Origin: Dermatophagoides farinae
Lineage: Eukaryota > Arthropoda > Arachnida > Sarcoptiformes > Pyroglyphidae
Direction: 5' to 3'
NCBI RefSeq assembly: GCF_024713945.1
Contig: NC_134678.1
Span: 434,001 to 498,000 of the forward strand
Length of the DNA stretch: 64,000 nt
Shown: in pieces, positions 1 to 64,000 of the stretch
How positions within the stretch are numbered: the first letter of the stretch is position 1
How the letters are laid out: each line of letters begins with the position of its first letter
Notes under the pieces: model-generated
What the model saw: the letters and a program-made list of their open reading frames with translations, nothing else
Databases searched by the model: none
Told to the model about the DNA's origin: nothing
Made by a program: the position numbers and the translations under genes

Positions 1-1690
1 GATAATCAAATCATCATCGCATTTAAAATACACACACACACACAAACCATTTGTATGTACGAATCATCAAATATTTGTATTAAAAATAATAACCATCACA
101 TATGTATGTAATGGTGTGTTGATTCTAAATGCTAATATTTATTATTTGAAAATAACAAGCAAACTACACACACAAACACACACACACACACAGATAAACG
201 CACATTTTAGGATGCCTTTACATTTTCATCATGATGAATGAATGAAAAAAAAAGTTCAAGATTGATTTTTGTTCTGTTTTCTGTTTTGTTTTGTAAATAT
301 AAATATTATCATCATTATTATACATGACCCGGCGAGTAAGCGTAAATGTACAGGAAAAAAAAATTCAAATCACAATAATCGATAATGGCAAACAAATATC
401 ATATATACACGGAACCGATTCTTTCTTGTCATCAATTCGGTAATTCAATTCATTCATCGTGTGTGTGTAGTAATAGGTACAGAATTCAATTTCTGTTTGT
501 GTGTGTGTGTGTAATATATGTTTGCACATAATATGCACATGAATGAATGAATTACCGTAATATGTGTGTGTGTAAACGTGGAACAAAAAGGAAAATGAAT
601 GAAAAAAATCGGTTTTTTTTCTCTTCAAAAATTCTTTATTCTGGTTAATATGTGCACCATCAATAAACGCGCACACAAAGAAAGACAGATGTTGTGTGTG
701 TGTGTGTATGCAAGTGTTTCGATTATATTGGTTTAAAATAAAGTGAAAACAAAAAAAAAGCAAAAACAGGGGAAAAAAATATCATATTATTAATGGGGGG
801 AGATAAAAAAGAGAGGGAAAAAAAATTGTGTGTGTGTTTGTGTTTACTAGATCAAATATTTAAATTCCACTCACTCATTCATTCACTGACACTGTTCAAA
901 TGTTTTCTTTTCATTTTTCTCTCTCTGTGTGTGTATATGTGTGTTATTTGTCTGTATGAATGTATGTCATAATCATTACATAATAATGATACTTTTCTCT
1001 AGATACAAGACCAGAAGCATTGAATTTTGACAACAAAAAAAAATTCCTGATTCAGTTTATTCTTCTTCATGCTCGTGTGTGTGTTTTTTTAGCGGAAAAA
1101 CCACAAAATTATCGATACACATACACACACACAATCATTGAATTAAATGGATGAATTTTCAATTTTTCAAGAGAAAAGCAAAAAACAAGAGATATAATTG
1201 AATGATGATAATGATCAAATGGTCAAACATTAGAAATGATACGCCTTTTTTGAAGAATAAACAGGAAAAATAAAGACAAATAAAAAGATTTTCAATCTTT
1301 TTTTTTTGTTCTCATCAAAGTTCATCATGATGATGATGATGACCACCACACTGTATTTGTTGATCAGTTTTCTCTCTCTCTGTATGTGTGTGAGTGCGTG
1401 ACATTTCAAGTGTGCTATTTGTTTGAGATTATAAAAAATTTTTTTTATCAAAAAAAAACTAACGTTTTGTTTGTCTAGTTAGAAACAAAGAAAACAGAGA
1501 AGGTTTATCACTATCAAGCCTTACGGCAGTATTGTTGTTGCTGTTGCTATTTGGGTTTAAGTTTGGAAAAATGATGAACCTTATTAGGGTATGATTGGAT
1601 AGATAGATGGATGACCGATTATACCTAAAAAAAATGGAACTGGTTTGTATTTTTTTTTTACCAGCAAAACAAAAAAAAAGACACAAAGTT
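1..1690. other. Non-coding, simple-sequence-rich DNA
   Basis: No convincing coding sequence is visible. The stretch holds many short CA/TG runs (for example near 30, 160-190, 490-510, 690-710), poly-A/T tracts and CAT/ATG triplet runs. Reading frames here translate to low-complexity repeats such as HTHT, CVCV and poly-Phe. Confidence 0.7.
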
Positions 1691-1722
1691 CATTCATCAT
1701 TTGATGATCATGTGATCATCAA

Positions 1723-2176
1723 ATGATTTTCTATCATTCACTCTCATCATCATCGTCATTCGTTTGGATACAAAGGTCGTATGTACCAAAAGTCGATCAT
1801 CCACTCTATTACAATGGTTTAAATTTTGTTGAAAAAAAAGTTCAAATGACAATATGTGTGGATGATAATGAATCACTTTCGATTGATGGAATAGAATTAC
1901 ATCTCAAGGTACTGCTGCCAATTGAATTTCATCCATCAAATAATCATCACCTAAATCAAAAAAAAATTGGTTCAATAAAAATAAAAAAAATTTTCACTAC
2001 AAAGAAAAATTATTCACCAGGTGAAATGAACAACAACAACAACATAAAATGGACGGCAAATGATGAAAGCGATAAAAAACAACACCAACACCAACAACAA
2101 CAACAACAAAGGCGGTAAAATGAAATGAGAATCGAAATCATCAAATTGAATCAACCGGCTATCGATTGAGGATTGT

Positions 2177-2213
<37 letters not shown>

Positions 2214-2347
2214 TGAATATTCAAGAAATTGTGAGAATGAAGACATTCAAATCAACGAGAAAATTGAGCCAAAGATTGTAAAACAACAACAACAACAACA
2301 ACAAGACCAGACCTCCCGTAGTAAAAAAAAAAATATTCTTTTGTGAC
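1723..2347 (+). other. Doubtful coding candidate, possible gene fragment or pseudogene
   Basis: An open frame of 131 codons starts at 1723 (ATG) and stops at 2116-2118. Its first two thirds are not simple sequence (segment YYNGLNFVEKKVQMTICVDD), and it then turns into Asn/Gln-rich sequence. A possible splice donor GTAAAA at 2115 and an acceptor after the CA run at about 2211 would join it to a second charged, Gln-rich stretch ending near 2347. The splice phase fits one downstream frame but not the more coding-like one. I recognise no family. It may be a real orphan gene, a decayed exon, or chance in AT-rich DNA. Confidence 0.25.
2181..2210. repeat. (CA)15 microsatellite
   Basis: Uninterrupted CA dinucleotide run, one of the longest in the window. 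It ends in CAG, which also makes a formal splice acceptor for the candidate at 1723-2347. Confidence 0.95.
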
Positions 2348-7473
<5,126 letters not shown>

Positions 7474-7900
7474 AATCAATCGATTGGATTATTCGTACAA
7501 ACAAACAGACAAAATTCAATTTTTGCATTGCACTTTAAAAAAAATTGTATTATTAATCATTACTCATCATCATCATTTCAATTAACATTAAATATTTAGT
7601 ATATTCGTGTTAATTTGGTAATTTGTAATTTGGATTGATTATTCAACAACAACAACAAGAATGGCTCACATACACACACACACAGACACATTTATATTAT
7701 CATCATTTAATCATCAATTCAACAACAACAACAACATTTCAATGAATGAAAAACACACCCGTTGATTTCCTCCGTTTGACCTCAATTTTTTTTTTTGTTT
7801 ATTTGTTTGTTTCCAATAATTAATTACACATACACACACACAATATCGATAATCAACAATTTCAAACAAAAACAGAAAAAACTTTCTTTTTTTTGTTGTA

Positions 7901-7906
7901 AATAAA
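7901..7906 (+). terminator. Candidate polyadenylation signal for FoxA
   Basis: AATAAA about 430 bases after the FoxA stop codon, the first canonical hexamer I see on this strand. It implies a 3' UTR of roughly 440 bases. Confidence 0.35.
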
Positions 7907-8862
7907 ATTGACAAACTAAAAAAATTTTTTTTTTCACGAATCTAACCAAAAAAAAAATCGATCAATTTTTTTCTGCCTAATTCATATATGATCATTATTA
8001 TGGTAGTGATGATGATAATGATTTCGTGTGTAGAAATAATAATAAAAAAAAATGATTGATTGATGTGTTTGTTTGTTTATTATTTGTATCGATGTCATTC
8101 TCATTTTGATATTTAACATGACAAGTTGGCCAAACGAAAATTTTAATCATCATCATCATCATCATGATCTGTCATCATCATCAAAAAAAAAATCAAGAAT
8201 CATCAAATAGAATTGGACAAATGTTTTGCAGTTACTGGTTACTATAGTGATGATTCTTGGGTAATTTTTTTCCCACTCACATTCTCCATAGAAGATCGAT
8301 ACCAATGGAAAAAAATGAAAACAAACACACGCGTGCGTTATTTTAATAGTCAAAAAAAAACCAATTTCAAATTCTAGTTTACCGAGAAAAAAAACAAAAC
8401 AAAAAAATCATTTAGAAATTGATCTACTCGATATATTGTAACGAAATAATCATAATCATTATCATCATTATTATTATTGATGATCATTATCAATTTTTTT
8501 TGTAAAAAAAGCAACTATTTTGACACGTGTCATTTTTTCAAAAAAAAAAAACAACCACAACAACAACAACAACAACAACAATGATCAATTTTGATCTCAT
8601 GAGAAAAAAAATCATTTAAATGATTGGAATAAAAAAAAATCGATTCTTTCATTTTTTTTTCTACCTGGAAAAGAATTTTGCAAATAAAGTTTTGTTGTTG
8701 TTGTTCAATTATCATCACCACCATTCACACACACACACACCAAAGTGCGAAGTACCAGCAACAACAACAACAACAACAACGAAAAAAAAGATAAGAAGAT
8801 AATAAATGATGTGATGAATTATTTTATTTTTTTTTTTTTTTGGTGAGTTGCCACCACCACTT

Positions 8863-8865
<3 letters not shown>

Positions 8866-8894
<29 letters not shown>
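8866..8894. repeat. (CT)n microsatellite
   Basis: Run of about 14 CT units, on the other strand GA. Confidence 0.9.
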
Positions 8895-8897
<3 letters not shown>

Positions 8898-11766
8898 TTC
8901 AATCATCAACTCTATTGTAATGCTCGAAACAAAACAAATTGTTTTTTAGCAAAAAAAAACCATCCAAGTGGCCTATCCGAGAGAGAAAAAGATGAAAAAA
9001 AATTAGACCTTAACAACAACAACAAAAAAGTAAAAAAGACCACCAGCAAACTGAAATGAAAAAAATCATCATCATCATCATGGTCAAAATGAATGGAAAA
9101 AAAATTCGATTAAATATCGAACAAGTGATTTCATGAGCAATGAACAAAAATGTTTAAGTCGAGAGAGTGAAACAGGAAAAAAAAGCTGAGAAACTTTGTG
9201 TTTTTTATTTTTTGAAGATGTGTGTGGAAAACCAAAAAAAAAAAAAAAAAATTTTTTTAAGCCATTCATTTCTCATCATCATTGTTTTAGTTTTGGTTCA
9301 ACACTAATGATGATGATGATGATGATGATGAACTCTACAAATCATAATTCGAATTTCTAATCTAAAGAAACATTTTCTTCTTCAGGTAAGAAAATGAAAG
9401 AAAGAAAGAAAAAAAATAATCTCATTTCATGTAATGTGGTTGGTTGGCTAGTTGGTGGTTGGTTGGTGGTTGTTGTAATCTTGTGTGTGTGTGTGAGAGA
9501 GAGAGAGAAATCAAATAATAAGCAAATACAATTATTTGTATGTGTGAAGAAATAAAAAAAAAGAAGAAAAAAAAACCATTTTAAAAAATTCATTACCATA
9601 TACCACCACACACACAGCAGCCCATTTGTCCGGACAAATGTTGTTGTTGTTGTTGTTGGTATACACAGGTAGACATCAATGTGTGTTTTATATATAATAA
9701 AAAAACTTAGAGTGTAGGCAACACACAGGTACAGTAAGAAAAACAAAAAAAAACTAAAACAAAAACAGAAAAAAGACAATTAAAAAGAAAAGACATACAC
9801 ACACACACACACATAATCATCACATTTGCAAGGCCATTGATGATTGTCGGATGTACTAGACAGCTTGGCTCTTTTATTTTCTCTTAGACTTTTTGTCTAT
9901 CTACCATTGTTTGTGTGTGTGTGTATGAGTGTGTACGTTTTAGTCGTTGATCTACTTTAGATTTATATAATATACTTGTTTGTTATCGTCGTCATCGTCG
10001 TCGTTGTTGTTAGCATCAATCAATCTAGCCATCAAGCACAAGAACAATTAATTTTTTTTTTTTTGAAATCCCAAAAAAACCACGACGATGATTGCTGATG
10101 ACCCATCAACAACCGCAATGATGATGGTGATTCAATTGAAGGAATCGAAAAAAAAAATTGAATTTAGATGAATGAATGAATGAAATTTTCTCTATAGAGT
10201 AAAATCAATTTTACAAATCATCAACAAAAAAAAAATATGTCGAATGTAATAGTGGATTGAAGAGAGAAAAAAAAAATTATCTCAATGAATGAAAGTAAAT
10301 TCCGATAATGATGAGTGTAGAGAAAATAAGCAAAACATACACACGAACACACACACATTTTGAACGTTATTCTATTGTGATTTTTTTTCCCTGAATTCTT
10401 CTTTCCGGCATGTTTAAAGTTCAAAGTTTGCTTAATTGTTCAATCAACCAAAGTCTCGATTCTCATTCTGATCAAACATCATCAACATTAACATTTAGCA
10501 AGATTAAAAAGTTTGTGTTTTGTTTTTCGCTGGATAAATGTGAAAATTAACTATAACGAATGGTGAAAAAAAATCATATTCAAGTCACATCGTCATAACA
10601 AAGTTAAACAAAACGAAAAATGAAATAAAATGGTTGAAAAAAGGCTTTCTTTCTTTTTTTTTACTGTGATTAATTCATTTTGGATTTATCAGTTATGAAA
10701 ATCATGATGATATAAAATGCAGGCAGAGAATTTTCTCTTCATTTTCACCATTTTTATAGTCGCTAAATTAAAAACGAGATGAAGACAAAAGAAGAGAGAA
10801 ATTCATTTTCAACAGCGTTTTTTTCTCTTTGGTTAATTAAATTAGAAAATTTCGCACGCGTGCACACAGACACACACACACACATAAATTTTAACGAATC
10901 GCAATTTGAAGAAAATTTTCTGGTACGAAAACGTACGTGTGTCAAACACGGTCATATAGAGAGAGAAGAAACAAAAAACAATTTTGACCATTTTCGTAGG
11001 CGTCAAAATAAATAGATTTCTAACCATCACCATTCCTGGTATGATTTCGTTGATCTTTTACTAAATAAAACGATAAAATTGATGATTAGTTTCATGATCA
11101 ATTGTGATTATTCAATTGATATTAATTTGATTAAAAAAAATTTTTTTTTCTTTCTGAATCAAAGTGTAAACAATTCATCACCCCTACAACACTGCGAACA
11201 TCACATCCAACAGATCCAATCGAATCGAATCGAGCCGAATCGGAAAAATTTATTAAGAGAAAGAGAATGACCGTGTCATTGTATGGGTTTTATTATTTTG
11301 TCATTTCAGAATTCTATTCATTCGGGTAATCAAAAATAAAAGAATTTTAAACGGGTAGTTAGTAGCAATGGCAAGTATTAGTAGTAGTAGCAGCTTAAAA
11401 CCGCAAACACTCACACACACACACAATCAAATATCACAGGTGTCCACATACATAAATCACATGTTTGAAAATATCCTATGAGTGAATACAGTCAATACAA
11501 TGGGTAAAAATACCAGCTTCCAAATGGAACACACACACACACAAATACACATCAAGGCTGTCAGATTTTTTTTCCAGTCGATGATTGACAGATGTTTTGA
11601 GGTTTATTTTAAATCTAGATCCAGAACACAACAAAAATGATGAATGAATGAATGAATGACAACCATAGTGCATGTCTTTATTATTATTACACACTTAAAC
11701 CAAAAAAAAAAAAAATTGTTGTCGATGATCGAAACATTTTACTACTTTACCTTTATCAGAATATAT

Positions 11767-11769
<3 letters not shown>

Positions 11770-11801
<32 letters not shown>
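11770..11801. repeat. (GA)n microsatellite
   Basis: Uninterrupted run of about 16 GA units. Confidence 0.95.
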
Positions 11802-11804
<3 letters not shown>

Positions 11805-12452
11805 GGAAATCAATTCCCTTGGCATCATTTCGGGATACTTGACAAACAGAAAAAAAAATTCTGATTATTATTTTTCCAACATGGAATATATTCTCTCCAT
11901 CTCATGTGAATTCAAATAATTCATCAAATTATCCCATAATTCAAAGTCCTATGAGAATCAATTTGAATCAATTATTTTCATCATTATTATTATTATATGG
12001 AACATATTGTTGCTATGAATTTCATTTCATTGTCAATCATTAAGATCATCAGGATCAATTAATCAAACTTAATGTATAGTACCAATTGGAACTAAGTGTG
12101 TGTGTGTGTGTGGTCGAAAATTTTATCAATCAGTCAGATATTGTAACCCATGTGGGGTTACCTGGATAAAAATCGATTTTGGTGGTATTGAACACCAATC
12201 AATCAATCAATCAATTGATGATGATAAATTTTCATTATCAGGTGAATTTTGAATACAAACAACAACAACAACAACAACGAAAAACCAAAAAAAAAATCAA
12301 TCAATTAATCAATCAAAAATTAAACATGCAGTTTTTTTCGCCAAATACCATCATCATCAATATCGATTGATTGCTTTTTGTTTTGTTTTGTTTCGGAAAT
12401 GACATTTATTTTATTTTTTGCACACACACACCCATTTCCCTTCATTAAATTT

Positions 12453-12455
<3 letters not shown>

Positions 12456-12503
<48 letters not shown>
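12456..12503. repeat. (CT)24 microsatellite
   Basis: The longest dinucleotide run in the window, about 24 CT units, followed by an interrupted CT/CG/TA tail. GA/CT tracts of this kind can bind GAGA-type factors, but no gene is adjacent. Confidence 0.95.
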
Positions 12504-12506
<3 letters not shown>

Positions 12507-13620
12507 CTATCTCTCTTTACCATGACAACATTTTCTTTTTGGGTAAACAAACGAGCAACGAAAAAAAACGTCATTTAGGCCATCATCATCATCATCATTG
12601 ATAACAATTTCCGTAGAAAATTTCACTAACTAATCAACTTACAAGAGAGAAAAAGCGATGGTCAAATAGCATCACATAATGACAACAACAACAACAACAG
12701 AAAACACACTTGACAGCTCACAATAATGTGTGAATTTTCAAGCTTATTTCAATAATTTTTTTTTCTTCTTCTTCGCTGATTCCATAGAATTCATTAGCTG
12801 TGAACAATCAATTATTATTAGTTTTTTTTTGTTCCTCTTTCTGTTTTTTTTTCATTCCACCATAGGTGGACATCAAAAATGTATAACATACACACACACA
12901 CACACACAAACAGGTAACAAAAATGGAAAGAAAAAGGAAAAAAACACAGCGGTGGTGAAAGATAGCAAACGATAGAGAAAAAGAGAGAGAAAGAAGAAAA
13001 TGGCTTTGCAGGTGTGCGGCCACACATCATCATCATCATCTTCATCATTATCATCAGGTTGATTGGCCCCACACATACACACACACACACACACATAATT
13101 CATTATTATCACTACCGAAAAGAACAATAAACAACTGTGAAATTTTTTTCTGTTCTGTTCTGTTCTGTTGTTCTTATCTAAAAAAACAAATAACAAAACA
13201 TATTGGTGGTGGTTTATAAAACTGGATGATGATGACAACAGGAAACATCGTTTGGAAATAAACAACAAAGTCATGCTCATCATCATCATCGATAATCAAT
13301 CAATATAATTATATTGATTGATTGAAGAAAAAACAAACAGAATATCAATTATATATGATGATACACTTGGCATTGTAGATTTTTTTTTTGTTGAAAATAA
13401 AACGAAAATTTCAGATCAATTTTTTTTTCTTTTGGTTTGATTTATCAGTCAAGTTAGTGTTAAAGTTAGTGTTTTTTTTTTTGGTGCTGATTTCGTTAGA
13501 AATCATTTGATAAGTCTCAAATCAAGCCTTGCAAGCATTGCAAAATCAGATAAATCATTTAAATATTATAATCTATCTCAAGTATATCAAAAATTGGTTG
13601 TTGTTGTTGTTGTGGTTATC

Positions 13621-13640
13621 ATCCACACACGTGTGTGGAT
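13621..13640. repeat. 20-bp perfect palindrome with central CACGTG
   Basis: ATCCACACACGTGTGTGGAT is its own reverse complement. Its centre is a canonical E-box CACGTG. Confidence 0.9.
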
Positions 13641-14182
13641 AAAAATAAACATGGAGATATCTCTCACTCAGATATGGATAACCGCCAAAATTTATGAAAA
13701 TGGATACAGGGAAAAAAACACACACACAAAAAAAAAATTTCATTGGAAATTTGCAATCCAACAAACACAAATACAAATACAAAAATCTTTGACAGAAAAT
13801 TCTGGCATGTATCATGGCCATCGTTGTTGTTGTTGTTGTTGTTTTTGTTACATTCAAGAAACGAATAAACAAACAAAATTTTCATTTTTACGTGCCAAGA
13901 ATTTTTCCATTTTTTTAAATTCATAAATGGAATTTAAATATATTCAGAGCAAAGAAAGAAAAAAGGAAAACCTCTAAAATCGATATATTGAAATTGATTT
14001 TTTCTTCTGGTCGATTCAATATATGTATCGGCTGGATGATGATGACAAAATTTTTTTTTTGTTATAAGAAACAAAAAACATTTTTGTGTATTTTCAGGTC
14101 AATTCTACAATTTTTTTTCTCTGTATATTTTGGTGCTGATACAAATGGTTTATAGAGTCAGTTTTTTATTTCTCTTTTTTTT

Positions 14183-14210
14183 CGCCACCACCGCCGCCGC
14201 CGCCGCCGCC
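14183..14210. repeat. (GCC)n tract in AT-rich DNA
   Basis: GCCACCACC followed by six CCG/GCC units. It is by far the most GC-rich spot in the surrounding gene-poor region and is followed directly by a CAA run. Confidence 0.9.
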
Positions 14211-16165
14211 AACAACAACAACAAGTCAATGGGCGAATAAAGTTAGTAATGTTGATGATGATGTGACAGAAGAAGGAGGAGAATAAATGTAAAATAGCTA
14301 TCCACACCATCATCACCCACCACCATCAAAATGTCAGCACACAAAACATACCGGGTGACATTTCCTTTTCTATTTATTCGGTGTTTTTTTTCGGATTAAA
14401 CAATTTGTAAAACCACAACAAATCTGGTTATTATCAAATATTTCTAAGACCGATTTATATTTGTGACAGACGACAAAAACAAGGAAAAAATTTTTCAAAA
14501 TGAAAAACAACAACAACAACAACAACAATAATCATTAATTGAATATATGTTAATTAGATTAATTAGAACAAACATCATCATCATCATCATTTTTTTGACA
14601 ATGTCACACACACACACACACACAAAAAATGTGCATTGTGAATAATAATCAATTAATCAAAAACAAAAGTTAAACAAAACAAAACAAAACAAATAAACAA
14701 ACACATACATTCAAATGGAGTGTAACCGTATTTCTATAGAACCCATCACCATCACCATCATCGATAGAATTTTTTTTCCGATAGACAGAAAATTTAAAAT
14801 CGTGTTGATGATGATGATGATGGATTTAAATATTCATAAGTAAAAAAAATGGTAAAGAACCATATGTGAATTTACAATACATGTTGTTGTTTCGTTCATT
14901 CGTTGTATTCGTTTATTTCGTAACAAATTTTATTCATTCACATCATTGATTTTATGATATATGCGTGTGTGTGTGTGTGTATGTATGTAATATATTAAGC
15001 CTTGAGCAAATTTTCCACACATTCATTTTCAAAAGGACTTTCTAAACTAACGAAAAATAACCTTATATATAGAATCCATATAATAGTCAATATACAAATC
15101 ATTCAGCCGAAACATTCATTCCACACAAGATATTCATGTCGAAAAGCTAATTGTTTTGGTCCACACACACACACACACATCATCATCATCACCCAAGAGA
15201 GTGAATGAATGATTTTGAAAATGAAATGGAATTGAAATGAAAAAAAGACAAGTTGATCATCATCATCATCATCAATAGTATAGTAGTTTATTATGAAAAA
15301 CCATGAGAAGTGAATGAAAAAAAAACGGGCTCAATGAATTTTGTTCGTGTGTACATGATTGAGATATTAAAAAATAATAGCTTCAAGGCATTATTGTTTA
15401 TTTCAATATATTAAAATGGGAAAAAAACCATCATTATCATGAGTTTCATTTCAATAAATCGGGTATTGCCACTATGGCCAGAAAAGATAAACGTTTTTCG
15501 GATATTTACATATGATTGTTATCTATTCACAGTTTTGTTGTTGTTGTTGTTGTCTGGTCAATAAATAATAATAACGGATAAATAGGAAAATTTGAAATTG
15601 ACCAACAAAAAAAAAAGAGTTGACCTTTAATGAATTCTTTCATCAACCAGACACGGTATCTATCTATACACCACCACGATGATGGAAATTGTATAATCCT
15701 TTCGGCATTGTCGGTCATGTGTTGACCATGGTAACGGTTTTATTTTTTGCACTCTGTCTCTCTTTCTCATGTCATGTCATCATTATTGTCTGATAACCGA
15801 ATCATCATCGAATGAATGAATGAATGGGTTGGATTTTTTTCCCATTTTGTTACTTTTTTTTTGTTATCATTATTATTATGGGCAATATATTCATTTCGAT
15901 CTAAATCAAATAATATCATCATGACTGAAATGAATCAAATTCAATTCGATTTTGCCAAGCTACAAGAGGAGAAGAACGAAAAAAAAAACGAACCCTGAAG
16001 CTAAATCAAAATACAGATGCTAAATTGAATCTCAATATATATATGGAAAACAAGAATCGGTTGAGATGGTGGAAAGATGGGGTTTACATGACGAAACAAA
16101 TTGAAAATCTCTGATTCAGGAATCCAAAGAGAAAAAATTTTTATTCAAAAAAAGAACCAAAAAAA

Positions 16166-16204
16166 AAATTGAATTTTGATAATTCAATTATCAAAATTCA
16201 ATTT
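16166..16204. repeat. 39-bp near-perfect palindrome
   Basis: Two perfect 19-base inverted arms (AAATTGAATTTTGATAATT and its complement) are separated by a single C at 16185. It could extrude as a hairpin or cruciform. No terminator function is expected in this setting, and no flanking gene explains it. Confidence 0.9.
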
Positions 16205-19200
16205 ATCGAATGATAATGGATATAATAAGAAAAAAAAACGAAACATCGTCTGTGATCAGGGATATCGAAAGAATGGATCATCTATACAGATCGATTCAAA
16301 CGATAATGAAAAATAAATAATCAGTTCAATAGAGAGGAAACACAAATTATTCAATTAAAAATAGATCATCAAATTCTATTGAATTTTGACAAATTGGCCA
16401 TGTCTTTTATTTCTACAGCTGTTTCAATTAAAATACGAATGTATTTTTTTTTTTTTTTTTGAAAAAAAGACCATCCACGTTGTCTGTCAGACAAATGGAT
16501 AATTGAATTACAGAAAAAAAACATGATAATGACGACAAACAATTCAAACAAAATTTGATGATGATTAGGAAGCTTTTTTTTCAATTCATTTTCAATGAAA
16601 TGATTTTTTTTATCGATTTAAAATCTAAATAATATGTACATCTACTACATATGTTAGACAAATCTGATCTAACAAACGGAATCAATACCGTTTTGTATTA
16701 TGGATAAAATTTGAAATTAAATTGCAGAAAAAACCCGGGCATCATTATCATCTTTTATCAATTTCATTAACCGTTGATGTGTAGAAGAAGATATTTTGTG
16801 CTGCTGTTGTTGTTGTTGTTGTTACAGATTCCCTTTTTTTGTGACCAAAAAGAAAACTATCGAGCATGACCGAATCTATTGTCTATGAATGTTGAATATC
16901 TATAGTTTTTTTTTGTCTACAACAAATACACATTGTCTGCATGTTTGTAAATGTTTGGTGTGTGTGTGTGTGTGTCTGTACAATGAATCAATAAACATTG
17001 GATGAAAAACATAGAGAGAAGGGAATGAAAAAAAAGCAGATCTATTCATTCATTCAACTGTAATAAATTGTAAATTAAAACTACCGCATTTAATAATAAA
17101 GAGAGAAAGAAACGGAAAATAATAATAAAATTGATGATAGAGAGAAAGCAAATGTTAACATTAGAAAAATTTGTAGCAAATTATACACACACACATACAA
17201 ACATATTTGATCGATTCAATTTCATTTCAAACAACAACAACAATAATAACGGTGTGTATAGAATCGATTCCGGATTTGTATCCAACATAAAACATTTAGT
17301 AGTAGTGAATTTCTTGTTTCTCTAGCTAATTTTAACAATCACCACCACCTAAATTAACATCATCATATAATAATAATAATAATGAATGGTAAACGATATA
17401 TATACATTGGAACAGAAAATGGTAATTTATAATAGCTGTATGGCCACCACAAAAACATTGAAAATAGAATAATGTACAACACATTGGCTAGCCAAGTACA
17501 AATATTACTAACTGGTGTGTATTTGTGTTTTGTAAATACAAAAGAAAAAAAAATTCTGGCACACTCATACACATGGCAGCCAAATATTAAAACACGTGCA
17601 CACCATTTGATATGCCGGGTTTCTTCACTTCACTTTCTTCATCATCACTGATTTCTTTCCCAACCAAAAAAAAAATGCTAATAATTTTTCTTCATTTCGA
17701 TCCCATTCCATTCGATGATGATTTCCATTTTGTATTGGGTAAATCAAACAGAGTAGAAAAAAAGGCGAAAAAAAATATTCAAGTGTCTGCACACGACATC
17801 ACACACCATCATCAACAATTCATTGTGGAACAAATGAAAAAAAATCATCAAAACATTGTGCGAACATCCTGTAAAATCGCTGTGTATTGTATGCATCGAT
17901 CGATATTATTATTATTATTATTAACCAATTCTAATAAAATGAAAAAAATATAATGATGTTAATGGAAAAAAGTGTGTAATTTACTTGCAATTGTGACCAC
18001 TCTTTGTGTGTGATGAAAAGAATAGATGCAAAAACTGTGAAAAATTTAAACGTTTGCATCTTTCATACACATACACATACACACATACACTTCTTTTTTT
18101 TGCACGCGATATAAAACCCTCTTGAACAGAAAACAAAATTCAAGGCTTTATATGAGAGAGAGTGAGAGATCCTCTTGAATGTTCTCTGAAAAAATTCTCA
18201 TCACTCAATCTAACCTTTTTTTCCATTCGTGATCCATTCATACAGAATATTCTGAGTGAATGAGGAAAAAAAGAGAAAAAACAACAACAACAACAACAAG
18301 GAATTAACCGAAGGATTTTCAAGAGTTGACTCATTTTGATCACATCAATTTTTTCATAAAAACTGGTGTTATTTTTTTTCGCTCGGGCAAAGTGAACAAA
18401 TGTCATAAAAAAAGAATCACTTTTTCTGGAAACATTCAACTTACACACACAAACACGTGGAACTTGACATGATCATAGTAAAATTTAAAGAAAAAAAAAT
18501 TCTCTGTGTGATTGTCACATCTGTCATATATTATTATTGTTTATGGAACAAATCTGATCTTTTGGCTTTGGAAATTTCACAAAGAGAAAAAAAAATTCAC
18601 ATTGAACCTGTGTGTGTGTGTGTGTGTGCGACAAGTTGTGAACCAACAACAGTAACAGAAATTCTGCAACAATTTTAAAGGTGAAACAAGTTGTCAAACA
18701 AACAAAAATTTCTGCCACCATTCTCATCGTCATCATTGAAATGGGTAAAAATTCAACAACGAAATATGGGCCCAGGAAAAAAATTTTTCCATCCACGTGT
18801 GTGTGTGTTTTGAAAAACTTTACCAGAAATCAACAAAAATCTGATCATAAAGTATGGACTATGATTTGGTAATAAGACATTATAAAATGTTGTTTTCTAT
18901 TTTTCGCAGGTGAACAACAACATAACAAGACAGAAGAGAAGAAAAAAACCAAAACGGTTCCAGGACTAAAAAAAAATAAAGTTAAAAAGAAGTGAATTAA
19001 CAGTAACAACAACACTACACAGACTGCAGGTGATCTTCTTTCTGGTCATTATGTTTCAATAGCAGTAAAAAGTAATGCATCATGTATGCAGGTGTGAATG
19101 TACGACAACAAAATCTCTCTACAACGATTGTACATGATCTGAGACAGATATTTTTTTTCAAATTGTCTAAAAATATGAAAAAAATTGCCAAACTATTTGT

Positions 19201-21292
19201 GTCCATAACACCATACAGATCTAGGTTGTATAAATTTTTTTTTTGGTGCAAAAAGAATTTACAGGTGTCGAACCAGTGAGAAAAAAAACGTGGCTTGAAA
19301 TATATTGAATCAGTTATCTTAATCAATTTTTTTTTCTGCCAACTAGCAAGATAGCAAGAATGTGAAGAGAGACAAAAGAAATTTTTTTTCACATTTTCTT
19401 ACACGACAAAATTCACTACAAAAACCTAAAGAAAATTTGTATTTTGGACATTCAAAGATTGGCATGCGTAAAACATGTTTTGTGAGTATGTGATTGCATA
19501 ATCTTCATCATACAGAATTCTCTAAACGACAAAAATGAAATTTGTCCATCTTTCATATGAACGATAAAGCTGGACACCAACAAACGATGACAAATTTTCG
19601 AAATGGAAAAAAAGCTTTTCCACTACTACTATCATTATCCATTGTGGAACACAATGGGCAATACAACAAATACCCACATCATCATCATATGTGAAACGAT
19701 AAAACGAATTTTTTTCTCGAACAAAAATGGTAGCAATAATGATAATATATAATACATGCACATGGAAAAAAAGAATCATCGAGCATCAGAAAGAAAAAAA
19801 ACGAGCCTAAATCATCAAGAAAAAAAGCTAGGCTTTCTATGGTTCCAAACACACACACACACACAATGGTCACAATGGTAACAAGACATCAGAAAAAAGT
19901 CCCCATTTCATCATCATTTATTATTTCCAAGCCTCCCCCTTCCACACTTTTCACCAACTAGATCCAAAAAAGAAACTAGAGACTAAGGCAAACGAAAAAT
20001 TTGATGGCACACAAAAAAAAATACTAGGATGCATTTGCGTGTATGAGTTTTGTACATTCGTTCGCTCGTTCGTTTGTTAGTTTCATTTCATTTTATTCGT
20101 TTCATTTTCATTCTATCGTTCTCTCTCAGTTCGTTTGTGCTTTCACATTTTTTTTCTCCATGTCTCTCTAATATTCTGTGTGTGTGTGTGTTCATTGCCT
20201 AGAAGAAGAAGAAAAAAAAACGAATAAAACTAATGTCAATATTTACCCAAGTTTTCAATGGTGATGATGATGATGATGATGATGATGATGTTGATGGTTA
20301 TATTGATGATGGCGATGGTGAATGGTGATGGCGTATAAGACCTTCCCAATGGGCGAAAATAGGCAAAAAAAAATTTTTTTTTCTCGTTTCTCGTCATCAT
20401 AATCATCAATGTTGTCGTCAAATGTTTCGGTTGATATTTCTCTTATTATACATACACAGAGCACACAGCAAAGCACAAAACATACAAGCACAATAAATAG
20501 CGTGTGTGCATGTTTTGATAGTATTTTCTGGTGTCCAAAAAAAAAAAAATTTCCCGAAAAACGAGAAAAAAATTTCTTGATGACAACGACAACTTTTTTT
20601 TGGCCTAGATCGTTTTTTGCTCTCTGATGAATCAAACAAGAAACTTGTGTGTGTGTGTGTGGTTCATTCATTTTAATTTTTTTTTCTCTTTCTCGATTCG
20701 TTGATGATGTTGACGTCGTTGTTGAAGATGATGATGGTTGATGGTTGACATTTTTTTTTATTATTAAAACTTTGTCATCGTCGTTGTTGTTGTCACTTTC
20801 ATTGATGTTGTTTTTTCTCATGGCGACATGTACAAAAAAAGTGATGGAATTTTTTCCTTCACGAATCAATTGGATTTCTCGGTATAAAAAAAAACCTCGA
20901 ATCGGATTTCCGTTAAAAAATGTCTCAGTTATCAATGACTTGTTTTCACGAAAATTCAATTCCAATTTGATGATGATGACGAGGAACATGGTGGTAATGG
21001 CAGCCATGACCAATTAGGTTTTGTTTTTCTTTTGAATGTCCATTATTATTTTTTTTTCGTTGGCCATCACTCTATTAAAGTGTGTATAAAAATGCGTTTT
21101 TTTGTGTAAAATTGAGTCTTTTGAATCATTTTCATCATCATCATCAATCGATTGATTGGCCTTTTTAAATTTGATTTGTTATCAGAGTTGGCCACACACA
21201 CACACAAACAATGAAATTGAATACAAATCAATCACACAATAGTCTACAAATTGATGATGATGATGTTCAATTGATGTGATTAGAATACAATA

Positions 21293-21319
21293 AAGAGAGA
21301 GAGAGAGAGAGAGAGAGAG
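21293..21319. repeat. (GA)n microsatellite
   Basis: Run of about 13 GA units. Confidence 0.9.
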
Positions 21320-22591
21320 GATCATTGTGTGTATAGGCCAATAAAATTTTTTCTCTCTCTATTGTTGTTACTGTAGATGACGATGAATCAAAACATATGT
21401 GCATCATATCAAAAACGGTGTGCTGGAGGTGGTGGTGGGGGGAAATAAACTCTCAACCCGACGGATATAATGCGTGCGTGTTTTTGTATGGGTGATCCAT
21501 AACGATCCATAATATATCGTACGTGTAACCAAGTAGTTGTAGCGTGTTACAATACAGTACAACACAACAATAGGTCAAACAACAATATGAATATGTTTTC
21601 ATGGGTTTTTTTTTCTTTTGTTGAGCCCCTGAACCTCCGTTTGCCGATTATTCAATTTCCAATCTATGATTCGATTCGATTGTCATCATCATCACGATAA
21701 TCATAAATTGAGACCAGAATCATCATCATATAATAATGTCACGCAATAGATTGACAATCAACTAGAGAGAGATAGAGAAAATGAAAGAGAAACAAAAAAG
21801 TTAATCAAGATTATTACAATTAAATCATCATTATTATCATTGACAATTCTAATCTATTAAATGGATAAAAAAGAAAAAAATATCCCAATATTTATGATCA
21901 TTGGACACACACACACACGCAAATAAAATTCATTATCATTATGCTATCGTTCTCACATGATGAATGTCTATCAGTTTCATTGAAAAAAATAATGCTTTTT
22001 TCTATCTAGTAGAATCATAAATTAAAAAAATTCTGGATTCAAATCGGAATAGAACCGAAATTGAAATTGCGAAATAGGAAACATGAATGAAAACACACAC
22101 ATACACTGATTCAATTCAATTCTTTTCCTCATCATTTATGGAGATTAAGTGATGAAAATATTTAGGAACCCATATTGTATGTGTGTGTGTGTGTATTACA
22201 GAGATTTATATGATGATGATGATGATAGTATCCATATGGGTACAAAACAAAGAATAATGTCAATCATCATCATCATGAATGAATGAGAATCATATTCAAA
22301 CTTACACTTTAGTCGTAGACGATGAATCGAATCAATGATCGTCGAATAATAATAATAATAATCTTCTTTCACATTCATGAATTTTTTTTTGTTTTTCGGA
22401 AATCACTGCTAAAAATGGATCTGTGAATTTGAATTGGTAGATGACATCAATATAACCCTCATCCGTACATTATCCAGCTATAATATTCGTCGATGATAGG
22501 ACATAAGGCGCTAAATGGTTGTCGTCAACATTTTATTATGATCTGAAAAGACAAAACAGAAACTTAAATCTACTATTTAATACTTTGTACG

Positions 22592-22592
<1 letters not shown>

Positions 22593-22623
<31 letters not shown>

Positions 22624-22704
22624 CTGTGTCTGGTGGTGTTTCAGGATCACCCACCATCAATGACCAGATTAATATTTGGTCTCTCTCTCTCTCTCTCTCT
22701 CTCT
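22593..22704. repeat. Paired (TG)15 and (CT)12 microsatellites
   Basis: A (TG)n run at 22593-22622 is followed 58 bases later by a (CT)n run at 22681-22704. The pair lies just downstream, in transcription terms, of the candidate minus-strand membrane-protein gene. Confidence 0.9.
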
Positions 22705-22747
22705 TGATCTTTTTTTTCAAATGTATAGCACAGGATATATATTAAAT

Positions 22748-23397
22748 TCAGGCAAAAAAATTTAAATGGCCAGATGAGTGTGTATTTGTTTCAAAAGAAT
22801 ATGATGATGATGATGATCTGATTATAACAAAATGGATGATGATGATAATGACACCCTGCCACACACACACAAACACACATTAGGATGATTTTTAATGAAT
22901 GCAAAATCACGCTTCAAATCACTTACATACATTGACAATGGAGAATGGAAAACAACAATTTTGTCATTATCCAATGTCCAGTATTTTTGTGTGCAATCGA
23001 CAATAATATCAGGATGCACGGCACAATAAATCAGGTGAATAACAAATTCGATAGTGATGACATTGATGATGAAAGAAAATCCTATCCAATTGAAAGAATT
23101 ATCACGGATATATAAAAGTACAAAAATGAATGATGATGGAATTATTGTTATTGAATATATGACATACTTGAAACAAAAAAAAAAAAAAAAAACAGGATTC
23201 TTTCCAAAAATTCTATGGATCCAACAAATAATAAATGGTAACGACAAGTTTTTTTTCATTGGTTGTTGTTGTTTGAATGAGAATCCTTGATCCGTGTTTT
23301 TTCATTCGAGTGATTTTTGTTACATCAAAATGAAAATTGGGGCCAATTTCATCGCATCATCGATCAAACATCGACAGCAACCCATCATTTTCGTCAT
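22748..23397 (-). CDS. Candidate small four-pass membrane protein, multi-exon
   Basis: Not recognised as a known family. The best-supported part is an 80-codon exon (23166-22927) with a T18 tract plus TTTCAAG as acceptor and GTAAGT as donor. A 71-base intron (22926-22856, ending GGCAG) leads in phase to a terminal exon 22855-22748 that reads 35 residues to TGA. The large exon has two hydrophobic segments (about residues 1-20 and 28-50), then a loop with HPDIIVDCTQKYW. The terminal exon starts with a third one (GVIIIIIHFVII). Upstream, an ATG at 23397 opens MTKMMGCCRCLIDDAMKLAP followed by IFIL and a GTAACA donor at 23323, which would supply a first membrane segment and a Cys-rich palmitoylation-like start. 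The join of this first exon to the 80-codon exon is out of phase by my reading, so a tiny exon or another start is needed. Divergent from GTF2E2. Confidence 0.5.
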
Positions 23398-24015
23398 TAT
23401 TGGTGATGATAATTTTCTAGCGAACAAAAAAAAACCCGAATACATTTGCATTTGACACAATACAACTAAAAAAGAGAAAGAGAAAAAATAAAACATTTCA
23501 ACTTAATTAAAATGTAAATCCGATTTCAATTTTTTTTTATTTTGAAAAAATAGAATAGGAATTGAACAAAACATTCAATGTCGATTTGTGTGTGTATGTG
23601 TGTCTAACCTTTGGAAATGATGCTGGTGGTGGTGGTTCATGGATGAATGATTTGCCAGAATAACAAAAAAAAATGACCAGCAATAAATAAATGAAAAAAA
23701 TGTAAAAAACTTTTTTTTTTGGATGACAAAGTTTTTGAAATAAAACAGAATTTGAAATTGAAAAAAAAATTTGAATAAAAAAGAATTTTCGAACAAAAGG
23801 AAATTATCGAACACAAAAAAAATTGAGCGGCAAATAACAATTTTTATTGCCATCTCGTGGCCAGAATGCACATCATTTTTTTGTGGAATACTGCATTTAT
23901 GAACAACATGTGTGTGTGTTTGTGTTTGTTGACGAAATATTTTTCTGGATTTATTTTGTTTCAAAGTTTTTTTTTTGGCCAAGGTTTCTAAAAAAATAAA
24001 TAACCAAAATACAAC
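23398..24015. other. Intergenic region between candidate membrane gene and GTF2E2
   Basis: About 620 AT-rich bases separating two divergent starts; it probably holds both promoters. It contains poly-A/T tracts, a CA-type repeat and the CTCF-like motif at 23847-23863. Confidence 0.6.
23847..23863 (-). promoter_or_regulatory. CTCF-like motif upstream of GTF2E2
   Basis: On the minus strand it reads TGGCCACGAGATGGCAA, close to the general CTCF consensus CCASYAGRKGGCR. It lies about 150 bases before the GTF2E2 start, at the border between the gene-poor left part and the dense gene block. Binding is inferred from the motif only. Confidence 0.35.
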
Positions 24016-24888
24016 ATGGATCAATTGAAAAAAGAACGTGAATTATTTATGAAAAAAGCATTCGCATTGCCTGTGATTGAAAAACGTAAACAACAAGATG
24101 ATAATGTTAATGATAAACATTCCGCTCAAAATGATTCGAAAAGAAAAAGATTCGATTCATCGTCAACTTCATCGACAGCTAGTTCCAGAGATTTTTTTCC
24201 CACCAAATCATCCGTACCGCTGCATAATTTTTCCATTCTAACTAAAATTGTCAATTCAATGAAAGATCGTTATCTGAATGGTGATTCTGAAGCATTGACA
24301 TTCGATGAATTATTAGATGAAACGAATCAATTGGATTTAAGTGGCCGACAAAAACAATGGCTCTTAACCGAAGCATTGCCAAATAATCCACGTATAACCA
24401 TCACAGAGGATGCTAAATATGCCTATAAACCAATATTCAATATAAGAGATCGAAAATCATTGATACGATTGTTGGAAAGATATGATTCCCGTGGCCTCGG
24501 CGCAATCGCCTATGAAGATATTAAAGAATCATTGCCAAATGCTGATAGAATTATAAAATTTTTGGCAGAAAAAAATCAACTAATCGTTATTACAAGACCA
24601 GTGGACAAGAAGAAAATTTTATTCATTAATAATCTATCATTAAGTTTTAATGTTGACGAAGAATTTCAAAAAGCATGGCGTTCAATCGCAGTGGAAGGAA
24701 TGGATGAAACAAAGATTGAAGAATATCTTAAAAATCATGGCATTAGTTCAATGCAAGATATGAACATACGGAAATCATCGATGCCTAAACAGAAACGTAA
24801 AGACCATGTAAAACGGAAATCAAATTTCCGTAAATTGAACAACCATTTGGATGGTTTATTGGAAGATTATAGTGATAAACAAACATAG
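24016..24888 (+). CDS. GTF2E2: General transcription factor IIE subunit 2 (TFIIE-beta)
   Basis: A 290-residue protein, almost the same length as human TFIIE-beta (291). It acts in the nucleus in the RNA polymerase II pre-initiation complex, where TFIIE recruits TFIIH and helps open promoters. After a Lys/Ser-rich head, residues about 73-150 (LTKIVNSMKDRYLNGD, then WLLTEALPNNPRI) match the core winged-helix region, followed by a second winged-helix region (YDSRGLGAIAYEDIKESLPN) and a basic tail (KQKRKDHVKRK). The gene is a single exon; ATG at 24016 gives the family-like N-terminus MDQLKKERELFMKKA. It converges on PEX3 with 113 bases between stop codons. Confidence 0.93.
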   Translation: MDQLKKERELFMKKAFALPVIEKRKQQDDNVNDKHSAQNDSKRKRFDSSSTSSTASSRDFFPTKSSVPLHNFSILTKIVNSMKDRYLNGDSEALTFDELLDETNQLDLSGRQKQWLLTEALPNNPRITITEDAKYAYKPIFNIRDRKSLIRLLERYDSRGLGAIAYEDIKESLPNADRIIKFLAEKNQLIVITRPVDKKKILFINNLSLSFNVDEEFQKAWRSIAVEGMDETKIEEYLKNHGISSMQDMNIRKSSMPKQKRKDHVKRKSNFRKLNNHLDGLLEDYSDKQT

Positions 24889-25001
24889 AACAAAAATGTT
24901 TTGTTTTTCATCACATTCAAATAATAACTCTATGGATGGCTAATTTGTGATTATTTTGTTTAATATTCGGTCCTTTAAGTAGAAATATAAATCGATCATC
25001 A

Positions 25002-26365
25002 TCAGTCAATAGTTGATAAACCAATGTTTTTACGTGTTGGCATTTCATTACAGAATGCTTCATAAATATTTGCAGCGAAACACGTTAGACTATCGGAACA
25101 AAGTAAAAATTGTACAAGTAATGCATTACGATTTCGTTTTTCATTTTCACAAAATTCTGATGATCGATTATCGTTTCTGCTGCTGCTATTGGCATTGTTA
25201 TTATCATCAGAATCATTTTGATGTACTTGTTGCCATATCAATGGTAACAGTTTAATCAACACAACATTAATCTGATGTGGATTGATGAATTGTCTTGATT
25301 CCATTGTTTGTTGTGAATTTTGTTGCTGTTCAAATTGAATGAAACATTCGTTAATAAAATCAAAAAGATTTGAATAACCAATATCGATACAATTTTCCAT
25401 GACTGTACGAAAATCTGACAATTTTGTTATATCGATCATTTCGTCAATAAATTTTGAACATGCTTTATATTCATTCAACAATTTGCATTTTACAGCATTT
25501 TCATCATCTGCGATTGATCCATCATCAGTGGATGAATTTTGTCGTTGTTGTTGCTGTTGTTGGTCACAATGACGATAAACATGTAAAACATTTTCTTCAA
25601 TCAAACATTCGAATGATTCATTCCAATTGGATTTGATTTCATTCAAATTTTTCAACACATCCTTCAACGTTACTTTATCAGTGATTTTAAGATTGTGAAA
25701 TGATTTTTTCACCAAATTTCTTACAATACCCACTAGATGTTCAATACCTTTTTGGTGAAAATTTTCCAATAAACCAATAAACATATAATAACGTGATGTA
25801 GTATCTTTAAGCAATGAATTTCCATCACTCATTGTTGATGATTTATTGATTTGATTTTCATGATACATGACACCGGAAATCATTGACAATTGTACACGAA
25901 GATAGGTGATGAAAAATGCAATGGCATAAATTTCGGCAACAATATAGGTGAATATTTCCACTTTTAATTCTTCATAATATTTCAATTGTTCCGATGGTGA
26001 CTATGGATAGATTGGAAAAAAAAATTTCAGATTCGAAAAAGAAAAATTGAATATATACTCACCACATTATTCGATTGTGCTTCTTTGATTTTATTCAACA
26101 GCTGTACAATGTTGAACATTTCTTTTAATTTTCTTATTATCAATCGAAATTGTTTATTGGCCATATTATTACCAATGGCCAATGAATCATCGAAATAGGT
26201 GCCTTTTTTTCGTATCTCGGACACAAAATTTCGTGATTGTGAATGTTGCCATTGTTGTTCAAAATTGGAACAATATCGCCGTAAACCGATAAAACCAACA
26301 ATGGCGGAAGTGGCGAAAAATATTGATTTTTTATTATTTTTAATAAAATTCCAAGTCGATTGCAT
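25002..26365 (-). CDS. PEX3: Peroxisomal biogenesis factor 3
   Basis: Exons 26365-26063 and 26000-25002, joined across a 62-base intron (donor GTGAGT, acceptor CCATAG) in phase 0, giving about 433 residues (human PEX3 has 373). PEX3 sits in the peroxisomal membrane and docks PEX19 carrying membrane-protein cargo. The start MQSTWNFIKNNKKSIFF is the family N-terminus: a short basic segment followed by a membrane anchor (about residues 12-30). The later segment FFITYLRVQLSMISGVMYHE also matches the family. ATG at 26365 is chosen over the upstream in-frame extension because only it gives the conserved N-terminus. The extra length comes from Gln/Asn/Asp runs in the C-terminal half. Start codons of PEX3 and ACTR10 are divergent and 356 bases apart, which suggests a shared promoter region. 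Confidence 0.88.
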
Positions 26366-26721
26366 TGTCACCGAAAACCAAACGAAAATTTGAGTACACA
26401 ACGAAAAAAAAAAATCAAACAATTAAATGGCGATGACGATGTAATTGGGGAATTTCTTGTTTCTTTCATTCATTGACATGTCACATACACACAATATCTT
26501 GTTGTTGTTGTTGATGTTGTTCTTATAAGAAAAAAAAATAATGGGATGTGCCTGATCATCATTATCATCACAAATCACACAACAGGTTGGTTGGTTGTGA
26601 ATTGATCAATTCGAGTATGTCATTTATGAACTGTTCATTTTGTGTGTTTATTTTTCAGAATTTTTTTCTCGATTTAAAAATTTTATATTTGTTTTCATGA
26701 TAAAAAAGAAAAATCATCATC
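26366..26721. promoter_or_regulatory. Likely bidirectional promoter of PEX3 and ACTR10
   Basis: 356 bases between divergent start codons, so both promoters and 5' UTRs must lie here or overlap the genes. A TTTTTCAG at about 26653-26660 could be a 5' UTR splice acceptor for ACTR10. No TATA box is evident. Confidence 0.4.
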
Positions 26722-28000
26722 ATGCCTGTTTATGATAGTTTACAAACGGATAAAAATGCTGTTGTCTTTGAATTTGGTACAGCGTATACAAAGTAAGTGC
26801 AAATGAATGTGTGTTTGGGTTTTCTTTTCGGTTGATCATTTATCATTTAAATCCAGATGCGGTTTTACATCGGAACCTAGTCCAAGAGCAATAATTCCAA
26901 GCCAGATTTATCTGGATTCTATTGATAAGGTTGTCCACATTTTCCAAATTAAAGATGTTGAACTATTGTTACGAACGTTGGAGAAATTCATACAGATGAT
27001 CTATTTCAAATATCTAGCTGCCAATCCAAAAGATAGACGTGTAATTGTTGTTGAATCAATATTTTCGGAGAAAATTTTTCGCCAACAAGTTGCACAAGTA
27101 TTTTTTAAACGATTCGATGTTCCATCACTGTTGTTTGTTCCAAATCATGTTGTCGTCATGGCAACATTGGGCATAAACACTGCATTAGTATTTGATATTG
27201 GCTATGCCGAAGCGATTGCCATACCAATTTTTGAAGGTATCACCATTTTGGATTCAGTACAATTTGCACCATTAGGTGGTAAATCTTTACAGCTTCGTAT
27301 AATGGATGAATTAATACGGCGGAAACCTACATATCGTAAAGATGGCGAAAATGTTGAAATACAACAAGCGACCATAGATGAATCAACATTGGAAGACATT
27401 ATATTTCGTACCTGTTTCGTTACAACATTCGAACGTGGTTCACAATTGGCCCAGCAAAAACTTATGAATAAAGAAGAAGAAGAATCAACCACCGATGATG
27501 GTATCCAATGCGTGATTCGACGACCACCACCATCAGTACGTTATCCATTTGGTGGTAATCAATTTCTACAGATACCCGGTTCATTACGTGAATCTGTATG
27601 TGAAGTTTTATTCGAAATGTATGGTGAAGAACATACATTGGCCACATTGATTATTGATTCAATTCTTAAATGTCCAATGGATTGTCGTCGTCGGCTTGCA
27701 CAGAATATCGTATTGATTGGTGGCACATCAATGATACCGGGCCTAAAACATCGCCTGTACAAAGAAATTGAATATCTGACAACGAAAAGTCAACGTTATA
27801 AACCGGTGAATTTTTCCAATGAATTTCAATTTCATCAATTACCGTGTAAAGAAAATTATGCTAGCTGGTTAGGTGCATCGATTTGGGCTACCTCTGATCT
27901 ATTGACAATGAGATCAATAACGGCTGAACAATTTGCAAGAAATAATGAAACAATAAGTGATTGGTCTAATTTTAATTTTCTAATATCTCCCAACACATGA
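26722..28000 (+). CDS. ACTR10: Actin-related protein 10 (Arp11), dynactin pointed-end subunit
   Basis: Exons 26722-26792 and 26857-28000 around a 64-base intron (GTAAGT...CCAG); 404 residues, close to human ACTR10 (417). It caps the pointed end of the Arp1 filament in dynactin, the dynein adaptor complex. The start contains VVFEFGTAYTKCGFTSEPSP, the actin-fold phosphate-loop region, then VVVESIFSEKIFRQQVAQVF, LVFDIGYAEAIAIPIFEG and the late NIVLIGGTSMIPGLKHRLYK, all typical of Arp10/11. The exon junction splits a Lys codon (AA|A). Its stop lies only 5 bases from the stop of the convergent kinase-like gene, so the two 3' ends overlap. Confidence 0.92.
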
Positions 28001-28005
28001 ATGAT

Positions 28006-28986
28006 TTATTTATTAAACCACGAATTTTTCAATAATGAATTTGTCGATAATCTTTTATTGACATCATATTCCATTGTTTTTGTCAGACAATTTTTTGCTT
28101 CATCTGTTAATTTAGTACGGCTTTTAAATTGCAGACCTTTTTGTTTATCATCTGGTTTTACATGCGGTATAAATGGTAGACTATTCGTTAGTACGATGTA
28201 AAGACAGACACCAAAACTCCATATGTCTGCTCGGATTGGATCATATGGAATGCGGGCAATAATTTCTGGTGCCAAATATGGTAATGATGTTGCCATTATT
28301 GTTTCGAAATTATTCAGATTATCCACAAGTATCGTATATGTATAATCCGTCAGAACTGGTTGATATTTATCATCGAGAAGAATATTTTCCAATTTAAGAT
28401 TACGATGTGCAATTTTATTCGTATGCATATGATGTAATGCTTTAAGAATCGTTTGGAATAACGCACGTGCTTGTTGTTCATCCAATGGTTTTCGATTATT
28501 CCACGATGATGATGATAAAAATTGTGCTAAATTTCCATGATGATGATAATCGTGTAGAATAAAAAGTGTTGTGCCGGATAAAAACATTTCATAAACACGA
28601 ACTAAACGATCTTCGGTGCCTAATCGATCATATGGTAGACTTCGTTTAATGATTAATGCATAAATTTTTTCCAATTCAGGTTTACTAAAAACTTTTATTG
28701 CAATATATCTCTGTGTTGGATTATGTTTGCCGATAAAAATCTGACCATTTGGACCAATTAATTGATTATTAGCAGTGGTAGTAGCAGTAGTTAATTGAAT
28801 ATTTTTATTTTGTAATTCACTTGCGATTATATTTCGATCAATTAAATCTTTTGGTGATTTTGTTGTCGTTGTCGTCGTATGTAGTTGTGGTGGTGGTGGC
28901 GGCAGGCTACGATATCTACGAAATAAAGCCTTTTGTATGGATAGATAATCATCAGAAGAACGATTTGTTTTATTCGAATCATTCAT
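28006..28986 (-). CDS. Protein kinase-like protein with altered HRD/DFG motifs (TSSK/CAMK-like), probable pseudokinase
   Basis: A 326-residue single-exon frame with a Ser/Thr kinase fold after a 90-residue Pro/Thr-rich head. The beta-3 Lys is present (IAIKVF, K98), as are the APE motif (residues 239-241) and DIWSFG. The catalytic loop, however, reads HRNLKLEN (residues 194-201), with Asn in place of the catalytic Asp, and the DFG motif is DYT (214-216). No Gly-rich loop is obvious. Overall it resembles testis-specific Ser/Thr kinases or the CAMK group, so it is probably a pseudokinase acting as a scaffold, or very weakly active. The frame is intact, which argues against a dead gene. An AATAAA overlaps the stop codon (28008-28013), so its mRNA probably ends inside ACTR10 coding sequence. 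Confidence 0.8.
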   Translation of the reverse strand: MNDSNKTNRSSDDYLSIQKALFRRYRSLPPPPPQLHTTTTTTKSPKDLIDRNIIASELQNKNIQLTTATTTANNQLIGPNGQIFIGKHNPTQRYIAIKVFSKPELEKIYALIIKRSLPYDRLGTEDRLVRVYEMFLSGTTLFILHDYHHHGNLAQFLSSSSWNNRKPLDEQQARALFQTILKALHHMHTNKIAHRNLKLENILLDDKYQPVLTDYTYTILVDNLNNFETIMATSLPYLAPEIIARIPYDPIRADIWSFGVCLYIVLTNSLPFIPHVKPDDKQKGLQFKSRTKLTDEAKNCLTKTMEYDVNKRLSTNSLLKNSWFNK

Positions 28987-29126
28987 TTTTTTTTATACAA
29001 ATTCAATATTTTTTTCTGTTGTTTCGAGTATTTATACATTTTTTTCAATCACAATAAATAAAAAAATTGATGAATTTTACAAAATTAAAAACATCGATCG
29101 ATATTGTTGTTGTTTTAATTGTTGAA

Positions 29127-31160
29127 TCAAATAGTTGTTGTTCGTTTGTAGATGGATGAAACAAGTGCTGCCAATATGCCGGTTGCTGGCTGTTTTTCAT
29201 TATTGGCTGGATCATCCAATTTTAAATCCGGTATATTGTTTTCAACAAAATCAAAATCCTGTTCATCAGCTATCGCCGTTGTGGTCTTGTTGCTGTCGTC
29301 GTCGTTGTCGTTCGTATCGATTGTGGTCGGAAACGTATCGAATGTTTTTGATTTTTTCGTTATTTTAACCATATCATACATGAATAATTCATTGTGAATC
29401 ATACGGAACAAATTGTGACGAATTTCAAGATGATTATAATCACTTTGTGTGAAAATGGTCAGAAATTTTTGAATCATTTTTTCATGAATAACTTACGAAT
29501 TTGTCTGTGCATCAATGGCCACATCTAATGCAAGTTTGATATTACGAATCGAATGTTTTGGCTGTAATTCATTTCGAATGTCAACACGATACCAACAGCA
29601 TAGAAACACAATGTTTGCATTCAATTGTGCAATACGTCGATGAAATTGATCACGTTTCATTCGTTTACATGTCAATTCGCTAGGATATATGTGAATAGGA
29701 AAAAAAAATTCTGGATTCATTAAATTCGCTAAAATTTTCATTACCTGAACAGAATTTTTCTCGGCAAATGAATTCTACTGATCAATGCAAATAGATTGGT
29801 AAGATAGCATAGATATGATAATGCTGACATAATACGACGATGATCAACACGAAAACTATTATCACCAACATCTAGACATTCTATGGCATTGTTATGTGTA
29901 GCAGCTTTTATGTTTTGGAGAAAAAAAAATGAAATTAATAAAAAAATGAAAATTTTCAATTCAGAACACTACCTTCAAAATTTTCATCCAAATTAATCCA
30001 TGAATCAACAATTTTATAACGAATTATTTGCTGTTTACGAGTTTGATTTGATTCATATTTCTTTTTCTTATTATAATCATTTTTACATTTGATTGTCACA
30101 ACAGAATCATTGTTATCATCATCATCATCATCATCATCATCGTTGATAGCACAATCAAGTAATGGCAACGCTTCAGATTTATCACAGTTAATTGATTGAA
30201 TATTTAAATCATCGTCATCGTCATCGTCATCATCGTCAAAATGTTGTTGATTATTAATGGTGGTAGTAGTGAAAATGTTTTCCTGTATAGGAAACACATA
30301 CATTGTTAATTGATTCAATCGTTTTCGTATCAACGTGTTTAGTTCATCTTGAATTGAATATTTTTTCCGATAAAAATTATTCAAATTATAGCTCAATGTA
30401 GCATGATTATTTTTACATCGATTCATTTTATTTTTCACATCAATCTGTTTCTTATGATACAGCAAACGTTCACGTTCATGTTTGTTTAATAATTTTTTCA
30501 TATCACTAATAATCGAACGTTTTTCATTCATAATTTCACGTATTGTACGTATGTTTCGTTCGATTTCATTGATTTTGATTGTCTGTGTTCATTTGGAAGA
30601 AACAAAACAAAATTTATTATGATGAAAACAGAAACAAAAACGAAAATCCTCACCAATGAACTTTTTGTGACATTATTTTCGAAAAATTTTTGCACATCAT
30701 TACAATCACGTAGTTGTTGTTCTTTAAGTTTGATGAATTTCAATTTTTTATCCGCAAAACGTTCAAGAAAATTCTGTGTTGAATGAGTAAAATCACCATT
30801 ACGTATACAATTTGGACAGAATAATTTTCTCATTTCTTTCAAACAGATTGGACATTTAAAATGACGATTTTCGGATTGATTTTCAAATTGTTCATCAGCA
30901 AAAAAATTGTGATGTTTGCGCTGTTGATCCATTAGAAAATTATTAAATTGATGATCATTTGAAATATCGATATAAGGCTGGTGATGATGATGATTTGTCT
31001 CTTGAATTCGAACATTCATTATTTCATCATTGTCATCGTAGCCGTCATTACCATCATTACCATCACCATCATCATCACAATCAGAATTATATACATGACC
31101 ATCGTCACCAAGTGATAGATGACTAAATCCAGGCAGCATTTCATCATCATCTGTGATCAT
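29127..31160 (-). CDS. ATG14: ATG14 / Barkor, Beclin-1-associated autophagy regulator
   Basis: Five exons: 31160-30654, 30582-29973, 29904-29745, 29679-29497 and 29442-29127. All have GT-AG borders and matching phases; 591 residues in total. ATG14 targets the PI3-kinase class III complex (Vps34, Vps15, Beclin 1) to sites of autophagosome formation on the ER. A CPxC-x8-CPxC zinc-type motif (C103, C106, C115, C118) is followed by IRNGDF, as in the Barkor N-terminus. Then come a coiled coil (about 150-290) and the conserved ISAAL/LPKK-type block, here MSALSYLCYLTNLFALISRI with LPRKILF. The block RRIAQLNANIVFLC and LQPKHSIRNIKLALDV also match. The end (ILAALVSSIYKRTTTI) could be the membrane-sensing BATS helix. 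Acidic Asp runs near residues 28-47 and in the middle are lineage-specific. Divergence makes automated naming difficult, but motif order is clear. Confidence 0.85.
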
Positions 31161-31843
31161 TTTAATTAGATTTTGTTCAACAATTCATTATCATAACAAT
31201 AGTCAATGATTTACAATGATGATCACCATAGAATGATCATCATCATCAATATTGATAAATTACGTTTCAATGATTCGAAATTTTCATAAACAACCATAAC
31301 AACAAAAACAACATGATCACGTGACACTGAGAATTGGGTTGTCAATAGAGTACGTAATCAATTGATTTTTTTTTGTCAAATAAATTTTTATTTTTTTTTC
31401 TTGAAAATCAAAATTACAAACAGATTTTTTTTTGTTTTTATTGTTGTTGTTGTGACATGAAAAAAATGTGAAATGATGATGATGAGCTGTTGTTGTTGTT
31501 TTTTGTTGATAGAGGAGAGAGATCAATAAATCATTAATATATTTACACATTATGGATATGGATGTTTGTTTTCAAAGAAAAAAAAATGATTCATTTCTAA
31601 TTCATTCCAGTTAAACATTGGAATGTTTCTGGAGGGATGGTTTAGAAGAATTTAGTCAATCAAATAAAAAGTGAACATTAATTAATTCCAAATCCAGTTT
31701 GTTTGTTTTGTACAGCAGTATAAGTAATGAATTCTTGTGTGGCAAACAAAGTGTTGAAAAAAATTTTTTTCAATGATAAATCAATGACTATAGCCGTGAC
31801 TAGAGAGATTATCTGTTTCTGTTTGTTTGTGTTCGTGTTTGTG
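31161..31843. other. Intergenic region, ATG14 promoter and homeobox gene 3' UTR
   Basis: About 680 AT-rich bases with poly-T tracts and CAA/TTG runs. It must contain the ATG14 promoter and the 3' UTR of the Prop-like gene, both on the minus strand. No exon is seen. Confidence 0.6.
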
Positions 31844-34339
31844 TTATGTTTGATATTGAAGCATAGGTGAAGCAGCAGCAACAGCAGATGATAGATTTGA
31901 CTGATGATTATGTTGATTATGGCTATTACCATTATTCATTCGTAATGCATTGAATCCTTTATTATACCAATCATTTTCATTATCAATATCCGTTTGTTGT
32001 TGTTGTTGTTGTTGCTGTTGCTGTTGTTGTTGTCGATGATTCATTGAAACGGCTGCTGCTGCTGCTGCGGCTGCTGTTGTTGATGTCATACCAGAAAATG
32101 GTGATGTTCCATTTGGTCCATTCATTGAATGTGTATGATAAGCAGAAGTTGCAGCGGCTGCCGCAGCAGCTGCCGCTGCTATTGGTGCATGATAACGTGA
32201 AGCGGCAGCAGCCATTGTATTCAATGTTGAATTGGATGCGACTGTTCCACCAATACCAACGCCGCCAACACCACCACCACCACCACCACTATATTGATGA
32301 TATTGGTGATGATGATGATGATGATTACGATTTTGCGCTTGTACAGCTTGTGCTTGATGATAAATATTACGCATCATAGCACCATTACATGCTGGTAACA
32401 TTGAACTATTTGTTAATGCTTTTTGTATCTGTTTTTCTTGTTTACGATATTTAGCACGTCGATTTTGAAACCATACCTGGTATTAATTAAAATTGTTGAT
32501 GGATGGTGAGTAAAAAAAATTATTTCCATGGTTATATGATTGATAAATATAGGATGATTTTTTCCAATAATAATCAAACACATACCTGTATTCTTGCCTC
32601 ATTCAATTTAGTAATACGTGCCAATTCTTCACGACAATAGATATCTGGATAATGACTTTTAGCAAATGCTGTTTCCAATTCTTGCAATTGTTCCTGTGTA
32701 AATGTTGTACGATGTCTACGTCTTGCTGGTGTTGGTGGACATGAATTTGTTGTTGTTGTTGTCGATATGGCTGATGTCAATGATGTTGGTACCGATGTTA
32801 AACCGGCCATTAATGATGAATGTCCACTTAAGCCACCACCACCACCACTGGATACGGAAAGATGACTTAATACTGGCGGTGGTGGTGGTGGTAGAGGAGG
32901 CGGCGGCGGCGGTAATGCTGATGGCGGTACAAGTGTTGATTGTTGATGATGATGATGATGTTGATGATTATGATGCGAATGATGATGATGATTATGATGA
33001 GAATTTGTATTATTATCAACTTTAAGTTTCTTGAATGCAGTTTCCGTAGAATTACTCAATACATTTGGAAATGTGAAAACTGTTAATTAATCGTCAAATG
33101 AAATGAAAAACAAATCAATCAGTCAAAAATTTCAAATTCAAAAATTTATTGTGACAAGTTTTTCAATTACACTTGTTTTTTTTCGTGTCAACAACAATAA
33201 CAACAAGGTCATGTCACATTGGTGACGATCCATAACGATAAGTGTTAAATTATACGCATAGTGAATGGGGAGAAAAATAACAATAAAAATAACACTCTCA
33301 ATGCCTTCCTACAAATCATGATGTTGATGGTGATGACAATCGAATACAAAATTTGATCGCCTGCCGTGAATGAATGAACGAATGATGGAAACTACTAACT
33401 AACTAACTAACTAACTAATGGAAATTCACCATCATCACTTAAAACCCGAAATTTGACACAACAACAACAATCAACCGCACAAATACACAATACATTTCAT
33501 GTCGGGTTTTGTGTTCCAAGTGTTCTACAGTTTTTTTTTTGTTTCTGTATCATTCGGCAAAAATTTTACCAACACCTGCTCTTTATTTGAAAAGATATTT
33601 TTGTTCTCGACTTTTTCTCTGTGTGAGTGTGTAAGTTTGATGTCAATCATTCATTGATTTGAATGATTGTGAATGGATGTTTTGTTGTTGTTGTTGTTTC
33701 ATCTAACAACTACAATCCCGATGAATGTAATGAATAAATCAAAGGAAAAAAAGAAAATTTGTCACAATCATGTTGAATTGGAATATATTGAATTTTACAA
33801 GAAATTTTTCTGGAAAAAAATGACTAAATAATATCGGGAAAATTTCTCACTCTTAATTATAGGTTCAAATCATAGACACCGGCTTTTTTTGTGTTTCTAA
33901 ACATCATACCTGAATGATGATGATGATGATTATTATTATTATCATTCAATAATCGATGATTATGATGATGATGGTTTTGATTATGATGACCACCGGATGT
34001 TGTTGTCGATGATGATGATGATGATGACGATGATGATGATGTGCCACTATTATTATTATTATTATTATTATCCATTAATTGTGTATTATTACTGTTACTA
34101 CCACCACCACCACCACCACCATTTAATGCTGCCATACCATATAATGTTGTAGTAAAATCATTATTAATATTATCATCACTTGTTGTTGTTGTCAATGAAT
34201 TAACATTAAGATTACCACAAATGGGCGTCGATGATGATGATGACGATGACGGCGTTGATGATGCTGATGACGATGATGTTGATGATGTAGATTTTGTTGT
34301 TGAATTTTGACGTTGATGTTTTTCCGTTGTTTGAGACAT
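31844..34339 (-). CDS. Paired-like homeobox transcription factor, Prop1/unc-42 type
   Basis: Three exons: 34339-33910, 33079-32586 and 32476-31844, about 518 residues. The 60-residue homeodomain ([20 protein letters not shown] through [15 protein letters not shown]) is encoded at 32723-32586 and 32476-32435. It is interrupted at the classic homeobox intron site before VWFQNRR. Residue 50 is Gln, so it is paired-like, and [20 protein letters not shown] is characteristic of the Prop1 / C. elegans unc-42 / fly CG32532 group, which specifies neuron or pituitary identity. No paired box is present. Flanks carry His, Pro, Gly, Ala, Gln, Ser and Asn runs; the protein ends [12 protein letters not shown] at 34339 is the first in the open frame; the frame extends a few codons upstream to a possible acceptor (CAAAG at about 34375), so a further 5' exon is possible. 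Intron 1 is unusually long (830 bases). Confidence 0.88.
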
Positions 34340-37300
34340 TGAAAATGGATGATTAAGATTTGTATTATCATTCACTTTGGATTAGAATCATCAGAATTAT
34401 TATCAATCATAAAACTTTAGAAAAAATCCAAATAAGACGTAGTGTTAATATAAATTTTATTATCGGTCGTTTGTTGTGTGTTATCTGTTGTTGTTGAGAT
34501 GAAATAATTAATTAATTTAACTTGAAATACCGAAAAAAATCGATAATTAATTTTGAAATTTAATGAAATTTTCACTCTCTCTTTCTTATTCAGAATCGAT
34601 TAATTGATTTTGCAAATGTCTATGTGTGTGTGTGTGTGTGTGTGTGATGTTTGGTTAACATTTACAAATGAAATATGATTACCAAACATCGTGTGCATAT
34701 GGACAAAATATGTTGGATTCAGATTCATCTATGGGTGGCTAGATCAAATTCGGCCTTTTTTTTCGTTTGTTGTTTTCAATTTTTTATTTTTTGTTGTTGT
34801 TGTTGTTGTTGTTGACGCTGATGACTGATGGTTGATTCAATCATAAACCATCAACCATGATGAATGTGAATGTAAATGTGAATTTGGGCTAATGATGATG
34901 ATGATGATGATGATGATAATCATATACTACCAAACTATCAATACCAAGTAGTGTGTTTTGTTGTTGTTGTTGATGATGATGATGATAAATTAAGCCTATT
35001 ATGGTGAGTTGGTTACACTACTCTGTTACTAGCTTTCGGATAACTACAGTATTTCAACACACACACACAAACACACAGCGGACATCATTATTTGAGAATA
35101 TAAAAATAATGATGATGAGATGGACATGGAATCGAGATTCTAGAATTTTTTCTGGAGTGCAAAAAAAATTCAGCTAACTAGAATTGAATGGTAGTAGTAG
35201 TAGTAGCAGCAATAGTAGTAATTTACAATACTACAAACCACACCTTCAATTCATTTTTATTGACCAATCATCATTGATCATAGCAACTATATAGTCTATT
35301 CATTCATACATAAATAGTATTGAAAATGGGAAGTACCAAACGGAAAAAGTGATTGTGATGAATACACGCCTATTTTTTTTCATGAATGATTATTTTCAGA
35401 CGCAATGGATAAAAAAAAATCGCTTTTTTCTTTTGCTTTGAATCAAATAGAATAGTTCAAATTTGCGTCCAATTTTTTTTTTGATTATCTCATCTTTTAC
35501 TGATGGCAAAGTGAAAAAAGATGATGTTTCTGTTGTTGTCGACGATGATGATGATGATGATGATGACGATGATAACTGGATTACGAACATTTTTCATGGC
35601 AAAAAAATACAGCAGCAGCAGCAGTAGTATTCTCGCTTAGTCGAAAACGAAAAAAAACTACTACGTGTTTTTCAAAAAAAACAAAACTGCCAAAAAAAAA
35701 ACCCAAAACATTTTTTTCTCCTAAATCTATCTATCGCTCTTTCGTTTTCATTTTCATTCAAAGAGAAACAGAAAAATGCCGAATTTGAATCCCCATTTGC
35801 ATCATCCGACATTCAATGTTCATCATCGAGAAAAATTTTTTTTTTGTCTCTCAAAAAAAATTGATCGATATTTATGATCATGTGTCTCATTTGATGTGTC
35901 ATTGGATCGATTTGGTCATCATTGAAAATGAGAAAAAAAAACAAAACATTTAACCAATGTTTTCCAATATTTTTGTTGTTGATTCAATTCAAGTCAGAGC
36001 CAAAAAAAAACGGTATAAACATTATACACACACACACACAGTAATATTCTGTGATTCTTTTTTTTCAATTTTCAACATCACAAACAAAAATAATGATGAT
36101 GGAAAAAAAACTTTTACTTTACTTTAGTTTAGTTTATTTCAAGTTTTATGTTCTACGGTTTTTTTTTCTCTCTTCAGCCAAGTTTTTGTGAACATTTCTC
36201 AAACAAAATCAAAAGAAAAAGTAATGCAAAAAGAGAAAGTGAGATTCTGTAGTATATTCTGTAGATATTAAATCCATTAAATGCATTTTAACAACTTATA
36301 CAGACACATTCACTTTTATCAAACTATTATTATCATTTATAGTTGCAGAAAAGAGAGAGAGAGAGAGAAAAAAAAAAGATTCCAAATAGGCAACAACAAC
36401 AACAACAACAACAACGAGAATGATGAAGAAGAAAAAGAAAAATAAAGTAGATAGAATGGATGGATGGATGGAAAATGGAGAAAGTGGAAAAAAAACCTCT
36501 TACTTTCTGTGTTTTTCAATTATCGAAACACACACACACACACAGCGCACAGTTTTTCTCTATGATGATTTACTTGTGTACAATAATATGCATTTTTTTT
36601 TGTTGTTCATTCATTCATTCATTCATTTGGGGAATTCATCTTGCTCCTTGGAATATTTTTCTCCACGTCGCAGTACACACCATATATAGGTCTTGATTTT
36701 GTGGAAAATTTTTTTTTTCAAGTCTAAACTTTCAAGTCGAATGAAATCATTATTGATTATTGATTGATTATGACAGAAATATAAAACATCTTGAGTTTTT
36801 AAAATTATATTGTCATCATTCGTTCATTGTTTTCAAGCACCTGTGAGTGTTTCAATATGTTTTACTATCATCATTTTCATGATTTTTTTTTGGAAAAATG
36901 TAAAAAAAACTAGAAAAAACCATTATCAAAGGTTATTGAGGATGATCATGTTCTAATTAATGGATTGCAATCACAAATTCATTCGGTGTATGAATAGCCG
37001 ATGATGACAATGGTGTCATTTTTTTCGGTTAATATTTCGTACACGCGTACGATCCTACGTACGTTATGCATGTCGTGTTTTATTTTATAAATCCTCAAAT
37101 GTATACGACAACAACACCATAATAAACAGCAGGTGTCCCGCCCAGCGGGTCGGTAATTTGAATCTTTTTTTTTTTTTTTTTGTTCATTGAATATCACCGA
37201 ATCTGAATCCAAATCCGAATCATCATCATCATCATCATCATCGGGTATTTTGATGATGATGATGAACAAATGGATCGCACATGTACTACATGTGCACACA

Positions 37301-37750
37301 AGTGACTCTTTTTCCTCGATCTATGTATGTCTCTTTTATTTTATACATCGGCCAAAAAATTTTATTGACCGATCAAGTGTAATTTGAGAATATGAATACA
37401 AAATGTGAAAAGTGGAAAAAAAATATCAACACCACACGTGCACAAACGTGGTAAATTTGCAAACAACAACAATAACAACAACAACAACAAAAAACATAAT
37501 GATGAAAAGTCCGATTGTGAATGTATATTCATCATTGATTCCATCAATCTATCGAGAGACAGAAAGAAAAAAAAATCAATTACCAACAATGAAGAAAAAA
37601 ATACACAAATGAATTTTCTAAAAAATTTTCTTGTAAATCAAGATTATTTTTGCCATCTTTCTGGATTCTTTCTCTCTCTCTCTCTCTCTTCATTTATTTA
37701 TCCATAAATAACAAATTCATTTCCAGTGAAGAGAAAGAGATCGACTCAAT

Positions 37751-37778
<28 letters not shown>
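37751..37778. repeat. (CA)14 microsatellite
   Basis: Uninterrupted CA run ending in CAG. Confidence 0.95.
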
Positions 37779-37781
<3 letters not shown>

Positions 37782-37970
37782 CATTCAGAATTTTTTTTTT
37801 TTGATGGACACCTGAGCTCATTTTTCTTTATTTTTTTTTTGTTCTCGTGATGACGACATGATGATGATGGTGATGATTTTATTCCATTCACTATATTCAC
37901 ACCCAATTGATTCGAAAAGTGTTTCGATGAACACACACACACACGCACACATGTTCTATATATATACAAT

Positions 37971-37994
37971 AACCAACCAACCAACCAACCAACC
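37971..37994. repeat. (AACC)6 microsatellite
   Basis: Six AACC units, followed by an interrupted CCAGCTAGCCAACC tail. Similar AACC/TTGG patches occur near 9440-9470 and 41165-41190. It is not a telomere repeat of arthropods. Confidence 0.9.
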
Positions 37995-39134
37995 AGCTAG
38001 CCAACCGAGCAATATTCACTTTTTTTTCCTCTTGATTCCAATGATTCCAATGGAATGATGAGAATGAAAGAAAAAAAAATGAAATTCTAGTTCCAAAAGA
38101 AGTGAAGAAAAACAAAAATGAGAATTCCAACTATAGTTGGTGTCCAAAATTCTTTCGATGTGTGTGTGTGTGTGTGTGTATGAATGATGATGAGTTATTG
38201 TTCGTTTCATTTTCTGGCTGTGAACAAGCCAATTTATTATTCTTGATTCTTGATTTTTTTTTTTTTTTTTTTTTTGAAAAAACTTTTGTTGGCGTATTGT
38301 GTACAAATGTTTCATGATGATGATGTTGATGCTTTTTCTGGATTTTCACTGGAAACTAGAGAGAGAAAGAGAAGATGAAGAAAAATAGTGAAAAGTCACA
38401 ACAACAACCAACATCATCATTTGATAATTTTTTCCATTCTATTCTATAGGGTGTCTATGGAAATACACCAAAAGCATTCTTCACATAAACAGGTTGAGTT
38501 CATTTTTCCATCATCATCATCATCATTGATTCTATAGTATACAGGGCGAGAGATAGATAAATTCATAGGAATAGCAAATTCTTCCCTTTTTTGCAGAATT
38601 TGTACACACACAAAAAAAGCAAAAAGTGAATATTCCGTTTTTTTTGCCCCATCATTCTATAACATCCATCCAACCATCCATCCATCCATATATAAAGCTT
38701 AGCTTTTCAGTATCTCTATCTATCTATCTATCTCGCATTTTGGTCTTTCACTAATTTACGAAATTCTATTCCAATCAAACCAGGCAAAAAAGAGAAAGAA
38801 AAAGAAGAAAAAAAAACTCATTTAAATTCATCTGGGGATTCTCGTAGTCGTCATCGTCATCGTTGTTGTTTCTAGTTCTCTAGCTGCTGCTGCTGCTGCT
38901 GTTTGTGTGATGAGGATGATGCTTATACATTGTTGTAGTTGATGGTGATGATGATGATTCTATTGGCTATCAACAGAATCTATTTATCAAACACGCCCAC
39001 CAAACCACCCATCCGCATGATTAAAATATGAAATTTTTTTAAAAATGAAAATTTCTTGTTTATTCGACAATAAATTATTATTAAATTTAAATTGATCGAT
39101 TGATTGATTGATTGATTGATTGATTTTGGTTTTT

Positions 39135-39770
39135 TCAAATATTCAGGCTAAGTAAATATTCTCCATATGAAATATAGCCATCATTATCTAGATCAAAAAG
39201 GGTTAAAATTTGATCAATTTTACCTGCATCAAGCGAAATTTGTTCATGCCAATATTGACGTAACTGGTCGCTGGTCATCTAACACATGACAAAAATCAAA
39301 AATAAAAAAACAAAAAGCAAACAAACAAGCACGAACAAACCTTTTTCAAATCATCATTTGATGATGGTTCCATGTCATGATAGATTGATGATAAAATCTC
39401 TAGACCATCCAATCGTAGATTATCATCATAATCATGTAATTTAAAATTATAGAAAATCATATCTCTTTCTTCCTGTTGTGTTTGTGGTTGTTGGTGGCCA
39501 TTTGGATCGTCATTCACATCGATAAAATATTGTTCCTTTAAATCATGTTTAATATGTCTAATAAAGGGTTAATTTTTTTTGTTTTGTTTTACAATTTTCA
39601 ACTTACTCGAAATTTTTATTGTATAAAATTGATCCACCACTACCACCACCACCACCACCACCATTATTATTTTGATTATTATGGGCCATAGAAATGTTGA
39701 TGAAAATCACAACGATAAAAATGACCAATAATGATGATGGCGATGAAAGTGTTAATATTTTTTTATTCAT
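39135..39770 (-). CDS. EF-hand secretory-pathway protein, MCFD2-like
   Basis: Three exons: 39770-39607, 39557-39341 and 39278-39135, joined in phase across 49- and 62-base introns; 174 residues. Residues about 1-29 form a signal peptide (hydrophobic core LLVIFIVVIFINISMA), followed by Asn and Gly runs. Two EF-hand loops are complete: DYDDNLRLDGLE and DLDNDGYISYGE. The order signal peptide, acidic linker, two EF-hands near the C-terminus matches MCFD2, which with LMAN1/ERGIC-53 carries glycoprotein cargo from ER to Golgi in a calcium-dependent way. A CGREF1-like or generic EF-hand protein is the alternative. ATG at 39770 is chosen because it gives the shortest complete signal peptide. Confidence 0.82.
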
Positions 39771-39960
39771 AATTTCATCTATATTCAATGATGATGATGA
39801 TGATTTGTTTTTTTGTTGTTGTCAATGAATTGTGACACGTGGTAAAACAATTTTTATTTTTTTATCATAATTTTTCCACCGTTGTCATAACAAATCTGAT
39901 TTCCAATTAATTGATAATAATTGTGTTTTAAAAAAAAAAATTTTTTAAAATTATCCAATT

Positions 39961-39975
39961 CACTAGCGCCATCTA
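39961..39975 (-). promoter_or_regulatory. CTCF-like motif upstream of MCFD2-like gene
   Basis: Minus strand reads TAGATGGCGCTAGTG, containing the GATGGCGC core seen in insect CTCF sites. It lies 191 bases upstream of the MCFD2-like start codon. Confidence 0.3.
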
Positions 39976-40239
39976 TCGTCTGTGATTAATAACAGTAGTT
40001 TGAAAAATTTATTTTGCTACCAAATCAGTCAAAAAAAAAACGAAACAAAATTTTTTTTGTTTTCTCAAATTTAAACAAATTCTAACCGATAAACGTACAC
40101 ACCTGTTCATCATCAAGATGGTAAAATGTATGTAATATGCAATTTATGTGCGTGATGATGATGACAATACAACAACAATGACAACAACAACGACAACGAC
40201 AAAAAATTTCAATTGTTTTCAACAACAACAACAACAACA

Positions 40240-40488
40240 ATGATGAAACCAACGCAAAATCTCATGATAAACAAGTTGTGGGCTAGATTAATCTTTGATT
40301 ATCATAATTTTTGTGTTTCATTTCTATATCCATTGGCATTCACCATGATGGAACCTGAGATGATTTTTTTTTTGTTTTTGGACAAAAATCAAATCGATCC
40401 ATTTATCGATTTGATTGGAATTTTTTTTTTGTTGTTGCTGAATTTTGCATCAATGGGCGTTTTTTTTTTTGCTGTTATTTTCGAATAA
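40240..40488 (+). other. Candidate small membrane-protein ORF
   Basis: 82 codons from ATGATGAAACC to TAA. The first half is ordinary sequence (LMINKLWARLIFDYHNFCVS) and the second half has two hydrophobic stretches (IDLIGIFFLLLLNFASMGVF). Part of the hydrophobicity comes from poly-T runs, so chance is a strong alternative. No family recognised. Confidence 0.2.
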
Positions 40489-42541
40489 ACAGCTGTCTCC
40501 AAATTGAATGTTTATGGAAAAGGAGAAAGAAAAAAAAATCTTGAAACTTCAAACTTCAATTTTTTTTTTTTTTTGATTTGATTTCAGAGCACAAAAAAAA
40601 CAATGGATGTTTTGGAATCATATTATTATTATTATTAACCCATTGTTGTGTAGAATGGAAAATGTTTCTCTTTCTTTCTTTATTCATTGGAATATTAATT
40701 CGACTATACTATATATATTGCAATCATCAACATTAAAACGGACAGGTGTGATTTCAAACGTGTTTCAATTTTTCTCTGTTGTTTGTTCGGTTGGTGGTGG
40801 TGGTGGTGATGGTGGCCAGGATTGCAACCATCAACAGTCATCATCGCCATCAAAAAACATAACTTAATAATGAAGATGGAGATCCACACACACACACAAT
40901 GGACAAGCTTTTACCATACGGACTTTGTATATACACTTGAAAAAAAAACTCTGAATTACTTTTACGAAACAAACACACACACACAAAGAGCACAGAGTAT
41001 ACGGAATAAAAGTGGCTAAAAAAGTGTTATTTTTCTCTGTTGTAACAACAGGCCACCACCACCACCACCACCAATACCAACAACAACGACCACTGGATCA
41101 TCATCATCATTGATCATCATAAAGAAAAAAAGCCAGTTTGTCCGGAAACTATGGTTGATACACACCAACCAACTAACCAACCAACCAACCATTCAACAAA
41201 CCAATCAACCAGTATACCATACAACATAAAAAGCCACATTTGGGATTTCTGTAATTTTTCATTTTTCATTTTTTTTTTGTTTCTTCAATGAATTATCGTA
41301 ACGCATGCGTATTGTCAATTTGATCGGTCGTCGTCGTCTTCTTTTTCGTTATTGTTGTTGTTGTTGTTTGTTTGTCTGTTTTATGTTTTTTTTTTCGTAT
41401 TTTCGTATGGCTGAATGGTTCTCTCTATCTGTCTCTTTTTCAAAATGAAACCATGGTAAAATAATTCGGGTCTCTCATTCATTTTCATGTTTTTCTTCTT
41501 CGTGTTCGTGTGTTCGTATGTGTGTGTGTGTGTGCGTGTGACTTGAACATTTTGTTTGATTCGATAGAATAAAAAAAACAACAACAACAACGAATAAAAT
41601 GAAATGTGAAATGAGATGACGATATACAACAACAACAACCGATGATCGTTGAATGATCCGATTTTTTTTTATTTTCGCATTATTATGAAGAAAATAAAAC
41701 AAAAATTGATTCAAATTCGATCGATTCATTCATCCACCCATAGTCTGTTTGTGTGTAAATAGATTTCGAATCTTTTTTTTTGTTTTGTTTTGTTTTAAAA
41801 TATTTTTAAAATTCCAAACAAACCGAATTCGATTATTATTGCCTTGTGAAGAAGATAATAGAATTTTTTCATCAATCAATCAATCAATTAATCAATCGGA
41901 TGAAAAAAATTCTTTGACATCAAAAAAAAACTTGAATATTTCCTTCTTTGTTTTCATTGTTTGTTGTTGTTGTTGCTGTTTTTTTCTGTTTGTTTGTTTG
42001 TTTGTTTGTTGTTGGTTCAAATGATGCCCATTTTTTTTTGCTTGTGATTATTCTATTTTGTCATTTGTGTGTGTGTGTGTATTTAAATGAATGAATGAAT
42101 GTTTTTAGTACAACAAAAAAGTTATTTATATTTTTCATCTATAAATTGAAAATAGAAAGCCTTTTTTATTCAACTTTTTTTTCCGATTTGTCAATCAATC
42201 AATCAATCAGTCAATCGATTGATCAAATAAAATCAATTTCAATTGGATAATGATAATTTGTTGTTTCTGTTGTTTGTACGAATGAATGAATGAATGATCA
42301 CCATCATCATCGAACACGAGCACTTGTTGAAAGTGATGCTCTAAATACAAACAATCATCATCATCATTCATTAATAATCGTCTTATAATCTGAATCTAAA
42401 TTTGTTTGGTTTTTTTTTTTTGATCAAACAAAACAAAACAAAACAAAAGAGAAAAATTTTCCATTTCTTCCACATCAAATTTTTTTTTTATGTGTTCAAC
42501 AAAACAACAACAGAAGCAGCAACGTTAAATCAGAAAAAAAA

Positions 42542-45500
42542 ATGATGAGTATACAACAACAATCACGAACAAGTTTTATGCAAAGTCCACTTGTAACTTG
42601 GGTAAGTGAAAATAAAAAAGAGAAATGGAGAGAGAGAGAATAGGAATTGCCCCATTTGTGTTGATATAATATATCCTGTTCACTATGTTTACCTATCTGG
42701 TCATCATCATTTATTTTATTTCAATTTTTTTTTGTTCTTTTGTTTTATTTTGACCATTGAAAAACCAAACAAACAAACAATGGCCAGTTTTCTATTTCGT
42801 TGTCTCTCTCTCTATGAGATGATTAAAAAAACAAAAAGAACCTGCGAAAAGAAAAAAAAATTCTATGCCATTGTTGATGATGATGACAAGTCAATAAATA
42901 AAATATATAAAAAAAAACAAGACGATTAGATGTATTTAATTAATTAATCATCAATATATATAAATGTTCAGATAAATATAGACATGGATAAAATTCATCA
43001 TTCGTTTTATCACAATTTAGGTCGATTTCAAAGTCATCACCATGATTAGGCTGAAATTTTTTTTGTTTGTTTTTTTCTGAATTCAATGAATGGAAAAAAA
43101 CCCATGACCCATTCATTATCATTCATGTCATGACATTTTATTTTTATTTTTATTTTTCCTTGAAATTATTAGTCAGTTTTGTTTGAAAAAGTTGTATTTT
43201 GACTCATCAAAAAACACACAGAGCAAATGATAGAAATTCAATAAATTTTGTTTTTTTTTGGTTTTTGCTATAGCTCAAAACATTATTGGAAGAAAATTGC
43301 AATGATTATAATGATCTATGTCATGGTATTTATCTGAATAAAGCATGGCTTCAAATGTGAGTATTTTTTTTTTTTGTTTACAACAATTTGAATTTCATAA
43401 TTTAATCTGATCTGTTATTCGTATTATAATAGCGATGCAAATCCATTACACATTATAACCGATTCAATATCATCGACAACGACAACAACATCGGCAACAA
43501 ATACCGAAATTGCCAATTCATCTATAAGGATAAAAAATTTAAATATTCTATTGCAGAATATAAAAAATTTCTATCAAAATGTTCTTGATCAATTATTGGT
43601 ACTTCGTTTGCCTGATGTAACAAAAATTGCCTTCCAATGTAATGATGAATTATGGTTATCGATACCGCAGAATAATCCATTATATAATCTTATGAATCAT
43701 TATTATCAATTATCATCATCATCATCATCGACATCTACATCAACATCATATAGTAATTATGATGATTTACAAACATTATTGTTACTCATACTTGGTTGTG
43801 CTGTACAATGTGAACATAAAGAAATATTTATTGAAAAAATTAAACAATTAGACATCTCGGCACAGCATTCAATAGTGGAATGTATACAACAGATAACGGA
43901 TAATCCAGAATCGGTATTTTTATTGTCAGAATGGAATATACCACCTGATGATGAAAATGAAAAAGAACGTCTTTATATGATAATGGTTGGCCTTATAAAT
44001 AGGCTAACCAATGAACGTGATCAATTATATCAACGTGTTGTCGATCTATCCTGTGAAATGCTTAGTTTATCAATACAAGCAAATACCGATCAATCTTCAT
44101 CAAATTCTAGTCTACTACAATTACAAAATACTTCTGTGAATCATTGTGATCAAAAATCTCATTACCTAGTTGAATTGGCCGATTGTAAATCCAAGCTACG
44201 GCGATTACAACAGGAATTGGAAGAAAAAAATGAAATCATAACCGAATTAAAAGAAGTGATTGAACAGAATAAAGAATTTTATAATAAATTAAGACATGAT
44301 AACCTGGAATTAACACAGGAAGCAAGAACCGCGAAAGCATATCGTGATGAAATTGATGTACTTAATGAACGTTGTCGAAAAATCGATCGGCTTGAAGCTG
44401 AAGTTCAACGTTATCGTGATAAAATGAATGAACTTGATTATTGTAAAACACGTGTAGAAGAACTACGTGAAGATAATCGAATACTTGGTGAAACGAAAAC
44501 AATGCTCGAAGATCAGCTAGAAGCAAGTCGTAAACGTGCGGAAAAAATACCTGAATTAGAGGAGAAAATACTTAAATTAACAACCCATAGTAATGAACTA
44601 AATTTACAACGAGAATTAGATAAAAATCAAATCGAACGATTGATTGAAGAAATTTCACATTTAAGATTGGAGAAAAAATTCACAAATGAAGAACTGAATC
44701 GTGTACAACAAGAATTGACCGATTTACGTACACAGATGCGTTTGAATCATGAAACAATGATGAAAAATGAAGAAGGAAATCTGTATGATCAAATCAATCA
44801 AGATGCATCGAAAAGATTGTTGAAATTGGAACATGAAAATAAAAAACTGCAAACAATGGTCGAAGACTATCAAAACAATTATATCGATGTTGATTCAGTA
44901 TTATCATTGTTTAAAAATATCGATGCCATTGCCATGAATACTAATGTGTCATCATCTGAAACCGACAACAATACCGAAAGTGGATATGATTCTAATGTAA
45001 AAAGTAAAATTGAAAAATTAAGTCAAATCAAAGAATGGATTGGCAGAATCAATCTAAATTGTGTTCAATTGAAAACGGTGGAAATGGAAAAAACGGTCCT
45101 CGAGAAAGATAATGATGAAATGAAGATGAAATTACGTGATCTAAGTGCCAAATATGATACAATGGAAAAGAATTACACGCAGACAAGTGCTGAAAATCAG
45201 AAAAATCAACGTGTTATTGAACAGAAAACGAAAAAATTGGAAGAATATCGTTCAGAATTGGAATCGATAGAGAATGAAAATCAAAAATTAATGGCCAATG
45301 CTGATTCATTGCGATTGTCGTTGAAAAAATTGAACGATCTAGAAATTGAAATGACCAATTTGGAAACGGAAAAACAACGTTTTGAACAGGAGAATAAATC
45401 GCTGGAAAAAGAAATTAATAGACTAAAAACATCGATTGATTTTAAAGATAAAATTATTGATGACAATTCTGGACAGCTATCCACTTATGAATTGGAAAAT

Positions 45501-48397
45501 AAACGATTGAAAAAAGAAATGGAAATGAATGGTCAATTGGTGCAACGTTTAAAAGAAGCTGAAAAAGAAAATAAAGATTTAGCTAATGTATCGGCTGTCC
45601 AGCGGAAAACATTGACCACATTACAATATGAATTGGTTGAAGAGAAATTGAAAACTGAAAAATTTTCCGAAGAATTCGGTAAAATTGTCGAAACATTGAA
45701 TCGATTGTATGAAGAAAATTGCGATGATAATGAACCGCGTATAAATACAAAAGATATTGATTCACTATTACATGGCCAGGTATCGACCGTGATCAATGAT
45801 ACATTACAATCATTGATTGAAAAATATTCTACCGAAAAAGATTCTCATATTCAAGAGCTACAAGCACGTTTATCGGATCTCAAAGATAGTAATCAGGAGA
45901 TGCAAAATTTAATCAATTCACTTAAAAGACAATTGAATATTGATGAAAAATCCGATATAAAATCATCATTAGATTCATTGAATGAATTGCAGCGAAGAAT
46001 ATTTGCATTGGAAGATGAAAATCATCAACTGAAATCGGAATTAACGACACAAAAAGATCATCAATTGGAAATGGTTTGCCGTAATGATGTGATTGAATCC
46101 AAATTGAACACAGTCAATGAATCGAACGGTGAATTGAAAAATAAAAATGCAACATTAGAAGTAGAGAATAGCCTGTTGAAATCACAAAATAGTTCACTTG
46201 AAAGTCAAACAATTGAATTACAAGAACAAATGGTGGCCATTCAGGATTCAATTGAAAAACTTAGGATTAAATGTGAAGAATATGAAACAGCACATCGATT
46301 ATTGATCAATGATAATGAATCATTGCAAGAGATTCATCAACAATTGACAGGTATTTTTCATTCCTTCATTAATTTTTTTTTTTTGAAATTGAAAACTAAT
46401 TCCCTTTTTTTTCCTCGCTAGTTGATTATGAAAATTTAACGAAAATTCATGGTACATTAAAACAATCATATAAAAAATTAAAAGTTGAATATAAAACATT
46501 GGAAGAAGCGTTTAATGCGCAAGTAACGAAATACGATGAATTGGTCAAAGATACAGAAAAAGAATTGGAAACATTACGTACGGAAATTGATAAAAATTCC
46601 ACACCAACAAAAGAACATGTTGATCATGAAGAGAAATTATTATCGTTGAACAATGAATATAAAACATTGAATGAAGAACATAAAAGATTACAAACTGAAC
46701 ATAAAATGTTGCAGAATATTTATAAGAAATTACGTTCAGATAATAATGATCTAAAATTGAAACATACCGAATTACAAGGTGAAACAGCTGAATGCAAAGA
46801 TCGTATGAATGCATTGAATGTTGAGGTATCGAAATTATCAAATTATTGTGAAATGGTTGCCATGACAAATACGACACTAGAACAGCAACGGAAAAAATTG
46901 GCCACACAATCAGCTAGCCTGTTGGCACAATATAATGATCTATTGATGGAATTAAGTTGTGGCTGTGAACGTACGATCAAAGATAAATTACATGAATTGA
47001 TTATGAAAAAAGAACGATTGGAAAAAATGTTCAAAGATTATGATATATCATTCGAAAAGAATATGTCACGTGTATCGAATAATAAATCTTCAATGACCGC
47101 CTCTGATTTACAACAATCGTCATCCAGTCGAATTGATGATACAATTTATGGTCTATTATGGGAAGCTGAAACACCATCCATTCAATCATCATCATCGTCA
47201 TCATCATGTCATTTGGATGGAAAATTTTTCAATTCTTCAGCATTATTACGACAATATTCAATTAATAATAATAATGAAAAGGTTTGCAATTGCACATTTA
47301 ATTTTATTCATTGAAATTTATTTTCTCTTTTTCAGGACCAGAAGATCATCATATCATCACCACGTATTCCGCCCAGAAATTCTCATACATTACAAAGATA
47401 TCCAACAATCAATGCAAAAGAAACAACAATGACCACAACGACCAGTAGTATAGAATTTATGCCTAATGAAAATAAAATGTCAATCAATATATCAAGTAGA
47501 AATAATTGTAGCAATCAACAACAAGGCAATAATTCATCATTATTGGATAATCATCATTCCATAATGGATGGCACATTTTCTAAATTACAGATAACATCAA
47601 CATCACCATTTACGGTGGCAAAATCAATATCGACAATCAGTTCACCAGTATCATCATCAGCGACAACAATGAATAATAATTTCATGAGAGGTTCATTCAA
47701 AAGTAATAGTGTCAATTATGGAAATTTGATGCGAAAATCTGAATCACCATATCCATTGAATATGAAAATGTTACAATCGTCGAATAATAATAAACATTCT
47801 GCACAACAGCAGCAGCAACAAATTGTATGTTTATCATCGAATCGTGTTCGTGTCAACAATAATAATCAACAACAACAACAACATAATCATCAAATACAAA
47901 GAAATTTTAATCCATTGTCACCATTATCATTTCATTCAGATAAATCATCATCATCATCGTCAACAACATCGACATCATCAAATCATCATCAGAATCATAA
48001 TCATGATGTAATAATAGAAAAAGATCATCACGATAATAATGTATCGACACGTTCAAGAATAACAATTACAAGTGATAGTATTCAGACAATATCAAATGGT
48101 TTCAGTAACAATAACCTGAATAATAATGATAATAATAATATAAGTATTCAGATTCATAATAATGCAATGAATAATAATAATCAAAATAATAATACGATAA
48201 CTACTACTACAACGGAAACTGTGATTACATCATCATCATCATCATTACCACCACCACCACCACCACCACCATTGGATCCATCATCATCGAATATGATGAA
48301 TGGAATTTCAAATAATCAAGAAAATATTTCCAATACAAACAACAACAACAATAATAATGGTTCAAATTCAATTTGGTATGAATATGGTTGTGTATGA
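42542..48397 (+). CDS. Girdin/Daple (CCDC88) family HOOK-coiled-coil protein
   Basis: Five exons: 42542-42601, 43274-43356, 43433-46350, 46422-47281 and 47336-48397, all in phase; about 1660 residues. The N-terminus has SFMQSPLVTW, then LNKAWLQIDANPLH and LLLLILGCAVQCEHKEIFIE, which is the HOOK (dynein-linked) domain over roughly the first 200 residues. A very long coiled coil follows (about residues 235-1260), with the family segment YRDEIDVLNERCRKIDRLEA. The tail is Ser/Asn/Gln-rich and ends EYGCV, the PDZ-binding end used by vertebrate DAPLE to bind Dishevelled. Family members link trimeric G proteins, actin, dynein and Wnt/planar-polarity signalling at the membrane and cytoskeleton. I cannot point to a clear G-alpha-binding (GBA) motif. 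Intron 1 (672 bases) is large for this genome. It converges on the synaptotagmin-like gene. Confidence 0.9.
42940..43050 (-). other. Possible antisense exon inside girdin intron 1
   Basis: On the minus strand, AATTTCAG at 43058-43051 precedes 36 open codons (PNHGDDFEIDLNCDKTNDEF...) and TAA at 42940-42942. Composition is not repeat-like, but no upstream partner exon was found. It could be a terminal exon, a retrocopy fragment or chance. Confidence 0.15.
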
Positions 48398-49571
48398 TTT
48401 TTCATTACTGTCTGTTTGTATTTTATGAAAATCAAATGTAATTTTATTGACCATCCACATATATATAGATTACTTTAGTGCAAATTAATTAATTTTTTTT
48501 TTTGATATTCAACTCGACGAAACAATTGAACATGGAATTTTTTTTTCATTGTTTATTTAAATAATTTCCATACACACCCAACCATACGCCAACAACAACA
48601 TCCATATACAAATCATACTTTTCAACGAAAAAAAAAACAGATGATAAATTTATATAAATAATTTATAATATAACAATCAATAACATCCAAGTATTTTGTT
48701 GTTATTGTGGTGTTTTTTTTTTTTTTTTTTGTTGTCAAAACAGTAAAATAAAATTATTATATATTTGTAAACATTGAATAAATTGGGTGAGAAAAGAAAA
48801 CCAGACAAAAAAAAATAGAGAAGATAAAGTGATTGATAAAAATTTCTTCATAATAATAATAATAATCGTCGTCAACAAAAAAAGAGATAAGATAAACATT
48901 TCAATAAAATTTCTTTCCCTGTCTCTCTGAATCAAATTGAATAAAAATTTTTCAAATCACATGACATTTTCATTAAAAAAAAAAAAATTCCACCTTTTCC
49001 ATTTTGTATGTGTTTGTATCATTCATATTACTCTGGATCGTCATTTTTTGTTGTTGTTTTTGTGTTTTTTTTTTTTGGTTCCGTAACTAAATCTCACTTT
49101 TTTGAATTGTTAAATTCTGATTTTTTTTTTGGTTGAAATTCTGTCTACTGTGGAGACTACTACTCTAAATAAATATATAGCATATATATTGGTGGAATAA
49201 TAAATTTTTTTGTAGATTTCATCACACTTTTTTTTATAAATGTAGAGACGAAAAAAAAATCGATTAAATACTGCACTGTAAGACTGTAGTATTTTTGTTT
49301 TTTGGGTATTGGGTATTGATTGGGTGGGTATACAGATGAATGAATGAATGAAATTTGATGATTAATTGGTCGATGATGATAAAGGAAAAAAAACAAACAC
49401 ACACATACACACCAGAGAAAAAAAAAGAAAACAAGAGCAGCAACAACAACAAAAATATGATCAATAAATTCTGGAAAACATCAAATTTTTTTTTCTCCAC
49501 GCACGTGTTTTCGGATATGATTTTTTTCCAATTTTTTCCAATCGATTATTCGTCTGTAACTTGATGATGTT
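48398..49571. other. Convergent 3' intergenic region
   Basis: About 1.2 kb of AT-rich DNA with long poly-T tracts between the stops of girdin and the synaptotagmin-like gene. It should contain both 3' UTRs; no exon is seen. Confidence 0.65.
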
Positions 49572-51983
49572 TCAAGGTTCATGAAGTACATGCCATCTAG
49601 AAACTTGTTCACCTTTATTATCACGCATATCATTCCAATGTGATAATTCTTCATCACCGCTACTATTATAGCCCAATGATATCCAACCAATCATTTCTTT
49701 ACGTTTTATGCTACGTTTATTATAGACGAAAATCATCAATGTTACATCTGGTAATTGAAATAATGCCACTTGAAAAACAAATGTTTCCCGAAACAATGGA
49801 TTTGGTTGCCCGCGGCATACACGTGTTTTACCACGTGCCATTTCATTACCATTTTGTGATACAAGTAATAATTTTATATATGTATCCGGTGTACGTGTCG
49901 ATAGGCTACGAAATTGACTTCCTGCAAATAGATTGGTAAAAAAGTTATTTTAATAATCAACAAGTTTTGTTTTTTTTTTCACACCTTTGATCATTGTCAC
50001 ACTTAATCTACCGGTTGTACCATTATAAGCGAGACTTAATAAAAGTTCTGGCGAACTATTCTGCAATGATTGTGATGATGTACTATCTGTACGTGCAAGA
50101 CTTGATGATTCCAAATCTAATAACTGTATTTGTGCGAGAAAAAAAAGTGAATTCAATTACGAACATTCAAATTGGAATCAAATTACCCGATTTCTTTTCG
50201 TTGCAGGAAGCTCCAATGTAAACCATAATTTTGTCTCTTGTTGTTGTGGTTTTATACATGCAAATGATATACGGCTTTCACCTGTGGCAATGGCGGTGGT
50301 TAATCAAATCATTAATTACATTTATTATCAGGTAATTTACATACCAATCAAATAGGTTTTCCTAGTGAAACCAACACTAAACACCCGAAAACGTAAACCT
50401 AAATTTGAAATCTCATCCGGATTGATTCGATTAAATGTAAATGTTTCATCGAATACTGGACAAAATATTGGCTTGGATTTTGTACGAAATTTTTGCTTTT
50501 TATGCGGTAACAGTATGATTTTCACATAAATCTGACAAACATTACTGTGTTGTTGTTGTTGTTGTTGGTCTTTATATGCTATTTCATCACCTTGAATGAC
50601 AATGACATAAAGTTTTTTGCTTGGTGCATCATATGCAAAACTTATCTCTAATCGACCGCTTTTAATCATCATTATTTGTTGTTGCGGTGATGATGATGAT
50701 AATGTTGTGGTTAAATTTCTTTCAGATAATGTTGTATTTGGTGAAAAATCTTGTAAATTTGATGATTGTGTATCCGATTCATCATAATTATTTGGATCAT
50801 AATTATTCAATGTTTGATATTTATTTTCATTGTTATTCGAATCATTAGTTTCACTTGATTCATTTGTTTTCATACGTTTTAATAATAATAAACTACGTTT
50901 ATTATTATTAGTTGCTGCTGCTGCTGCTGCTGCTGTTGTTGTTGTTGTTGTTGTAGCCAAAATAATTGCATCTTCAGTACTACCAGTTTCACTTGATACT
51001 GAACCATCGGTTGATATTTGTTTACCAATACGACCTTTTTCAGCTAATGATATTAAATCATTCGTCGTCGTCGTCGTCATTTTCTTTCGATTCTTATTTG
51101 GATTATTTTGCCAATCATCAGATAAAAACATTTCAAATGTTTTGGCATTATTTTTCAATGCAATCGATGCATAAATAGCTTGTTGTTTCAATATATTACG
51201 TGAACGATGATGATGATTTTTATTATCTGATGAATAAAAATTTGGAACAATTTCATTATCATTAAGACATATACTATGTTGTCGTTGAATTTTTGCCACA
51301 CCATTGGTCATGGATCTGATTGGAATTAATCGTTCATTTTCAGGTGATGATACATATTCATGATGATGATGATGTTGATGTTCGATATTCGATCTTTGTA
51401 TTATTGGCTGCTGTAGTTGTTGATGTGTTCGATACCATTCATTCGTTTCATTAAGGCATTCATTCAATTTTGCAATATAATAATCATTATTATTATTATT
51501 ATTTGAAACTTTATCAATTGGCTGCTGTAATTGTCTCATTAAATCTTCGTCTTCATCACAATAATAATCAGATGTATCATCATTTGGATTATTAGCTGCT
51601 GCTGTTGCCATCATCATCATCATATGATGGCGATTATTATCATCAACATTGACATCACCATCACCATCATCATCATCATCATCATCATCATCGGCATTAT
51701 TATTCTGTTCCAATGATGATGAAAATGATTTTATCAATTCTTTTGATATTCGTTCTTTATTCGATGTGATGGCGATACCATTATTGTGTTTTTGTTTCGA
51801 ATGACAACACCAACATGATGATGATAATGTTTTTGTTTGAAAATAACGTAATATACTTTGATAATTGAGTTTTCTTGTTTTTGTTATAAATATTAATAAA
51901 ATTAACAAAATGATAACGATGATTAACGAAAAAATCATGATCGATAAATGATGATTGTGTAAAATGTTTGTTATCGTCGTCAT
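49572..51983 (-). CDS. Synaptotagmin-14/16-like protein
   Basis: Four exons: 51983-50345, 50281-50187, 50123-49985 and 49921-49572, phases consistent; about 740 residues. An N-terminal membrane anchor (IMIFSLIIVIILLILLIFI, about residues 14-34) is followed by a Cys-containing juxtamembrane segment. A long Asn/Asp/Ser-rich linker leads to two C2 domains: C2A from LEISFAYDAPSKKLYVIVIQ, and C2B from ELLLSLAYNGTTGRLSVTMI through WISLGYNSSGDEELSHWNDM and WHVLHEP. The C2B pattern is that of the Syt14/Syt16 subfamily. I do not see the usual set of calcium-binding Asp residues in either C2 domain, as expected for these calcium-independent members. It probably acts in membrane trafficking. A 5' UTR intron is likely: donor GTAAGT at 52130-52125 and acceptor at 52055-52054 enclose 77 bases. 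Confidence 0.85.
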
Positions 51984-52320
51984 ATTTGATGTTGTTGATG
52001 AGAATATTCATCACACCAATCGATCGAATCACAATTTATTCATTTTTTGACATCTAATTGTTCCAGAAGAGAAGAGAGAGAGAAAAAAAAATTTAAAAAA
52101 AAACCGAACAAAAAAATCATTTCCACTTACACAATATGGTAGATTCAATATGGAAAAAAAAATTCTTTTCCATTTTTCCACACACACAACACCAGGTTGA
52201 CTACAATTGCACCTATTTCATATTTTTCATTCTCTTTGTTTGTTTGAAACAATATTCTGCGAATATATTGAGCACCTAAAAAATTGTTGTGAAAGAGAGA
52301 AAAAGAGAGAATTTAATCCA

Positions 52321-52593
52321 ATGGAATATTTTTTTTCATATACAATAGAAAAATTGGAACAAACTGCTGCTGCTGCTGCTGATGCTGTTTCTTTTGACGT
52401 TTGTTGTTTTTTTTCTGATTATGCTCACACGATTCCATCGAATGTGGTTCTGTTGTGGTCGATCATTTTTGCTCTCATTTTTTTTTCTATACTGCTGCTG
52501 TCGTTGTTGTTGACTTATACATTTGCTATATCAAGAATATTCTCCAATTTCAATGAAAGAATGAATAAAAGAAAAAATGTTACAACAACATGA
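52321..52593 (+). other. Candidate 90-residue single-pass membrane ORF
   Basis: ATG to TGA, 90 codons. A poly-Ala run and ordinary sequence (DAVSFDVCCFFSDYAHTIPS) are followed by one long hydrophobic segment (LLWSIIFALIFFSILLLSLL) and a basic tail (NERMNKRKN), the layout of a small type of membrane protein. No homologue comes to mind; it may be noise or lie in a 5' UTR. Confidence 0.25.
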
Positions 52594-52872
52594 TCATGAA
52601 CATTTTACAAGCGACACCAATTTTTTTTTCGGTGCTATACAGCATGAGTGAAACCAAACTGCCAGATGATGTTCCAGAATATTTCGTACCCCTGTTCAGC
52701 TCCCCATATCGCACTATGGATGAATGAAAACAACAACAACAAAAACAGAAAAAACAAAACCAGGTATTTACACAACATATTCAGTTTCAGGGTCATTCTT
52801 TGTGTGTGTGTGTGCGTGCGTTTTTCATATTACGAAATGTTCTCAATTTTCGAATTTTTTTTATCACAAAAA

Positions 52873-52885
52873 ATGGCGCCATCTT
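52873..52885 (-). promoter_or_regulatory. GGCGCC element, CTCF/YY1-like
   Basis: Minus strand reads AAGATGGCGCCAT, combining a GATGGCGC core (CTCF-like) and AAGATGG (YY1-like). It is about 710 bases upstream of the kindlin start, with the self-complementary centre ATGGCGCCAT. Confidence 0.2.
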
Positions 52886-53592
52886 TGAACATCGGTTTTA
52901 TTCATCATCATCATCATTTGGATTAAATTAGACAGATTCGAATATTTTTTATATTTGGAAAATCGTGGAATCGTTCAACAACAACAACAGCAACAAAAAC
53001 AACAACAGGTCGAAGGCCATGAATAAAATAATTCGTAACAAATTTGTTCATTTTGTTTATTCATTCAAATAATCATAAATGTTTTTTCTTTCATTTTTTC
53101 TGTTGTTCATATAGTTTACCAAATTGCAATGCAAACACGAAAAAAAAAGTCTTCAACATCCAAACATCAACAACACTATCAAAATGAATTGTTCAACATC
53201 CAGTTCTTCATATATTTAACAGAAGCAGCAGCAGCAGCTTTCCATTTAAAGCAAACACACATTACAATTCAACATCTTTTTCTTCTCTCTCCTCTCACAA
53301 GTTTTCTTCTTCTTCTTCGAGAAAGAGAGTAGAACGCCTACACATCTTTTTTTTTTTGCCGAAAATTGTTTGAATTGGGAAAAAAAATAAACCGAAGCCT
53401 AGCATCATCATATATGCACATATCGAAAGTTGAAATCATTCAGTCAACATCAATCGCGCGCGGCAACAATCATCATCATCATAAGCGTCGGTTGTTATTC
53501 TGTGTTTCATTTCGATTATTCTTCATTTTGTTTTTTTTTATTTTGGTTGTTGTGACCTTTGAATTCAACATCATTATTGTGGAACAATAACA

Positions 53593-56073
53593 ATGTTAAC
53601 ACATGGTCTAATCAATGATGGCTCTTGGGAGCTACGAATTGTTGTTACCGATTTGAAAATTGAAAAAAGATTACGTGCTAAAGGTGATATGCATATTGGT
53701 GGATTGATATTGAAACTTGTTGAAGAGCTTGGTAAGTTTTTTTTTGGTTTTCTTAAAAAAATTCTTTATTTTTTTTATTTGTAATTTGATCCAAAATGAA
53801 TATTTGTTTGTTTTTGTGTATGTGATTGGCCTGAATTTTTTCTCATTGTGGCTAATCAAATCAACTTGATGTGTGTGTGTGTAGGCAGCTGAATTGCACC
53901 ATCGACAAATATTCCATATATGGATGTGAATGCGCGCCTAAGCTAGTTTTTTTATATTATATTCAAAGACAAGATGAAATTTTGTAAACCAATTCTTTTT
54001 TTTGTTCTTCTTTCTATTAGATGTAACGGCCGATTGGTCTGATCATGCATTATGGTGGCCAATGAAAAATCAATGGCTAAAACGTACACGAACAACATTG
54101 GATCAGGCCGGTATACAGGCCGATACGTTGTTGCATTTTACACCGATGCATAAAAATCTTCGTGTTCAATTACCCGATCTTCGTTATGTTGATTCAAGAG
54201 TGGATTTTTCCATACCAACTTTTAATGCCGTTGTACAGCTTTGTGATGATCTTGGTATTCGTCATGCAGAAGAATTATCTTTCTCTAGGCCATTAATAAT
54301 GGCACATTTGAAACAAAATTATCCAAATCTTGATATTACACCACTGCAACGACAATTTGATCAAATTGGACCGATTACACAGAATGAAAGTACATTGAAT
54401 CAGGTGACCAATGTTAGCACATTGACCCGTGCTATGAGTGCACAACCATTTGTCGATTTTGCACCATCATCCATGAATGGAAATAATAGTGGTCCAATTA
54501 TAGCCACGGCTCGTAATGTACCAGTGGAAAAACCAAGCTTTCTATATCCAGTTGAAGCTGTCAAACCAACATTGATGACAAGCCCGGTAACACCTAGTGC
54601 TGAAGGAAAAGCAACATTATTACGTCCAAAATCATTGATTGAAAAAGCACGACTTAATGCCGGTTGGTTAGATTCAAATCTTTCCATTTATGAACAAGGT
54701 GTTCGTGAATATGACCTTCTATTATTGCGTTTTAAATATTATAATTTCTATGATTTAAATCCAAAATTGGATGCCGTACGCATCAATCAACTATATGAAC
54801 AAGCAAAATGGTCATTGATCACAGAAGAAGTTGATTGTACTGAAGAAGAAATGTTTCTATTTGCTGGCCTACAATTACAAATCAATATATTGGCATTGAA
54901 TCCAGATCCAAATGATCAATACATTGAAGTCAATGATGATATTGATGCAGCGTTGGATGAATTACAATTAACATTAGAAGGATCCAATGCAATTCAATAT
55001 AATTATCAACAACAATCCAATGGTACATCAACAATTAATTATGGCTATTCCGATATACCCGAACTGTCCGGTTATCTACGTTTTGCTAAACATAAATTAT
55101 TTACATTGAAAAATTTTAAACGTTATTATTTCATATTGAAAGATACGAATCTGAAATTATATAAAAGTATTGAAGATCGTCAAGGATCACCAGCATTTAT
55201 TATCAATCTAAAAGGTTGTGATATAACACCAGATCTGAATGTTACACAGAATAAATATGGTTTCAAAATACATAATTATAATGATGATGGACAAACGGAA
55301 TATTGGCTACGATGTGAATCGGAAAAACAATATGCAGAATGGATAACTGCTTGTCGTTTAGCAACCAAAGGACGGACAATGGCTGATGCATCATATCGTA
55401 CCGAAGTACAAACAACGAGAGATTTTCTGAAAAAACAACAATATTCCGGATCACCAGTGATGCCTACACAATCGAATAAAATTGCAATTAATCCCGATGA
55501 TTATATAGCCTTAAGATTTTTAAGACGACGTGATCAACATGTAAGCAAAAGAAATGAAAATATTTTTTTTTTTGAATTCTAACCAAAATTTTCATTTACT
55601 CTCTCGATAAAGGTAACAAACAGAATCTATGATTCACATGGAAATTTTAAATCAATGCCATCATTACAATGTAAATTGAATTATATTCGTGCATGGCAAG
55701 CATTACCAAAATTTGGACTTTCATTTTTTGTTGTCCATTTTTTGAATACTAAAAGAGAGGTATTATATACATACATTTATTATTATTGTTATTGTGCATG
55801 AAAAATCTATTTTTAGATCTCATTCTACATTACACCATGAATGATGAGTAGTAGTAACGTTTTTTTTCTCATTCATCTATTTTTGTATTATTATTCAAGG
55901 AAATTCTTGGCATTGCTCCCAATCGTCTTGTACGTATTGATATGCATACTGGTGATACAATTCGTACATGGCCCTATGCACGAATGAAATCATGGAACGT
56001 TAATTGGGAAATAAAAAAATTATGTGTTGAATTCGATGATGAAATGTTGGAATTTGAATGTCTTAGTGCCTGA
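53593..56073 (+). CDS. Kindlin / fermitin (UNC-112), C-terminal end displaced to +1 frame
   Basis: Exons 53593-53731, 54021-55540, 55613-55759 and 55900-56073. The zero frame gives 659 residues and stops at TGA 56071-56073. Kindlins bind integrin beta tails and activate integrins with talin at focal adhesions. The F0/F1 start ([18 protein letters not shown]), then [20 protein letters not shown] and [13 protein letters not shown], are family hallmarks. A PH domain (about residues 360-460, [20 protein letters not shown]) is inserted in F2, and F3 includes [18 protein letters not shown]. The expected end of F3 follows directly after the TGA but in the +1 frame, ending at 56191 (see separate entry). 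With it the protein would have about 698 residues, close to other kindlins (human kindlin-2 has 680). Upstream of beta-spectrin on the same strand. Confidence 0.92.
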
Positions 56074-56191
56074 TTGTAAAGTACCACATGAATTCATCGG
56101 CGGCTATATATTCTTATCGATGCGTTCAAAAGAACATAATCAAACATTGAATGAAAATCTATTCTTTAAATTAACAAGTGGATGGATCTGA
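56071..56191 (+). other. Kindlin C-terminal 39 codons in the +1 frame
   Basis: Skipping T56071 gives 39 open codons starting [20 protein letters not shown] and ending FFKLTSGWI then TGA (56189-56191). This matches the conserved kindlin end. The junction reads AGT GCC TGA T, so a +1 shift at the stop codon (GCC then GAT) restores the family sequence. No GT-AG intron fits the one-base offset. Confidence 0.85.
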
Positions 56192-59100
56192 ATTTAATAC
56201 TCTTGGATCATTTTTGAAAAAAAATGTGGAACAGAACTCACCAACTCACTATCATCACACGGAAAATCAAAACAAAAAAAAACTAATTTAAATTTTATTA
56301 AAATGAAAAATTATTTTAAAAAAAACTTCATTTTATTACACTAGATGGGGTAGTGCGTGTCATTTTTTGTAAATTGTAATTGAATGTGCGCATGTCATTT
56401 TGTAATAATATACATTCGACTTCTTCCAATGCGGATATTCATTCATTCAATTCATTCATCAAATTTTCTATTTGGGCGCATTGGGTGATCTGATCAGATC
56501 ATCATCATCATCATCATGATGACGGTGGATGATTCATTCAATTTTTTTTCCATTTGGTTTGCCTACAATTTATTTGGGTTTAGGTGAATAAAAAAAAAAC
56601 TGCTACTATATAGTCATCGCATCGGCATGCTGTTGAATTTTTATTTTTATTCAACACAACAGACTGTGACGCCTGGTTTTTTTTTATTTTGTCGTTTGAT
56701 AGTTAATCAAACGAATAAAATAAAAAAAAATAGTGACACGCCTTGGCCAACGCCACCACAACTATACCATCATCATATATTCAACTGTTTGCCAATCATC
56801 GTGATCATATACACACACACAAAAAAAAGATCATCAGAGTAATAATCATTTACGAAAAAAAAACATGGTTAGTTGGCTAAATGACTATTGTTTCTAACTG
56901 TGTATATGAATGTAATTTTGAAATTTGAATGTGATATACACACACTCACACACACACACACACTGAGATGCATCATTTTGGCCTTGGTTGATTTCAGAAC
57001 AAAACAAAAAAAAATCAACTTGTTGGCGGCAGCATCAATCGACAGCAATGATGTCTTGATAATAATCATATTCAACAAGCACACATTCTATTAAGATAAT
57101 TATTTCGTTCTTGATAAGAATCGATTTTTTTTTATGTTTCAAAATATCAAACAACCGGTCGGTTATAGGATGTAAGGAAGACAAACATTCTTTATATTCC
57201 AATTTCCGATTATTGTAATTTTTTTTTTGTATTTTATTCATTCACCGGAAATGTCAATAAAATTAACAATGACATGATTATTATACGTGTGTTGCTGTAT
57301 GTCATTGGCATAAGTTATTCATTACATTTCATTTCATCCCCCCACACCATCTCAAAATACAGGGGGTTTGGTCGGGGTATCATGTATCCTGATTACACAT
57401 TAAAAAAAAATGGTGTGTCCTGAATTTGTTGGTCATGTTTCTGGGTGATGATGATGGAAATAGTAGCAGATAGGTCGAATATTGGAAATGCAGCAACAGA
57501 AACAACAGCAGCAGCAAAGATTCACACACACACAGACAGAAGTACGGATACGCCCAAGTTCATCACCAGTATCATTTATCCATGCTGTTATCTGGATCTG
57601 CATTATGCTATTAGCAATGCCTATTTACAAGTGTAGAAGTGGTATACAAATTCAAAATGAAACCAGAAAAAAATCCAAGAAATAAATACCACCACCATTC
57701 GAATACACACACGAGCAAAAGTATCTATGTATTGTGGTAGTGGCTTGATATCCATTTAGTAATAGTTCCCAAACATAATCCTCAAACATTGGAACAAAAA
57801 AAAAAAAAAATTTCGGCATTTTCGGCTGTTTATTGAATTAAGAAGAAGAAAAAAAAAATAATCGTTTGCCGAAAGATACATATTTTTGTTTTTTTTTCTT
57901 CAAATGTGTGTTGTGTTTCTTAAAATCCAACTATTTTAAATTGTTTTGTAAAAAAACAGACAGACAGACCGACAAACGAAACAAAATAAAATGTGTTCCA
58001 GGTGACTTTGTAATAATAATAATAATAAACACCTTTATTATAAGCAACAATTTTACATCTGATTTGTGTTCTTGTTTTGTTTTTGAATTTGATGCATATA
58101 TTTTTTCCCCTGATTTAAGTAAGTAATTTGTGTTAATGATCAATGATGATTGATGGTGATGAGAAGTGAAAAATTTTCTCTTGTTGAAATTGTCTGCATT
58201 GTTGTAAATGTTGCCTTTTTTCATGTTTTTTGCCATAACAAACACGCGAATCCATCGCCAGGTATTTTGATTGTTACCGATGTATATAGTTTGTTATGGC
58301 AACCAAAAACTACTACTAACCAGGAAAAAAAAATTTTCAATTCATTTTTCATTGATTGATTGAATGAACGAACAAATTCGAGATTGAACAAAAAATTTGA
58401 CCTCTCTTTTTCACTTTTTTTTCGTCTATATTTTTTTTGTGATTTTGATACAAGATATCATCAGAAATAAAAAAAAAACCTACTACTCTCTCCCTCTCTC
58501 TCTCTCACACACTGTTTTTTTTTCGTCTGTCGCCATTGCCATCATCATCATCATCAACAATAACAACGTTGTCGCCTTCACCACTCTTCTTCTTCTTCTT
58601 CTTCGGGTGTGGTTATTGCATTAATATAAAACACAAACCATCATCATCATAAAAATACAGAGTGAATGATAAATATTATTCTTCTGGTTAATAATTAGGA
58701 TATCTTGCCCAAATTTTTTTTTTTTGTTTACCCACCACACCACACACTACCCCATCCCATTTCGAATATTGAATTTATTCGAAAATTGAGATTTTGTAAG
58801 CACAAAGAAGAAAAAAAATCTAAATGATTGAAAACAAATACAGGAATCCCGGTGAAAATTTTATCAGAGAAAAATGATGATGATCTATAAAAGATGACTT
58901 TGTTTTTTGTTTGTTTGAGAAATCTATTTTTTTTTTGTCACAACATCGATATATTGATTTACTCGTGTATTTGTGCATGTATGTATGATATGATGATATT
59001 TTTATGTTCATATCAATCACTCGACAACAACAACAATTTCTTGTTATCAAAATCATAATTGATTCTGAGAAATAAGTGATCAAATTAAATAGATCGCTGT

Positions 59101-59444
59101 GTAATAACACCGGCACCGCGCCCCTTTTCGTGAAAATTATTGATCATTGATTGATTGACTGAGTCCTCGAAATTTGTTGACATTCATAAAGATTTTTTTC
59201 GTTTGTTTGTTTGTTTGTTTTCAATTTTTTCTTTTCATCCAAATAAACAAACAAACAAGCAAATCTAATAAAACTCATCATTTTTTCTGTTTTTTTTATT
59301 TGCAAATAATTTAGGTACAACGAAAAATTCACACAGAATTCATTGCAGCTAAATAAAGTGTTTTTTTAAGTGAAATTTGTGGCAGCTGATTGTCTGATGA
59401 TCATCAAGTGTGTGTGTGTGTGTGTCTGTGTTTGATAATACAAA
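56192..59444. other. Intergenic region kindlin to beta-spectrin
   Basis: About 3.2 kb of mostly AT-rich repeat DNA; it contains the kindlin 3' UTR and the spectrin promoter. Two plus-strand coding-like stretches with compatible splice phases occur at 57530-58118. A TG run at 59408-59426 lies in the probable spectrin 5' UTR. Confidence 0.6.
57530..58118 (+). other. Possible fragmentary gene with membrane segment
   Basis: Segment 57530-57641 reads EVRIRPSSSPVSFIHAVIWI continuing CIMLLAMPIYKCRSG and ends at a GTATAC donor in phase 1. Segment 58002-58118 starts after TTCCAG and ends at GTAAGT, and its frame accepts that phase. The first piece resembles helix 4 of a peptide GPCR (Trp, then Pro nine residues later). 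The second is partly ATA-repeat translation. No start, no other helices and no family assignment can be made. Confidence 0.2.
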
Positions 59445-62400
59445 ATGACGACCGATATTTCTGCTCATTATGATCCAATCACACATACAGATATACTTAT
59501 CGATGAATATGATGGCGGTAATAGTTCATCGAGACTTTTTGAACGTGCCCGTATCAAGGCATTGGCAGGTAAACTTAATTTGTTTGGTTAAAAGAATTTT
59601 TAATTGAAAAATTTTTACGTTACACAGAGGAACGTGAATTGGTACAAAAGAAAACATTTACCAAATGGGTCAATTCTCATTTAGCACGTGCCAATATCCG
59701 TATCAATGATCTTTATACCGATCTAAGAGATGGAAAAAATCTCATCAAATTATTGGAAATATTATCCGGCGAACGTTTGCAACGGCCAACGAAAGGCAAA
59801 ATGCGTATCCATTGTTTGGAAAATGTGGATAAAGCATTGCAATTCTTGTTGAAAGAACAACGTGTTCATTTTGAAAATCTTGGCTCACACGATATTGTTG
59901 ATGGTAATCCACGTTTAACATTGGGTTTAATTTGGACCATTATATTACGATTTCAAATTCAAGATATCACTATTGAAGAAGTGGATAATCAGGAAACAAA
60001 ATCAGCCAAAGATGCCCTATTGTTATGGTGTCAAATGAAAACAGCCGGCTATCATAGTGTTAATGTACGTAATTTTACAACATCATGGAAAGATGGCCTA
60101 GCATTCAATGCATTGATACATAAACATCGTCCTGATTTGATTAATTATGAAAAATTATCTAAAGCAAATCCGGTACAAAATCTTAATAACGCATTCAATG
60201 TGGCCGAAGATAAACTTGGTTTAGTGAAATTATTGGATGCTGAAGATGTTTATACGGATAATCCGGATGAAAAATCCATCATTACATATGTGGTCACATA
60301 TTATCATTATTTCTCCAAATGGAAAGCCGACACCGTACAGGGCCGAAGAATCGGTAAAGTTATTGGTCAAACAATGGAAACAGAAAAAATGATTGCCGAT
60401 TATGAACGATTGACAAGTGAATTGCTTAAATGGATTGAAATGAAAATCGATACATTATCCGATAGACAATTCGCTAATTCATTGACCGGTGTACAAAATG
60501 ATTTGCAACAATTTAACAATTATCGTACGATTGAAAAACCACCAAAATTTGATGAAAAAGGTAATCTGGAAATTTTGTTGTTCACATTGCAAAGTCAAAT
60601 GCGTGCAAATAATCAAAAACCGTATACACCACGTGAGGGTAAAATGATTTCCGATATTAATAAAGCATGGGAACGTTTGGAAAAAGCTGAACATGAACGT
60701 GAACTTGCGTTACGTGAAGAATTGATACGACAAGAAAAATTGGAACAATTAGCCGCTCGGTTTGATCGTAAAGCTGGTATGCGTGAAACATGGTTGAATG
60801 AAAATCAACGTCTTGTTTTGCATGAAAATTTCGGCAATGATTTATCAGCTGTTGAAGCTGCAGCTAAAAAACATGAAGCAATCGAAACAGATATATCTGC
60901 CTATCAAGAACGTGTTCAAGCCGTCGTTCAGGTTGCATTGGAACTTGAATCGGAAAATTATCATGCCATTAATCGAATCAATACACGTAAAGATAATGTT
61001 CTACGATTATGGACTTATCTACAGGAATTGTTGAAAAATCGTCGTACACGTCTGGAAATGTGTTTGAATCTGCAGAAAGCATTGCAAGAAGTGAATTATA
61101 TTCAAGATTCAATCAACGAAATTAAAGGCCGCTTACTCACAGATGATTATGGTAAACATCTGATGAGCGTCGAAGATTTGATACAGAAACATACTTTGAT
61201 AGAAGCCGATATTAATGTACTCAGCGAACGAGTCAAAACAGTGGCACAGAATCTGAAACAGATTCGTGATGAAGAGGGACCAGATGGATTTAAACCATGT
61301 GATCCACAGCTTATTGATGATCGTCTGAAAGAATTAGAAGCAGCATTCACTGAACTATATCAATTGGCCGATACTAGACGACATAAATTGGAAGAATCGA
61401 AAAAATTATGTCAATATTATTGGGATATGGCCGAAGAAGAAGCATGGATCAAAGAAAAAGAACAGATCCTATCATCCAATGAAATTGGACATGATGTTAC
61501 AACGAATCAATTGTTGATTAGTAAAAATCGTGCACTTGAAGATGAAATTGCTGCACATTATCAACAACTACAGAATGCTGTGAATGCATGGTATGATTTC
61601 GCCAATAGTGGTCATTATGGTGCCGACGATATTAAACGTCGTACGGATGAAATTCTAGCATCTTGGGATAATCTCAAAGAATTGCAAGCTTTACGTAATA
61701 TCGCACTACGTGAAGGCAATGATTATCATCAATTTTTCACCGATGCTGATGATGTTGAAGCATGGATGTTGGATTTCTCGCGTTTGGTTTCGAGTAAAGA
61801 TGTTGGCATCGATGAGGCTAGTGGACAATCATTATTGAAAAAACATAATGATTGTGGTGAAGAATTGAAAAATTATTATGGCACTATTATGGCATTGAAA
61901 CAACAAGCGGATAGTCTAGGTGATAATTATCGTAATCGGCCAGAGATTGTAAATCGTATCGATAAAATTGATCGAATGTATGGTGATTTGAATGATGCCG
62001 CTGAACGTCGAAGACAAATGCTTACCGATGCTATTGATATGTATCGATTGATGAGCGAATCAGATGGAGTAGAACAATGGATGGTTGAGAAGGAAAAAAT
62101 GCTTGACTCAATGGTGCCTAGTCGTGATATGGAAGATATCGAAGTAATGAAACATCGTTTCGATACATTTGAACAAGAAATGAATGCCAATGAACCACGT
62201 ATGGATTATGTTAATCGATTGGCCGAACAATTACATCAAGCAGGGCATCCGAATGCTCGGGATATTGCTGACCGTAATAATCGTGTAAACAATAGGTTTG
62301 TTTTTGTTTTTGTTTTTAAAGTGAATCGTTTTGTGAATTTCATGATTTTTTTGTTCGTTATTTCAGATGGAAAAAACTTAAAAACAATGCCGACCGTAAA

Positions 62401-64000
62401 AAAGATGATATCGATGCATCACATGGTGTACAAACGTTCCATATTGAATGTCGTGAAACTATTTCTTGGATTGAAGAAAAAACCAAATTACTTCAATCTA
62501 CTGAAGAATTGGGTAATGATTTAGCCGGCATAATGACATTACAACGACGATTAAGTGGCATGGAACGTGATCTAGCTGCCATTTGTTCACAGATTGATAA
62601 TCTTGAAAATGAAGCCCAGAAAATTGAAGATCAACATCCAGAAGAAGCGGAAGAAATTCGTGAACGTATTACACAGATTTCGGCTGTATTTGAACAATTA
62701 AATCAATTGATTAAACAACGTGATGCCAAATTGGAAGAAGCTGGTGATCTACATCGTTTCTTACGAGATTTAGATCATTTTCAGACATGGCTCAAGAATA
62801 CACAGACAGCTGTAGCATCGGAAGATACGCCGAATAATTTGATTGAAGCAGAAAAACTTCTTAATCAACATCAACAAATCAAAGAAGAAATTGATAATTA
62901 TGCACCTGAATTCAAAAACATCATGGATTATGGTGACAAACTGACGCAAGGACAAACTGATCATCAACATATGTTTCTACGTGAACGTCTTAAAGCATTG
63001 CGTGATGGTTGGGATGAATTGCATAAAATGTGGGATAATCGACAAAAATTATTATCTGAAAGTTTGAATTCACAGTTATTTTTACGTGATTCAAAACAGG
63101 TTGAAGTTTTACTTAATCAACAAGAACATTATCTTGGCAAAGATGAAACACCAGCTAACCTGGAACAAGCAGAAGAAATGTTGAAAAGACATGAATCATT
63201 TATGAATACATTGGATGCAAACGAAGAACGTGTACGTAATGTATTGCTGTTCGCAAAACGTTTAACAGATGAAAATCATTTTGATTCGGATAAAATCCAA
63301 AAGAAAGCGGCTAATATTGAACAAAGATTTGTTAATAATCGTGAAAAATCAAAAGAATTGTGGCAAAAATTACAAGATATGTATAAATTACAACAATTCC
63401 TACAGAATTGTGATGAACTAAATGAATGGATCCAAGAAAAATACATTATTGCCCAAGATGAAACTTATCGTAGTGCAAAAACCATCCATAGTAAATGGAC
63501 AAGACATCAAGCATTCGAAGCGGAAATCGCCGCAAATAAAGATCGTTTATATCAAATACAGAAACAAGCACAAGATCTGTTGGGTGATAAACCTGAAATG
63601 AAAAAAATGATTGATCAAAAATTGAATGATCTTGATCAACAATTCGATACATTGGAAACGACAACAAATGACAAGGGACAAAAATTATTCGATGCTAAAC
63701 GTCCAGTGTTGTATGAACAAACTTGTGATGATATTGATTCATGGTTAACGGATATTGAAAATCAAGTGTTGGCTGCAGAAACTGGACAAGATTTAACCAG
63801 TGTAAATCTAAGCCTACAGAAACAACAAATGATTGAAAATCAATTAGCTGTAAAGGCTAAACAAGTTAATGAACTGGAATCACAAGTAATGGCATTGAAA
63901 AAGATTGATCCAGCAAAAACGGATGAATTAAAAGCAAAAAAATCCTATGTGGAAGAGAAATTTAATCGTTTACAGCAACCATTACAGGATCGTAAACAAC
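59445..64000 (+). CDS. Beta-spectrin, 5' part (cut by window end)
   Basis: Exons 59445-59568, 59628-62295 and 62367 to the window end, with introns of 59 and 71 bases; about 1475 residues visible of a protein usually near 2300 or more. Beta-spectrin pairs with alpha-spectrin and binds actin and ankyrin in the membrane skeleton. Two calponin-homology domains form the actin-binding head: CH1 from KKTFTKWVNSHLARANIRIN with LRDGKNLIKLLEILSGERL, and CH2 from AKDALLLWCQMKTAGYHSVN with WKDGLAFNALIHKHRPDLI. Triple-helical spectrin repeats start at about residue 290 and run on, each with the usual Trp near the start of helix A (for example EEEAWIKEKEQIL, DDVEAWMLDFSRLV, DHFQTWLKNTQ). The frame is open to the last base. 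CH domains followed by 17-type repeats favour conventional beta-spectrin over alpha-actinin or beta-heavy. Confidence 0.95.

Follow-up and report, generated by a model that had tools for sequence, protein, structure and literature searches.

Does the kindlin gene of the mite Dermatophagoides farinae need a ribosomal frameshift to encode a complete protein? We analysed a 64,000-nucleotide stretch of this genome (contig NC_134678.1, positions 434,001 to 498,000; hereafter the window, whose numbering we use for the kindlin gene), in which a kindlin gene runs into a stop codon before its conserved end and the missing end follows in the +1 frame. An earlier sequence-only reading of the window proposed recoding like that of antizyme at this site and listed an assembly error among the alternatives. 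If another animal gene used +1 recoding of the antizyme kind, this would be of importance, and it is therefore useful to show that the kindlin case is likely an artefact. We conclude that, very probably, the gene itself is ordinary and intact and the frame break is a one-base insertion error left in the assembly.

A kindlin gene with its end in the +1 frame

With GT-AG junctions alone considered, the gene model joins four coding exons on the forward strand. Exon 1 (53593..53731) holds the ATG and the start of the F0 domain, which is present as a Pfam Kindlin_2_N match (PF18124, E 2.5e-35) at residues 8-91. Exon 2 (54021..55540) carries the remaining F0 through the PH domain, with matches to FERM_M and PH, and is followed by exon 3 (55613..55759). 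The FERM_M match spans residues 293-592, and the PH domain is inserted within it at residues 395-495. Exon 4 (55900..56073), placed by the gene model and by alignment with kindlin-2, encodes the zero-frame part of F3 and ends at TGA 56071-56073. Joined, the exons give 659 open codons before this stop, and the upstream frame of the model is otherwise free of lesions. The domain matches and the kindlin-2 alignment bear out the earlier identification of the gene as a kindlin, and the zero frame stops where that reading placed the stop.

The conserved end of the protein lies on the same strand at 56072..56191, where the +1 frame supplies 39 F3-end codons and a TGA (56189-56191). When the +1-shifted product is aligned with kindlin-2 (5xpy), the junction and all that follows are gap-free as far as the chain's final residue, and the nearest gap is a single residue, several residues upstream of the junction. 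Kindlin-3 chains likewise align without a gap at the junction. After the junction, 27 of the 39 residues are identical to kindlin-2, so the coding match in the +1 frame is not due to chance. The direction of the shift can be read directly from the assembly, as the sequence-only reading had done. Plain readthrough of the TGA would add just one residue, because the next zero-frame codons are TTG TAA.

What would be lost without the shift? F3 does not run to the conserved C-terminus in a single frame, and the end of kindlin-2 is reached only with the 39 codons of the +1 frame, which upholds the claim that the end of F3 is lost in the zero frame. In a kindlin-3 structure, the integrin-binding cleft of F3 is bounded by the last helix and by strands 5-7 (PMC7373317). 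From this position of the cleft, the zero-frame product would lack part of it. The broken F3 frame is a fault in the assembled version of the gene. On its sequence the gene is still classed as a kindlin, since homology is judged on the whole alignment.

The second kindlin gene and the surplus base

We searched the same genome with the kindlin-end protein and obtained three matches, two of which are pieces of the window gene and the third a second gene on another contig, C1. The third match covers residues 2-96 of the 97-residue query at 53% identity and is stop-free. The gene on C1 is a second, diverged kindlin, with 31% and 34% identity over two long tblastn alignments that extend across its introns. 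The mite has two kindlins, and the one on C1 (C1:418500-424000) keeps its C-terminal frame intact and ends in an acidic extension. No kindlin relative was found in the bacterial and archaeal genome contigs or the viral contigs searched.

At the site of the break, the C1 gene is open (C1:422349-422630) and reads GAA TGT ATT AGT GCC GAT TGT AAA, whereas the window gene reads GAA TGT CTT AGT GCC T GAT TGT AAA. The DNA alignment of the two genes contains one single-base gap. Because this gap falls at T56071 (56071..56071, forward strand), between GCC and GAT, the surplus base that breaks the frame is on parsimony this T, which lies outside any homopolymer, just as the sequence-only reading had placed it. 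The frame is uninterrupted in this closest available gene, so TGA-T is not a feature of the kindlin family. The earlier reading named, as grounds to refute it, a related species with an uninterrupted frame at this codon and no conserved TGA-T. The sole relative compared, a paralog from the same genome, shows this pattern: it reads GCC GAT in frame and does not conserve the shift site. The real gene in the window probably reads GCC GAT without interruption and, with no recoding, encodes a normal protein of some 698 residues whose F3 domain is complete. We infer that T56071 is absent from the animals themselves.

Could T56071 instead be real? It might have arisen by recent insertion, as an allele either fixed or still polymorphic in the colony; this kindlin copy would then be cut short after residue 659, without the last part of the integrin-binding F3 domain. 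We consider this reading unlikely. The sequenced sample was a pool (about 3,000 mites collected), with 0.52% heterozygosity (PMC11074847), which leaves room for such an allele, as does the position of the surplus base outside a homopolymer. Moreover, the loss of one kindlin copy could be tolerated since a second gene exists. Against a real insertion, the +1 frame retains its 27 of 39 kindlin-2 residues and its own stop, and the upstream frame carries no other lesion. A gene in this state is either under constraint or bears a very young lesion. The remaining evidence on this point comes from other genes of the assembly.

Surplus bases elsewhere in the assembly

The D. farinae assembly (GCA_024713945.1), in which a group 1 allergen gene agrees at all 79 aligned residues with the PDB chain named Der f 1 variant, was put together from PacBio Sequel reads and polished with Illumina data at about 105-fold, and has a reported Merqury QV of 36.1 (PMC11074847). 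We compute from this value one error per about 4.1 kb (4,082 bases). Illumina polishing should nevertheless clear most isolated errors in unique sequence, a point against our reading of the kindlin break as an error.

How often do conserved genes of this assembly carry such breaks? In 62.4 Mb of genome on 22 contigs, we searched for five families and scored every candidate. The 176 matches (papain-like proteases, 38; Cpn60/TCP1, 26; Hsp70, 30; kinesin, 31; myosin head, 51) amount to 117.6 kb (117,603 bases) of profile-matched coding sequence. Neighbouring matches less than 120 bases apart formed 51 pairs, 43 of which imply 47-126 inserted bases and are intron-like. Three pairs are odd: two myosin pairs with 19 and 26 inserted bases, which we take as introns plus differences in loop length, and one nested myosin match with a meaningless negative value. 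The other five imply 1, 1, 1, 4 and 7 inserted bases, which leaves no room for an intron, and all five shift the frame by +1.

These five breaks sit in four genes, BiP and CCT-theta among them, and four of the five are on contigs C1-C10. CCT-theta (C8) has one surplus base in TTAGAT, and BiP (C9) has one at TTTG; both align without a gap at the break to a solved relative. An Hsp70 gene on C4 has two breaks, one at TTTCG and one in TCTGGAAAATG whose exact base the alignment leaves unassigned; this gene is gap-free over 440 residues and could be a true pseudogene. The fifth break, in a TCP1-alpha-like gene on C20, lies at a run of four T and leaves one residue extra even after the shift; the insertion there amounts either to a single base and a further codon or to four bases. 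The same type of lesion thus recurs in unrelated conserved genes, always in the +1 direction and in four of five cases as a single surplus base. No common shift motif is visible among the contexts of the five breaks, and only in the C20 gene does a zero-frame stop stand directly at the break. For these reasons the control breaks resemble insertion errors rather than programmed shifts.

A living mite would not be expected to lack BiP or CCT-theta, although either may have an intact second copy. That both genes show the same kind of lesion as kindlin also weighs against a real insertion allele at T56071. The sequence-only reading had argued that a base outside a homopolymer makes a sequencing slip less likely. 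Of the four clean control breaks, two do lie at runs of three T, in contrast to T56071, and this difference counts against an error. However, the other two surplus bases lie in TTAGAT and TCTGGAAAATG, one each, so the argument has little force in this assembly.

The control breaks correspond to one per about 23 kb, which is a lower bound because a break is visible only when both halves of a match score. At this rate, a gene of the size of kindlin is expected to hold about 0.09 breaks (95% interval 0.03-0.21), and the published CDS as a whole some 740. The breaks are not spread evenly over the families. None was found in the papain-like proteases, kinesins or myosins (three of five families; 120 of 176 matches). 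By eye, a kinase search with at least 134 matches (122 of 437 candidates scored) likewise showed no neighbouring pair less than 40 bases apart. Errors therefore appear to be uneven across the assembly. The kinase search is excluded from the rate, since 122 of its 437 candidates were scored, and so is the antizyme search, because a frameshift is already known for antizyme.

The small contigs C11-C21 deserve separate mention. Eight CCT-type chaperonin genes lie on them, in addition to the nine Cpn60-family genes of C1-C10, as do at least 25 kinase matches (122 of 437 candidates scored) and several genes for Hsp70, kinesin and myosin. Their chaperonin genes, except the broken one on C20, and their myosin genes are single open frames. 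The set resembles a compact eukaryotic genome of its own within the mite assembly, and C20 may belong to another organism. In a search for microsporidian rRNA, the matches among the candidates scored (5 of 1,710) were on C1, C4, C5 and C8.

Taken with the in-frame paralog, the same type of surplus base in other vital genes leads us to favour an assembly error over recoding at the kindlin site. In this respect the alternative that the sequence-only reading had listed fares better than its main proposal. Since surplus single bases occur in genes as conserved as BiP and CCT-theta, frame breaks in the published D. farinae assembly need to be checked in reads before they are given a biological reading.

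Recoding and known systems

What of recoding itself? In programmed +1 frameshifting at GCC UGA U, a ribosome halted at UGA would slip past U, take GAU as its next codon and go on to finish F3, and the ratio of truncated to full-length kindlin would be set in translation. We hold this to be highly improbable. The proposal further implies that GCC_UGA_U arose after the two kindlins separated and that a switch in translation, perhaps one that responds to polyamines as in antizyme, sets how much integrin-binding kindlin is made; for this the chances are just as slender. A candidate antizyme shift site on C10, TAT TCC TGA TGT, lies where the antizyme frame begins, and the ODC_AZ domain (PF02100) matches the genome only on C10 and not at kindlin (both of two candidates scored). 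The mite antizyme has the canonical TCC TGA T.

The kindlin site does share with this antizyme site a UGA followed by U, and its downstream frame is conserved. In addition, an Ala codon, GCG, before UGA is described as anomalously shift-prone in yeast antizyme (PMC5009743). These points favour frameshifting. Yet the C1 paralog is in frame and has no TGA-T, and the P-site codon is GCC rather than UCC. Antizyme shift-site variants include CCC_UGA and GCG_UGA_C (PMC5009743); GCC_UGA_U is neither UCC_UGA_U nor one of these known variants. The 100 bases after the kindlin TGA fold like shuffled sequence (z 0.28), which is a weak point against frameshifting, as the test covers nested structures only and has little power: by the same method, the mite antizyme site itself gives z 0.81, with no obvious simple hairpin in its next 100 bases.

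The likeness to UCC UGA U, on which the sequence-only reading relied, carries little weight. Conserved kindlin dictates Asp at this position, so any T inserted before GAT produces TGA-T automatically. When we simulated one-base insertions in the coding sequence of the window, 2.7-3.4% led promptly to TGA-T (1.8-3.4% when the between-codon estimate is included), and at the observed rate 14-26 such mimics are expected genome-wide. Thus, of the earlier interpretation, the kindlin, the mite as its source, the +1 shift and the loss of the F3 end stand, and the antizyme-like recoding is not supported.

We also scanned for frame switches by codon usage over 177 and 227 kb, with some loci overlapping, and dropped these scans as too weak. 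In the 227-kb scan the kindlin site came 45th among 150 candidates, the majority of them judged spurious as a group and not checked one by one, and the 177-kb scan gave two matches, both in low-complexity sequence. A search of Rfam at the kindlin site returned three sub-threshold snoRNA matches and nothing else. In the literature, judged by titles and the openings of abstracts, we found nothing relevant on Dermatophagoides kindlin or mite fermitin, and no paper on ribosomal frameshifting with mite antizyme.

Could the message be repaired at the RNA level? Editing might remove the base, or a tiny or unusual intron might be spliced out, and the sole support for either is that one base has to be missing. 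Conserved residues adjoin the junction on both sides, so splicing of an intron would delete conserved sequence, and we know of no case of single-U removal from an animal nuclear mRNA. We give this explanation almost no credence.

How, then, does the gene compare with known systems? Like the kindlins of the fermitin family (kindlin-2 and kindlin-3), it has F0, a FERM domain with an inserted PH domain, and an F3 with the conserved C-terminus; unlike them, its last 39 codons are out of frame in this assembly. With the shift site of ornithine decarboxylase antizyme (UCC_UGA_U), it shares UGA in the A site, a following U and a +1 product that reads GAU (Asp), but it has GCC in the P site, it encodes an unrelated protein, and the site is absent from the paralog. 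The antizyme of Saccharomyces cerevisiae (GCG_UGA_C; PMC5009743) likewise places an Ala codon before UGA, whereas in kindlin this codon is GCC and the next base is U rather than C. The remaining comparison is with the residual indel errors described as fragmenting genes in long-read assemblies (PMC12007338). The kindlin base lies outside a homopolymer; it is likewise a surplus base between conserved flanks, of a kind that recurs in the assembly.
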